NCBI GenBank assembly: GCA_033720895.1
Contig: JAWWBS010000009.1
Location: forward strand, 1 to 50,477
From: Gammaproteobacteria bacterium
GTDB lineage: Bacteria; Pseudomonadota; Gammaproteobacteria; Natronospirales; JAJUFS01
Length of the DNA: 50,477 nucleotides
Direction of reading: 5' to 3'
The notes beneath the pieces were generated by a model, which was given only the letters and a program-made list of their open reading frames with translations, was not told where the DNA came from and ran no database searches. Positions within the stretch are counted from its first letter, which is position 1; each line of letters starts with the position of its first letter. Of the stretch, positions 1 through 50,477 are shown piece after piece. Position numbers and translations under genes: made by a program.

Positions 1-110
1 AGGGGCTGGAGCCGCCGCCTGCTTTCGAAATGTTCGCGGAAGCCGACCATTTCTTTCATGGCAAGCTCAACAGCTTGCGTGAAGCCATTGTCACGCATGC
101 TCCGGCATGA
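1..110 (+). CDS. alpha/beta hydrolase, C-terminal fragment (cut by window edge)
   Basis: An open frame enters from the left edge (first full codon at base 3) and stops with TGA at 108-110. It encodes 35 residues that include the string ADHFFHGKLNSLRE. This matches the region around the catalytic histidine near the C-terminus of small alpha/beta hydrolases of the dienelactone-hydrolase/COG2945 type, where an ADHFFHG-like motif is typical. The rest of the protein lies outside the window, so substrate and start are unknown. It precedes the beta-barrel gene by 37 bases on the same strand. Confidence 0.6.
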   Translation, partial: GLEPPPAFEMFAEADHFFHGKLNSLREAIVTHAPA

Positions 111-147
111 CCTCGAAATCCTGAAATCACGAATGGAGCAAAAACTG

Positions 148-858
148 ATGTTGCGTAACGCAATGCTCGCCATGCTGCTGTGCTGTCCGCTGCTGGTACA
201 GGCAGATGATCTCGATGCGATCGGCACGCTGGACCAGTCCCAGTTCGATCTGCTCAACGAAGACCTGACCGCGCTGGTTTCCTACAAGGGCCTGCAGCCT
301 GCCGAGCCATACGGCATTGTTGGTTTCGATGTCGGCGTGGAGTTCAGCTCGGTGACCATCGCGAACGAGTCCATCTGGGGACTGGCCAGCGGGGACAGCA
401 CGTCGAACCTGGCGCTGGCCAGGCTGAGCGTGAACAAGGGCCTGCCACTGGGATTCGATGTCGGCGCATTCCTGGCCAAGGCGCCGTCGACCAATGTCGA
501 TATCGTTGGCGCGCAACTGCGCTATGCGCTGGTCGAAGGTGGCATCGCCACGCCGGCCGTGGGGCTGCGGGTCAGCACGACGCGTCTCGAGGGCGTGGAC
601 GAGCTGGCGCTCAACACGCGCTCGCTGGACCTTTCCATCTCCAAGGGCTTCGGACCGTTCACACCGTATGCCGGCGTCGGACGCGTGTGGGGCGATGCCA
701 GCCCGGCAGCATCCACAGGCCTGGTGGACAGCGAAGCCGGCCTGACCCGGCAATACGTCGGCGCACGTTTTTCGCTGTTGGCATTGCAGCTGGCGGTCGA
801 GGCCGACAAGGTCGGTGACAGCGAATCCTATTCCCTGAAGTTCAGCTTCGGATTCTGA
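148..858 (+). CDS. Predicted outer-membrane beta-barrel protein, function unknown
   Basis: 236 aa. I chose the ATG at 148 because GGAG lies about 9 bases upstream and because it begins a clean signal peptide (residues 1-19, hydrophobic core AMLAMLL, cleavage after VQA). Upstream in-frame ATGs at 58 and 133 would add a charged N-terminal extension without a better ribosome site. The mature part has alternating polar/aromatic strands and ends in a phenylalanine (KFSFGF), the usual C-terminal signature of outer-membrane barrels. No specific family is recognised. The next gene, TerB-like, starts one base after its stop, so the two are probably co-transcribed. Confidence 0.7.
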   Translation: MLRNAMLAMLLCCPLLVQADDLDAIGTLDQSQFDLLNEDLTALVSYKGLQPAEPYGIVGFDVGVEFSSVTIANESIWGLASGDSTSNLALARLSVNKGLPLGFDVGAFLAKAPSTNVDIVGAQLRYALVEGGIATPAVGLRVSTTRLEGVDELALNTRSLDLSISKGFGPFTPYAGVGRVWGDASPAASTGLVDSEAGLTRQYVGARFSLLALQLAVEADKVGDSESYSLKFSFGF

Positions 859-859
859 A

Positions 860-1309
860 ATGCTGGACCTGGTGAGACACTTGCTGGGGGAGCAGTCGAC
901 CGCAAAGGTCGAGCCGGGTCACGAGCTGGACATGGCGATTGCCATCCTGCTGATCGAAGTGGCCCGGGCCGACAAGGAAGAGCACCCCGCCGAAATGGAC
1001 GTCGTCCGTCGCTTGCTGAGTACGCGTTTCAACCTGAATGACGAGGAGCGCGGCGAGTTGATGGCTCGCGCCGGTCGCGAAGCGGAACACATGGTTTCCC
1101 TGCAGGGCTTCACCCGACAGCTGGTGGATGCGTTGAGCGAGTCGCAACGCGGCGAGATCATCGGCCAGCTCTGGCAGGTGGCATTGTCCGATGGCAGCCT
1201 GGATCCGGAGGAAGAGCTGCTGGTCAGGCGGATTGCAGATCTTCTCTACGTGCGACATTCGGAATTCATACGCCAGAAACACCTGGCCGAGCAGTACCTC
1301 GAAAAATGA
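860..1309 (+). CDS. TerB-family (tellurite resistance TerB-like) protein
   Basis: 149 aa, soluble and mostly helical. It shows the two TerB-like half repeats: HELDMAIAILLIEVARADKE near residue 21 and QLWQVALSDGSLDPEE near residue 102. Each contains an acidic cluster of the type that binds metal in this fold. TerB-domain proteins are cytoplasmic or membrane-associated and their biochemical role is mostly unknown; the tellurite label comes from the ter operon and should not be taken literally here, since no other ter genes are present. It follows the beta-barrel gene almost without a gap and ends at a hairpin terminator shared with the convergent HU-like gene. Confidence 0.8.
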   Translation: MLDLVRHLLGEQSTAKVEPGHELDMAIAILLIEVARADKEEHPAEMDVVRRLLSTRFNLNDEERGELMARAGREAEHMVSLQGFTRQLVDALSESQRGEIIGQLWQVALSDGSLDPEEELLVRRIADLLYVRHSEFIRQKHLAEQYLEK

Positions 1310-1313
1310 AAAA

Positions 1314-1336
1314 AAACCGGGGCAGTGCCCCGGTTT
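1314..1336. terminator. Bidirectional intrinsic terminator between terB-like and HU-like genes
   Basis: A perfect 10-bp stem (AAACCGGGGC / GCCCCGGTTT) with a 3-base loop AGT. It has an A-run on its left side and a T-rich right side, so it can work on both strands. It lies just after the stop of the plus-strand TerB-like gene and 36 bases beyond the stop of the minus-strand HU-like gene. Confidence 0.8.
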
Positions 1337-1371
1337 CTTCATGCGCGATACCTGTTGCCAGGCGACGGGCA

Positions 1372-1734
1372 TCAGACCATGTCTTTCAGGCCCTTCAGCG
1401 GCAGGACCTTGACGGCCTTGCGTGCCGGCTTCGCCTTGAAGACGGTCTCTTCACCGGTGAACGGGTTGATGCCCTTGCGCGCCTTGGTGGCGGGCTTCTT
1501 GATGACCTTGATCTTCATCAGGCCCGGCACGGTGAACAGGCCCGGACCACGGCGACCGACGTTCTTCTTGATCTGGCCGTTCAGTGCTTCGAAGACCGAC
1601 GCAACTTCTTTCTTGGTCAGGCCGGTTTCGTCAGCGATGTTGCTGAAGATTTCCGACTTGGTTGGCGGCTTCTGTGCAGCAGCAGTCTTCTTTGCAGTCT
1701 TCTTCTTCGCAGCAGCTTTTTTCTTGGCAGCCAT
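1372..1734 (-). CDS. HU/IHF-family DNA-binding protein with Lys/Ala-rich N-terminal tail
   Basis: 120 aa. Residues 1-24 are an almost pure K/A/P tail (MAAKKKAAAKKKTAKKTAAA), as in histone H1-like tails. Residues ~25-115 form a bacterial HU-type domain: a helical start (KSEIFSNIADETGL), a VPGLMKIKVIKK strand and a KGINPFTGEE stretch corresponding to the minor-groove-binding arm. The protein should act as a nucleoid architectural factor. The start is set by a GAGGAGC ribosome site upstream of ATG 1734. It is monocistronic, with a terminator at 1314-1336. Tailed HU proteins of this kind are known in Xanthomonadales and related groups. Confidence 0.88.
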   Translation of the reverse strand: MAAKKKAAAKKKTAKKTAAAQKPPTKSEIFSNIADETGLTKKEVASVFEALNGQIKKNVGRRGPGLFTVPGLMKIKVIKKPATKARKGINPFTGEETVFKAKPARKAVKVLPLKGLKDMV

Positions 1735-1863
1735 CTGGTTGAGCTCCTCAGGTTGAATGGTTCGAGAAAAACCCCCGCCGTTTTTCTTGATAAAGCGAAA
1801 GTTCCGGCAAGAAAAATATCACAAGTGAAAACACAGGTGTGACGTTTTTTACCTGTATTTGCA

Positions 1864-1890
1864 GGGTAATCCGCATCTTGCGAATTACCC
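1864..1890 (-). terminator. Inverted repeat just after DUF4426 gene (possible terminator)
   Basis: Two 12-base arms (GGGTAATCCGCA and TGCGAATTACCC) pair with one mismatch around the loop TCT. It starts 22 bases beyond the stop of the minus-strand DUF4426 gene and upstream of the HU-like gene. No T-run follows on the minus strand, so it is either a weak terminator, an mRNA-protecting hairpin or an operator for the HU-like promoter. Confidence 0.4.
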
Positions 1891-1911
1891 CGCAATTTCA
1901 GAAAGGCTGGA

Positions 1912-2364
1912 TCACTCGGTAAAGAACTGCTGCTGGAAGGAGATGCTGTAACTCTCGCCGGACCCCTCGGGCGTGACGGTGATGTCGAAACGCAGGGTCT
2001 CGCCATTGGAAACGCTGACTTCACCAATGTAGTAAATGGCTGCGTAATCCCCGGTTTCCTCGACCTTGCGGAGGTTCAGGTCCTTGACCTGGCCAGTCAG
2101 GTTGCTTGCCACCACCTTGACCTTGCCGGGAACGGATATGCCGGTGGTGCCCGGGACGTCCTTGGTGATCGAGATGTTCAGCATGGCGCGGCTCTTGCTG
2201 CGTACGATGCCGTAGGCGGAAGCCACGTCGGCCGCGAGGCGATCGGTAGCAATGGCATTGTAGTGAACGCGGTAGTCACCGAAGTCCTCGGTGCCACCCG
2301 AGACGGCAACGCCCGGTACGAGCAGGGCGGCCAGGAATACGACGAGCGAACGGAATTTCGACAT
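1912..2364 (-). CDS. DUF4426 domain periplasmic protein
   Basis: 150 aa with a signal peptide (residues 1-~22, ending near VAVSG). The mature part matches the DUF4426 family: FGDYRVHYNAI near the start, then a beta-rich domain ending FQQQFFTE. The family is a small immunoglobulin-like periplasmic protein of unknown function. In gammaproteobacteria it is typically found in the pilT-yggS-proC-yggT neighbourhood, exactly as here. GGAGGATG precedes the ATG. A 94-base gap separates it from the yggU-type gene upstream. Confidence 0.82.
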   Translation of the reverse strand: MSKFRSLVVFLAALLVPGVAVSGGTEDFGDYRVHYNAIATDRLAADVASAYGIVRSKSRAMLNISITKDVPGTTGISVPGKVKVVASNLTGQVKDLNLRKVEETGDYAAIYYIGEVSVSNGETLRFDITVTPEGSGESYSISFQQQFFTE

Positions 2365-2458
2365 GGTGACATCCTCCGGGTTGATGCGCCTGGCCCTTTC
2401 CGAGGAGATGGATGGGCCGGTCTCTGAAACTATAGACCACGCTTTTTTGACAAGAATT

Positions 2459-2752
2459 TCAAGTCTGTTCGATACAACTGGGGTAGCGGGCTGGCGATTT
2501 TATGCGCACTCGCTTCAGGCGGGTGTTGCTGCCGCGCTCCAGGGTGACCTGGCCGACCGGTACGCCGAATTCGCCGGCCAGCCAGCGCAGCAGTGCCGCA
2601 TTGGCCTTGCCATCAACGGGCGTGGCAGCCAGGCGCACCTTCAACGCATCACCGAACCGGCCTGCCCAGGCGGTTTCTTTTGCCCGGGGCTGGACCTTGA
2701 GCCGCAGCAACAGGTCGTCGCGCTCCAGGGACCAGGGTGCTTCCTCGCTCAA
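2459..2752 (-). CDS. yggU: DUF167 / YggU family protein
   Basis: 97 aa from a TTG start whose last two bases overlap the TGA stop of the yggT gene (TTGA), suggesting translational coupling. The frame stays open much further upstream, but that part only shadows yggT. The DUF167 signature is clear: LRLKVQPRAK, then ATPVDGKANAALLRWLA and VTLERGSNTRLKRV. Members are small cytosolic proteins of about 95-100 aa with no proven function. The rare TTG start and weak ribosome site suggest low expression dependent on yggT translation. Confidence 0.85.
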   Translation of the reverse strand: MSEEAPWSLERDDLLLRLKVQPRAKETAWAGRFGDALKVRLAATPVDGKANAALLRWLAGEFGVPVGQVTLERGSNTRLKRVRIKSPARYPSCIEQT

Positions 2753-3306
2753 CGCAGGATGCCGGGCAGGGGCACCAGGTAGCTCAGGAACTGCAGGAGG
2801 ATGAACGCGAACAGTGGCGAAAGGTCGAAGCCGCCCAGTGGCGGAATCAACTTGCGAAACGGACGCAGCAAGGGCTCGTTGATGCTCCACAGCGGGCCCA
2901 TCAGGGGGTGCACGCCACCACTCGATACCCACGACAGGATCACCTGCAGGATCAGAGTGAGGAAATACAGTTGCAGGGTCACGAGCAGCAGTTTGAGGAG
3001 CCCGAACCAGAACAGCATGGCCGGGGCAATCCCGGCACCGGCGATCAGCAGGATGATCGCGATGGTCAGCAGGCAGAAGACATAGGCCAGCACCAGCGAG
3101 GCGATGTCGATGCCGCGGAATCCCGGAATGATGCGCCGCAGGGGGCTCAGCAGCGGGCTCGTGACCTTGACCGTGAATTGCGACAGTGGATTGTAGAAAT
3201 CGACGCGCCGCAACTGCATGACGAAGCGCAGCATGATCACCATGGTGTAGAGACTCAACAATGTCCCGACCAGGAAGATGATTGCGCCCGTGAGGTTGCT
3301 GCCCAT
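2749..3306 (-). CDS. yggT: YggT family integral membrane protein
   Basis: 185 aa with two YggT repeats, each made of a pair of hydrophobic helices joined by an amphipathic PLLxPxRxxIP segment (PLLSPLRRIIP around residue 50 and PLLRPFRKLIP around residue 147). Members sit in the inner membrane; they have been linked to osmotic stress and to factors for membrane or cell-division organisation, but the mechanism is open. It lies 2 bases after proC and overlaps yggU by 4 bases, so proC-yggT-yggU form one translationally coupled block. Confidence 0.9.
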   Translation of the reverse strand: MGSNLTGAIIFLVGTLLSLYTMVIMLRFVMQLRRVDFYNPLSQFTVKVTSPLLSPLRRIIPGFRGIDIASLVLAYVFCLLTIAIILLIAGAGIAPAMLFWFGLLKLLLVTLQLYFLTLILQVILSWVSSGGVHPLMGPLWSINEPLLRPFRKLIPPLGGFDLSPLFAFILLQFLSYLVPLPGILR

Positions 3307-3308
3307 GT

Positions 3309-4151
3309 TTATGCGTCCTTCTCGCTGGCTTCGATTTCGCGGGACAGTTCAGCCGAGCGTTCACAGGCCGCTCGAACCGCGTTACGGAAGATGTCGGCAA
3401 AATCGTGTTCGGCAAGGTGATTCAAGGCAGCAGCGGTGGTTCCCCCCGGAGAGGTCACGCGCTCGCGCAACACGCCGGGGTCCTCGGTGGATTCCAGTGC
3501 CATGCGCGCTGCGCCATAGGCGGTCTGCAACGCCATGAGGTGGGCGGTTTCGTGCGGCAGCCCGAGTTCTTCGCCAGCCTTCTGGAGTTGCTCGATCAGC
3601 AGGAAGAAATAGGCCGGCCCGCTGCCGGAAACGGCGGTGATGGCATCCAGCTGCTTTTCGTCTTCGACCCAGCGTACGATGCCGACCGAGCGGAGAATGG
3701 ATTCCGCCTTCTCCCGCTGGGCTTCGCTGACCGCGTCATTGGCAAACAGCGCCGTTGCGCCGCAGCGCAGCAAGGCCGGCGTGTTCGGCATGGTTCGCAC
3801 GATGGCAGCACCGCCACCGAGGCCGTTGTTGATCAGTGCTTCGGTGATGCCGGCCGCGATCGAGATGATCATCGGCTTGTTGCTGCGTACCGCATCGACA
3901 ATCGAGAACAGCACGTCACCCATGATCTGCGGCTTGACGGCCAGCACGATGACATCGGCTGCCGCAGTGGCTGCGGCATTGTCCGGTGTCACGTGGATGC
4001 CGAAGCTTTCTTCGAGACTGTCGAGCGTGTCCTTTTGCGGGTCGGCCGCCCAGATCTGCTCCGGCGGACAGCCGCCGGCAATCAGTCCGCCGATCAGGCT
4101 GCGGGCCATGTTGCCGCCGCCGATGAATGCAATCGTGGTGTCCTGCATCAT
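3309..4151 (-). CDS. proC: Pyrroline-5-carboxylate reductase
   Basis: 280 aa. It catalyses the last step of proline synthesis, NAD(P)H-dependent reduction of 1-pyrroline-5-carboxylate. The N-terminal Rossmann motif IAFIGGGNMARSL and the C-terminal signature region (AVSGSGPAYFFLLIEQL, then ALQTAYGAARM and TSPGGTTAAAL) are typical of ProC. The start could be ATG 4151 or ATG 4148, which are adjacent; a weak GGGA lies upstream, and the open frame further upstream lacks family similarity. The usual ProC length is 270-280 aa. It lies in a cluster with yggT and yggU and downstream of yggS. Confidence 0.93.
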   Translation of the reverse strand: MMQDTTIAFIGGGNMARSLIGGLIAGGCPPEQIWAADPQKDTLDSLEESFGIHVTPDNAAATAAADVIVLAVKPQIMGDVLFSIVDAVRSNKPMIISIAAGITEALINNGLGGGAAIVRTMPNTPALLRCGATALFANDAVSEAQREKAESILRSVGIVRWVEDEKQLDAITAVSGSGPAYFFLLIEQLQKAGEELGLPHETAHLMALQTAYGAARMALESTEDPGVLRERVTSPGGTTAAALNHLAEHDFADIFRNAVRAACERSAELSREIEASEKDA

Positions 4152-4203
4152 TGTTAGAGAGTCCCGTGTCCAAGAAATGGTCGCGCCCGGAACGGCGCCG
4201 AGC

Positions 4204-4244
4204 TGCAAGGATAACTCGGGGCTTCCGCTCGGGTCATCCTTGCA
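4204..4244. repeat. Inverted repeats in the yggS-proC gap
   Basis: Perfect 9-base arms TGCAAGGAT and ATCCTTGCA enclose 23 bases. A second, shorter hairpin follows just to the right (CGCGGT-CAGA-ACCGCG, near 4254-4269) and reaches the stop of yggS. There is no T-run. Together they may shape the mRNA between yggS and proC or act as a partial terminator. Confidence 0.4.
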
Positions 4245-4269
4245 GGTCGACCCGCGGTCAGAACCGCGA

Positions 4270-4959
4270 TCAGACCCTTGGGCCGAAAATCGCCGTGCCG
4301 ATTCTCAGCATGGTGCTGCCGCCGGCGATTGCCGAATCGAGGTCGTTGGTCATGCCGATCGACAGGGTGTCCATGGAATAGCCATCGGTGTTCAGTTGCC
4401 GCATGCAGGCATCCAGTTCCTCGGCGCTGCCGCGCTGCCGGCCCTTGTCTTCCGATGCGGCCGGTATGGCCATCAGGCCGCGCAGGCGAAGATTGCGGCA
4501 GCCCGAGATGAAGTCGGCGAGCGGTGTGATTTCATCCATCATCACGCCGGCTTTCTGGGGTTCCGCATCGACATTGACCTGGATGAGGACGTTCAGCGGC
4601 GCCAGCGCCGCCGGACGCTGCTCGTCGAGACGACGCGCGATCTTGATCCGGTCGATCGTCTGCACCCAATCGAAGTGCTCGGCGATCTCGCGGGTCTTGT
4701 TGGACTGGATGGCGCCGATGAAATGCCAGCGGACGTCCAGTCCGGCTTCCCGGGCCTGGCGGATCTTGTCGATGGCTTCCTGCAGGTAGTTTTCGCCGAA
4801 ATCCCGCTGTCCCAGTGCACAGGCCTCCTCGATGGCGGAATACGGCTTGGTCTTGCTGACGGCCACCAGCCGGATTTCGTCCTTATCACGGTCGGCAGCC
4901 CGCGCAGCGGCTACTATTTGCTCATGTACGGCTTGCAGGCGCTTGGCAAGGTCTGTCAT
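4270..4959 (-). CDS. yggS: PLP homeostasis protein, YggS/PROSC family
   Basis: 229 aa. This single-domain, fold-type III PLP-binding protein buffers pyridoxal phosphate and affects amino-acid pools; no enzyme activity is known for the family. The PLP-lysine region VAVSKTKPY (near residue 33), the GENYLQEA segment, the WHFIGAIQSNKT motif and the C-terminal LSIGMTNDLDSAI and LRIGTAIFG are all present. It is divergent from pilT with a 100-base intergenic region, the classic arrangement in gammaproteobacteria. Confidence 0.93.
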   Translation of the reverse strand: MTDLAKRLQAVHEQIVAAARAADRDKDEIRLVAVSKTKPYSAIEEACALGQRDFGENYLQEAIDKIRQAREAGLDVRWHFIGAIQSNKTREIAEHFDWVQTIDRIKIARRLDEQRPAALAPLNVLIQVNVDAEPQKAGVMMDEITPLADFISGCRNLRLRGLMAIPAASEDKGRQRGSAEELDACMRQLNTDGYSMDTLSIGMTNDLDSAIAGGSTMLRIGTAIFGPRV

Positions 4960-5059
4960 GTTGCCTCGGTAGTCGGTTAGCTATACTTTAAACAGCATTC
5001 CAGAGCGATTGCCCTGCGGCAAGGCGCCGGAAGCAAACCATCAGCACCAGGGGAACCCG

Positions 5060-6103
5060 ATGGCCGTCGATATCGCGCAACTGCTTGCCTTTGGCGTCAA
5101 GAATGGCGCTTCTGACCTCCACCTGTCCGCCGGCGTCCCACCGATGATTCGCGTGGACGGCGAGATACGCAAGATCAACATGCCGATGCTGGAGCATTCG
5201 GATGTCCATGACATGGTCTACGACATCATGAATGACAAGCAGCGCAAGGATTACGAGGAATTCCTGGAGTGTGACTTCTCCTTCGAAATCCCCGGGCTGG
5301 CGCGCTTCCGTGTCAATGCCTTCAACCAGAACCGCGGTGCCGGCGCCGTGTTCCGAACCATTCCCTCGGAAATCCTGACCCTCGAACAGCTGAACGCGCC
5401 GAAGATCTTCGAGGACATTGCCAAAACGCCGCGCGGCATCGTGCTGGTCACCGGGCCGACAGGTTCCGGCAAGTCCACCACGCTGGCGGCCATGATCAAC
5501 TACATCAACGAAAACGATGCCGGTCACATCCTCACCATCGAGGATCCGATCGAATTCGTGCACCAGACCAAGAAGTCGCTGATCAACCAGCGCGAGGTGC
5601 ATCGCGACACGCTCGGATTCAACGAAGCGCTGCGCTCGGCACTGCGTGAAGACCCCGACGTGATCCTGGTGGGCGAAATGCGTGACCTGGAAACGATTCG
5701 CCTGGCACTGTCCGGCGCGGAAACCGGTCACCTCGTGTTCGGCACCCTGCATACCAGCTCCGCCGCCAAGACCATCGACCGTATCGTCGACGTGTTCCCG
5801 GCAGCCGAGAAGGACATGGTGCGTGCCATGTTGTCCGAATCGTTGCGCGCGGTGATTTCGCAGACGCTTTTGAAGAAGGTCGGTGGCGGTCGTGTGGCCG
5901 CGCACGAGATCATGATCGGCACGCCGGCCATCCGGAACCTGATTCGCGAAGCCAAGATTGCGCAGATGTATTCCGCCATCCAGACCGGTCAGGCCGTGGG
6001 CATGCAGACGCTGGACCAGTGCCTGCAGGACCTGCTCAAGAAGGGCATGATCACCAAGGAAGATGCCCGTTCGAAGGCGGCCAACAAGGAAACCTTCATG
6101 TAA
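5060..6103 (+). CDS. pilT: Type IV pilus retraction ATPase PilT
   Basis: 347 aa. This cytoplasmic hexameric motor powers depolymerisation of type IV pili. I see a Walker A motif GPTGSGKST (residues 132-140), the Asp box TIEDPIEF, a Walker B region DVILVGEMRD, the His box TLHTSSAAKTIDRI and the C-terminal AIRNLIRE motif that marks true PilT. The start is ATG 5060, preceded by AGGGGA; an upstream in-frame start at 5009 would add a non-conserved tail. A -10-like TATACT lies at 4982-4987, 73 bases upstream. Two more PilT-like genes follow on the same strand. Confidence 0.95.
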   Translation: MAVDIAQLLAFGVKNGASDLHLSAGVPPMIRVDGEIRKINMPMLEHSDVHDMVYDIMNDKQRKDYEEFLECDFSFEIPGLARFRVNAFNQNRGAGAVFRTIPSEILTLEQLNAPKIFEDIAKTPRGIVLVTGPTGSGKSTTLAAMINYINENDAGHILTIEDPIEFVHQTKKSLINQREVHRDTLGFNEALRSALREDPDVILVGEMRDLETIRLALSGAETGHLVFGTLHTSSAAKTIDRIVDVFPAAEKDMVRAMLSESLRAVISQTLLKKVGGGRVAAHEIMIGTPAIRNLIREAKIAQMYSAIQTGQAVGMQTLDQCLQDLLKKGMITKEDARSKAANKETFM

Positions 6104-6153
6104 TGTTCGCGAGCGCCGGCCTTGTTGCCAGGTGCTGCTGACGGAGAAACACC

Positions 6154-7311
6154 ATGGAACGCGATCAAGCCATCAAATTCATGCAGGACCTGCTGCGGGC
6201 GATGAAGTCCAAGGACGGATCCGACCTTTTCATCACGGCGGGCTTCCCGCCGGCCATGAAAATCGATGGCCAGATGACGCCCGTGACCGACAAGCCCTTG
6301 TCGGCGGACCAGGCTGCGATCCTGGTACGCGCGATCATGAATGATCGCCAGACCAAGGAGTTCGATTCGACCAAGGAATGCAACTTCGCCATCAGCCCGC
6401 AGGGTATCGGCCGCTTTCGCGTCAACGCGTTCGTGCAGCAGGGCCGCGCCGGTTGCGTGCTGCGTACCATCACCACCGACATTCCCGACTTCGACGAGCT
6501 CAAATTGCCGATTGTCCTGAAGGATGTGGTCCTGTCGAAGCGTGGCCTGGTCATTGTCGTGGGTGGCACCGGCTCCGGTAAATCGACGTCGCTGGCTGCC
6601 ATGCTCGGCGTGCGCAACAAGGAAACCCGCGGCCATATCATCACCATCGAAGACCCGGTCGAGTATGTGCATCCGCATCGTGGCTGCCTGATCACCCAGC
6701 GCGAAGTCGGTGTGGATACGGAAGACTGGCATGCAGCGCTGAAGAACACGTTGCGCCAGGCGCCGGATGTCATCCTGATCGGCGAGATTCGCGATCGCGA
6801 CACCATGGAATATGCCGTGCAGTTTGCGGAAACCGGCCACCTCTGCCTGTCGACCCTGCACGCCAACAGCGCCAACCAGGCGCTTGATCGCATCATCAAC
6901 CTGTTCCCTGAAGAACGCCGCGAGCAGTTGTTGATGGACCTGTCGTTGAACCTGAAGGCCATCGTTTCCCAGCGTCTCATTCCGCATATCAGTGGCAAGG
7001 GACGTTCTGCAGCTCTCGAGATCATGCTGAATTCACCGCTGATTGCGGACCTGATCTTCAAAGGCGAGGTTGCGCAGATCAAGGAGATCATGTCCAAGTC
7101 CAACGAGCTGGGCATGCAGACCTTCGACCAGGCCCTGTTCAATCTTTACGAGGCTGGCGAGATCTCCTACGAAGAGGCGATTCGCAATGCAGACTCGCAG
7201 AACGAGCTGCGCCTCCGGATCAAGCTCGAAAGCAAGAGCACCAAGCAGCCGGGCAAGGATGACGAATCGTCCTTGCAGTTGATCGAGGAAGACAAGGGCA
7301 ACCGGCTCTGA
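6154..7311 (+). CDS. pilU: PilU-type retraction ATPase
   Basis: 385 aa. It is homologous to PilT but carries PilU features: the ending of the catalytic domain reads SPLIADLIFKGEVAQI instead of AIRNLIRE, and a C-terminal extension (~30 residues, charged) follows. The Walker A region is GGTGSGKSTS; TIEDPVEYVHPH, DVILIGEIRD and STLHANSANQ are intact, so it should be an active ATPase. PilU works with PilT as an accessory retraction motor under load. It lies 50 bases after pilT, with GGAG upstream of the ATG. Confidence 0.9.
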   Translation: MERDQAIKFMQDLLRAMKSKDGSDLFITAGFPPAMKIDGQMTPVTDKPLSADQAAILVRAIMNDRQTKEFDSTKECNFAISPQGIGRFRVNAFVQQGRAGCVLRTITTDIPDFDELKLPIVLKDVVLSKRGLVIVVGGTGSGKSTSLAAMLGVRNKETRGHIITIEDPVEYVHPHRGCLITQREVGVDTEDWHAALKNTLRQAPDVILIGEIRDRDTMEYAVQFAETGHLCLSTLHANSANQALDRIINLFPEERREQLLMDLSLNLKAIVSQRLIPHISGKGRSAALEIMLNSPLIADLIFKGEVAQIKEIMSKSNELGMQTFDQALFNLYEAGEISYEEAIRNADSQNELRLRIKLESKSTKQPGKDDESSLQLIEEDKGNRL

Positions 7312-7351
7312 TCACCCGGAACTCGCCGCAACAGCAAGGATTTGAGCGGAC

Positions 7352-8407
7352 ATGAACATTTCCCAACTACTCAAGCTGATGGTCGAGAAGAACGCTTCCG
7401 ACCTGTACTTCACTGCCAATGCGCCGGTGAAGATCAAGATCGAGGGCAAGGCGGTATCGGTCGGCAAGACGGTGCTGGATGCGGACACCGTCCGGAAGTC
7501 GGCCTACGGCATCATGGATGACGATCAGATCCAGTTCTTCGAATCCAACCTGGAGATCGACTTCGCGATTTCCGAGGAAGGTGTCGGCCGCTTCCGCGTC
7601 AATGTCTTTCAGCAGCGCGGCCAGGTGGCCATGGTGCTGCGCTACATTCCGTCCGAGGTGCCGACGCTGGCGTCGCTGAAAATGCCCGAGGTGCTCAAGG
7701 ACCTGATCATGCACAAGCGCGGCCTGTTGCTGATGGTGGGTGCAACCGGATCAGGCAAGTCGACCACGCTGTCGGCGATGCTCAATCACCGCAACGAGAA
7801 CACCTCCGGGCACATCCTCACCATCGAGGACCCGATCGAATTCACCCATCCGAACAAGAACTGCATCGTCAACCAGCGCGAAGTCGGCCAGGACACCCAT
7901 TCGTATCACAACGCCCTGAAAAGCTCGCTGCGCGAAGCACCTGACGTCATCCTGATCGGCGAGATCCGCGATCGCGAAACCATGGAAGCGGCGCTGGAAC
8001 TGTCCGGCACCGGCCACCTCGCTATCTCGACCCTGCATGCGAACAATGCCAACCAGACCATGGATCGCATCGTGAACATGTTCCCGGAGCAGTTGCACAA
8101 GCAGTTGTTCATGGACCTGTCGCTGAACCTGCGCGGCATCATTTCGCAGCGCCTGGTGTCCTCCAAGGATGGCAAGCGCGTGGCTGCCGTCGAAATCATG
8201 CTGAACACGCCGCACATCGCTGACCTCATCCTCAAGGGCAAGATCGACGAGGTGAAGGAAGCCATGCAGGAGAGCCCCGAGAAGGGCATGCAGACATTCG
8301 ATGACTCGCTTTATGAACTTTATCAGTCGGGCAAGATCGAACTGGAAGAAGCGCTGCGGAACGCCGACTCCAGAGCCAACCTGGAGGCCAAGATCAATTT
8401 CGGCTGA
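7352..8407 (+). CDS. Third PilT/PilU-family ATPase
   Basis: 351 aa, 40 bases after the pilU gene. All catalytic motifs are intact: GATGSGKSTT (Walker A), TIEDPIEFTHPN, DVILIGEIRD and STLHANNANQTMDRI. Like the preceding gene it has a PilU-like C-terminal segment (TPHIADLILKGKIDEV) and lacks AIRNLIRE, but it also lacks the charged tail of its neighbour and starts with ISQLLKLMVEKNASDLYF, which resembles classic PilU starts. It is therefore a second PilU-like paralogue rather than a duplicated PilT. It probably forms mixed or alternative retraction motors; which of the two is the functional PilU cannot be decided from sequence. Confidence 0.88.
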   Translation: MNISQLLKLMVEKNASDLYFTANAPVKIKIEGKAVSVGKTVLDADTVRKSAYGIMDDDQIQFFESNLEIDFAISEEGVGRFRVNVFQQRGQVAMVLRYIPSEVPTLASLKMPEVLKDLIMHKRGLLLMVGATGSGKSTTLSAMLNHRNENTSGHILTIEDPIEFTHPNKNCIVNQREVGQDTHSYHNALKSSLREAPDVILIGEIRDRETMEAALELSGTGHLAISTLHANNANQTMDRIVNMFPEQLHKQLFMDLSLNLRGIISQRLVSSKDGKRVAAVEIMLNTPHIADLILKGKIDEVKEAMQESPEKGMQTFDDSLYELYQSGKIELEEALRNADSRANLEAKINFG

Positions 8408-8460
8408 ACCGGCACGTCCGTGGCGGGGAGCGAGAATTCAATCGAATGGGACGGAATGCC

Positions 8461-8991
8461 ATGAAAAAAGCATTGATCTTCCTGGTTCTGCTGTCGGGCG
8501 TCGCACATGCAGGGGAGGAGTCGCAGAGCGACTTCACGATTTCCTACATGGACATCGCCATCACCTACGATGCCGAGTACATCAATGCACGGGGTACCTA
8601 TTTCCCGGCACTGACCTACGATCACACGGCCGTGATGATCGGGTTTTCGCGGCGCACCAACGAGTACGTTTCCCTCGATTTCCGGATAGGCAAGGCCGAC
8701 AGCGACACGGCGACGGTCACGGGCGAATACGAGGGTGTCTACGAGAACGATCTTGGTGAAGTTGTTGCGGCGAATGCGCGTTTCCGCTGGCCGCTGGCAC
8801 CCTGGTTCGAGCCCTATGGCCTGGTCGGCTTTACGCAGTGGCGGGGTGACAGGCAATTGACCGGCAGGACGTTCGGTGTCGGCGTCGGAGCGCGGTTTGG
8901 TGCATTCAGCCTCAGGGTGGAGCGGCAGAACGTCGTTGCCGGGCGCAGCGATACCGACACGAATCTGCTGATCCTCGGGTACGCACTGTAG
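8461..8991 (+). CDS. Small outer-membrane beta-barrel (porin-like) protein
   Basis: 176 aa. It has a typical signal peptide (MKKALIFLVLLSGVAHA, residues 1-17). An in-frame ATG five codons earlier (8446) is less likely because the Lys-rich n-region begins at 8461. The mature part shows alternating strands, the FGVGVGARFG hairpin and a hydrophobic C-terminus (LLILGYAL), as in the OMP_b-brl class of eight-stranded barrels. No function can be assigned. It is the last gene of the plus-strand block after the three ATPases and converges on pyrK with a 16-base gap. Confidence 0.7.
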   Translation: MKKALIFLVLLSGVAHAGEESQSDFTISYMDIAITYDAEYINARGTYFPALTYDHTAVMIGFSRRTNEYVSLDFRIGKADSDTATVTGEYEGVYENDLGEVVAANARFRWPLAPWFEPYGLVGFTQWRGDRQLTGRTFGVGVGARFGAFSLRVERQNVVAGRSDTDTNLLILGYAL

Positions 8992-9007
8992 GGCAGTAGC
9001 TGCTGGC

Positions 9008-9889
9008 TCAGCGGGCAAATACCTTTTCGGCAGCAAACACCGGCCCGTCGACACAGACACGTTTCATTGCCGGCCCGTCGTCGGTCATGACCTTGACCAC
9101 GCAGCCGGCACAGCCTCCTACGGCGCAAGCCATGTGCTCTTCCAGCGAGACTTCGCAGGGGATGCCGTAATCGGCAGCCAGTCCTGCGACTGCTTTCAGC
9201 ATGGGTGTGGGGCCGCAGCTGTAAATGGCGACTTCCGATTTCTGCTCTTCATCCAGCGAATCCAGCCAGTGGGCGGCAAGCTCCGTGACATAGCCGTCGA
9301 AGCAGCCGGCATAGCCTTGCAGGCTGGCCAGTCGCGACGGAATGTTCCAGTCATCCATCAGCGGCATGCCGCCGATCACGCCGTCCGGCAGGCCGGGAAC
9401 CATGATCTTCGATGGCTGGACCTTGAAGGGGAACGGTACTTCAGAGCCCATGATGACGAAGGGTTTCCAGCCAGTGGCCCTGTCCTTGCGAAGGGCGTCG
9501 GCAATGAACACCATCGGCGGGATGCCGACACCACCACCAATCAGCAGCGGACGGGGCCGTGCCGGATCCAGGTTGAACGGCACGCCGATCGGACCGAGCA
9601 TCGAGAGCACGTCGCCAACCTTGCGCTTCGCCAGCAAGCGAGTACCTTCGCCGATGGCCTTGTAGAGCATCTCCACCCAGCCATCTTCCGGTGAAACGCG
9701 CATGATCGACATCGGTCGACGCATGGGCAGGGCCGGGTCGCAGGACAGGTGCACGAAGCTGCCTGGCCTTGCCCGGGCGGCGCACTTGGGTGCACGCACG
9801 CGCAGCACATGCTGGTCCCCATCGAACGCCCGGTGTTCGAGCACTTCGGCATCCTCGACAAAAATGGTGCCGCGGTGCGAATGATCCAT
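9008..9889 (-). CDS. pyrK: Dihydroorotate dehydrogenase electron-transfer subunit (PyrK-like)
   Basis: 293 aa. The layout is that of a ferredoxin-NADP-reductase-like flavoprotein of class 1B dihydroorotate dehydrogenase. FAD binding is shown by RPMSIMR and GEGTRLLA, NAD binding by LIGGGVGIPPM and YSCGPTPML, and the C-terminal [2Fe-2S] domain by cysteines in EEHMACAVGGCAGCVV plus a fourth cysteine in KRVCVDGP. It would pass electrons from the PyrD flavin to NAD+. The start ATG 9889 has AGGAG 8 bases upstream. It lies 23 bases after pyrB. No pyrD lies in this window, and most gammaproteobacteria use the quinone-linked class 2 enzyme, so its partner is an open question. Confidence 0.85.
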   Translation of the reverse strand: MDHSHRGTIFVEDAEVLEHRAFDGDQHVLRVRAPKCAARARPGSFVHLSCDPALPMRRPMSIMRVSPEDGWVEMLYKAIGEGTRLLAKRKVGDVLSMLGPIGVPFNLDPARPRPLLIGGGVGIPPMVFIADALRKDRATGWKPFVIMGSEVPFPFKVQPSKIMVPGLPDGVIGGMPLMDDWNIPSRLASLQGYAGCFDGYVTELAAHWLDSLDEEQKSEVAIYSCGPTPMLKAVAGLAADYGIPCEVSLEEHMACAVGGCAGCVVKVMTDDGPAMKRVCVDGPVFAAEKVFAR

Positions 9890-9912
9890 TCCGATATCTC
9901 CTGAATCCTGGT

Positions 9913-10842
9913 TCAAGCCGGACGTCCGGCCAGCAGGGTTTCGATGACGGCCATGCGCACGGCAACACCGTTTTCGACCTGCTTCCAAATGACGGCCTGT
10001 CGACCATCTGCGACCGCATCGCTGATTTCCACGCCGCGATTCATCGGCCCGGGATGCATGACCAGGGCGTCCTTGCGCGCCAGCTGAAGGCGGCGCTCGT
10101 CGAGACCGTAGCGGGTGACGTACTCCGAGGCATCCGGAATATTGCCGGCTGTCATGCGTTCTTTCTGGATGCGCAGCATCATCACGACATCGCAGTCGCG
10201 AATGCCGGCGTCCATGTCGGTGTAGCGTTCGCCTGGCAGGTCGGCTTCCGGCAGCAGGGCATCCGGTCCAACCAGGCGCAGCTCGCCCATGCCCAGTTGC
10301 GAAAACACGTGCACCGCCGAGCGCGCCACGCGCGAGTGTTTCAGGTCACCGACAATCGCCATGTGCAACTGGCTGAAATCGGCATGCCGTTGCCGCACCG
10401 TCAGGGCATCCAGCAGTCCCTGGGTCGGGTGATTCAGGTGCGCCTCGCCCGCATTGAGAATCGCCGTGTCCGGCAGGGCCTCTGCCAGCATGGCATGCAC
10501 GCCGGCTTCCTTGTGCCGAATGACCAATGCATCGGCGCCCATGGCGGCGAGTGTCCTGGCCGTGTCGAGCAGGGTCTCGCCCTTGCTGGTGGAAGAAGTG
10601 TCGAGATCCAGGTTCAGTACGTGGCAGCCAAGTCGCTGGGCAGCGAGGTCGAAGGAGGCGCGCGTGCGAGTGCTGGGTTCGAAGAACAGGTTGGCCACGG
10701 TGCGGCCACGGCAATGCGCTGCCGGTGCAGCACCTTGCTGCAAAGCGGCCGCTCGCTCCAGCAAGTCCGAGATCCGGGCGGCGCCGAGGCCGTCAAGCGT
10801 CAACAAATGTGCGAGTCTTCCGTTCTGGTCAATCTGCGGCAT
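9913..10842 (-). CDS. pyrB: Aspartate carbamoyltransferase catalytic subunit
   Basis: 309 aa. It condenses carbamoyl phosphate with aspartate in pyrimidine synthesis. The carbamoyl-phosphate site FFEPSTRTRASF is intact (STRTR), and the C-terminal HPGPMNRGVEI motif is typical of ATCase. The length fits a single catalytic chain; no regulatory pyrI is present here. The chosen ATG (10842) has AGGA upstream and overlaps the end of ruvX by 14 bases; the frame upstream of it only shadows ruvX. ruvX-pyrB order is conserved in Pseudomonas-like genomes. Confidence 0.94.
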   Translation of the reverse strand: MPQIDQNGRLAHLLTLDGLGAARISDLLERAAALQQGAAPAAHCRGRTVANLFFEPSTRTRASFDLAAQRLGCHVLNLDLDTSSTSKGETLLDTARTLAAMGADALVIRHKEAGVHAMLAEALPDTAILNAGEAHLNHPTQGLLDALTVRQRHADFSQLHMAIVGDLKHSRVARSAVHVFSQLGMGELRLVGPDALLPEADLPGERYTDMDAGIRDCDVVMMLRIQKERMTAGNIPDASEYVTRYGLDERRLQLARKDALVMHPGPMNRGVEISDAVADGRQAVIWKQVENGVAVRMAVIETLLAGRPA

Positions 10843-11293
10843 GCGTGTCCTGTCCTTCCTTTGCCAGCCAGCTCTCCAGGATGATGCAGGCGGCGGCACT
10901 GTCGATGTCGCCCTTGGCTACGCGCTTGCGGCTTCCTGCCTGGCGCAGTTCCTTGAGGCGTTGCTCGGCCTCGGCCGAGCTCAGTCGCTCGTCAACCAGG
11001 TGAACCGGCATTTGAAAGCGCCCCGCCAGTCGGCGACTGAATTTTTCGGCGCGGTCGGTCATGTCCTGCCGCGAGCCGTCGAGATTATACGGCAGACCCA
11101 CCAGCAGTGCGCGCGGCTGCCACTCGGCCAGCATCGTGCCAATGGCATCCCAGTCGGGAATGCCATCCCGCGCGGCAAGCGTCGTGAGAGGAGATGCCGT
11201 TGCCGTGAGCGCATTTCCGACGGCGACACCGATGCGCCGCAGGCCATGGTCGAAGGCCAGAATCGGTCGCGAGTCGAGAGGGGTGTCAGGCAT
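10829..11293 (-). CDS. ruvX: Putative Holliday junction resolvase / pre-16S rRNA nuclease RuvX (YqgF)
   Basis: 154 aa, RNase H-like fold. The motifs LAFDHGLRRIGVAVGN, VGLPYNLDGS, VDERLSSAEAEQRL and DSAAACIILESWL hold the acidic active-site residues of the YqgF family. In E. coli this protein matures the 5' end of 16S rRNA. It overlaps yqgE by 8 bases upstream and pyrB by 14 bases downstream, in the middle of a tightly packed operon. Confidence 0.93.
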   Translation of the reverse strand: MPDTPLDSRPILAFDHGLRRIGVAVGNALTATASPLTTLAARDGIPDWDAIGTMLAEWQPRALLVGLPYNLDGSRQDMTDRAEKFSRRLAGRFQMPVHLVDERLSSAEAEQRLKELRQAGSRKRVAKGDIDSAAACIILESWLAKEGQDTHAAD

Positions 11294-11852
11294 GGCCGCT
11301 GTTGCTGGACAGCAGGCGGGGGTCGATGCCGATCAGCTTGGCTGCCTCCAGCCAGCGACGTGCTGGCGGGGTCTTGAACAGGATGTCGGTGCTCGCTGGC
11401 GCCGACAGCCAGGCATTGTCCTGCATTTCCTGCTCGAGCTGGCCTGCTGACCAGCCCGCATAACCCAGTGCGAAAATCACGTCCGCCGGGCCGCGACCTT
11501 CGCCGAGTGCTGCCAGGATGTCCTTGGACGTAGTCACCGAGATCTCCGGTGTCACCTGCAAGGACGACTCCCATTCGCCGCGTGGTCGATGCAGGATGAA
11601 GCCGCGCTCTTCCAGCACCGGTCCACCCGCATAGACCGGTTGCTGCTCCGCAGGCAGGCCGGTGTGATTGATGTCGAGCTGCTCCAGCACGTCACCCAGG
11701 CTGATTTCCATCGGTCGATTGATCACGATGCCCATGGCGCCCTCGGCGCCGTGCTCGCAAATGTAGGTGACGGATTGCGAAAAATTCGGGTCATCCATGC
11801 TGGGCATGGCGATCAGGAAGTGATTGGTCAGGTCGAGATGCGGTGATTCCAT
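11286..11852 (-). CDS. yqgE: YqgE/AlgH family protein
   Basis: 188 aa. The family signature is complete: LTNHFLIAMPSMDDPNFSQ at the start, VTYICEHGAEGAMGIVINRP, then VYAGGPVLEERGFILH and ILAALGEGRGPADVIFALGYAGWSAGQLEQE. Function is not settled; in Pseudomonas the homologue AlgH was linked to alginate regulation. The start ATG 11852 begins the conserved domain; the frame upstream of it belongs to the tonB region. It overlaps ruvX by 8 bases. Confidence 0.92.
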   Translation of the reverse strand: MESPHLDLTNHFLIAMPSMDDPNFSQSVTYICEHGAEGAMGIVINRPMEISLGDVLEQLDINHTGLPAEQQPVYAGGPVLEERGFILHRPRGEWESSLQVTPEISVTTSKDILAALGEGRGPADVIFALGYAGWSAGQLEQEMQDNAWLSAPASTDILFKTPPARRWLEAAKLIGIDPRLLSSNSGHA

Positions 11853-11907
11853 GCGGCCAGTATCGGCCTTTCGGCCGGCACCCTCAAGCTGGCCCGGCGA
11901 GCAAGCG

Positions 11908-12834
11908 TCAGCGGGATGCCCGGACGCTGCCCCCGGCGTCGGTGCCAAAGCGCCACTCGTAGACGAAGCGCAATACATCGGCCTCGGCTCGCATCTCGGT
12001 ACTGAACGGCGCAAAGGGGGAGGCGGTGCGCAGGATGTCGAGGGCTGCCGCGTCCATCTCGGGGAAGCCGGAACGCCGCTTTACCTCGAGGTCGCGGATG
12101 GTGCCATCGGCATTCAGCACAACTTCCATGACCAGGCTGCCCTGCTTGTCGCGAATGGCTGCCGGGTAGTTGCTGTTGCCCACTTTCTCGACCCGCTGGC
12201 GCCAGTCGTCGAGGTAGCGCGCATAGATCGATTCACGGGTGTTGACGGCGATGAATTTTTCGCGCGGATTGTCCGCGTAGGCGCGCGGACGCTGACTGGT
12301 CTCGTTCACCGGCTCGGAAACATCCAGCCCCGGTGTCATCAGCCGGGCGATCAGCAAGCGCTGCTCGGCGGGTGCCGGCGCCTCGGCGGCCATGGCTGCC
12401 TGCAGCGGGCTTTCACCGGTCGTGGTGATGGCGCGCTCGCCGCCATCCTGGCGCAGGTCCCGCTCATCGGTTTCCGGGGCGTCGTCGGCCAGCCGCTCCT
12501 CGAGGCGGTTCTCCACGTCCATGCCGTCGGGCAGTCCTTCCAGCGCCATGGTGTCCGGGCTGCTCATGGCCGATTCGGGCCGAACGCGCTCGGTGGTATT
12601 GCCGGACCCCTGCTGGCTCTGGTCCGACAGGTAGTCAGCCTCCTCGGGAATATCGCTGCGGCGAGTCTGTACCAGTGTGATTTCGAGAGTGTTGCCGTCG
12701 GCGACCGCGGGCTCCTCGCCGGTGAACGTGACGCCGAGGATCACCATGCCGTGAATCATGATGGCGAAGAACAGCGTCGTAACCAGGCGCTCGGCCGAGG
12801 AAATCTTCGCTGCCTGGGGCAGGAATTCTTTCAT
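11908..12834 (-). CDS. tonB: Energy transducer TonB
   Basis: 308 aa. A cytoplasmic stub is followed by one transmembrane helix (residues ~18-38), a long hydrophilic periplasmic spacer rich in acidic and Q/S/T residues, and a C-terminal TonB domain (residues ~215-300) with YPAAIRDKQGSLVMEVVLNADG and the W-R-F end. The spacer lacks the usual Pro-Lys/Pro-Glu repeats. It couples ExbBD-derived energy to outer-membrane receptors such as the BtuB encoded at 31-33 kb; exbBD are not in the window. The start (ATG 12834) is followed at once by the conserved MKEFLP N-terminus. It sits between the Gx-transporter gene (11 bases) and yqgE (55 bases). Confidence 0.88.
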   Translation of the reverse strand: MKEFLPQAAKISSAERLVTTLFFAIMIHGMVILGVTFTGEEPAVADGNTLEITLVQTRRSDIPEEADYLSDQSQQGSGNTTERVRPESAMSSPDTMALEGLPDGMDVENRLEERLADDAPETDERDLRQDGGERAITTTGESPLQAAMAAEAPAPAEQRLLIARLMTPGLDVSEPVNETSQRPRAYADNPREKFIAVNTRESIYARYLDDWRQRVEKVGNSNYPAAIRDKQGSLVMEVVLNADGTIRDLEVKRRSGFPEMDAAALDILRTASPFAPFSTEMRAEADVLRFVYEWRFGTDAGGSVRASR

Positions 12835-12845
12835 GGCCACCTGTT

Positions 12846-13400
12846 TCAACCCGCGTGTCCTCCAGCGCCGGTCGGCGCGATCCGTTCCATGCGATCCAGC
12901 AATTTCGCCGCCAGTATACCGGTTGCCAGGCCACTCAGCAGTGCTGCCAGCAACAACAGTGGCAACAGGTTCAACAGTGCGGTATGGGGAATGAACACGC
13001 TCCATGCCAACAGGAACTGGGCTGTCATGTGCGCCAGGGCAGCCAGCACGGCGAGGCCGATGGGCCCCAGCAGGCGCCGCGGAACCTGCACGCCGGCGAC
13101 CAGTACCGCGAGACTCGCCAGTGCTCCGGCCAGGCTCAACATGAACGTTGGTGTCATGAATGTGCCGATCACGAGACTTCCGACCAGGACCCGCAGCAGC
13201 GAGACCTGGATGCCGACCGAGATGCCATGCCGCAGCAGTGCCAGCAGCACGATGATGTTCGCCAGTCCCGGCTTGACCCCGGGCAGGGGCGAGGGAATGC
13301 CGGCCTCCAGTACATGCACGGCGATGGCAATGGCGGCATAGCCGGCAATGACCCGGTCGCGGGCCGTGAATCGTTCGGGCTGGTGGCCGGATTCCTGCAT
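12846..13400 (-). CDS. Gx transporter family membrane protein
   Basis: 184 aa, five to six predicted hydrophobic helices. The segment SPLPGVKPGLANIIVLLAL near residue 37 with the following GISVGIQVSLLRVLVGSL is characteristic of the Gx_transp family (PF07456, often misannotated as heptaprenyl diphosphate synthase component I), which is related to the S components of ECF transporters. Its gene commonly accompanies apbE and NusG_II genes, as here (4-base spacing to NusG_II). A role in flavin supply or in assembling periplasmic flavoproteins is inferred from this context, not from sequence. Confidence 0.82.
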   Translation of the reverse strand: MQESGHQPERFTARDRVIAGYAAIAIAVHVLEAGIPSPLPGVKPGLANIIVLLALLRHGISVGIQVSLLRVLVGSLVIGTFMTPTFMLSLAGALASLAVLVAGVQVPRRLLGPIGLAVLAALAHMTAQFLLAWSVFIPHTALLNLLPLLLLAALLSGLATGILAAKLLDRMERIAPTGAGGHAG

Positions 13401-13403
13401 GGA

Positions 13404-13763
13404 TCAGAACGCGAGAGCATCGATGTCGGCGTCTGCGCCTTGCAGCGAAACGCTGACCCGGTTGGGCAGGCAGGCGACGGTAGCGCCGGCGCTGGTCAGC
13501 CAGCCCCGCTTGATGCAGAGCTTCTGGCGGCAGGGCGAGGAGACGATTCGCGCTCGGCCGCCGTCGACCTCGATGCTTGTCGTACCGAGTGGTCCCTCGA
13601 TATCGAGCCGGGTTTCCTGCCAGGCAGGAAGGTCGAGCGGACCATGGCTGTGGCTGACGATATGGACCGAGTCGATCCGGTCGTTACTGTAAATGCCGAC
13701 GGCAAGGCCCAGCACCAGCCCGGCACCGGCGAGCACGACCAGCACGTCGCCGGGCCGCCACAT
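13404..13763 (-). CDS. NusG domain II-containing membrane-anchored protein
   Basis: 119 aa. One N-terminal transmembrane helix (residues ~6-25) anchors a small extracytoplasmic NusG_II domain. The domain has the conserved cysteines of SPCRQKLCIKRGW and ATVACLPNRV. These proteins are not transcription factors; they occur next to apbE and Gx_transp and in Rnf-like or flavinylation gene clusters, where their role is unknown. ATG overlaps the TGA of apbE (TGATG), and the stop is 3 bases before the Gx transporter gene, indicating co-translation. Confidence 0.83.
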   Translation of the reverse strand: MWRPGDVLVVLAGAGLVLGLAVGIYSNDRIDSVHIVSHSHGPLDLPAWQETRLDIEGPLGTTSIEVDGGRARIVSSPCRQKLCIKRGWLTSAGATVACLPNRVSVSLQGADADIDALAF

Positions 13764-14818
13764 CAGTCGACCACCGTGATGGCAGCCATGCTGTCGGTCG
13801 CGAGTGTCACGCGGGTGGCCATGGCAGCGGTCATTTCGATATCGCCGCTGGCGTCGACCCGCAGCACCTGGTGTACGTCCAGCTGTCGGGCCGTGTTCAG
13901 CCAGGCATCCGGTCCGGCGATGAAAATGGCGGTTGCCGCCGCATCGGCGACGGCCGCGTCGGCATGAATCACGGTGACCGAGTGCGTTCCCGTCGCGGGC
14001 ATGCCGGTCGCCGGATCGAGAATGTGGTGGTAACGCGCAGCCTCCCATTCAAAGGCCCGCTCGTAGTCCCCCGACGTGAAAATGGCCTCGCGGCCCTGGC
14101 TTTCGATAACGGCGAGCACGCCGTCACCGCGCGTTTCCCGGATACCGACCCGCCATGGCCGCCCGGCGGCGCTGCCCAGGACCACCAGGTCGCCTCCCGC
14201 GTTGACGATACTGTTGTCAATGCCACTGGTTTGCAGGGCATCGGCGGCGCGGTCGACGGCCAGTCCTTTTGCAAACGCGCCCATGTCCAGCCATAGGGCC
14301 GGGTTGTTGCTGCGCCAGCAGCCTGCCGGTGTTTGCTCCAGGTCGTTCATGTTCGGCAATTCGGCCAGCAGGGCTTGCAGGCTGGCCGGGTCTGGCGGGG
14401 GTGCTGGCGGGCGCTCGTCACGATGAAATTGCCAGGCTTCCACCAGCCGCCCGATGGCGGGATTGAAGCGCTGGCCCGACCTGACCGCCAGTTCGCGGGC
14501 CTTGCGGACCCCGTCTTCCATGGCTTCCGACAGGGTCACGCACTCGCCGGCCGCCAGCGACTGATTGAGGGTGGCCAGGTCGGCAGCTTGCTTGAGCGCA
14601 TTCGGCCAGGCTCTCCAGCGGGCATCTTCCTCGAGAAGCGCGGCTTCTGCCGCATCGAAAGCAGCCACGTGGTCAGCCTGGCCGGGATACGCAGTGAGAT
14701 CGACCAGGGTGCCGAGGGCGAAGAGTTGCCGACGCTCGGGCTGTGGAGCTTGCTGGCATGCCAGTAGCAGGCTGGCCAGCAAGGCCAGGCAGGTGGCCTG
14801 GATCCATGCGCTTCTCAT
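13763..14818 (-). CDS. apbE: FAD:protein FMN transferase ApbE (lipoprotein)
   Basis: 351 aa. The signal peptide ends in a lipobox LLLAC with Cys21 as the lipid-attachment residue, so the enzyme is anchored in the periplasm. The ApbE domain shows LFALGTLVDLTAYPG, NPAIGRLVEAW, WLDMGAFAKGLAVDRAAD, NSIVNAGGDLVVLG and the ATGMPATGTHSVTVIHADAAVADA stretch, with the metal- and FAD-binding residues. It uses FAD to attach FMN covalently to Ser/Thr of partner proteins carrying D-x2-[ST]-G-A-[ST]-x-[ST]. An FMN-binding protein with this motif is encoded at 38.3-38.8 kb. It overlaps gshB by 4 bases and NusG_II by 1 base. Confidence 0.93.
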   Translation of the reverse strand: MRSAWIQATCLALLASLLLACQQAPQPERRQLFALGTLVDLTAYPGQADHVAAFDAAEAALLEEDARWRAWPNALKQAADLATLNQSLAAGECVTLSEAMEDGVRKARELAVRSGQRFNPAIGRLVEAWQFHRDERPPAPPPDPASLQALLAELPNMNDLEQTPAGCWRSNNPALWLDMGAFAKGLAVDRAADALQTSGIDNSIVNAGGDLVVLGSAAGRPWRVGIRETRGDGVLAVIESQGREAIFTSGDYERAFEWEAARYHHILDPATGMPATGTHSVTVIHADAAVADAAATAIFIAGPDAWLNTARQLDVHQVLRVDASGDIEMTAAMATRVTLATDSMAAITVVD

Positions 14819-15771
14819 GGCAGCCGTTGCTCGATGGCATCGAACAGCAGTGCCGCAATGTTGGCATCGTATTGTGCGTCGAGTTCTCGCACGCAGGTCG
14901 GGCTGGTGACGTTGATTTCAGTCAGGTAGTCACCGATCACATCCAGCCCCACGAACAGCAGGCCCTGCTCCTTTGCCCATGCCGACACCTCGCTGCAGAT
15001 CCAGCGGTCACGCTCGGTCAGCGGCACCCCTTCGCCGCGACCGCCAGCGGCCAGGTTGCCGCGCGATTCGCCTTCGGCGGGAATGCGCGCCAGGGCATGG
15101 TCGAAGGGCTCCCCGTCCACCAGCAGGATGCGCTTGTCACCTGCCGCAATCTCCGGAATGAAGCGCTGCGCCATGATCTGCCGGGTTTCGTTCCGCGTGA
15201 TCGATTCGAAAATCATGCTGGTGTTGGGGTCACCCGGGCGCACCACGAAGACCTCGGCGCCACCCATGCCGTCTAGCGGCTTGACCACGATGTGCTCCTG
15301 CTCGGCGAGGAAGGCTCTCAGCCGGCCGATGCTGCGGGTGACCAGGGTGGGCGCGCAGCACTGCGGAAACTGCGTGATGGCCAGCTTTTCGTTGACATCG
15401 CGCAGGCTGCGTGGCCGGTTCACGACCAGCGCGCCGTCGCGCTCGGCTTGCTCGAGAATGTGGGTGGCGTAGAAAAATTCCAGGTCAAAGGGCGGATCCT
15501 TGCGCATCAGGATGACATCGAAGTCGCCCAGCGGCAGTTCGCGATGGTCACCCCGATCGAACCAGTCGTCGGTGCTGTCACGCACTGCCAGAGACGCGGC
15601 CTGCCCGAAAGCCTTGCCATCGCGCAGGTAAAGACCGCCCAGCTCAAGGTATTCCAGGGTCCAGTCGCGCCGAGTCGCTTCCAGGAGGAAGGCAAGGGTT
15701 GTGTCCTTGTAGGGGGTGATGTGCTCGATGGGGTCCATCACCACCGCAAGGCGCTTCTTCTGGCTTGACAT
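14815..15771 (-). CDS. gshB: Glutathione synthetase
   Basis: 318 aa. It joins gamma-glutamylcysteine and glycine with ATP. The ATP-grasp fold is evident: N-terminal VVMDPIEHITPYKDTT, KPLDGMGGAEVFV, EIAAGDKRILLVDGEP, RGNLAAGGRGE and the C-terminal EINVTSPTCVRELDAQ. The length matches bacterial GshB (~315 aa). It is the first gene of a nine-gene minus-strand run that ends with pyrK, and is divergent from pilG, as in Pseudomonas. Confidence 0.95.
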   Translation of the reverse strand: MSSQKKRLAVVMDPIEHITPYKDTTLAFLLEATRRDWTLEYLELGGLYLRDGKAFGQAASLAVRDSTDDWFDRGDHRELPLGDFDVILMRKDPPFDLEFFYATHILEQAERDGALVVNRPRSLRDVNEKLAITQFPQCCAPTLVTRSIGRLRAFLAEQEHIVVKPLDGMGGAEVFVVRPGDPNTSMIFESITRNETRQIMAQRFIPEIAAGDKRILLVDGEPFDHALARIPAEGESRGNLAAGGRGEGVPLTERDRWICSEVSAWAKEQGLLFVGLDVIGDYLTEINVTSPTCVRELDAQYDANIAALLFDAIEQRLP

Positions 15772-15925
15772 GCTGCTATTGCTCCCGGGTGGCAGAGATT
15801 TTTCGCCGCTTGGCGTCTTTGCTTGTATTTCAATAGATTAAGCGAATAACTTGTGCTAAAAGCTCAAATATGACACGAATGCCGATACGAAATACAGGCG
15901 CAGCGTATCGTGCATAAGGCTTTGA

Positions 15926-15954
15926 TTGGCAACCCGTTGCCATTCCGTTATGTT
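15926..15954 (+). promoter_or_regulatory. Predicted sigma-70 promoter of pilG with internal palindrome
   Basis: TTGGCA (15926-15931) and TATGTT (15949-15954) are separated by 17 bases, upstream of pilG. The spacer contains the palindrome GGCAAC-CC-GTTGCC (15928-15941), which could be an operator. The rest of the 266-base gshB-pilG gap is AT-rich around 15830-15880 and probably also holds the gshB promoter. Confidence 0.45.
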
Positions 15955-16037
15955 AAGCCATCTATGTACTGATGCGTCCGCTGCAGAGCGATGATGCTTG
16001 GTGCGCGGACAAGGTTAGGGGATTTTTGGAGGTCCTG

Positions 16038-16442
16038 GTGGGGAGCGAAGCGCAAGAATCCGGACTGGATGGTCTGAAAGTGCTCGTCATTGACGACTCC
16101 AAGACCATTCGGCGTACTGCCGAAACACTGCTCAAGAAGGAAGGCTGTGAAGTCGTGACCGCCGTCGATGGATTCGAGGCGCTGGCGATGATCGCCGACC
16201 ACCGGCCGGACATCATTTTCGTGGACATCATGATGCCGCGACTTGATGGCTACCAGACGTGCGCATTGATCAAGCATAACGCCATGTTCAAGTCGACGCC
16301 GGTAATCATGTTGTCTTCCAAGGATGGACTGTTCGACCGTGCGCGCGGGCGCATTGTCGGATCCGAGCAGTACCTGACCAAGCCGTTCACCAAGGACGAG
16401 CTGCTTGGAGCGATTCAGAATCATGTCAAGAAGTCGGCGTGA
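16038..16442 (+). CDS. pilG: Twitching motility response regulator PilG
   Basis: 134 aa, a single CheY-like receiver domain. The GTG at 16038 is chosen because GGAGG lies 5 bases upstream and the resulting length fits Pseudomonas PilG (~135 aa); the open frame continues upstream without similarity. Receiver residues are present: DD in LVIDDSKTIRRT, the phospho-Asp in IIFVDIMMPRLDG, Thr/Ser in VIMLSSKDG and Lys in YLTKPFTKDEL. In the Chp pathway PilG promotes pilus extension (with PilB in Pseudomonas) and polar signalling. Confidence 0.94.
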   Translation: MGSEAQESGLDGLKVLVIDDSKTIRRTAETLLKKEGCEVVTAVDGFEALAMIADHRPDIIFVDIMMPRLDGYQTCALIKHNAMFKSTPVIMLSSKDGLFDRARGRIVGSEQYLTKPFTKDELLGAIQNHVKKSA

Positions 16443-16487
16443 TTCCCTGGATATATAAAGAAACAAATTCGATTGGAGGAAACCAAG

Positions 16488-16859
16488 ATGGCCCTTGTAC
16501 TCATCGTTGATGATTCACCTACCGAAGTCCACGTGCTGAAAACGCACCTGGAGAAGAACGGTTTCGAGACGGTCATCGCAGAGGATGGCGAGACTGGTTT
16601 GAAGGTGGCGAAGGAAGCCAAGCCGGACCTGATCGTGATGGATGTCGTCATGCCCGGCATGAGCGGCTTCCAGACGACCCGTCAGCTGGCAAAGGATGCC
16701 GAGACACAGAACATCCCGGTTGTCATTGTCACGACCAAGGATCAGGAAACCGACAAGGTCTGGGGTATGCGCCAGGGTGCATACGACTACCTGGTCAAGC
16801 CGGTGACCGAGAAGCAGCTGGTCGACAAGGTCAACGAGGCACTGGCCTCGAAGGGCTGA
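16488..16859 (+). CDS. pilH: Twitching motility response regulator PilH
   Basis: 123 aa, a receiver domain only. ATG 16488 has GGAGGA 7 bases upstream; an in-frame TTG at 16473 inside that ribosome site is rejected. Active-site residues are LIVDDSPTEV, LIVMDVVMPGMSG (phospho-Asp), VIVTTKDQ and YLVKPVTEKQL. PilH is the second CheY-like output of the Chp system and counteracts PilG, possibly as a phosphate sink. It follows pilG by 45 bases and precedes pilI by 16. Confidence 0.94.
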   Translation: MALVLIVDDSPTEVHVLKTHLEKNGFETVIAEDGETGLKVAKEAKPDLIVMDVVMPGMSGFQTTRQLAKDAETQNIPVVIVTTKDQETDKVWGMRQGAYDYLVKPVTEKQLVDKVNEALASKG

Positions 16860-16875
16860 CCAGGGGCGCTGGCAG

Positions 16876-17439
16876 ATGACGGAAACGGCAAGCTCACTCA
16901 CGGCACTTCGCGACCAGCCCTTCGAGTTGCTGGTTGCGCTGGAGCAGCGCTGCATCAAGGCGGCGGCTGGTCGTGGCCTGGAAACCGGCGCTGCCACCGA
17001 CTGGGTGGGCGTCGGTTTTCGCGTGGGCGAGCACCTGTTTGTCAGCGAACGCCGTGAAGTACGCGAGATCATGACTTATCCCGGTGCCACCAAGGTGCCG
17101 GGCAGCAAGGACTGGCTGAAGGGGCTCGCCAATGTCCGTGGCCAGCTGCTGCCGATCATCGATCTGCAGCAATTTTTCGGTGGTCAGGAATCATTGCCGG
17201 GACGCAACACCCGCGTGATTTCAGTCAACCACGAAGACATTCCTGCCGGCCTGATGGTCGACGAAGTCAGGGGCTTTCGCCGTTTCGATCAAGGTGATTT
17301 GAATAACAAGGTATCAGGCCTGGAATCCGCGCTGACACCTTTTGTTACGGGCAGCTTCGAGCGTGGCTCGGAGACCTGGTATGTGATGGATTTCGGGCGT
17401 CTGGTTGAAAGCCAGACATTTTTGCAGGCTGCCGACTGA
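16876..17439 (+). CDS. pilI: CheW-like adaptor PilI
   Basis: 187 aa with one CheW domain (residues ~40-180). Typical features are WVGVGFRVGEHLFV, the LANVRGQLLPIIDLQQFFG motif and SVNHEDIPAGLMVDEVRGFRRF. PilI links the chemoreceptor PilJ to the kinase ChpA. The gene order pilH-pilI-pilJ supports the assignment over other CheW proteins. Confidence 0.92.
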   Translation: MTETASSLTALRDQPFELLVALEQRCIKAAAGRGLETGAATDWVGVGFRVGEHLFVSERREVREIMTYPGATKVPGSKDWLKGLANVRGQLLPIIDLQQFFGGQESLPGRNTRVISVNHEDIPAGLMVDEVRGFRRFDQGDLNNKVSGLESALTPFVTGSFERGSETWYVMDFGRLVESQTFLQAAD

Positions 17440-17505
17440 GAATGAAGTGTGCACTGTATGCGCGCGGTAGCGATTGGGTATTTGTTTTTTAGGGTGGGAT
17501 GAATC

Positions 17506-19656
17506 ATGTCTACGACGCAGGCGAGATCCAGAACCTTTGGTGTCATCCTGACGGTGATTACCGTTCTGGGTGTGGGTGGCGCGTTCTTTGTCTATTTCAA
17601 CATCGCGCTCAACTCGAACGCTGAAGATCGTTTCATGCAGATGCTTTCGGAAGTCGGCTCGGTGTCGCAGAACATTCCGGGCTCGGCGGAGGCGGCACTG
17701 CAGGGTGATCGTGATGCCTTCCAGACCTTGCAGACCAGTCGCGAGTCCTTCGAGCGGAACATCCGCCAGATGGTCGAAGGCGAGGGTGCCTGGGGCGGGG
17801 CCACCGGCGAACTGAAGGATGAAGTCCAGATCCTGGCAACCATCTGGTCGGGCCAGGTTCGCGATGCTGCGAGCGTCGTGCTGGCGGCCAAGGATTCGGC
17901 CAACGTTGCCAACGACAATCTCAACCAGGTCAACAATGACATGCCCGAGTTGCTGGCGCAGCTGGATGGCATTCTCAACACCTTGTCCACCGACGCTGCG
18001 CTGCAGAATCGTGGCACCTGGCTTTACCACCTGGGTCGCCAGGGTGCGTTCGGCCAGCGGCTGTTGCGTGACCTGAACACCCTGGTGCGTGGCGGCAGCA
18101 ACATTGCCGTGGCGGCCAACCGCATTGACAGTGACAGCGCCTACTTTGCCCAGATCATGAATGCCATGTTCGATGGCGATCCGCAGTTCGGCCTGTCCCC
18201 GATCATCAACAGCACGGCTGGCGACGAAATTCGCGCGGCCAACACGCTCTACACGCGAATCAAGGGCGCTGTCGAGACGATCAATTCCCTGGGTGGCACG
18301 CTGGTTCAGGCGCATGCCGCCAAGGCCATGCTGATCTCGCAGCGGGACGACATGCTGACGGCGACGCGTACCATTCGTGCGACCTTCGCACGAGGCCAGG
18401 ATGCGACCGTGTTCAAGCAGGAATACGGCTGGGTGGGTCTTGGTATCGGTCTTATCGCGTTCGTACTGCAGTTCTTCCTGTACACCGTCGCCTCGGATAC
18501 GCGAAAGGCGGCCGAGCGCCAGGCGGAAGAGCAGGCCAAGAACCAGGAAGCAATTCTCCGCCTGCTGGACGAACTTGGCTCGCTGGCAGATGGTGACCTG
18601 ACCGTCCAGGCAACGGTATCCGAGGACATCACGGGCGCCATCGCCGACTCCATCAACTTCGCAATCGAAGCGCTCCGTGACCTCGTATTGACCGTTAACG
18701 ACACGGCACTCCGAGTCGATGCAGCCGCCCGCCAGACGCAGGCCACCGCATCGCACCTGGCAGACGCATCGGAAAACCAGACGGTGCAGATCAAGCAGGC
18801 TACTTCGCAGATTTCGACCATGGCGAAATCCATCGAGCAGGTGTCCGCCAATGCCGACCGGTCTACCCGAGTTGCGCAGCAGTCGGTGGAAATCGCGAAC
18901 AAGGGCGGTGAAGCCGTGCGTCGCACGATCGACGGCATGAACAGCATTCGAGAAACCATTCAGGAAACATCGAAACGCATCAAGCGACTGGGTGAGTCGT
19001 CACAGGAAATTGGTGACATCGTGGAACTCATCAACGACATCGCCGAGCAGACGAACATCCTGGCACTTAACGCGGCAATTCAGGCATCGATGGCAGGCGA
19101 AGCCGGCCGAGGCTTCGCGGTCGTGGCCGACGAAGTCCAGCGCCTTGCAGAACGTTCCGCCAATGCAACACGCCAGATCGAAGCCCTGGTGAAAACCATT
19201 CAGACCGACACCAACGAAGCGGTCATCTCCATGGAGCAATCGACCGCGGGCGTGGTGAGCGGTGCGCAACTTGCCGAGAACGCAGGTTCCGCACTGGACG
19301 AGATCGTGAAGGTCTCCAACCACATCGCAACACTCATTCAATCCATCTCGGCAACCGCGCGCCAGCAGGCGACTGCAGCAACCGACGTGTCCCGGACCAT
19401 GAACGTGATTCAGGAAATCACGACGCAGACCTCGGAAGGCACGCAGGCCACGGCGCGCAACATCGGTAAGCTGGCAACGCTGGCAACCGAGCTCCGGAAG
19501 TCGGTCGCCGGCTTCAAGCTGCCGAACATGGATGGTGGCGAGACCATGGTCATGACGGCCGAGATGCATGCCGAGCAGGACAAGATCGAAGCGCCATCGG
19601 ACAACACCGAATGGCCGGCTGACGAAGACCAGGCAGAAGCAGAACAGAACGCTTGA
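17506..19656 (+). CDS. pilJ: Chemoreceptor-like methyl-accepting protein PilJ
   Basis: 716 aa. The first transmembrane helix spans residues ~10-32, a periplasmic PilJ-type helical sensor region runs to ~305, the second helix spans ~309-328, then HAMP-like and coiled-coil signalling parts follow. The receptor tip [15 protein letters not shown] and [18 protein letters not shown] are conserved. In Pseudomonas PilJ senses pilus tension or pilin interaction rather than soluble ligands and controls ChpA and cAMP levels. The C-terminus is acidic (AEQNA). It lies 66 bases after pilI and 40 before chpA. Confidence 0.94.
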
Positions 19657-19696
19657 GCGGCTGTATATCAAGTCCTTTTAGGGCAGGACGGAGCGC

Positions 19697-22600
19697 ATGA
19701 CGCAGGTAGCATCAGACTCGCTACTCTGGATCAAGACAGAGCTTGACAGCACCTTGCTGCGCGCAAGGCATGCGCTGGAAGCCTATGTCGAGAACCAGGA
19801 CGACAAGCAGAAGCTTGAAGAGTGCCTGCTCGCGCTTCACCAGGTGCAGGGCACCCTGCGCATGGTGGAAGTCTATGGCGCTGCCATGCTTGCCCAGGAA
19901 ATGGAGCAGGTCGCCAAGGCGCTGGTAGACGGCAAGGTCGAAGAGCCCGAGGACGCGTACGAAGTCCTGATGCGCGCCATGCTGCAATTGCCGGATTACC
20001 TGGAGCGCATTGTCAGCGGCCAGCGTGATCTTCCACTCGCCCTGCTTTCCCTTCTCAATGACCTGCGATCGGTACGCGGCGAAGCGCTGTTGTCCGAGTC
20101 CACTGTCTTCGCGCAGGGTCTCAGCGATCGTGGCAAGCAGACTATCGAAGCCCGCGACCAGCAGCCGCAGGGCGACATCAAGGAAATCGCCAGCAAGTTG
20201 CGCTCGAAATTCCAGCAGGCGCTGCTCGGCTGGTTCAAGTCCGGTGATGCGAAAACCCTGAAGCAGATTCAGGACATCACCGAGCAGTTCGAAATGGCGG
20301 CGACCTCGCCGATGAGTTTCCAGTTGTGGTGGGTGGTCAGTGGCACCATCGAGGCGCTGGTCGACGGCGGTATCGAAGCGAGTGTCAGCCTGAAGCAGAT
20401 GCTTGGCCAGGTCGATCGCCAGATCAAGCGCGTCATCGACCAGGGCGAAGATGCGCTTGATGACGATCCGCCGTCCGAATTGATCAACAACCTGCTGTAT
20501 TACGTCGGCAAGTCCGCGTCGACGGGCGAACGTGTCAGTGGCATCAAGGAAGCTTTCCGCCTTGGCGAGTTGCTGCCCAGCGACGAGGACATGAGCAGGG
20601 CCAGCCAGGACATGAGTGGCCCCAATGCAAGCCTGATGAAGACGGTGTCTGCCGCGATCAAGGAAGACCTGGCGCGGGTCAAGGACACGCTCGACATTTT
20701 CGTGCGCATGGGCAAGAACGATCCTGTCGAACTGACCGGACTGGCCGAGCTCATGAAGAAGGTGTCGGACACGCTCGGCGTGCTCGGTCTTGGCTCGCTG
20801 CGTGAGCGCATCGATGCGGATCGCCAGCTTCTCGACAAGATCATCGGTGGCACCCAGGAGCTGAATGAAAACATCCTGATGGACATCGCTGGCTCGCTGA
20901 TTCGCGTCGAATCCAGCCTGGATGAGCGCATGGTCGAGACCGTCTTCCGCGAAAACAGCGCCACGCCGGGAGACGACGAGTCCCAGGGCCTGCGTGTCGA
21001 GGAAGCCGATTTCAACCAGGTATCGTCGGCGGTCATTCGCGAGTCGATCATCAACCTGGCGCGCGTCAAGGATGCCATTTCCGAATTCATCAAGTCGCCG
21101 ACCAAGGACGAAATCCTGCGGCCGGTGCCGCCGTTGATTCACCAGATCCAGGCCGGTCTGCGATTGCTCGAAATCGAGCGCGCTGCCGACCTGCTCGAAT
21201 CGGTCCGGCATTACATCCAGCAACGCATCTTCGGCAGTTCCGAGACCCCGTCCGATGCGGATCTTGACCGTTTTGCAGATGCCATTGTCAGCGTCGAGTT
21301 CTACCTCGAAACCGTACAACAGGGTCGCGGCTATCCGGAGTCGATGCTGGACAATGCCGAGAGCTGCGTGAAGGCCCTTGGCTTCCCGCTCGGCTACGTT
21401 CCCGACGACGCCGATAGCGACGATGCCGAACCCGAAGACAGCATTTCGCCTCCGCCGGAGCCCGCCAGGAAGCCCGAAGCCGCCGCCCCTGAGCCGGCTG
21501 CCAAGGCTCCGCCGGCGCCGGCCCCCGTCGAGCGATCGCATTCCATCGGTCCGCAGCCTGACGAGGTTGACCCGGAAATTGTCGAGATTTTCCTTGAGGA
21601 AAGCCGCGAGGAGCTGGCTTCCCTGCAGGAGCATTTCCCGCACTGGAAGAAAAACCCCGAGCACCAGGATTCCCTCAGCACCGTGCGCCGCTCCTTCCAT
21701 ACCTTGAAGGGCAGTGGCCGCATGGTCGGCGCGGAACTTATCGGCGAATTTGCCTGGTCGATCGAGAACATGCTCAACCGCGTCATCGACCAGACGATCT
21801 ACCCGTCGGATGCGATGTTCGACCTGATCGAGTCGGTGATCGAGAAATTGCCGCAATTGATCGAGCAACTCGAAGTCGGAACCGAACCGGATTTCGATCC
21901 CTATGCACTGATGGAGCGTGCCAACGCTATCGCCAGCGGGCAGGAAGCCGAGTCCGGGGAAGAAAGCGAAATCGATCGCCAGAGCGCGACCATGGTTGAT
22001 GCTGCGGAAGAAATCGGTGAAGCCGTCGAAGAGGCAACCGACCAGGCCCCGGCGATCGAGGAGCCCGTCGAAGAGGACGTGGAGGAAGACGTACCGCCGC
22101 CGGAGACCAGCACCGCGACTGGCAAGTTGCCAATGGACGAAGTGCTCTATGGCATCTTCAGCGCAGAGGCTTCGGCACTGGTCGACAAGATCGAGAATTA
22201 CGTCGAGTCGGGCGAGGCGGCCACCGGAAAGGAAATCATCGATGACTTGTTGCGAGCCCTGCATACCTTGAATGGCAGTGCTGCCATGGCGGGCGCTCAC
22301 AGCATTTCCGAGATGGTCGACCCGTTCGAGCAGTACCTCAAGATCCAGATCGAAAACCAGCAGCCGTTGCAGGCGGAAGACATTGCCCTGCTGCAGGAAA
22401 TCATCGGCGTGGTGCGTCGCCAGGTCAGCTCGCTGGAAAAATCCTTCGAAGCAGTGGAAGGCCTGGAAAAGGCCACCACCAAGGGTCGCAAGCTGCTGAT
22501 TGCCGCAACCGAAGCGCATGCATCGAGCAGCGAAACGGCAGGCGAGGCGACCAGCAAACCCTCTTCCCAGCCTGCGCCTGCACCTGCACCGCCAGCTCCG

Positions 22601-25084
22601 CCGCGGGAACTGAAAGTTGTCGATATCAACGAACTGGAGGATTTCGACGAGGAGCTGGCAGAGGTCTTCCTCGAGGAAGCCAGTGAAGTCCTGGAAGGTT
22701 CGGATGCTGCCCTCGAGCAGTGGAGCAACGCCCAGAACGATGTGGAACCGGTCGAGGAACTGCAACGATTGCTGCACACCCTGAAGGGTGGCGCACGCAT
22801 GGCGGGCATCACCCCGATGGGCGACCTTGCGCACGAAATCGAGACCCTGATGGCCAAGGTGACGGACGGTCACTTGCCGGTATCCACTCGAATGTTCTCG
22901 CTGATGCAGCGTGCCATCGACCGACTGCATCGCATGAACGAGCAGGTGATGGGCAGGGCGCCGATCGTCGAAGCATCTGACCTTGTCGATGAATTCCATG
23001 CTTTGATGCGTGGCGAGGATGCGCCGGAGGGCGAGTCCTCGGTCGATGGAAGCGAGGCTGCCGCGCAGGCGCCGAGCCAATCTGCCGAAGCTGCAACGGA
23101 AGCCGCGGAACCGGAGCCGGAATCCACGGCGCAGCCGGAAATGGCTGTCAGCGACTTCGGCAAGCGTGAACGCCTGCCGGGCGAGCCGTTTGATCCCAAG
23201 ATCCATTTCGATCGGCGCAACCAGAACCGTATCCAGCAGGAAGTGGTTCGAGTGCGCGCCGACCTTATCGAGAACCTGATCAACAACGCCGGTGAGGTGT
23301 CCATCTATCGCTCGCGTCTCGAGCAGCAGGTCAACACCATCGGCTTCAACCTCGCCGAGCTGGACCAGACAGTGGTTCGCTTGCGTGAGCAGCTCAGAAA
23401 TCTCGAAATCGAAACCGAGGCACAGGTGTTGTCGCAGTGGGAAAAGGAAGGCCTCGAACGTACCGAGGAATTCGATCCACTGGAGATGGACCGCTATTCC
23501 ACCCTGCAGCAGCTTTCCCGCGCACTAGCCGAGTCGGTTTCCGACCTTGTGTCCATCCAGGGCCTGCTCTTGAACCAGTCGCGCGAGGCGGAAACGCTGC
23601 TGCTGCAGCAGTCGCGGGTCAACACGGCGCTGCAGGACGGCCTCATGCGCACCCGCATGGTGCCGTTCTCCAAGCATGCCCAGCGCCTGCGCCGCATTGT
23701 CCGGCAAACGGCAGACGAAATTGGCAAGCAGGCAGAGCTGCAACTGTCTGGTGCAGAAGGTGAGATGGACCGCCAGATCCTCGAGCGTGTGCTGGCACCG
23801 CTCGAGCACATGATGCGCAACTCGGTGGTGCACGGCATCGAAAGTCCAGAGGTGCGCAAGAAGGCCGGCAAGCCCGAGCAAGGCACCGTCTACATCAACC
23901 TCACGCGAGAAGGTTCGGAAGTCGTGCTGCGCATCACTGATGATGGCGCAGGCCTCAACGTCGACGCCATTCGCAAGAAAGCCGAGAAACAGGGGCTGCT
24001 GCGCCCAGGTGCAAAGATTTCCGACAACGATGTAATGCAGTTCATCCTGGAATCCGGCTTTTCAACGGCCGAGGAAATCACCCAGGCCGCTGGTCGCGGT
24101 GTTGGTATGGACGTCGTGTACAGCGAAATCAAACAGCTGGGCGGATCACTGGTGATCGCTTCCCAGGCAGGCAAGGGTGCCGAGTTCGTCATTCGCCTGC
24201 CGTTCACCCTTGCGATTACCCAGGCGCTGATGGTGACGGTTGCCGACGATACGTTTGCGATTCCGCTGCCGACCATCGAAGGTATCGTGCGTCTGCCGCG
24301 CAAGGACGTGATGGCCTACTTCGATTCCGAAAACCCGAGCTTCAGCTACGGTGGCGACGAATACTCGCTGGAGCATCTGTCTGCCTTGCTGGGCATGGGC
24401 ATTCCGAAGTTCCCGGAAGAGCTCGACACCATCCCGGTGCTGCTCGTGAAGGCGGGTGACCATAATTCGGCACTGGTGACCGAAGGCATGCAGGGCAGCC
24501 GTGAAATCGTCGTGAAATCGGTCGGTCCGCAGATTTCCTCGATTCGAGGAATCGCTGGCGCTACGCTGCTTGGCGATGGATCGATCCTTCTCATTCTCGA
24601 TGCCGCCGGTCTCGTTCGCGCTGCTGCTGCTGCCAAGGCACAGGGTGCGATGCTGGATGCCGGCGAACGCGAGGAAGCGCAGGAAGACGAACGTACTTTG
24701 GCCATGGTGGTGGACGACTCCATCACCGTGCGCCGCGTCACGCAGCGCCTGCTGGAACGCTACGGCATGCGTGTGATCACGGCGAAAGATGGCGTTGATG
24801 CTCTCTCGGTCCTGCAGGAAAGCATCCCGGACGTAATGCTGCTTGATATCGAAATGCCACGCATGGACGGTTTCGAGCTGGCAACGCACATCCGCAATGA
24901 TGACCGCCTGCAGGGAATACCGATCATCATGATCACGTCGCGTACCGGTGAGAAACACCGCAATCGTGCCATGGAAATCGGTGTCAACAAGTATCTCGGC
25001 AAGCCCTACCAGGAAGGCGAACTCGTCGAGCAGATCCAGTCACTGGTTGGAAAGTTCAACCCTGAACGCACACGCTGGGATTGA
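19697..25084 (+). CDS. chpA: Hybrid chemotaxis kinase ChpA (PilL) with multiple Hpt domains and receiver
   Basis: 1795 aa. Order of domains: an N-terminal FimL/Hpt-like region with a degenerate phosphosite (His48 in LHQVQGTL), a long helical segment, three clear Hpt domains with His668 (FHTLKGSGRMVG), His856 (LHTLNGSAAMAG) and His1027 (LHTLKGGARMAG), a CheA-type dimerisation region, an ATPase domain (N box from His1371, HMMRNSVVHG; DDGAG; GRGVGMD), a CheW-like domain and a C-terminal receiver with phospho-Asp1717 (MLLDIEMPRMDG). Pro/Ala/Glu linkers join the Hpt domains. It phosphorylates PilG and PilH. Pseudomonas ChpA is longer and has more phosphosites, so this is a reduced version. Confidence 0.94.
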   Translation: MTQVASDSLLWIKTELDSTLLRARHALEAYVENQDDKQKLEECLLALHQVQGTLRMVEVYGAAMLAQEMEQVAKALVDGKVEEPEDAYEVLMRAMLQLPDYLERIVSGQRDLPLALLSLLNDLRSVRGEALLSESTVFAQGLSDRGKQTIEARDQQPQGDIKEIASKLRSKFQQALLGWFKSGDAKTLKQIQDITEQFEMAATSPMSFQLWWVVSGTIEALVDGGIEASVSLKQMLGQVDRQIKRVIDQGEDALDDDPPSELINNLLYYVGKSASTGERVSGIKEAFRLGELLPSDEDMSRASQDMSGPNASLMKTVSAAIKEDLARVKDTLDIFVRMGKNDPVELTGLAELMKKVSDTLGVLGLGSLRERIDADRQLLDKIIGGTQELNENILMDIAGSLIRVESSLDERMVETVFRENSATPGDDESQGLRVEEADFNQVSSAVIRESIINLARVKDAISEFIKSPTKDEILRPVPPLIHQIQAGLRLLEIERAADLLESVRHYIQQRIFGSSETPSDADLDRFADAIVSVEFYLETVQQGRGYPESMLDNAESCVKALGFPLGYVPDDADSDDAEPEDSISPPPEPARKPEAAAPEPAAKAPPAPAPVERSHSIGPQPDEVDPEIVEIFLEESREELASLQEHFPHWKKNPEHQDSLSTVRRSFHTLKGSGRMVGAELIGEFAWSIENMLNRVIDQTIYPSDAMFDLIESVIEKLPQLIEQLEVGTEPDFDPYALMERANAIASGQEAESGEESEIDRQSATMVDAAEEIGEAVEEATDQAPAIEEPVEEDVEEDVPPPETSTATGKLPMDEVLYGIFSAEASALVDKIENYVESGEAATGKEIIDDLLRALHTLNGSAAMAGAHSISEMVDPFEQYLKIQIENQQPLQAEDIALLQEIIGVVRRQVSSLEKSFEAVEGLEKATTKGRKLLIAATEAHASSSETAGEATSKPSSQPAPAPAPPAPPRELKVVDINELEDFDEELAEVFLEEASEVLEGSDAALEQWSNAQNDVEPVEELQRLLHTLKGGARMAGITPMGDLAHEIETLMAKVTDGHLPVSTRMFSLMQRAIDRLHRMNEQVMGRAPIVEASDLVDEFHALMRGEDAPEGESSVDGSEAAAQAPSQSAEAATEAAEPEPESTAQPEMAVSDFGKRERLPGEPFDPKIHFDRRNQNRIQQEVVRVRADLIENLINNAGEVSIYRSRLEQQVNTIGFNLAELDQTVVRLREQLRNLEIETEAQVLSQWEKEGLERTEEFDPLEMDRYSTLQQLSRALAESVSDLVSIQGLLLNQSREAETLLLQQSRVNTALQDGLMRTRMVPFSKHAQRLRRIVRQTADEIGKQAELQLSGAEGEMDRQILERVLAPLEHMMRNSVVHGIESPEVRKKAGKPEQGTVYINLTREGSEVVLRITDDGAGLNVDAIRKKAEKQGLLRPGAKISDNDVMQFILESGFSTAEEITQAAGRGVGMDVVYSEIKQLGGSLVIASQAGKGAEFVIRLPFTLAITQALMVTVADDTFAIPLPTIEGIVRLPRKDVMAYFDSENPSFSYGGDEYSLEHLSALLGMGIPKFPEELDTIPVLLVKAGDHNSALVTEGMQGSREIVVKSVGPQISSIRGIAGATLLGDGSILLILDAAGLVRAAAAAKAQGAMLDAGEREEAQEDERTLAMVVDDSITVRRVTQRLLERYGMRVITAKDGVDALSVLQESIPDVMLLDIEMPRMDGFELATHIRNDDRLQGIPIIMITSRTGEKHRNRAMEIGVNKYLGKPYQEGELVEQIQSLVGKFNPERTRWD

Positions 25085-25091
25085 TTGACTC

Positions 25092-25910
25092 ATGCAGCAG
25101 GCCCTGAAAGAAGTCTACAGTTTGCTGATTCCCCTGCAGGGAAACCGCATTGTGCTGCCGCGTGCAGCGGTTGCGGAGGTAACCGGTTTCGTAAAACCGA
25201 AAGACCGGCCTGACAATGCGCCACCCTTCCTGCTCGGCTTCATGAACTGGCAGGGTCAGGATATTCCGATGATTTCCTACGAACTCGCCTGCGGCAAGAA
25301 AGCACCCGACATGGGTCGTCGTGCCCGCATCGCGATCGTGTTCGGCATCGATGACAAGCTCGAGCCGAATGCCTTTGCCGTTCTCACGCAAGGCTACCCC
25401 TACCTGGTTCGTGTCAATGCCGGCGTGTTGCACAAGGAAGAACTTGGCAGCGAAGACAAGCAGGGCCCGGTTCTTGCGCGGGTTCGCATGGCGAACGAAA
25501 GGCCTTTGATTCCTGATCTCGAAAGCCTCGAGCGCATGCTTGTCGCTGCGCTCGATGGCAAGAACGTCAAGGGCGATGCCGCAGTCGAGGAAGCTGGCAG
25601 CGCCGAGCCCGAAGACGAGCTGGCAGCCCTGGACCTGGGTGGCGAGGACGAATTCGAGGATGCCTTGCTCAACCAGGATTCGCTCGGCGAAGAGACCATG
25701 GAGGACATCGGCGCTGCGCTGGGACAGGATGATGACTCGTCCGGTGATGACGAAGAGACCGAGTTCGGTATTGAAATGGAAGGTATCGATTCCGAACTTG
25801 GCGAGGACGAATCCACAGACGAGTCCGGAGCAAAGAAAAAGGGCGATGAGGATGACGAGTTCGACATCGACCTGGACGATATAGAATTCGAAGGATTCGA
25901 CGACGACTGA
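25092..25910 (+). CDS. ChpC-like CheW-domain protein with long acidic C-terminal tail
   Basis: 272 aa, 7 bases after chpA. Residues ~5-155 form a CheW-like domain (YSLLIPLQGNRIVLPRAAV, then FLLGFMNWQGQDIPMISYE), as in ChpC, the accessory adaptor of the Chp system. The remaining ~110 residues are low-complexity and almost half Asp/Glu, ending in repeated acidic/hydrophobic patches (DIDLDDIEFEGFDDD). ChpC of Pseudomonas (~168 aa) lacks such a tail. The tail could bind a basic partner or regulate localisation. Its 3' end is 3 bases from the convergent rsmE stop. Confidence 0.8.
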   Translation: MQQALKEVYSLLIPLQGNRIVLPRAAVAEVTGFVKPKDRPDNAPPFLLGFMNWQGQDIPMISYELACGKKAPDMGRRARIAIVFGIDDKLEPNAFAVLTQGYPYLVRVNAGVLHKEELGSEDKQGPVLARVRMANERPLIPDLESLERMLVAALDGKNVKGDAAVEEAGSAEPEDELAALDLGGEDEFEDALLNQDSLGEETMEDIGAALGQDDDSSGDDEETEFGIEMEGIDSELGEDESTDESGAKKKGDEDDEFDIDLDDIEFEGFDDD

Positions 25911-25913
25911 TTC

Positions 25914-26648
25914 TCAGTCGTATTCTCCCCACCGAGAAAGCAGTGCAGCGGCGGCCACCACGGCCGCCGTTTCCGTCCTGAGTACTCGACTACCGAGCCG
26001 CAGCGCCTCGAAGCCTGCAGCCAGCAAATGTGCGTTCTCTGTTTCGCTGAATCCGCCTTCCGGACCGATGACAAGGCCGACACCCGTGTCAGGACGAGCC
26101 AGCCTAGCCGGTGTGCCTGTTGCATCCGGATCGAGCATGAAGTGCCGGATGCCGCGCCGCGGTGCAGCCAGGTATTCATCCATCGTGATCACTGGCAGCA
26201 GCTCGGGTACGCGATTGCGGCCCGTTTGCTCGCAGGCGCTGCGCATGATGCCCAGCCAGTGGTCATGCCGTTTTTCCCGCTTTCGCTCATCCAGCTTGAC
26301 CACGCACCGTTCCGTCACAATCGGCTGGATGCAGCTGAAGCCCACTTCCACGGCTTTCTGGATGGTGTAGTCCATGCGTTCGCCGCGCGACAGGCCCTGC
26401 ACCAGGGTCATGTCCACTGATGCTTCACGTTCGACCTCGGCGTGTTCCTCCAGGCTGACTTCAGCCTTGCGCCCTTCGAGCAAGCTGACCTTGCCGTACC
26501 ACTCACCGCCCTGGCCATTGAACAGTGTGACCGGCTGGCCGACCGTGGCACGCAGCACCTTGCCGAGGTGCTGGGCCGCTGACTTCTCCAGAGTCACGCA
26601 TTCGCCGCTTGCCAGCGGGCCATCATGAAACAGCCGAATCTCGCGCAT
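25914..26648 (-). CDS. rsmE: 16S rRNA (uracil-1498-N3)-methyltransferase
   Basis: 244 aa. SPOUT-fold enzyme methylating U1498 of 16S rRNA. An N-terminal PUA-like part (HLGKVLRATVGQPVTLFNG) is followed by the knot domain with GLSRGERMDYTIQKAVEVG, SACEQTGRNRVPEL, VGLVIGPEGGFSETE and LRLGSRVLRTETA. Together with bioA (2 bases upstream) it forms a pair that is conserved in several gammaproteobacteria. Confidence 0.94.
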   Translation of the reverse strand: MREIRLFHDGPLASGECVTLEKSAAQHLGKVLRATVGQPVTLFNGQGGEWYGKVSLLEGRKAEVSLEEHAEVEREASVDMTLVQGLSRGERMDYTIQKAVEVGFSCIQPIVTERCVVKLDERKREKRHDHWLGIMRSACEQTGRNRVPELLPVITMDEYLAAPRRGIRHFMLDPDATGTPARLARPDTGVGLVIGPEGGFSETENAHLLAAGFEALRLGSRVLRTETAAVVAAAALLSRWGEYD

Positions 26649-26650
26649 GG

Positions 26651-28000
26651 TCAGTCCTTGCAGGCGATGTCGATGCCCTCGGTAGCGACGCGCGCGAGGT
26701 GATCGATCTGTTCTTCGGTAATGATGTAGGGCGGCATCATGTAGACGACGTTGCCCAGCGGGCGCAGCAGTGATTCATGCTTGAGCGCGTGCTGGTAGAC
26801 CTTCAAGCCGCGTCTTTCCTGCCAGGGGAAAGGCTCCCGTGTCGCCTTGTCCTTCACCATCTCGATGGCCAGCGTCATGCCATGCTGACGAACCTCGGCA
26901 ACATGGGGATGGTCGGCCAGATGGGCCACCGCCTGTCCCATGTGTGTGGCAAGTTCCCGGTTTCGCGCTACCTGTTGACGCGACTCGAACAGGTCCAGCG
27001 TCGCGTTGGCCGCCGCACAGGCCAGTGGATTGCCGGTATAGCTGTGCGAATGCAGGAACGCTGTCAGGTTCTCGTACTCGTCGTAGAAACCGTCGTACAC
27101 CGTTTCGGTGGTCAGCACGACAGACAGGGGCAGGTAACCGGCCGTGATGCCCTTGGACAGGCACATGAAGTCGGGTGACACGCCTGCCTGCTCGCAAGCA
27201 AACATGCTGCCCGTGCGGCCGAAGCCAACCGCAATTTCGTCGGCGATGAAGTGCACGTCGTACTTGTCGCAGATCTCCCGCACCCGCTTGAGGTAGACGG
27301 GATGGTACATGCGCATGTTGCCGGCACACTGGATCAGCGGTTCCAGGATGATGGCACAGATATCCTCATGGGACTCGGCCACCATTGCTTCGAGCGCATC
27401 GGCTTTTGCCAGCGAGTGCTCTTCCCAGGAAACCCCCTGCTCACGCAGGAAACAGTCCGGCGAGGGGGCGGTAAGTGGCTTCAGCAAAAGTGGCTCGTAG
27501 GTTTCCTTGTAGAGTGCGACATCGCCGACAGCCAGTGCACCCAGCGTTTCGCCATGGTAGGAATTGGAAAGGGTCACAAACCGGGTCTTGCGGCTCCGGC
27601 CGCGGTTGCGCCACCAGTGAAAGCTCATTTTCAGCGCCACTTCAACGGCCGCCGAACCGTTATCCGCGTAGAAGCAGCGTGTCAGGGGCGCCGGTGTCAG
27701 CGCGACCAGGCGCTCCGACAGCCGGACGATCGGCTCGTGGCTGAAGCCCGCAAGTATGACGTGCTCCAGCGAGGCCGCTTGTTCGGCAATGGCCCGGTTT
27801 ATGTCAGGGTTGGCATGCCCGAAGAGATTGACCCACCAGCTCGATACCGCATCGATATAGCGGTTGCCATCGAAGTCCTCGAGCCAGACGCCCTCGCCAC
27901 GCTTGACGGGTACCAGCGGCAGCCATTCGTGGTCTTTCATCTGGGTGCAGGGGTGCCAGAGCACATCGAGATCGCGTTTCTGAAGCGTAGCGTTGTCCAT
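26651..28000 (-). CDS. bioA: Adenosylmethionine-8-amino-7-oxononanoate aminotransferase
   Basis: 449 aa, class III PLP aminotransferase of biotin synthesis, converting KAPA to DAPA with SAM as amino donor. Features: LWHPCTQMKDHE at the N-terminus (a BioA hallmark), GSAAVEVALKMSFHWW, NSYHGETLGALAVGD, FIADEIAVGFGRTG and the PLP lysine in LSKGITAGYLPLS. It is divergent from ampD with a 145-base gap. Other bio genes are not in the window. Confidence 0.95.
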   Translation of the reverse strand: MDNATLQKRDLDVLWHPCTQMKDHEWLPLVPVKRGEGVWLEDFDGNRYIDAVSSWWVNLFGHANPDINRAIAEQAASLEHVILAGFSHEPIVRLSERLVALTPAPLTRCFYADNGSAAVEVALKMSFHWWRNRGRSRKTRFVTLSNSYHGETLGALAVGDVALYKETYEPLLLKPLTAPSPDCFLREQGVSWEEHSLAKADALEAMVAESHEDICAIILEPLIQCAGNMRMYHPVYLKRVREICDKYDVHFIADEIAVGFGRTGSMFACEQAGVSPDFMCLSKGITAGYLPLSVVLTTETVYDGFYDEYENLTAFLHSHSYTGNPLACAAANATLDLFESRQQVARNRELATHMGQAVAHLADHPHVAEVRQHGMTLAIEMVKDKATREPFPWQERRGLKVYQHALKHESLLRPLGNVVYMMPPYIITEEQIDHLARVATEGIDIACKD

Positions 28001-28145
28001 GGGCAGTCAAGATCCGGTTGCTCGAAAAATGGCCTCGCCGTGCGGGCCAGCGTTGCAGCCCAACAGTGTCCGCATATTGGCCCCTGCCCGCAAGCCGGCA
28101 CGCCATGGGCTTGCCAAGGCCGCCGCCACACAGGAAACTGCTGTC

Positions 28146-28724
28146 ATGAATACGGATTTCATCATTGGCCACCGACTGGTCGGCGTGCCACAGCGACAGA
28201 CGCCCCACCAGGATGCAAGGCCGGATCCACGCGACCTCAGCCTGCTGGTCGTGCACGGCATATCCTTGCCGCCAGGCGAGTTTGGCGGACCCTGGATCGA
28301 TGCCTTGTTCCTCGGTTGCCTGCCACAGGACGAGCACGAATACTTCAAGGAAATCAGTGGGTTGAAGGTTTCTGCTCACCTGGTGATCTTTCGTGACGGC
28401 AGCATGAAGCAATTCGCCGCGTTCGATCGCCGCGCCTGGCATGCCGGGCAGTCGGAATACGAAGGACGTTCCTGCTGCAATGATTTTGCCATCGGTATCG
28501 AGCTGGAGGGAACGGATGACCAGCCCTACACGGATGCGCAATACCGGCAACTGGTCACGGTCAGCGGGGCGCTGATGGCCAGCTACCCCGGGCTCACGCC
28601 GGACCGTATCGTTGGACACTGCGATATCGCTCCGGGACGCAAGACCGATCCCGGCCCTGCCTTTGACTGGCCACGATTCCGGCGCGAGCTGGAAGCCGCC
28701 GGCACGGGTTTTGTCGCTGACTGA
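28146..28724 (+). CDS. ampD: 1,6-anhydro-N-acetylmuramyl-L-alanine amidase AmpD
   Basis: 192 aa, cytoplasmic zinc amidase in murein recycling that cleaves anhydro-muropeptides and thus lowers AmpR inducers. Expected zinc ligands are His37 (LLVVHGISLP) and the His and Asp of GHCDIAPGRKTDPG, spaced by 10 residues as in E. coli AmpD. The start ATG 28146 is preceded by AGGAA and begins the conserved domain; the open frame upstream has no similarity. ampE follows after 38 bases. No ampC or ampR is in the window. Confidence 0.94.
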   Translation: MNTDFIIGHRLVGVPQRQTPHQDARPDPRDLSLLVVHGISLPPGEFGGPWIDALFLGCLPQDEHEYFKEISGLKVSAHLVIFRDGSMKQFAAFDRRAWHAGQSEYEGRSCCNDFAIGIELEGTDDQPYTDAQYRQLVTVSGALMASYPGLTPDRIVGHCDIAPGRKTDPGPAFDWPRFRRELEAAGTGFVAD

Positions 28725-28762
28725 TATAATCCAGCCGGACACACCCTCCAAGGAGCAATTGC

Positions 28763-29629
28763 ATGGCTTTCCTGTCCGTCATCCTGGCACTGGTCGTCGA
28801 CCGATTCGTCCCGGAACTGGCTGCGCGCCGCAACGAGAACTGGTATCGCCGGGGATTTGCCATCCTGGCCAGGCACGTGCCGCTCGGAGCCGACCTGAAG
28901 GGCTTGCTGCTGGCCGTGCTGGCCATTGCCGTTCCAGCGGTGCTGGCCGCCCTCTTGATGGGCTTGATGAGCGGCATGTCCTGGGTGCTTGGATTCGCCT
29001 TCGGTACCCTGGTACTGATGTTCATGCTCGGGCCGAAGAGCCCGCTCGCGGAGGCGGCACGCTACGACGCGGCGCTCGCGGCAGAAGACGAGGAGGCCGC
29101 CGAGGCGGTTGCCGAGCGGCTGCTCGAGGCTGCGGTTCCCTCCGATCCGCTGGAGCGAACCCGCGCGGTGGTCACGCGTCTGCTGGTGCTTTCCAGCCGC
29201 AACCTGTTTGCCGTGATTTTCTGGTTCGTCTTACTCGGGCCTGCGGGTGCGGTGGCTTTTCGCGTCGCCGACATCCTGCGCCACCAGGCAGAGGAGATCA
29301 CCGGTTGCGACGAGGCGCAGGGGGCTGCCCAGAAAATCTTCGGCCTGCTTGAATGGGCGCCGTCACGGCTGCTGTCAGGTTGCTATGCACTGGCCGGGAG
29401 CTTTGACGATGCGATTGCCGAGCGCCGCGCCTACTTTGCCGATTGCTCCGGACGCTTCTTCGAGATCAACGACGATATCCTCGCTTGTACCGGTCGCGGC
29501 GCCCTGAATTTCCCGGCCGAGGAGGCATCCGCCCGGTCGGAGTTCACGGCAGTCATGAACCTGCTGAACCGCAGCCTGGTGATCTGGCTGGCGTCGCTGG
29601 CCCTGCTGACCATATTTGGCTGGTTGTAA
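28763..29629 (+). CDS. ampE: AmpE-like inner-membrane protein
   Basis: 288 aa with about four transmembrane helices (residues ~48-68, 72-90, ~148-170 and 268-287) and a cytoplasmic loop. It starts MAFLSVILALVVDRF and contains SRLLSGCYALAGSFDDAI, both seen in AmpE proteins. AmpE belongs to the CobD/CbiB-related superfamily; its adjacency to ampD favours AmpE, though it also overlaps btuF by one base. It is thought to be a membrane sensor-like partner of AmpD, without a proven activity. Confidence 0.85.
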   Translation: MAFLSVILALVVDRFVPELAARRNENWYRRGFAILARHVPLGADLKGLLLAVLAIAVPAVLAALLMGLMSGMSWVLGFAFGTLVLMFMLGPKSPLAEAARYDAALAAEDEEAAEAVAERLLEAAVPSDPLERTRAVVTRLLVLSSRNLFAVIFWFVLLGPAGAVAFRVADILRHQAEEITGCDEAQGAAQKIFGLLEWAPSRLLSGCYALAGSFDDAIAERRAYFADCSGRFFEINDDILACTGRGALNFPAEEASARSEFTAVMNLLNRSLVIWLASLALLTIFGWL

Positions 29630-30498
29630 TGCGTCGGCTGTCGGTATTGCTCCTCCTGTTGGCGATAGGTGGCACTGCCAGTGCTGCCGAGGTTCGCGAT
29701 GACCGTGGCAAGATGCTGGAACTTGAGCTGCCGGTGCAGCGGGTGGTGACGCTGGCACCTCACCTGGTCGAGCAAATGTTCGCGATTGGTGCCGGCAACG
29801 TGGTCGTTGGTACCAGCGAGTACAGTGATTATCCCGAGGCGGCACTCGAAATACCCCGCGTGGGCGATGCCTATCGTTTCGATGCCGAGCGCATCATTGC
29901 TCTCGAACCCGACGTCATCATCGCCTGGCAGAGCGGCACCCCGCAGGGCGTCATCGAAAAACTGGAGTCGCTCGGTTTGCCAGTGCTGGTGATGGGTTCG
30001 CCGAGCATCGAGGCCGTTGGCGAGAACCTTCGTTTGCTGGGCCGCCTGACCGGTAACGAGACCGAGGCAGAGGCCGTGGCTACCGACCTGGTCGCTGGTT
30101 TCGACAGCCTGGCCGAGCAGTACCTGGATGCCAGTCGGATTCGCGTCTTCTACCAGATATCGGCGCAGCCGCTGTTCACCATCAATGCCAGGCACACCAT
30201 CAGCGACATCATCCGGATCTGCGGCGGCAAGAACATCTTTGCCGATCTCGAAACAACCGCTGCGGCCGTGAGCCGCGAAGCGGTGATAGCCCGTGATCCG
30301 GACCTGATCGTGGGTGGTGCCTCGGCGGTGCTGGACGAGGGTGCGGGCGACTGGTCGAAGTGGTCCGGCTTGCGTGCGGTCAGTCGAGGCAATGTTCGCG
30401 CCATCGATGCGATCTTGCTGGCCAGGCCCACTCCGCGGTTGCTGGCTGGTGCCCGACAGCTTTGCAATGCCATAGAGGCAACTCGCAACAGCCTTTGA
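29629..30498 (+). CDS. btuF: Periplasmic cobalamin-binding protein BtuF
   Basis: 289 aa. The signal peptide covers residues 1-~19 (ending GGTASAAE). The substrate-binding protein of the cobalamin/ferric siderophore class has the two lobes joined by a long helix; RVVTLAPHLVEQMFAIGAG and ALEPDVIIAWQSGTPQGVIEKL are typical. The ATG overlaps the TAA of ampE (TAATG), which sets the start. Its transporter partners are the btuDC genes at 35-36.8 kb. The ligand is assigned as B12 from context and similarity to BtuF. Confidence 0.87.
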   Translation: MRRLSVLLLLLAIGGTASAAEVRDDRGKMLELELPVQRVVTLAPHLVEQMFAIGAGNVVVGTSEYSDYPEAALEIPRVGDAYRFDAERIIALEPDVIIAWQSGTPQGVIEKLESLGLPVLVMGSPSIEAVGENLRLLGRLTGNETEAEAVATDLVAGFDSLAEQYLDASRIRVFYQISAQPLFTINARHTISDIIRICGGKNIFADLETTAAAVSREAVIARDPDLIVGGASAVLDEGAGDWSKWSGLRAVSRGNVRAIDAILLARPTPRLLAGARQLCNAIEATRNSL

Positions 30499-30513
30499 AA
30501 AGCCGCGTGGCTG

Positions 30514-31077
30514 TCAGTCCTGCGCCTTCCTCAGGCGTGGCGAGCGCCACATGACTTCACTGCCGTTCTCGTGCCGGGCAAGCACCCGGGCAATGACGAA
30601 CAGCAGGTCGGAGAAGCGGTTCAGGTAGCGCCCCGACGTGGCGGAAATGTCTTCCTCGCGGCCGAGGGTGCAGACGCGCCGTTCAGCGCGACGGCAGATG
30701 GTACGCGCCAGGTGGCAGGCTGCGGTGGCGCGTCCCCCGCCGGGGAGGATGAATTCCTTCAGCGCCGGCAGGCTCTCGTTCAACCTGTCCAGTTCGACCT
30801 CCAGCCTTTCCACCTGCTCGTCCTGCAAGGCGCTGTAGCCCGGGACACTGAGTTCGCTGCCGAGATCGAACAGCTCGTGCTGGATGTCGGCAAGCAGTTC
30901 ACCGATGTCTGCGGGAAGGTCCTCGGCGAGAATGATTCCGACTGCACTGTTCAGTTCGTCGACCGTCCCGTAGGCCTCGACCCGGGTGGAATCCTTGGCC
31001 ACGCGCGAGCCGTCACCGAGGCCGGTGCTGCCGTCATCGCCCGTGCGCGTATAGATCTTGCTGAGTCGGTTTCCCAT
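30514..31077 (-). CDS. PduO-type cob(I)alamin adenosyltransferase
   Basis: 187 aa. It transfers the 5'-deoxyadenosyl group of ATP to cob(I)alamin. The ATP-binding N-terminus SKIYTRTGDDGSTGLGDG, the EAYGTVDELNSAVG segment, the FILPGGGRATAACHLARTICRRAER helix and the YLNRFSDLLFVIAR end are typical of PduO/EutT-unrelated type. The ATG at 31077 is used because AGGA lies upstream and the conserved domain begins there. It converges with btuF and follows btuB on the minus strand (82-base gap), so it may be read through from the riboswitch-controlled transcript. Confidence 0.93.
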   Translation of the reverse strand: MGNRLSKIYTRTGDDGSTGLGDGSRVAKDSTRVEAYGTVDELNSAVGIILAEDLPADIGELLADIQHELFDLGSELSVPGYSALQDEQVERLEVELDRLNESLPALKEFILPGGGRATAACHLARTICRRAERRVCTLGREEDISATSGRYLNRFSDLLFVIARVLARHENGSEVMWRSPRLRKAQD

Positions 31078-31159
31078 GTGTCGTCCTGTGCGTTTTCTGC
31101 AGTGTAGCGCCACGGACAGGGTGCTGCAGGCTGGTCACCGCCTGCAGCACCCGCCGTCA

Positions 31160-32998
31160 TCATTGCTGGAAGCGCAGCGTCAGGTAGAAGCTCTGCTCCT
31201 CGCTGTTGTAGCCCTCAGCCGTCTGGTAGTCGCGATCGCCGACGTTCTGGACACGCAGGCCCAGTGACCAGTTCGGGTCGATGTCCCAGCCAGCGGTGAG
31301 ATCCACGACGCCGTAGCCCGGCAGCATGGCCGTCGAGAACGGCGAGTCCGGCCGCTCGCTGCTGGCGACGCCCGCCAGGCCGAGGCTGAATGCGCCGAAC
31401 TCGCGCACCAGGCTGGCGCTGATGCTGCGCCGTGCCCGGCGAGCCAGCTGGCTCTCGGTGGTCAGGTCTTCCGGGTCCTGGATGATGATCTCGGTGTCGA
31501 AACGCCAGGCCAGGTTGTGCCAGCGGTAGGCCAGTTCGATACCTTCGATGCGTGCACGGTCGATGTTGACGTTGCTGCCCGTCGCGGGGCCCGCGAAACC
31601 ATCCGGATCGACATAGGCAATCAACTCGTCGATGTCGTTGCGGAACACGGTCGCTTCGAAGCGATGCGCCGCCATGTCGGCCGAGTAGCCGATCTCGATG
31701 TTCTCCGACGACTCCGGCTCGAGGTCCGGGTTGCCGCCGAAGCCGAAGCGATCAGTGGCGTCGGCCAGGCGGAAACCGGTGCCGGCGGCAATGAACAGCC
31801 GTTGCGCCTCGCTGAAGCGGTGGTTCCAGCCGATGTTCCAGGTCGTTTCGCTGCCGATGGCGTCGAAATCACTGTAGCGGACCGAGCTGATCATGCTGTT
31901 GTCGCCGAAACCGACGGCATCCTGCAGGTAGTACGCTGTTACGTCGGTGCTTTCCGAATAGCCTTCGCCGAACGACAGCGAATCCACTTCGCTGCCTTCC
32001 AGGTATACGCCGGCTGTGAGTCGGTGGTCGTCGGACAGGAAGAAATCGTGCTGCCAGTCGATGGTGTCGCGTACCGTGCGCACGAAATCGAACTCGCCGA
32101 GGAAGTTGGGATCACGCTGGCGAATTTCATCCACGCCCCGGCCAAGGAGCAGTCGTGCCGACCAGCTGTCGTCGCCGGCAAGGCGGGCCTCGATGCTGCT
32201 CATCTCGTTGCGGTACTCCTGCGACAGGGGCTCCAGGAAAAAGCCCAGGTACTCGCTGATACCCTCGGCTTCCCAATGGCGCAATTCGAGCATTGCCCGC
32301 TCATTCTGCCAGCGGACATAGCCATTGCCATGGTCACGCTCGTAACCTCGTTCCTCTGCACTGTCTGCGCGCGGGGCGAAGCCATCGCTGCGTTCCGAGC
32401 CAAGGTCGAGACCGTATTGCCAGTTACCCTGGCTGCCGTGGTAGCTGCCATCCAGTTGTTCGGTGTCGAAGCTGCCCAGCGTGGCGCTGGCGGCCAGGCG
32501 ATCACCTCGGCGTGTGACGATATTGATCACGCCGCCAATGGCCTCGGAACCGTACAGCGAAGAGCGCGGCCCCTTGATGATTTCGATACGTTCGATGGAG
32601 TCCAGCGGAATGTTCTGCAGTGCCGGGCCACCGATGCTGCCGGGGTTCATTTCGATGCCGTCGACCAGCAGCAGCACGTGGTTGGACTCGGTGCCACGAA
32701 TGAACAGCGACGTCGCGGCGCCCGGTCCACCGTTGCGCGCCACGTCCAGGCCCGCATGCTGCCTGAGAATGTCAGCCAGGTCGGCACCGACATTGCGCTC
32801 GATGGTTGCGCGATCGATAACAATTGCATTGGCCGGCAGCCGGTCCTGCGTGATGGCATGGCGGGTCGCCGTTACGACGACATCGTCGAGTTCCGTGCGA
32901 TCTGCGTTGACATCGCCCTCGGCCGCGTTGACCGGAAGGCATGGCAACAGGCCAGTCGCCAGGATGGTGATCAGGATTGCCCCAGTGGTGTTTCTCAT
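31160..32998 (-). CDS. btuB: TonB-dependent vitamin B12 receptor BtuB
   Basis: 612 aa. Signal peptide residues 1-~25, TonB box-like ELDDVVVTATR, plug domain (ADILRQHAGLDVARNGGPG, TSLFIRGTESNHVLLLVDG, IEIIKGPRSSLYGSEAIGG) and a 22-stranded barrel ending in Phe-Gln-Gln. The plug motif RGTESNHVLLLVDG is typical of BtuB. The start is set by GGGAGA upstream of ATG 32998. A cobalamin riboswitch lies in its 5' leader, which supports B12 as substrate. It depends on TonB. Confidence 0.93.
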   Translation of the reverse strand: MRNTTGAILITILATGLLPCLPVNAAEGDVNADRTELDDVVVTATRHAITQDRLPANAIVIDRATIERNVGADLADILRQHAGLDVARNGGPGAATSLFIRGTESNHVLLLVDGIEMNPGSIGGPALQNIPLDSIERIEIIKGPRSSLYGSEAIGGVINIVTRRGDRLAASATLGSFDTEQLDGSYHGSQGNWQYGLDLGSERSDGFAPRADSAEERGYERDHGNGYVRWQNERAMLELRHWEAEGISEYLGFFLEPLSQEYRNEMSSIEARLAGDDSWSARLLLGRGVDEIRQRDPNFLGEFDFVRTVRDTIDWQHDFFLSDDHRLTAGVYLEGSEVDSLSFGEGYSESTDVTAYYLQDAVGFGDNSMISSVRYSDFDAIGSETTWNIGWNHRFSEAQRLFIAAGTGFRLADATDRFGFGGNPDLEPESSENIEIGYSADMAAHRFEATVFRNDIDELIAYVDPDGFAGPATGSNVNIDRARIEGIELAYRWHNLAWRFDTEIIIQDPEDLTTESQLARRARRSISASLVREFGAFSLGLAGVASSERPDSPFSTAMLPGYGVVDLTAGWDIDPNWSLGLRVQNVGDRDYQTAEGYNSEEQSFYLTLRFQQ

Positions 32999-33141
32999 TG
33001 TCTGTCTCCCTCTGCGCACGCTCGCCCGCGACGCATGTTGGCTGAAGACCGACATGAAGTGGGTGCGGAGGGTAACAAGACCGAATGCCATCGGGATTGC
33101 GACCCGCCCATTGCCCACCGCAATGTCGGTACGTGTCGCTC

Positions 33142-33326
33142 GAGGCCGGTCTCCGGACTGACGGGTGGCTTGCGCCGGTCTCGCCACCTTCCCGGACAGG
33201 CTCTGTCCAGTGGTACGCAGGCGAGACGCTTCCCGATCACCGTTGCGGGGGCAGTGCCGGACTTGCACCTGGGTGCGCACCGGCTTCCCGATTGACCTTC
33301 CCGTTGGGGAAGGGCACCTGAAGCGT
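33142..33326 (-). ncRNA. Cobalamin riboswitch (B12 element) upstream of btuB
   Basis: Read on the minus strand, the leader carries the hallmarks of the cobalamin aptamer: an AGGTGCC start near 33320, a GTGCAAGTCCGGCACTG core, CCCCGCAACGG, and the B12 box AGTCCGGAGACCGGCC near 33143-33160. It should lower btuB expression when adenosyl- or methylcobalamin is plentiful. The 144-base stretch between the aptamer and the btuB ATG has no T-run after a hairpin, so control of translation is more likely than termination. The 457-base btuB-hisN gap is explained mostly by this RNA. Confidence 0.9.
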
Positions 33327-33332
33327 GGGCGC

Positions 33333-33361
33333 ATTCTGGGCCTGGACCGGCAGCCAGTCAA
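33333..33361 (-). promoter_or_regulatory. Predicted sigma-70 promoter of the btuB leader
   Basis: On the minus strand TTGACT (33361-33356) and CAGAAT (33338-33333) are 17 bases apart. The implied start near 33326 falls just before the first paired region of the cobalamin riboswitch, which fits well. Confidence 0.6.
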
Positions 33362-33455
33362 GAATTGGTCGGATTCGTACGAGTTTTTCGGTGTTTCTCG
33401 TGCCAGCACGGCGGTAGACTGGTTCTCAACATGCAGCTACCACAGGGAACCGAGG

Positions 33456-34256
33456 GTGAGTGGTCCAACGAAACAAGAGCTGGAACGCTGGCTGCAGGTG
33501 GCGCGAGATGCTGCCGCTGCTGCCGGCGGCATCATTGCCCGCCATGCGGCCGAGGGTGTTGCCGAGGAGCGCAAGGCCGATGACTCGCCAGTCACGATCG
33601 CCGACCGCGAGGCAGAGCAGGCCATCAAGGAAATCATTTCGGCTGCGTGTCCCGGGCATGGGTTCCTGGGCGAGGAATTCGGTGCCCAGCAGGCAGACGC
33701 CGATTTCGTCTGGTTGATCGATCCGCTGGACGGCACGAAATCCTTCGTGCGTGGCTATCCTTTCTATTCCACCCAGATTGCCCTGCGCCATGGCGAGAAC
33801 ATCGTTCTCGGGGTATCGGCTGCGCCGCAGGTCGGTGAGACCGCCTGGGCCACCCGGGGCGGCGGCGCCTTCCTGAATGGTCGGCAGATCCAGGTCAGCG
33901 AGACGACCGAGGTTTCGCAGGCCACCCTGTCCGGTGGCAACCTGGCCACGTTGGCGGCGAGTCCCGCCTCCTGGTCAGCCTATGGCGAGCTGGTGCAGCA
34001 GGTACATCGCGGCCGGGGTTACGGTGATTTCTACCATTACCATTTGCTGGCCAGCGGGCGAATCGATGCCGTTGTCGAATCGGACCTGAACATACTGGAC
34101 ATTGCGGCACTGAGCCTGATCGTCGAAGAAGCGGGAGGCCGCTTCACGACCCTTGCCGGGCACAGGCCGGGCCTGGATGTCAGCACCGCGCTGGCGAGCA
34201 ATGGCCGGCTGCATGACGAGCTGCTTGCCAGGTTGGGCTGGACGGGCAGGCACTGA
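33456..34256 (+). CDS. Inositol monophosphatase family phosphatase (HisN-like)
   Basis: 266 aa from a GTG start; AGGGA lies 7 bases upstream, and no in-frame ATG fits. The metal-dependent phosphatase motifs are GFLGEEFG, WLIDPLDGTKSFVRGYP and LNILDIAALSLIVEEAGG. The GTKSFVRGYP version and the overall form resemble HisN-type histidinol-phosphatases as well as IMPases, so the substrate remains open. It is followed by phzF after 17 bases and probably shares its transcript. Both genes lie between cobalamin-uptake loci without an obvious link. Confidence 0.85.
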   Translation: MSGPTKQELERWLQVARDAAAAAGGIIARHAAEGVAEERKADDSPVTIADREAEQAIKEIISAACPGHGFLGEEFGAQQADADFVWLIDPLDGTKSFVRGYPFYSTQIALRHGENIVLGVSAAPQVGETAWATRGGGAFLNGRQIQVSETTEVSQATLSGGNLATLAASPASWSAYGELVQQVHRGRGYGDFYHYHLLASGRIDAVVESDLNILDIAALSLIVEEAGGRFTTLAGHRPGLDVSTALASNGRLHDELLARLGWTGRH

Positions 34257-34273
34257 ACCTTGCGAGGTATGGC

Positions 34274-35077
34274 ATGAAACTCGAATTTTTCCAGGTAGAC
34301 GCATTCACGTCGGAACCGCTGCGGGGCAATCCCGCTGCCGTGGTGCCACTGGAGAGCTGGCTGTCCGACGACAGGATGCTGGCCATAGCCGCTGAAAACA
34401 ACCTGTCCGAGACGGCATTTTTCGTGCCGCATGACAGCGGTGGTTATCACCTGCGCTGGTTTACCCCGACCCGCGAGGTCGACCTGTGTGGTCACGCGAC
34501 CCTTGCTACGGCACATGTGCTTTTTCAGGAACTCGGGCGTGCATTGACCGAAGTGCATTTCGCCACCGCCAGCGGCAACCTGACCGTGCGTCTGAAGGAT
34601 GGTGTCCTGGCCATGGAATTTCCGTCACGCCCGGCGAAGGAATGGGATGACGGCGGCAAGGTGGCAGCGGCCCTGCACGCCAGGCCTCTGCGCGTGATGA
34701 AAACCGAATTGAATGATCCGGACAGCGACAAGGTTGTGGCGGTGTTCGAGAGCGAGAGCGATGTCGCCGACCTGATGCCCAGCATGTCTGCCTTGCAGGA
34801 GGTGCCCGGGCAGGGCGTGGTGGCGACAGCACCTGGTGACAAGGTGGATTTCGTGTCACGCTATTTCGCGCCCTCCGCTGGTGTGCCGGAAGACCCGGTC
34901 ACCGGCTCGTCGCATTCCACGCTGACGCCGTACTGGTTCGAGGTGCTGGGACGCAGCAGCATGACAGCCCGCCAGATATCGGCCCGCGGTGGAGACCTGT
35001 ACGTCGAGCAGCAGGACAATCGCGTGCTCATTGCCGGCTCGGCGGTCCTGTACCTCAAGGGGCACATCTTCATCTGA
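34274..35077 (+). CDS. PhzF family isomerase/epimerase-like protein
   Basis: 267 aa. The diaminopimelate-epimerase-like fold is shown by FFQVDAFTSEPLRGNPAAVV, NNLSETAFFV (with the conserved catalytic Glu), VDLCGHATLATAHVLF and EDPVTGSSHSTLTPYW. Family members include phenazine-forming PhzF, but most stand-alone homologues, such as this one without phz genes nearby, have unknown substrates. It is downstream of the IMPase-family gene and converges on btuD with a 12-base gap. Confidence 0.9.
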   Translation: MKLEFFQVDAFTSEPLRGNPAAVVPLESWLSDDRMLAIAAENNLSETAFFVPHDSGGYHLRWFTPTREVDLCGHATLATAHVLFQELGRALTEVHFATASGNLTVRLKDGVLAMEFPSRPAKEWDDGGKVAAALHARPLRVMKTELNDPDSDKVVAVFESESDVADLMPSMSALQEVPGQGVVATAPGDKVDFVSRYFAPSAGVPEDPVTGSSHSTLTPYWFEVLGRSSMTARQISARGGDLYVEQQDNRVLIAGSAVLYLKGHIFI

Positions 35078-35089
35078 ACAGCCTGGACC

Positions 35090-35866
35090 TCATTTCCATT
35101 CTGGCTGGAAGAACAGGGCGTCATCCGTGGTGATCATTCGTACCGGGATGCCGTACAGCCGTTCCAGGTTGGCGGGATTCAGCACTTTGTAGGTTTCATC
35201 CAGCACCACTTCGCCATTGCCATACATCAGCAGCACATCGTCACAGAAGCGGGCGGCGTGATTGACGTCGTGCAGCGACATCAACACCAGGCGGTCATGC
35301 TCGCGAGCCAGTTCGCGGAAGCGGCCCAGCAGGCGCATCTGGTGCAACAGGTCGAGCTGGTCCACCGGCTCATCGAGCAGGTAGATCTGCGTGTCCTGCG
35401 CAAGGATGGTGGCGATGGCAAGCCGTCGACGCTCACCGCCCGACAGGGCGTGCACATCGCGCTGTTCAAGCTCGGCCATCCCGGTGGCCTGCAAGGCCTG
35501 GCGGGCCAGCTCGATATCCTCGGGAGATTCCCATTGCCAGAAATCGATATGCGGGTGTCGACCGATCAGTGCCGTTTCCAGGACGCTGGCCGGGAACGGG
35601 TCGTCATACTGCTGCATCAACAACGCCAGCTGGCGTGCCAGCTGGCGTCGACCCAGTTCTTCGGTGGCCTGGCCGTTGATCCTGACCTGTCCTGCATCCT
35701 GCTCGCGCAAACCTGCAATCGTATGCAGCAAGGTGGTCTTGCCAACGCCATTCCCACCCAGGATCCCGATGCAGCGACCGCCCTCGAAGCCTGCTGAAAA
35801 GTCTTCCACGACCTGCTTGCCGGCGATCCGCACGCCCAGTCGGTCGAGTTCCAGCCGCACCCTCAT
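35090..35866 (-). CDS. btuD: Cobalamin ABC transporter ATP-binding protein BtuD
   Basis: 258 aa. A Walker A motif GGNGVGKTTLL, the signature ALSGGERRRLAIATILAQ, Walker B IYLLDEPVDQLD and the switch His in LMSLHDVNHAARFCDDVLLM define an importer ATPase of the FecE/BtuD class. It overlaps btuC by 4 bases (ATGA). The assignment to cobalamin rather than siderophore rests on btuF, btuB, the adenosyltransferase and the riboswitch nearby. Confidence 0.85.
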   Translation of the reverse strand: MRVRLELDRLGVRIAGKQVVEDFSAGFEGGRCIGILGGNGVGKTTLLHTIAGLREQDAGQVRINGQATEELGRRQLARQLALLMQQYDDPFPASVLETALIGRHPHIDFWQWESPEDIELARQALQATGMAELEQRDVHALSGGERRRLAIATILAQDTQIYLLDEPVDQLDLLHQMRLLGRFRELAREHDRLVLMSLHDVNHAARFCDDVLLMYGNGEVVLDETYKVLNPANLERLYGIPVRMITTDDALFFQPEWK

Positions 35867-36849
35867 GCCTGGCTCCGGGAGCGATTCAGCAGGTAGAGGA
35901 ACAGTGGTACACCGATGAAAGCCGTGACCACCCCGACCGGCAATTGTCTTGGCGCCAGGACCGTTCTCGCCAGGGTGTCGGCAATCACCAGCAGGGTCCC
36001 GCCGGCCAGCATGGAGGCCGGCATGAGGCGTCGATGATCTGCGCCGATCACCAGCCGCAGCATGTGCGGCACCACCAGGCCGACGAAGCCGATGCTGCCC
36101 CCTTCGGTGACAGCCACTGCCGTGAAGATGGAAGCCAGCAGGTATATGCCGATATTGAGTTCGCGTGCCGGCACGCCGAGCGTCTTGGCCTGCATTTCAC
36201 CCCGGGCCAGCAGGTTGAGGTGCCGGGAAAAAGGAAACACCAGCAGTCCGCCGACCAGCAGCACCACGAATTCCTGGTAGGGCCGTTGCGAGTACGACAG
36301 GTCGCCCATCAACCAGAACAACATGCTGCGGATGCTGCTGTCCGGTCCCAGCGCCAGCATCAGGCTGATGACCGCGCCCCAGCCGGCGGCCACGACCACG
36401 CCTGTCAGCAACAGTCGAGTCGGAGTCCAGCCGCCTCGGCCGTGAGCAATGGTAAAGACCAGCAGGATGGACACCAGGGCGCCGACGAAGGCCGCCGTCG
36501 ACACCCAGAAGAAACCGAGGCCGAGCATCAGGGTCAGCAGGGCACCAACCGCGGACCCTCCGGACACACCCAGGATGTAGGGGTCCGCCAGCGGGTTGCG
36601 CAGCAAGACCTGCATCAAGGCGCCCGACATGGCCAGCAGCCCGCCGGTTGCGAAGGCTGCGACCGCGCGCGGCCAGCGCAATTCAAGGACCAGCGTCGTC
36701 GCCAGGCTGGAGCCCTCGCCACGAATGACCGCCAGTACGTCCGCCGGCGCGAGATTGACGCTGCCGATCATCAGCGCCAGCGCCATGGCCGCCATGGCCG
36801 CCAGCAACAGCGCGACGAAGCTTGCAAGCACTTCAACGCGAGTGGTCAT
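35863..36849 (-). CDS. btuC: Cobalamin ABC transporter permease BtuC
   Basis: 328 aa, about ten transmembrane helices of the FecCD/BtuC family. Landmarks are LRWPRAVAAFATGGLLAMSGALMQ, NPLADPYILGVSGGSAVGA, and GSIGFVGLVVPHMLRLVIGADHR, the coupling region to the ATPase. The ATG 36849 starts the first hydrophobic helix; the frame upstream of it is not conserved. No riboswitch or Fur-like site was seen in the 117-base gap to rppH, which is divergent. Confidence 0.86.
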   Translation of the reverse strand: MTTRVEVLASFVALLLAAMAAMALALMIGSVNLAPADVLAVIRGEGSSLATTLVLELRWPRAVAAFATGGLLAMSGALMQVLLRNPLADPYILGVSGGSAVGALLTLMLGLGFFWVSTAAFVGALVSILLVFTIAHGRGGWTPTRLLLTGVVVAAGWGAVISLMLALGPDSSIRSMLFWLMGDLSYSQRPYQEFVVLLVGGLLVFPFSRHLNLLARGEMQAKTLGVPARELNIGIYLLASIFTAVAVTEGGSIGFVGLVVPHMLRLVIGADHRRLMPASMLAGGTLLVIADTLARTVLAPRQLPVGVVTAFIGVPLFLYLLNRSRSQA

Positions 36850-36966
36850 GCCTGCCTGCCGGGAATGTGAAAATGATCGACATTCGCTGATTGTAAACGG
36901 AACGCTCACCCACGCCGAGGGGCGATTCCGTTAGAATCGCGGCTGAGATCGACAGGACAGGGAACC

Positions 36967-37470
36967 ATGATCGACGCGGACGGCTTTCGCGCCAACATCG
37001 GCATCATCATCATGAACGAGCAGCGCAAGCTGTTCTGGGCTCGACGCGTGGGCAACACCGGCTGGCAGTTTCCGCAGGGCGGCATGCTGGAAGGTGAAAC
37101 GCCGCTGGATGCCATGTATCGCGAGCTGGCGGAGGAAACGGGACTGCAACCGGAGCATGTCGAGCTGGTGCAGGAATCGAGACGCTGGTTGCGATACCGC
37201 CTGCCCGAGCAGTACGTCCGACGCCACTCCAGTCCCCTGTGCATCGGCCAGAAGCAACGCTGGTTCCTGCTGGACTTCAAGGCAGGCAGCAAGGATATCG
37301 ACCTTGCCGTGACATCGAGTCCCGAGTTCGATCAATGGCGCTGGGTGGACTACTGGGAGCCGGTTCGACAGGTCGTGCACTTCAAGAAGCGGGTATACCG
37401 GGCAGCGCTGGGAGAGTTTGTCGAGCGGGTGCATCCCGATGGCAAGCTGCCTAGGACGCCATCACTCTGA
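36967..37470 (+). CDS. rppH: RNA pyrophosphohydrolase RppH
   Basis: 167 aa Nudix hydrolase that removes pyrophosphate from mRNA 5' ends to start RNase E decay. The N-terminus [20 protein letters not shown] and the Nudix box [23 protein letters not shown] are diagnostic, and [18 protein letters not shown] is the typical C-terminal part. A -10-like TAGAAT lies at 36932-36937. Its 3' end overlaps the convergent PepSY gene by 9 bases. Confidence 0.95.
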
Positions 37471-38256
37471 TTCTCGAGCTCGCTGCAGGCTCTGGCGCTG
37501 CCGACGTCGGGCACGAGCGCGTTGCTGCCAGATCCAGATGCCGCTCAATGCCAGCAACAACAGCGCAATGCCCGCTGCGTCAGCCACCCAGACACCCGTC
37601 ATGCCGAAGAGGCGTCCCGAATGCAGGTCCAGCCACAGTCGCTCCTGGTTCAGGCGACTGGCACGAATCTCTCCTGCCAGGTCGGTGAGCAAGGCAGCCG
37701 GGATGGCTCGTGGCTCGGGAGAACGAATCGTCCGGGCGCCCGTCAGTCGCTCGAAGCCCAGCAGTTCCTCGTCTGCCGAGTAACTGGCCAGCAGCGTGCG
37801 GAACAGGAAACCCTTCTCGCTTGCTTCGGCGGCGATGATGTCGCCCTGGCCGGCCGTGAACGGAATCTCTTCTACCAGGATGCCATCCTCGGTGTAGAGC
37901 TGGATGGCGTCGGCAAAGACGATGATGAAGCCATAGCTGGCAGGCAGGGCAGTGACCATGGGCTGCGGCTTGGCAACTTTCAGCCGGTCGATGTAAACGC
38001 GGTTGCCCGCATCAACGATCCAGCGGCCAGCGATCTCATGACCTTCCAGCGAATCCGGCTTCGGGATGTTGTAGATATCCAGCAACCACTCGCTGTTCAC
38101 CGGCTGCTCGGCGAGTGCCAGGTCTTCGGTGTGGTTCAGCACGATCCCGCTGATCGCCAGCCAGGCAGCGAATATGGCCGCGGCGAGGCCCAGGTAGCGA
38201 TGCCATAGGTACCAGGAACGCAGCTTTTCGACGATCTGTCGCTTCCGCGGTGCCAT
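37462..38256 (-). CDS. PepSY-associated transmembrane protein
   Basis: 264 aa. An N-terminal helix (residues ~18-38, [20 protein letters not shown] followed by IVLNHTEDL), a ~170-residue extracytoplasmic part and a C-terminal helix (~225-245) after [12 protein letters not shown]. This matches the PepSY_TM-like family found with ferric reductases and iron-regulated uptake genes. Histidines in WHRY, LNHTE and DLHSG lie at membrane edges and could bind heme. It starts 2 bases after the FMN-binding gene (ATG 38256), and is the last gene of a Fur-box-controlled operon. It probably carries electrons through the inner membrane to the FMN-binding partner, by inference. Confidence 0.8.
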
Positions 38257-38258
38257 CG

Positions 38259-38828
38259 TTATCCGGACTCCTTGGCCGCCTGGCGGACCTGGCTGTCCAG
38301 GTAGAGCGCCAGCTCGGCCATGCGCCGCATGGCGCTGACGGAAAGGGTTGCGCCGGTGATGTTGTCGATGGATGAATCCAGCCGGTGCTCGGTCGTCAGC
38401 GACACGCCGAGGAACTGCTTGGTGAAGAAGTCGTAACGGACTTCCCAACCGCGTGATTCACGGAACGCCAGCACCTCGACACGGCGAAGCGCGCCGTCCT
38501 CGATGATGAAGCCTGCCGTGATGGGCTTTTCGCGGCCGATTTCATCCAGTATCCACGCTGATGTGTTGTCGCGCTGCCAGTAACGAACCCTGAGAGAATT
38601 CGGCTTGTGACCGAGTATCTTCTTGGCGGTTTCACCCTTCGCGCCAGTCAGCCAGATCAGCGATGGCTCGGGCGTCGTCTCGCCGAACGTGCCGTGCAGG
38701 AATTCCGCTGCGGAGAGGTACTGTTCATCAGCAGCAAGTGATGACGTGCTGACAAGCAACAAGAGGCCTGCGGACATGATCCGCAGGCCTCTCGCAAAGC
38801 ACTTCATGTTGACTGCAATGTCAGCCAT
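38259..38828 (-). CDS. FMN-binding domain protein with ApbE flavinylation motif
   Basis: 189 aa with an N-terminal signal or anchor (hydrophobic core residues ~18-32, ending near SSLAA). The C-terminal FMN_bind domain contains DNITGATLS (Asp155-Ser163), a full match to the ApbE target D-x2-[ST]-G-A-[ST]-x-[ST]; Thr161 is the predicted FMN-linked residue. I use ATG 38828, which has AAGGA 6 bases upstream and follows the porin stop by 8 bases; ATGs at 38807 and inside the hairpin loop (38777) are alternatives. The apbE gene is 24 kb away. A periplasmic electron carrier is the expected role. Confidence 0.85.
   Translation of the reverse strand: MADIAVNMKCFARGLRIMSAGLLLLVSTSSLAADEQYLSAAEFLHGTFGETTPEPSLIWLTGAKGETAKKILGHKPNSLRVRYWQRDNTSAWILDEIGREKPITAGFIIEDGALRRVEVLAFRESRGWEVRYDFFTKQFLGVSLTTEHRLDSSIDNITGATLSVSAMRRMAELALYLDSQVRQAAKESG
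38762..38792. repeat. Perfect 13-bp inverted repeat within the 5' end of the FMN-binding gene
   Basis: AGAGGCCTGCGGA pairs perfectly with TCCGCAGGCCTCT around a 5-base loop. It lies 45-75 bases downstream of the porin stop and inside codons ~13-22 of the FMN-binding gene. It has no T-run. It could slow transcription or protect the porin mRNA 3' end, giving more porin than downstream products, or cover the in-frame ATG in its loop. Confidence 0.75.
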
Positions 38829-38836
38829 TCATGTCC

Positions 38837-39946
38837 TTAGAACTGGTAACCAATACCGAGGTTGAAGCCTTCGTCATTGCCGGCATCATCCTGTTCCATG
38901 ATGTCGAACTTCACCACGACGTTCTTGTGCGGCCAGTAGTTGAAGCCGATGTTGGTCTGGCTGATCTCGGTTTCGCCGATACCACCATTGTCCCATGCGC
39001 CCTGGCGAACGAACACGCCGAACTGCTGGTTGAAGCGCCAGCTGGCTTCACCATAGTAACCGTCCTGCTTGTCGCGCTCGATGGCCGCGGGTGCATCGCC
39101 ATCGATACTCCAGCCTGCATACAGCGCGGTCAGCGTCAGCGGGCCATTGTTCCAGCGGACGTGGGTTTCGATCAGCGTGCCCGCATCCGACTGCGGCACG
39201 GTGCCCTGCGTCAGGTCGCCCTGGTGGAAGAAGGAGGCAGCGATCTCGAGGCCGGCAATGCCGGTGTACTTCAGGCGGCCGGAGTAGGCCAGCTCTTCGG
39301 CGACGGCTTCGGCGACCTTCTGGCGACCACCGCGGATGGCGAACGTGTCATCCGTATTAAGGCCGGAGTGCACGCCGAGGTCGTAGGACAGGCCACTCGA
39401 ACCGAAGTTGCCGGTCACGGCCACGCCACCTTCCCACCACGTCGTCGGCAGGATGTTCTTTTCGATCGGATTGCGTTCCACGCCGTAGAAGGTGTTCGGC
39501 TCGTGGGTTTCGTTCAGCAGGCCGACCGGCATCAGGAACAGGCCGCCCTTGATGCGGGTGCGCTCGGTGACGTCGAATTCGACGTAGGCCTGTTCCAGCT
39601 CGATCTCGCCAGGCTTGCCTTCGCCAGCCAGGGCATGTTCCAGCTCGACTTCCGAGAAGAAGCGAATGTCGCTGTTGAACTCGTGGTTGAAGAACAGCAC
39701 GAAGCGATGGAAATCGATCTCGTCCCCGGAATCCAGGCTGTTGTAGTGCAGCTCGCCGTAGCCACCGATGCTGGTGCTGCCGTCACTCACGTTTTCGCGC
39801 TTGCCGACCAGGGAGTCGATCTCTTCCTGCTGGGCCTTGATGATTTCGTAGAGCTCTTCGTTGCTCGGGGTGTTTTCGGCGGCCAGGGCGCCATTCAGGG
39901 GCAGCAGCATCGCGCTGGCTGCAAGCATCAACCACTTCTTGTTCAT
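38837..39946 (-). CDS. Porin of the OprO/OprP-like (phosphate-selective porin) type
   Basis: 369 aa. The signal peptide covers residues 1-~23 (ending GALAA); a short coiled-coil segment (NEELYEIIKAQQEEIDSLVG) follows, as in OprO/P-type porins, then a barrel of alternating strands (GGYGELHYNSLDSG, FRFFSEVELEHA-like) ending with Phe (IGYQF). GAGGA lies 5 bases before ATG 39946. It is the first gene of the operon with the FMN-binding and PepSY genes. Fur-like sites in its promoter suggest iron-starvation expression, and a role in passing iron complexes or other small solutes is possible; phosphate selectivity is not shown. Confidence 0.82.
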   Translation of the reverse strand: MNKKWLMLAASAMLLPLNGALAAENTPSNEELYEIIKAQQEEIDSLVGKRENVSDGSTSIGGYGELHYNSLDSGDEIDFHRFVLFFNHEFNSDIRFFSEVELEHALAGEGKPGEIELEQAYVEFDVTERTRIKGGLFLMPVGLLNETHEPNTFYGVERNPIEKNILPTTWWEGGVAVTGNFGSSGLSYDLGVHSGLNTDDTFAIRGGRQKVAEAVAEELAYSGRLKYTGIAGLEIAASFFHQGDLTQGTVPQSDAGTLIETHVRWNNGPLTLTALYAGWSIDGDAPAAIERDKQDGYYGEASWRFNQQFGVFVRQGAWDNGGIGETEISQTNIGFNYWPHKNVVVKFDIMEQDDAGNDEGFNLGIGYQF

Positions 39947-40019
39947 GATGTCCTCTTCAAAGGTTGGGATTGCCATGTCGGCCTGCCGTCTAGGCGGCTT
40001 GAGCCTCGATTTCGCCGGC

Positions 40020-40048
40020 AGTGTAGAGGCTCAGGAACGCAAATGCAA
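40020..40048 (-). promoter_or_regulatory. Predicted promoter of the porin operon
   Basis: On the minus strand TTGCAT (40048-40043) and TACACT (40025-40020) are separated by 17 bases. The -35 hexamer overlaps the Fur-like site at 40045-40063, so a bound repressor would block RNA polymerase. Confidence 0.5.
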
Positions 40049-40063
40049 ATCATTCTCATTTCG
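40045..40063. promoter_or_regulatory. Fur-box-like operator 1 (porin operon)
   Basis: GCAAATCATTCTCATTTCG matches 12 of 19 positions of the Fur consensus GATAATGATAATCATTATC when read on the minus strand. The 16-base string AAATCATTCTCATTTC recurs exactly at 40373-40388. Confidence 0.7.
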
Positions 40064-40104
40064 ATTTAGTACGAATGTGGACCATTGTTGAGAATGTTTG
40101 ATAG

Positions 40105-40134
40105 TTGACAATCATTCTCATCTAGGGGAATAAT
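40105..40134 (+). promoter_or_regulatory. bfd promoter with overlapping Fur-box-like operator 2
   Basis: TTGACA (40105-40110) and AATAAT (40129-40134) are 18 bases apart. The spacer and -35 contain GACAATCATTCTCATCTAG (40107-40125), again 12 of 19 to the Fur consensus on the minus strand. The implied transcription start falls at or very near the bfd ATG at 40141, suggesting a leaderless or nearly leaderless message. Confidence 0.6.
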
Positions 40135-40140
40135 GGCCCC

Positions 40141-40368
40141 ATGTACGTATGCATCTGCAATGCTGTCACTGACTCGACGATCCGCGAGGAAGCGCGGAGC
40201 GGCTGCTGTTCCCTGCGCGAACTCAGCCAGAGTACGGGCTGTGGCACCACCTGCGGCAAGTGTGCCCGGCAGGCTCGCGAAATCCTGGCGGAAGAGATGG
40301 CGGCCCAGCAGGATGCCAGTCGTCAGCAGCCCCCTGCTGCGGACAACGACGATCATTTCGCGGCCTGA
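40141..40368 (+). CDS. bfd: Bacterioferritin-associated ferredoxin Bfd
   Basis: 75 aa. A [2Fe-2S] BFD-fold domain with Cys4, Cys6, Cys38 and Cys41 (MYVCICNAVTD and CGTTCGKCAR), the same positions as in E. coli Bfd. It donates electrons to the heme of bacterioferritin to release stored iron. The C-terminal ~20 residues are a disordered polar tail. It lies upstream of bfr with a Fur-like site on both sides; iron-starvation induction, as known for bfd in other bacteria, is expected. Confidence 0.92.
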   Translation: MYVCICNAVTDSTIREEARSGCCSLRELSQSTGCGTTCGKCARQAREILAEEMAAQQDASRQQPPAADNDDHFAA

Positions 40369-40371
40369 ATC

Positions 40372-40390
40372 TAAATCATTCTCATTTCAC
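40372..40390. promoter_or_regulatory. Fur-box-like operator 3 (between bfd and bfr)
   Basis: TAAATCATTCTCATTTCAC has the same core as operator 1. It begins 3 bases after the bfd stop and 132 bases before the bfr ATG. It may control bfr or serve as an additional Fur-binding site. A weak -10-like TATGCT lies further down near 40452. Confidence 0.6.
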
Positions 40391-40521
40391 ATTCGTCAAT
40401 AAAAACAAAGATTTAGCCCGGCCCTCCCTGTGCAGCTGCCGCGTGCTGCGCTATGCTTTTCGCACGCTGGAATCGTTCCAGATTCCTCAATGCCGACAGC
40501 GAGCAAGACACAGGAGACGTC

Positions 40522-40998
40522 ATGAAAGGCGACAAGAAGGTCATCGAATTCCTCAACAAGGCTCTGACCAACGAGCTGACCGCAATCAACCAGTATTTCC
40601 TCCATTCCCGCATGTTCAAGGATTGGGGCCTCAGCAAGCTGGCTGACAAGGAATACGAGGAGTCGATCGATGAGATGAAGCATGCCGACATGCTGATCGA
40701 GCGGATCCTGTTCCTCGAGGGCCTGCCAAACCTGCAGGATCTCGGCAAGCTGATGATTGGCGAGAACACCGAGGAAATCCTGCAGTGCGATCTCAAGATC
40801 GAGCACCAGGCCATTCCGGTGCTGCACGAAGCCATTGCGCATTGCGAGGCCTGTGGCGATTACGTGTCCCGCGCCCTGTTCACCGACATCCTCGAGTCCG
40901 AGGAAGAGCATGTGGACTGGCTGGAGACGCAGCTGGAGCTGATCGAGAAAGTCGGCATCCAGAATTACAACCAGTCGCAGATGACCGCTGCCGACTGA
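40522..40998 (+). CDS. bfr: Bacterioferritin
   Basis: 158 aa. Iron-storage heme ferritin. Ferroxidase residues Glu18, Glu51 and His54 and the heme ligand Met52 are visible ([17 protein letters not shown]), and the second set lies in [17 protein letters not shown] and [15 protein letters not shown] 40522 has GGAG 6 bases upstream; an upstream in-frame start at 40453 lacks similarity. It ends before a strong terminator. Confidence 0.95.
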
Positions 40999-41020
40999 TC
41001 GGAACATTCCGATGGCAAGA

Positions 41021-41049
41021 AAAAAGCCGCCCTTCCGGGCGGCTTTTTT
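41021..41049. terminator. Intrinsic terminator between bfr and peroxiredoxin genes
   Basis: AAAAAGCCGCCC and GGGCGGCTTTTTT flank the loop TTCC; the stem is perfect and flanked by A- and T-runs on the two sides, so it serves both convergent genes. Confidence 0.88.
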
Positions 41050-41069
41050 GTCGCGCTGGCTGCAGCGCT

Positions 41070-41675
41070 TCAGAGCTTGTCGGCGCTCTTGGCCAGGTAG
41101 TCGGCCACGCCTTCCGGGTTGGCCTTCATGCCGGCATCACCCTTCTGCCAGCCCGCCGGGCAGACATCGCCGTTTTCTTCCCAGAACTGCAGCGCATCGA
41201 CAGTGCGGATGATTTCGTCGATGTTGCGACCGATCGGGTCGTCATTGACGGTCTGGCTCATGACCTTGCCGTCCTTGTCGATCAGGAACACGCCGCGGAA
41301 CGCCACCGAGCCGTCAGGGGCTTCGACGCCGTAATCGCGCACGATCTGGTGGTTGATGTCAGCCGCCATGGTGAACTTCACATGGCCGATGCCACCCTTG
41401 TCGACCGGGGTGTTGCGCCAGGCATTGTGGGTGAAGTGCGAATCGATGGAGACGGCCACGACTTCCACATTGCGCTCCTTGAACTGGTCCATGCGGTGGT
41501 CCAGCGCAATCAGCTCGGACGGGCACACGAAGGTGAAGTCCAGCGGGTAGAAGAACACGATGCGGTACTTGCCCTTGGTATCTTCGAGGAACTTGAAATC
41601 ATCGACGATCTTGCCGTCGCCCAGCACTGCCGGGCAGGTGAAATCGGGTGCCTTGCGGCCTACGAGCACGCTCAT
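41070..41675 (-). CDS. 2-Cys peroxiredoxin (AhpC/Prx1 class)
   Basis: 201 aa. It reduces hydrogen peroxide and organic peroxides. The peroxidatic Cys51 is in FYPLDFTFVCPSE and the resolving Cys172 in GDVCPAGW, as in the typical 2-Cys Prx1/AhpC class. AGGAGG lies upstream of the ATG at 41675. No ahpF is adjacent, so the reductant (thioredoxin or another) is unknown. It is next to the iron-storage genes, which fits oxidative-stress defence. Confidence 0.93.
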   Translation of the reverse strand: MSVLVGRKAPDFTCPAVLGDGKIVDDFKFLEDTKGKYRIVFFYPLDFTFVCPSELIALDHRMDQFKERNVEVVAVSIDSHFTHNAWRNTPVDKGGIGHVKFTMAADINHQIVRDYGVEAPDGSVAFRGVFLIDKDGKVMSQTVNDDPIGRNIDEIIRTVDALQFWEENGDVCPAGWQKGDAGMKANPEGVADYLAKSADKL

Positions 41676-41778
41676 GCTTGCCTCCTGAATGTCACGGTTG
41701 TGAATTTACGATGGGTCGAAAAACCTTGGAAGGGTTCTAATTCTAGCATGCCCTCCGGGCTTGGCGAGACCCCCTGCC

Positions 41779-41799
41779 GAAGCCGTTCAGAACGGCTTC
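41779..41799 (-). terminator. Hairpin across the hemJ stop codon
   Basis: GAAGCCGTT and AACGGCTTC pair perfectly around a 3-base loop. The stop codon of hemJ is within the repeat. There is no T-run, so termination strength is uncertain. Confidence 0.4.
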
Positions 41800-42218
41800 A
41801 GCGTGGCCAGCAGCACAATGGCGACCAGCAGCACGGCGGGCACTTCGTTGAACCAGCGGTACCAGGCGTGGCTGCGGGTATTGGCGTCGCGGGCGAAAAC
41901 CTTGACCAGCCGGCTGCACCAGATGGTGTAAGCCGTCAGCAGCACCAGCAATCCGAGCTTGGCGTGCAGCCAGCCCATCTGGCCATAGGCACTCCAGGCA
42001 TAGGCGGCCAGCATCGCAATGCCGGCGATCCAGGTGAGTCCCATGCCGATGTGAGTGATGATCATCAGCTTGCGTTCCATCACCTTGAAGCGCGCCTTGC
42101 CCGCTTCGTCGGTGGTTTCGCAGTGGTAGACGAACAGCCGTGGCAGGTAAAAGATGCCTGCGAACCAGGTCACCATGAAAATGATGTGCAGTGCTTGCAG
42201 CCAGCCGTGTGATTGCAT
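41787..42218 (-). CDS. hemJ: Protoporphyrinogen oxidase HemJ-like membrane protein
   Basis: 143 aa, four predicted transmembrane helices. LQALHIIFMVTWFAGIFYLPRLFVYH and the helix with MGLTWIAGIAMLA are characteristic of HemJ (UPF0093), which oxidises protoporphyrinogen IX in many bacteria that lack HemG and HemY. The conserved His of LHIIF and the WYRWFNEVPA end are present. It lies downstream of the CLC gene (29 bases), and is upstream of the peroxiredoxin gene. Confidence 0.87.
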   Translation of the reverse strand: MQSHGWLQALHIIFMVTWFAGIFYLPRLFVYHCETTDEAGKARFKVMERKLMIITHIGMGLTWIAGIAMLAAYAWSAYGQMGWLHAKLGLLVLLTAYTIWCSRLVKVFARDANTRSHAWYRWFNEVPAVLLVAIVLLATLKPF

Positions 42219-42247
42219 GTGATTGTCCTCTCAGGTCGGAAACAGGG

Positions 42248-44026
42248 TCAGCGCGAGTATGCCTGTTCGATGGATTCGCGAGTCAGCACCCCGAACAGTC
42301 GCCCGCCACGTCGCTGCACGTAGACGCCTTCCGCCTCCTGGCGAGTGACGAGATCAAGGGCTTCCTGCAGGTTGGCCTGCAGTGTGACGGGCAGGCATTC
42401 GATACGTCGGCCAGGCAGCTTGACCAGGTCGACCTGCTTTTCCTCGGACTGCGCATCTTCCGTGTCGTCCGATTTGGCCCTGCGTTCGTCTCGTTCGGCC
42501 AGGTAGCGCGCCAGGTCGGCTGCGGCCAGCAGGTAACGTCGCGTTTCGTTGCTTTCGAGGAGCAGCCACTTCGGGCTGCGCTCCAGCAGGCGCCGGGCGT
42601 CGCCGACGGAAATGCTGGCCGGCGCCTGTTGCACGGCAGCCTCCATCACGCCGGCAACACCGATACGGCGCAGGCTTTGCGCGACGGGGTCGTTGCGGTA
42701 ATCAAGTCCGCGTGCCCGCAGCAGCTCGAGAATGATGGAATCCTTGTGGAAGACCTCGCGCGACACGAGTACCGCCGTAATGACCGTAAGCATGCCCGGG
42801 AAGATGAGCGTGGTATTGCCGGACAACTCCAACAGGGCCATCAGTGCTGCCAGCGGCGCCTGCAACGTGGCCGCCATCATCGCAGCCATGCCGACCAGTG
42901 CGAATACGGCCGGCTGCCAGAGATATTCCGGAAACAGCCAGCTGCAAATCGCGGCAATTGCGGCACCCACCACGGCACCGATGACCAGGGTAGGACCGAT
43001 CAGCCCGCCCGGGAGGTTGCAGCCGATGGCAAATACGGTGGCCACGCATTTGGCAAGGACAATGATCAGCAACAGGCTCAGGGTCAGTTCGCCGGTCATG
43101 GCGTCGTTCACGGTGTCGTAACCCACGCCCATGATGGCCGGGACGAAAATAGCCAGGCAGGCGGTTACCAGGCCTGCAAGGGCGAATCTCAGCAGCAGGG
43201 GCCACTGGCGTATCCGGGCGGCAAGGGTGATCGAGGATGCCGAAAACAGTGCTGCGAGCCCGCCAATCATCAACCCGATGATGAACAGTATCGGCAGTTC
43301 GATCAGTGGCACGGGCAGGATAGGTGGCACATTGAAGGCCGGTGAAGAGCCATAGACAAGATGCGTCACGGCCGTCGAACTGACCGCCGCAAGAATGATC
43401 GGTGCGAAGCCGGCGATGGTGTATTCCATCAGCACGACCTCCATGGCGAAGATGACCCCGGCCAGTGGTGTGTTGAACGCTGCGCCGATTGCGGCGGCGA
43501 CGCCACAGCCGATGAGCACTCGCAAGGTGTTGTTGGGCAATCCGAGCTGGCGCCCGAGCAGGCTGGTGCCGGCAGCGCCAAGATGCACGCTGGGTCCCTC
43601 GCGGCCTACCGACTGGCCGGATATCAGGGCAATGCCCGAGCCGATGAATTCCATCCAGGCGTTGCGCGTCGACATGTGTCCCTGGTGATAGGCAAGTCGC
43701 TCGAGCACATGCACGACGCCCCCCTGGCGACGCTTCGGCTTGACCAGGAGATAGATGAGGCCAAGCAGCAGGGCACCTGCCAGTGGCAGCATGAAGCGCG
43801 CATCGACCGGCAGGCCCTCGAAGTTCTCCGGGTCGCCACCAGGCAGGATCAGCGATTGAATGCCTTCGACGGCGCCACGGAACAGCAACATGAGAATGCC
43901 AACCAGCAGGCCAGCCACGGCGCCGAAAATGCTCAGCTGCAGCAAGGCTGATCGTCCAGCCAGCCGAATGCGCAGCTGGTCCAGGTAGCCTGTCGTGGTG
44001 GCGCTGTCCGAGTTGGCAGAATTCAT
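42248..44026 (-). CDS. CLC-family chloride channel/transporter with CBS domains
   Basis: 592 aa. A ~430-residue CLC membrane domain is followed by a cytoplasmic pair of CBS domains (~450-590; VTRQEAEGVYVQRRGGRLFGVL at the end). Selectivity motifs are present: GSGIALISGQSVGREGPSVH with the gating Glu143, and NLPGGLIGPTLVIGA. The position of the proton glutamate of E. coli ClcA (second E of its IIEEM) is Val196 here (FAMEVVLME), so it may work as a channel rather than an antiporter, or use another residue. The start ATG 44026 has only a weak ribosome site. Confidence 0.87.
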   Translation of the reverse strand: MNSANSDSATTTGYLDQLRIRLAGRSALLQLSIFGAVAGLLVGILMLLFRGAVEGIQSLILPGGDPENFEGLPVDARFMLPLAGALLLGLIYLLVKPKRRQGGVVHVLERLAYHQGHMSTRNAWMEFIGSGIALISGQSVGREGPSVHLGAAGTSLLGRQLGLPNNTLRVLIGCGVAAAIGAAFNTPLAGVIFAMEVVLMEYTIAGFAPIILAAVSSTAVTHLVYGSSPAFNVPPILPVPLIELPILFIIGLMIGGLAALFSASSITLAARIRQWPLLLRFALAGLVTACLAIFVPAIMGVGYDTVNDAMTGELTLSLLLIIVLAKCVATVFAIGCNLPGGLIGPTLVIGAVVGAAIAAICSWLFPEYLWQPAVFALVGMAAMMAATLQAPLAALMALLELSGNTTLIFPGMLTVITAVLVSREVFHKDSIILELLRARGLDYRNDPVAQSLRRIGVAGVMEAAVQQAPASISVGDARRLLERSPKWLLLESNETRRYLLAAADLARYLAERDERRAKSDDTEDAQSEEKQVDLVKLPGRRIECLPVTLQANLQEALDLVTRQEAEGVYVQRRGGRLFGVLTRESIEQAYSR

Positions 44027-44117
44027 GGAGTCATTATGCCAGCCGTGCCGATGGATTGCGCACGGGGCGGCCGGTATTGGTATCATTACGGACTAATTCT
44101 CAGCGCTGGGCTCCTGC

Positions 44118-44837
44118 ATGACGCGACATCGACTGGTAGTCAGGCCGCACCGGCCGCTGCGCAACGGCCTTCTCTATACCGTGGTCGGGGTACTGATGTT
44201 CCTGTCGGTATTCGGTGCTTTCCAGTTCGGCCAGATCCGTGCCGGATTCGATGCCACGGAGTCGGGTTCCACCATCGATCGCCAGGCCGGGCAGATCGCC
44301 CGGCTGGAAGCCGCTAACGACGCCCTGCGAGAGCGCGTAGCCTTGCTGGAACGGTCCAGCGATATCGACCAGGAGGCCCGTGAGCGCTTGCAGCGCGAAT
44401 TTGCTGCCAAGCAGGACGAGGTACTCGAGCTGCGGGAAGAGCTGGCCTTTTACCGCGGCATCGTCTCGCCCGAGGACGGCGAAGCTGGCTTGCGGGTGCA
44501 GAGCATGCGTATCAGCCCGACGTCACAGTCGCAGGTGTTCCATTATCGCCTCGTGCTGATCCAGGCCATTACCAACGATCGTGCGACCAGCGGCGAGCTG
44601 AAGCTGGAAGTGATTGGCGAACGTGACGGGCGCGAAGCGCGCCTGGATGTTGCGGAACTTGTGATGGACGGCGCAGACACGCTGCGTTATTCGTTCAAGT
44701 ATTTTCAGGATTTCGAGGGAGATTTCAGGTTGCCGGATGGCTTTGTGCCGCAGCGGCTGGAATTGACCATAGACCCGAGTGCCAGAGGCGCGGAAACAAT
44801 GACCCGCAGCTTTGGTTGGGATGTATCGACCGGATAG
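44118..44837 (+). CDS. DUF6776 family membrane-anchored coiled-coil protein
   Basis: 239 aa. One transmembrane helix (residues ~18-38), then a coiled coil (residues ~50-115, with regular RLEAANDALRERVALLER heptads), then a beta-rich C-terminal domain. It resembles proteins assigned to DUF6776. Function is unknown. Its gene is 10 bases before a bactofilin gene, a pairing that suggests a role in cell-envelope organisation. Confidence 0.75.
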   Translation: MTRHRLVVRPHRPLRNGLLYTVVGVLMFLSVFGAFQFGQIRAGFDATESGSTIDRQAGQIARLEAANDALRERVALLERSSDIDQEARERLQREFAAKQDEVLELREELAFYRGIVSPEDGEAGLRVQSMRISPTSQSQVFHYRLVLIQAITNDRATSGELKLEVIGERDGREARLDVAELVMDGADTLRYSFKYFQDFEGDFRLPDGFVPQRLELTIDPSARGAETMTRSFGWDVSTG

Positions 44838-44847
44838 GAGGTTCCCG

Positions 44848-45282
44848 ATGCTGGGAGGAAACAGAAAATCGACGCACATGGATACGCTGGTTGGTCACAA
44901 CACGCGGGTAACGGGTGACTTCGAATTCGAAAGTGGCCTGCATGTTGATGGCTTCATCAAGGGCAATGTTTCGGCGACCGAAACCGGCTCGCGCCTTTCG
45001 ATCAGCGAGCGAGGCTGCATAGAGGGCGAAGTGCACGTGCCCGTGCTTGTACTGAACGGCACGGTGCGGGGTGATGTCTACGTCAGCGAGAGCCTGGAGC
45101 TGGGTGCAAAGGCACGTGTCGAGGGCGACGTGTATTACAACGTCATTCGCATGGAAGCCGGCGCCACGGTGAACGGCAAGCTGGTCCACAAGCCCGCGGA
45201 TTCGCCCATGCTGGCGCTGAACCACGACCAGGAAGGCAAGAATCCGGATGCCTCCGCGAATGATGATGCCGGCGAACATTGA
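44848..45282 (+). CDS. Bactofilin family cytoskeletal protein
   Basis: 144 aa. The bactofilin (DUF583) domain occupies residues ~15-110 with a right-handed beta-helix repeat pattern: GDFEFESGLHVDGFIKGNV, VPVLVLNGTVRGDVYVSES and ARVEGDVYYNVIRMEAGATV. The N- and C-terminal ends are short and disordered. Bactofilins form nucleotide-free polymers that recruit murein enzymes. The start ATG 44848 has TAGGAGG upstream. An M23 peptidase gene lies 1.6 kb away on the other strand. Confidence 0.92.
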   Translation: MLGGNRKSTHMDTLVGHNTRVTGDFEFESGLHVDGFIKGNVSATETGSRLSISERGCIEGEVHVPVLVLNGTVRGDVYVSESLELGAKARVEGDVYYNVIRMEAGATVNGKLVHKPADSPMLALNHDQEGKNPDASANDDAGEH

Positions 45283-45333
45283 GTGTGCAGTCCGGGGCAG
45301 CGTAGAATGACGTTGCGGACACGAGGTATTTGA

Positions 45334-45693
45334 ATGGAAGTACACAACCACAATCCCAATCAGCCACCACCGCTGGTGTTTACCGACGCGGCGGCGCGCA
45401 AGGTGCGCGAGCTGATTGAAGAAGAGGCCAATGATGCCCTCAAGCTGCGCGTGTTTGTCAGTGGCGGCGGTTGTTCGGGTTTTCAGTATGGCTTCAGTTT
45501 CGACGAAGCGGTCGAAGAGGGCGATACCGCGGTTGAAAAGGACGGCGTGACCCTGTTGGTGGATCCTATGAGCTTCCAGTACCTGATGGGTGCGGAAATC
45601 GATTACAAGGAGGATCTCGAGGGCGCGCAATTCGTCATTCGCAATCCGAATGCCAGCACCACCTGTGGTTGTGGATCGTCGTTTTCGGTCTGA
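45334..45693 (+). CDS. erpA: Iron-sulfur cluster insertion protein ErpA
   Basis: 119 aa A-type carrier. The three cluster cysteines are Cys47 ([11 protein letters not shown]), Cys111 and Cys113 (TTCGCGSSF). The N-terminal [10 protein letters not shown] stretch is an extra lead-in. ErpA delivers [Fe-S] clusters to apoproteins, including isoprenoid synthesis enzymes. It follows bactofilin by 51 bases and ends at a terminator. Confidence 0.94.
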
Positions 45694-45717
45694 TCGGGCG
45701 TAACAGGATGAAGCATG

Positions 45718-45743
45718 AAAAAAGGCGCCTTGGCGCCTTTTTT
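45718..45743. terminator. Intrinsic terminator between erpA and anmK
   Basis: AAAAAAGGCGCC-TT-GGCGCCTTTTTT, a symmetrical GC stem with A- and T-runs, serving two convergent genes. Confidence 0.88.
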
Positions 45744-45769
45744 CATGCCTGAATGGATTTCATGCGACG

Positions 45770-46855
45770 TCAGGGCAGGTAAATGCCGCCGAGCACGGTT
45801 TCCGACGCCGCACCGGTGACATCGGGCACGTTGCCCGGTTGTTCTGCCAGGCGTTGCCTGGCGAGCCAGGCGAAACAGGCGGCTTCGATGAAGTCCGGAT
45901 CAAATCCATGCTGGTCGGCGGTCTCCAGCGTCGCGATCGATAGATTGGCGGCGAGGCGCTCCCTGAGCAGCGGATTGTGCACGCCACCGCCCATGAGAAT
46001 GGCGTGCCGGGCTTTGCTGGCGTTGATCGCGTCTGCCACGGTGCGGGCCGTCAGTTCGCACAGCGTCGCCTGGACGTCCGCGGAACGCTCGCTGCCTTCC
46101 AGGAAAGCATCCAGCCAGGAGAGATTGAAAACTTCCTTGCCCGTGCTCTTGGGGGGCGGCAGGGCAAAGTAGGGGTCAGCAAGCAGGCGATCGAGCAGGG
46201 CGGGAATGAACTCGCCATCGCTCGCAAACTCGCCATCTGCATCGAAACTGCCCTTGCCATGCTTGTAGGCCCAGGCGTCCATCAACCCGTTTGCCGGACC
46301 CGTATCGAATCCCTTGGTGGCGTCGCTCTCCAGCAGCGTGATGTTGGCAATGCCGCCCAGGTTGATAATCGCGACCGGAGCAAGGTGGCTGAAAATTTCC
46401 CGGTGCCAGCCGCTGGCCAGCGGCGCGCCCTGTCCACCCACTGCCATGTCCTTGCGGCGGAAATCTGCAACCACGGGAATTCCGCTCAGTGCGGCCAGCA
46501 GGCTGGGGTCACCGATCTGCAAGGTGGACGGGTGGTCGCCTTCCGGGGCGTGCCATATCGTCTGGCCGTGCGAACCGATGGCGGATATGTCATCGGCGGC
46601 GATGTCATGGTCGGACAGGAGCCGGCGCGCTGCCTCCGAGAAGGCAATGGCAAAGCGATGATCCAGCTCGCCAAGCTGGGCGAGACTCACCTGGCCGCCG
46701 CCTGCCATGGCATCCAGCGCACCGCGTCGCAAGTCGTCTTCCAGCGGGTAGCTCCGGGCGGCGGTAACGTGGGGAGTGCCGCTGAAATCGACAACAGCCG
46801 CATCAATGGCGTCGAGGCTGGTGCCGGAGATCAGGCCAAGGTAGAGATCCGGCAT
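45770..46855 (-). CDS. anmK: Anhydro-N-acetylmuramic acid kinase
   Basis: 361 aa. It phosphorylates 1,6-anhydroMurNAc with ring opening in peptidoglycan recycling. ASKHA-fold motifs: GLISGTSLDAIDAAVV, IGSHGQTIWHAP, VVADFRRKDMAVGGQGAPL, INLGGIANIT and FDTGPANGLMDAW, and LMGGGVHNPLL. It fits functionally with AmpD at 28 kb. It follows the M23 peptidase gene by 16 bases. Confidence 0.95.
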   Translation of the reverse strand: MPDLYLGLISGTSLDAIDAAVVDFSGTPHVTAARSYPLEDDLRRGALDAMAGGGQVSLAQLGELDHRFAIAFSEAARRLLSDHDIAADDISAIGSHGQTIWHAPEGDHPSTLQIGDPSLLAALSGIPVVADFRRKDMAVGGQGAPLASGWHREIFSHLAPVAIINLGGIANITLLESDATKGFDTGPANGLMDAWAYKHGKGSFDADGEFASDGEFIPALLDRLLADPYFALPPPKSTGKEVFNLSWLDAFLEGSERSADVQATLCELTARTVADAINASKARHAILMGGGVHNPLLRERLAANLSIATLETADQHGFDPDFIEAACFAWLARQRLAEQPGNVPDVTGAASETVLGGIYLP

Positions 46856-46871
46856 CGATCGGAACCGGCGA

Positions 46872-48254
46872 TCAGGGTGCGGTGGCGACGCGAGTGCGGT
46901 CGGACCCGATCACATCCAGCTGGCGCAACAGCGGAGTGCTGACGGCCATGAACTGGTCCTTGTACTGTTCGGCAATCGGTTCCGCGTCGGGAAGTTTGAC
47001 GGTCCGTGGATTGCGATGCGTGCCATTGACCAGGAACTCGTAATGCAGGTGCGGGCCGCTCGCGAGGCCGGTCGAGCCAACGTAGCCGATGACCTGCCCC
47101 TGCTTCACGCGCTGACCGACGCTGACTGCCCGGCGGGTAAAGTGCAGGTACTTGGTCACGAATTTCTCGCCGTGCTGGATGAAGACGTGGTGACCGTTGT
47201 ATTTGCTGTACGAAGAACGGACGACGCGGCCGTCGCCGGCGGCAAACACAGGTGTGCCAACGGGCGCCTTGTAGTCGATGCCATTGTGCGGTCGCACCGT
47301 TTTCAGCACCGGGTGGAGCCGGCTCGGATTGAAGTTGGAGCTGACGTACAGGAAATTCAGTGGTGCGCGCAGGAAGGTCTTCCGCATCGCGCGACCGTCA
47401 GGACCGTAATAGGCGGCATTGCCATTGTCGTCGACAAATCGAACGGCCTGGATCACGCGGCCATCGTTGACGAATTCGGCAGCGATGATCGGCCCGTCCT
47501 TGACCTTCTCGCCATCACGGAAAATCTCTTCGTAGATGATCCTGAATTCATCGCCCTGGCGAATGTCCAGCGCAAAATCGATGTCCCAGCCATAGATGTT
47601 GGCGAGGTTCATGATCAGCGTGTCGGAAAGGCCGGCTGCGTAACCGGCGGCATACATCGAGGATTCTATGGTGGCGCTGGCCGTCTGTATGCGCCGTTGC
47701 AGTGGCAGTGCTTCAAGGCTGGTCGTGTAGCCTTGCTCTCCCTGCTCGATTCTCAGCTTGTCCGTGCCATCCAGTTCCATCGACACTTCAAGTACGTTGC
47801 CGGCGCTGTCTGCGACGACATTGATCCGGTCACCCGGACGAATGAGACGAAGGCGCTCCACGCTCTCGCCCAGCAGCATGATTTCATGCAGGTCCTGGCG
47901 CGACAGTTCATGGCGATCGAACATGGCTGCCAGCGAATCGCCGGATTTGACCACAAGGTTCAGGCGTTTCAGGTTGGTGCCAACGGCCGGTTCGGCGGCA
48001 GGCACGCGGGTGCCACGTTCGATGCGGCCGTTGCTCGGCAGCGTGAGAGCGATCTGCGCATCGCCTTCGAAGTCGCCCACCGAGTTTGCTGCAGACGGCT
48101 GCGATGAGACATTGGCCAGGCTGATCGTCAGCACGATGGCCAGCGCGCCGCCCAGCCAGTAATGATGGGGGCGAGCCGCCGTCAGGCGTTTCTTGCGCAC
48201 ACCGGCGCCTCCGGGCCGCGCTTGCGGCTTATAATCGGGTCTCATTTGCGTCAT
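46872..48254 (-). CDS. M23 family murein endopeptidase with OapA/LysM-like region
   Basis: 460 aa. A cytoplasmic N-terminus, one transmembrane helix (residues ~32-50), an OapA/LysM-like region (~93-165, VVKSGDSLAAMFDRHELS), a middle domain, then the peptidase M23 domain (~320-420). Zinc ligands are seen in HNGIDYKAP (H-x3-D) and GPHLHYEF (H-x-H). It should cut peptide cross-links in the periplasm, like MepM. It is co-directional with anmK. Confidence 0.92.
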   Translation of the reverse strand: MTQMRPDYKPQARPGGAGVRKKRLTAARPHHYWLGGALAIVLTISLANVSSQPSAANSVGDFEGDAQIALTLPSNGRIERGTRVPAAEPAVGTNLKRLNLVVKSGDSLAAMFDRHELSRQDLHEIMLLGESVERLRLIRPGDRINVVADSAGNVLEVSMELDGTDKLRIEQGEQGYTTSLEALPLQRRIQTASATIESSMYAAGYAAGLSDTLIMNLANIYGWDIDFALDIRQGDEFRIIYEEIFRDGEKVKDGPIIAAEFVNDGRVIQAVRFVDDNGNAAYYGPDGRAMRKTFLRAPLNFLYVSSNFNPSRLHPVLKTVRPHNGIDYKAPVGTPVFAAGDGRVVRSSYSKYNGHHVFIQHGEKFVTKYLHFTRRAVSVGQRVKQGQVIGYVGSTGLASGPHLHYEFLVNGTHRNPRTVKLPDAEPIAEQYKDQFMAVSTPLLRQLDVIGSDRTRVATAP

Positions 48255-48409
48255 GTCGGTTTGTTAGCTGGCCCAACCACCTGCTAAAGTACCGTGCTGA
48301 CCACGTTTGGTCAATGTCAACTTACTGTTTTTTCTGAAAAAAATGACATCCAAGGGCTCCTGGTAAGCGACCGGGAAGCCAAACTTTACAACAGGGGAGT
48401 CGGGCGGCT

Positions 48410-49621
48410 ATGGCGTCAGCCAACACGGAAATCACACAGGCCATGGAAGAACTGCGGCGCGGCGCCGACGAGATCCTGCGTGAGGAGGAGCTCGAAGCAA
48501 AGCTCAAGGAAGGGCGCCCGCTGAAGATCAAGGCTGGCTTCGACCCGACAGCGCCCGATTTGCACCTGGGGCATACGGTCCTGATCAACAAGATGCGTCA
48601 GTTCCAGGCGCTGGGGCATGAGGTCATTTTCCTGATTGGCGATTTCACAGGCATGATCGGTGACCCGACCGGCAAGAACGCCACTCGCCCGCCCCTGTCG
48701 CCGGAAGACATCAAGCAGAATGCGCTCACCTACAAGGAGCAGATCTTCAAGATTCTCGATCCGGACAAAACGCGGGTTGCGTTCAATTCAGAGTGGATGG
48801 AGTCCATGGGTGCGGCCGGGCTGATCAAGCTGGCCTCCAGCCATACTGTGGCTCGCATGCTGGAACGCGACGATTTTTCCAAGCGCTATAAAGAGAATCG
48901 CCCGATTGCCATCCACGAGTTCCTTTACCCCTTGGTGCAGGGCTACGATTCCGTGGCGCTTGAAGCCGACGTCGAGCTTGGCGGTACCGACCAGAAGTTC
49001 AATCTGCTGGTTGGCCGGCAATTGCAGGAGCAGAACGGCCAGAAGCCCCAGGTCGTGTTGACCATGCCCCTGCTGGAGGGGCTGGATGGCGTGCAGAAGA
49101 TGTCGAAGTCGCTGGGAAACTACATCGGCATCACCGAGGCGCCCGACGACATGTTCGGCAAGTTGATGTCGATATCCGATGACTTGATGTGGCGATACTT
49201 CGAGCTGCTGTCTTTCCGGCCGCTGAGTGACATAGCGGCCTTTCGCCAGCAGGTCGCTGAAGGGGCGAATCCGCGGGACATCAAGTTCCTCCTGGGTATC
49301 GAAATCGTGGATCGCTTTCATGGCGAGGGCGCTGGCGAGACCGCCCGGGCTGCTTTCGTTTCCCGCTTCCAGAAAGGCGCCCTGCCCGATGATCTCCCCG
49401 ATGTCAGCGTCACCGCCGAGGAGGGCGAGATCGGCCTGGCCAGCCTGTTGAAAGAAGCCGGGCTGGTGAAGTCGACGTCGGAAGCCATGCGGATGGTCAA
49501 GCAGGGAGCGGTCAAGATCGATGGCGACAAGGCGGCCGACGCCCGGCAGGCCTTTCCTGCTGGCTCCGAGGCGGTCTTCCAGGTCGGTAAACGCCGGGTC
49601 GCCAGGGTCCGTGTGAAGTGA
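48410..49621 (+). CDS. tyrS: Tyrosyl-tRNA synthetase
   Basis: 403 aa class I synthetase of the TyrZ-like, ~400-aa type. ATP-binding [10 protein letters not shown] (HIGH-like, around residue 48) and [10 protein letters not shown] (KMSKS) are present, and the C-terminal part is an S4 RNA-binding domain ([20 protein letters not shown]). AGGGGAG precedes ATG 48410. An rRNA operon follows on the same strand, an order also seen in Xanthomonas. Confidence 0.96.
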
Positions 49622-49681
49622 GCCGCCGGTATTGAGCTGGCTTCGAGGCCCTTTCTGGGCAAGAAGTGACCAGTCGAGCAG

Positions 49682-49737
49682 TTAATTTCAAAAAAAAGCC
49701 CCGGGGGTGTTGACGCCTCCAGCGAAGTCCCTATAAT
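49682..49737 (+). promoter_or_regulatory. rRNA operon promoter with UP-like A-tract
   Basis: TTGACG (49710-49715) and a perfect TATAAT (49732-49737) are 16 bases apart, preceded by an A/T-rich tract (49682-49698) in the UP-element position. This sits in the 411-base tyrS-16S gap and should drive the rRNA operon from about 49744. Confidence 0.88.
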
Positions 49738-49881
49738 GCCGCCCTCTCGCGACGGATGGCGAGATTTGCAGAACGGACACGGCGACAAAAACTTTCAAGT
49801 ATTTGCTCGCCGGGGATTGACAGGAATCGTCACCCACGTAAAATGGTCCGTCTGCCTGAGGCGCTTACATCAGCTGCCTTT

Positions 49882-49894
49882 TGCTCTTTAACAA
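49882..49894 (+). promoter_or_regulatory. boxA antitermination site of the rRNA leader
   Basis: TGCTCTTTAACAA is identical to the E. coli rrn boxA, where NusB/NusE bind to prevent Rho termination. It lies ~150 bases upstream of 16S within the transcribed leader. Confidence 0.88.
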
Positions 49895-50032
49895 TCAGGA
49901 TCAAGTAACTTGTGTGGGCGCTCGCGTCGATGAATTGCTTCGCAATACATTGAAGTACCGAGTGACCTAACGAGCCCAAGATAAACTGATATACAGTGGT
50001 TCTTGAGTTCTGGTTCACTCTTTTCACGTTAT

Positions 50033-50477
<445 letters not shown>

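Follow-up and report, generated by a model that had tools for sequence, protein, structure and literature searches.

What might a long acidic extension do on an adaptor of a type IV pilus chemosensory (Pil-Chp) array? In the window, by which we mean the whole 50,477-nucleotide stretch of DNA analysed here, an open reading frame at 25092–25910 (+) directly after the gene for ChpA encodes a 272-aa ChpC-type CheW-domain protein. Its core (residues 1–160; 25092–25571, +) has a pI of about 8.7 and shares 43–61% identity with nine homologues from the same order, and residues 11–146 match the Pfam CheW domain (PF01584, E 3.5e-07, above cutoff). A structure model computed from an alignment of 16 sequences reached a mean pLDDT of 63.9, and the best PDB matches to the predicted fold were CheW structures (Foldseek, best E 1.9e-06). 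Pfam returned no domain in the protein besides CheW, and NCBIfam returned nothing.

The genes upstream, all on the forward strand, follow the pilGHIJ-chpA order: PilG-type (15972–16442) and PilH-type (16473–16859) response regulators, both with receiver-family matches, named by position and found in the equivalent place in the loci of five relatives; a PilI-type CheW protein (16876–17439), the array's other adaptor, without an acidic tail; a PilJ-type chemoreceptor (17506–19656) with a 43-aa C-terminal extension after the sequence GFKLP; and a ChpA-type kinase (19697–25084; Hpt, HATPase, CheW and receiver domains by Pfam), whose end lies 7 bases upstream of the start of ChpC. Between pilJ, chpA and chpC there is no room for a PilK or ChpB gene. 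Downstream lies a convergent gene for an RsmE-type RNA methyltransferase (25914–26648, −; PF04452), which is outside the Pil-Chp system; by eye, an RsmE-like protein also follows chpC in two other loci (L003 and L004), marking conserved synteny. Since its gene is the second of CheW type in the locus and adjoins chpA after pilGHIJ, we identify the protein as ChpC, the array's second CheW-like adaptor, which is likewise encoded in the pilG-pilH-pilI-pilJ-chpA-chpC locus of Pseudomonas aeruginosa. The P. aeruginosa ChpC is described as largely dispensable for twitching, although responses to several signals require it, and its localization is listed as unknown (PMC12632253). The adaptor itself is known, and what is new here is the acidic-tailed variant.

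The tail comprises residues 161–272 (25572–25907, +; stop codon at 25908–25910) and consists of 44% Asp plus Glu (D+E), 3% Lys plus Arg (K+R) and 20% hydrophobic residues. The first-pass annotation, made from the sequence alone, had described a ChpC-like adaptor with an acidic tail of about 110 residues, which agrees with the CheW domain and 112-aa tail found here, although its start at 25573 was one base out of frame. The last part, DEFDIDLDDIEFEGFDDD (25854–25907, +), contains alternating acid-hydrophobic steps; to call these repeats, as had been done, was too strong, because TRF found no tandem repeat in the gene. Expansion of a DNA repeat was rejected on the same ground. Because blocks over residues 161–250 had pLDDT values of 38–53, the tail is predicted to be disordered over most of its length; values rose to 62, 75 and 66 for residues 251–260, 261–270 and 271–272. 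The most acidic 110-aa segment of ChpC has 43.6% D+E, compared with 30% for the runner-up among the window's open frames. A simple script that called 220 ORFs across 250 kb of this genome (G000) yielded only two, ChpC and ScpB, with 35% or more D+E in the C-terminal 90 aa. The acidic C-terminal tail of ScpB (L122, 442–1293, −) is about 100 aa long. A search of G000 for tail homologues to E 10 returned the ChpC tail itself only, and a profile search of solved-structure sequences gave no match.

Among 19 genomes of the order, 17 yielded a match, one of which (G010) had a weak PilI-type match only, leaving 16 with ChpC. In this census, two loci with weak PilI-type matches (L018 and L019) were left out and 14 duplicates from within the order (L020–L033) were counted once; a scan of genome contigs with an alignment found 11 named loci, after a first scan had found none. 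Tailed ChpC proteins occurred in 2 of the 16 genomes, both from the window's family, which is represented here by these two genomes, of different genera (G000 and G001, with tails of 112 and about 173 aa). In the remaining 14 proteins no more than 17 aa follow the CheW domain: none of those found in the family of Natronospira (three of four genomes) has a tail, nor do any of the 11 found in a fourth family.

Outside the order, a class-level sample gave matches in 175 of 369 genomes, from which 47 loci were opened (the 26 best returned as loci, plus all other listed frames of at least 200 aa). The order of G184, whose own ChpC locus is counted among those 47, gave matches in 194 of 246 genomes, from which a further 44 loci were opened (the listed frames of at least 200 aa, G184 excepted). 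Among the matches listed, none of the 91 loci opened carried an acidic ChpC tail; a rare tailed ChpC among shorter or unlisted frames could be missed. The strongly acidic tail claimed in the first-pass annotation is thereby set apart, being absent from all other ChpC loci opened. To our knowledge ChpC of P. aeruginosa has no tail, and a search of the open-licence literature found no record of a CheW or PilJ protein with an acidic or disordered C-terminal tail. Three of the 91 loci had extensions of other kinds, one being a 70-aa stretch of 16% D+E and two being joined to Hpt domains. In the latter two (L069, 946–2844, −; L063, 986–2464, +), a ChpC-type CheW domain is joined N-terminally to Hpt in a single frame; these proteins, encoded in G249 and G134, which belong to separate families, are likely ChpC-ChpA fusions.

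Within the window's family, the cores of the two tailed proteins are 61–63% identical, whereas an alignment of their tails scored 88 against 74.9 ± 10.0 for shuffled sequences, 10.9% of which scored as high. Whether the tail is conserved in close relatives, a question raised by the first-pass annotation, is thus answered in two parts: a tail is present in both genomes, but its length and sequence differ. Presence, charge and texture are kept between the two tails and sequence is not.

The texture in question is an alternation of the form [DE]-hydrophobic-[DE]-hydrophobic (e.g., FDIDL), a motif that was picked after viewing the sequences, so that its p-values serve as guides. By that measure, the G000 ChpC tail holds 3 matches versus 0.81 expected (p 0.049), a borderline enrichment when taken alone, and the G001 tail holds 7 versus 1.25 (p 0.0003). 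The acidic region of the polar hub protein FimV, which lies before its C-terminal TPR domain, was enriched in four of five genomes examined, with 5 matches versus 0.78 expected in G000 (p 0.0023), 7 versus 0.65 in G001 (0 of 3000 shuffles as high), 4 versus 0.78 in G005 (p 0.0123), and 6 versus 0.53 in G002 (0 of 3000 shuffles as high); FimV of G011, with a region of only 15% D+E, showed no enrichment (p 0.17). Three ChpA linkers had 0 matches each. Taken together, 79 other acidic segments (60 aa, D+E ≥25%, drawn from a total of 314 ORFs in G000 and G005) were not enriched, with 20 matches seen versus 22.3 expected, although two of the 79 have two or three. A single match occurs in the ScpB tail (p 0.18; p 0.024 for a narrower motif), and a stricter motif, [DE][DE][IL][DE][WF], is present in the G000 ChpC tail and absent from that of G001. 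The resemblance is one of texture, as the ChpC tails and FimV gave no significant alignment (35.6 and 10.6% of shuffles as high), and neither the FimV core nor the C-terminal TPR FimV domain occurs in ChpC; both models match other G000 contigs. FimV is textured in G002, an 84%-complete genome in which searches found no ChpC and no PilJ, so the texture of FimV need not concern the array. The fimV gene of G000 runs off the ends of contigs C12 and C58 (L116 and L117); both ends carry one and the same short stretch, which marks an assembly break within the gene.

Acidic C termini also occur on the chemoreceptor, as became apparent when the locus was compared across six genomes. PilJ was recovered in 16 loci from the 19 order genomes searched, and the length of its C terminus after GFKLP differs by family. 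All four Natronospira-family genomes (L161, 3309–5591; L166–L169) have 87–109 aa of 38–41% D+E, with a [DE][IL][DE]W[PA]E motif and the ending E[RK]V[DE]. In the window's family the PilJ ends comprise 43 aa (30% acidic, with the sequence TEWPADED, which by eye resembles the end of the Natronospira-family tail) and 26 aa (15% acidic), and all 10 found in the fourth family are 16–21 aa long and at most 12% acidic. The families differ in whether ChpC, PilJ or neither protein bears an acidic arm. What the four Natronospira-family PilJ tails have in common with the ChpC tails is charge and not alternation (p 0.28–0.43). A PilJ tree did not resolve the branching of the three families, nor hence the ancestral state. 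Outside the order, where 42 of 114 sampled genomes matched and 28 returned loci were inspected, a single locus (L199, in G032) had a long acidic PilJ tail (107 aa, 32% D+E), perhaps an independent gain; the order of G032 was represented by that genome only. Two further PilJ ends among the 28 have 32 aa of 31% D+E and 51 aa of 22% D+E.

The reading that we tentatively prefer, with a probability of roughly 37%, is that the ChpC tail is a disordered, fast-evolving arm that engages a partner common to FimV and so ties the Pil-Chp array to the pole. CheW domains occupy the receptor tip together with the kinase, and, to judge from its protein family, the CheW domain of ChpC would seat the protein in the PilJ-ChpA array, with the tail projecting outward as an arm that is long, flexible and charged. 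Short acid-hydrophobic-acid-hydrophobic motifs along that arm could then make weak, multivalent contacts with a partner. Since FimV of the same genomes has an acidic region of like texture, the likeliest partner would be one that also reads this region of FimV; direct binding between one acidic region and another is improbable, which is why a common partner is proposed. Such contacts might help to hold or attract Pil-Chp signaling at the FimV polar hub. We infer the binding, the partner and the polar tethering alike. The first-pass annotation had suggested a basic partner, for example a pilus motor, polar marker or nucleoid protein; the analysis gives no specific indication of a pilus motor or a nucleoid protein, while the FimV-like texture and the acidic PilJ tail in a related family lend indirect support to a link with a polar marker. 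An arm of this kind is not essential to Pil-Chp, given the fourth family with its tail-less ChpC and short PilJ ends.

Tethering of this sort has a working analogy in Vibrio ParP, in which a CheW/CheA-P5-like domain enters arrays and an N-terminal domain links the arrays to a polar anchor (PMC5706961). In both proteins a CheW-like domain is joined to an extension, but the anchor-binding domain of ParP is N-terminal behind a proline-rich linker, whereas the extension of ChpC is C-terminal and acidic. An N-terminal anchor-binding domain as in ParP was not found in ChpC, where ten residues precede the CheW match. ParP also has a gene for a parC-type ATPase nearby. In CheV, the part added to a CheW-like domain is a phosphorylatable receiver; the addition to ChpC has no Pfam domain. 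The cytoplasmic region of FimV/HubP is acid-rich and little conserved between genera (PMC12918733). ChpC resembles FimV in the alternating texture found in both proteins of this genome, and differs from it in having no domain but CheW.

It is also possible, if doubtful, that the tail has no specific partner and is a passive arm serving solubility or spacing, a stretch of quickly drifting charged disorder that limits undesired packing or aggregation among the array proteins. The lack of sequence conservation between the two family members would be expected of such an arm, and the lineage has other acidic segments, in the ScpB tail, the ChpA linker and FimV. Against drift of this kind stand an alternation that is enriched in the ChpC tails and FimV and not over the 79 other acidic segments, and the recurrence of an acidic tail on another subunit of the array, PilJ, in a related family. 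We consider it unlikely that the tail acts within the array, folding back on the basic CheW core or joining a neighboring CheW/P5 barrel as an extra beta strand, and so tuning the occupancy of ChpC versus PilI. The mildly basic core, the rise in pLDDT over residues 251–272 relative to the rest of the tail, and the suitability of alternating residues for a strand are consistent with this possibility, but the model gives the tail no strand, just a three-residue helix, and the tail of the G001 relative ends differently.

Two further explanations fared worse. That the tails mirror a halophilic, acidic proteome is suggested by the presence in the order of Natronospira, which is haloalkaliphilic, yet the mean D+E of G000 ORFs (about 0.113–0.116) is close to their mean K+R (0.115), so that there is no acidic proteome, and the more acidic G005 (0.126 vs. 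0.102) has a ChpC without a tail; adaptation to salt was rejected on the composition of this ORF sample and seems very improbable. Least probable of all, and barely credible, is that the tail recruits a PilK/CheR methyltransferase through the sequence EFEGF, which lies close to the end of the flexible tail in G000 and which we take to resemble the CheR-binding pentapeptide consensus. This candidate was disfavored because no CheR domain (PF01739) was found in G000 (estimated 100% complete), and the tail of G001, in which one was found, ends LELLDDDDDKQG. With no CheR domain found, PilK-type receptor methylation seems absent from G000, even though PilJ and ChpA are present there.

The preferred reading, an arm tying the array to the pole, can be extended to a broader one that we regard as rather unlikely, in which acidic, hydrophobic-dotted disordered arms would form an interchangeable Pil-Chp pole module, located on FimV in most families, additionally on PilJ in the Natronospira family and on ChpC in the window's family, and all read by one polar client. 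If this were true, selection would keep an arm on the array and not on a fixed subunit. The wider interest lies in comparing families that have the arm on either ChpC or PilJ, or lack it, and ChpC with its FimV-textured arm and its relatives are natural variants with which to ask whether such arms position chemosensory arrays. One further feature was noted by eye: motifs resembling ETMVM or TETVVG occur both in PilJ C termini (19525–19653 in the window) and in the cytoplasmic region of FimV (L115–L120), and might represent a docking site common to the two proteins.
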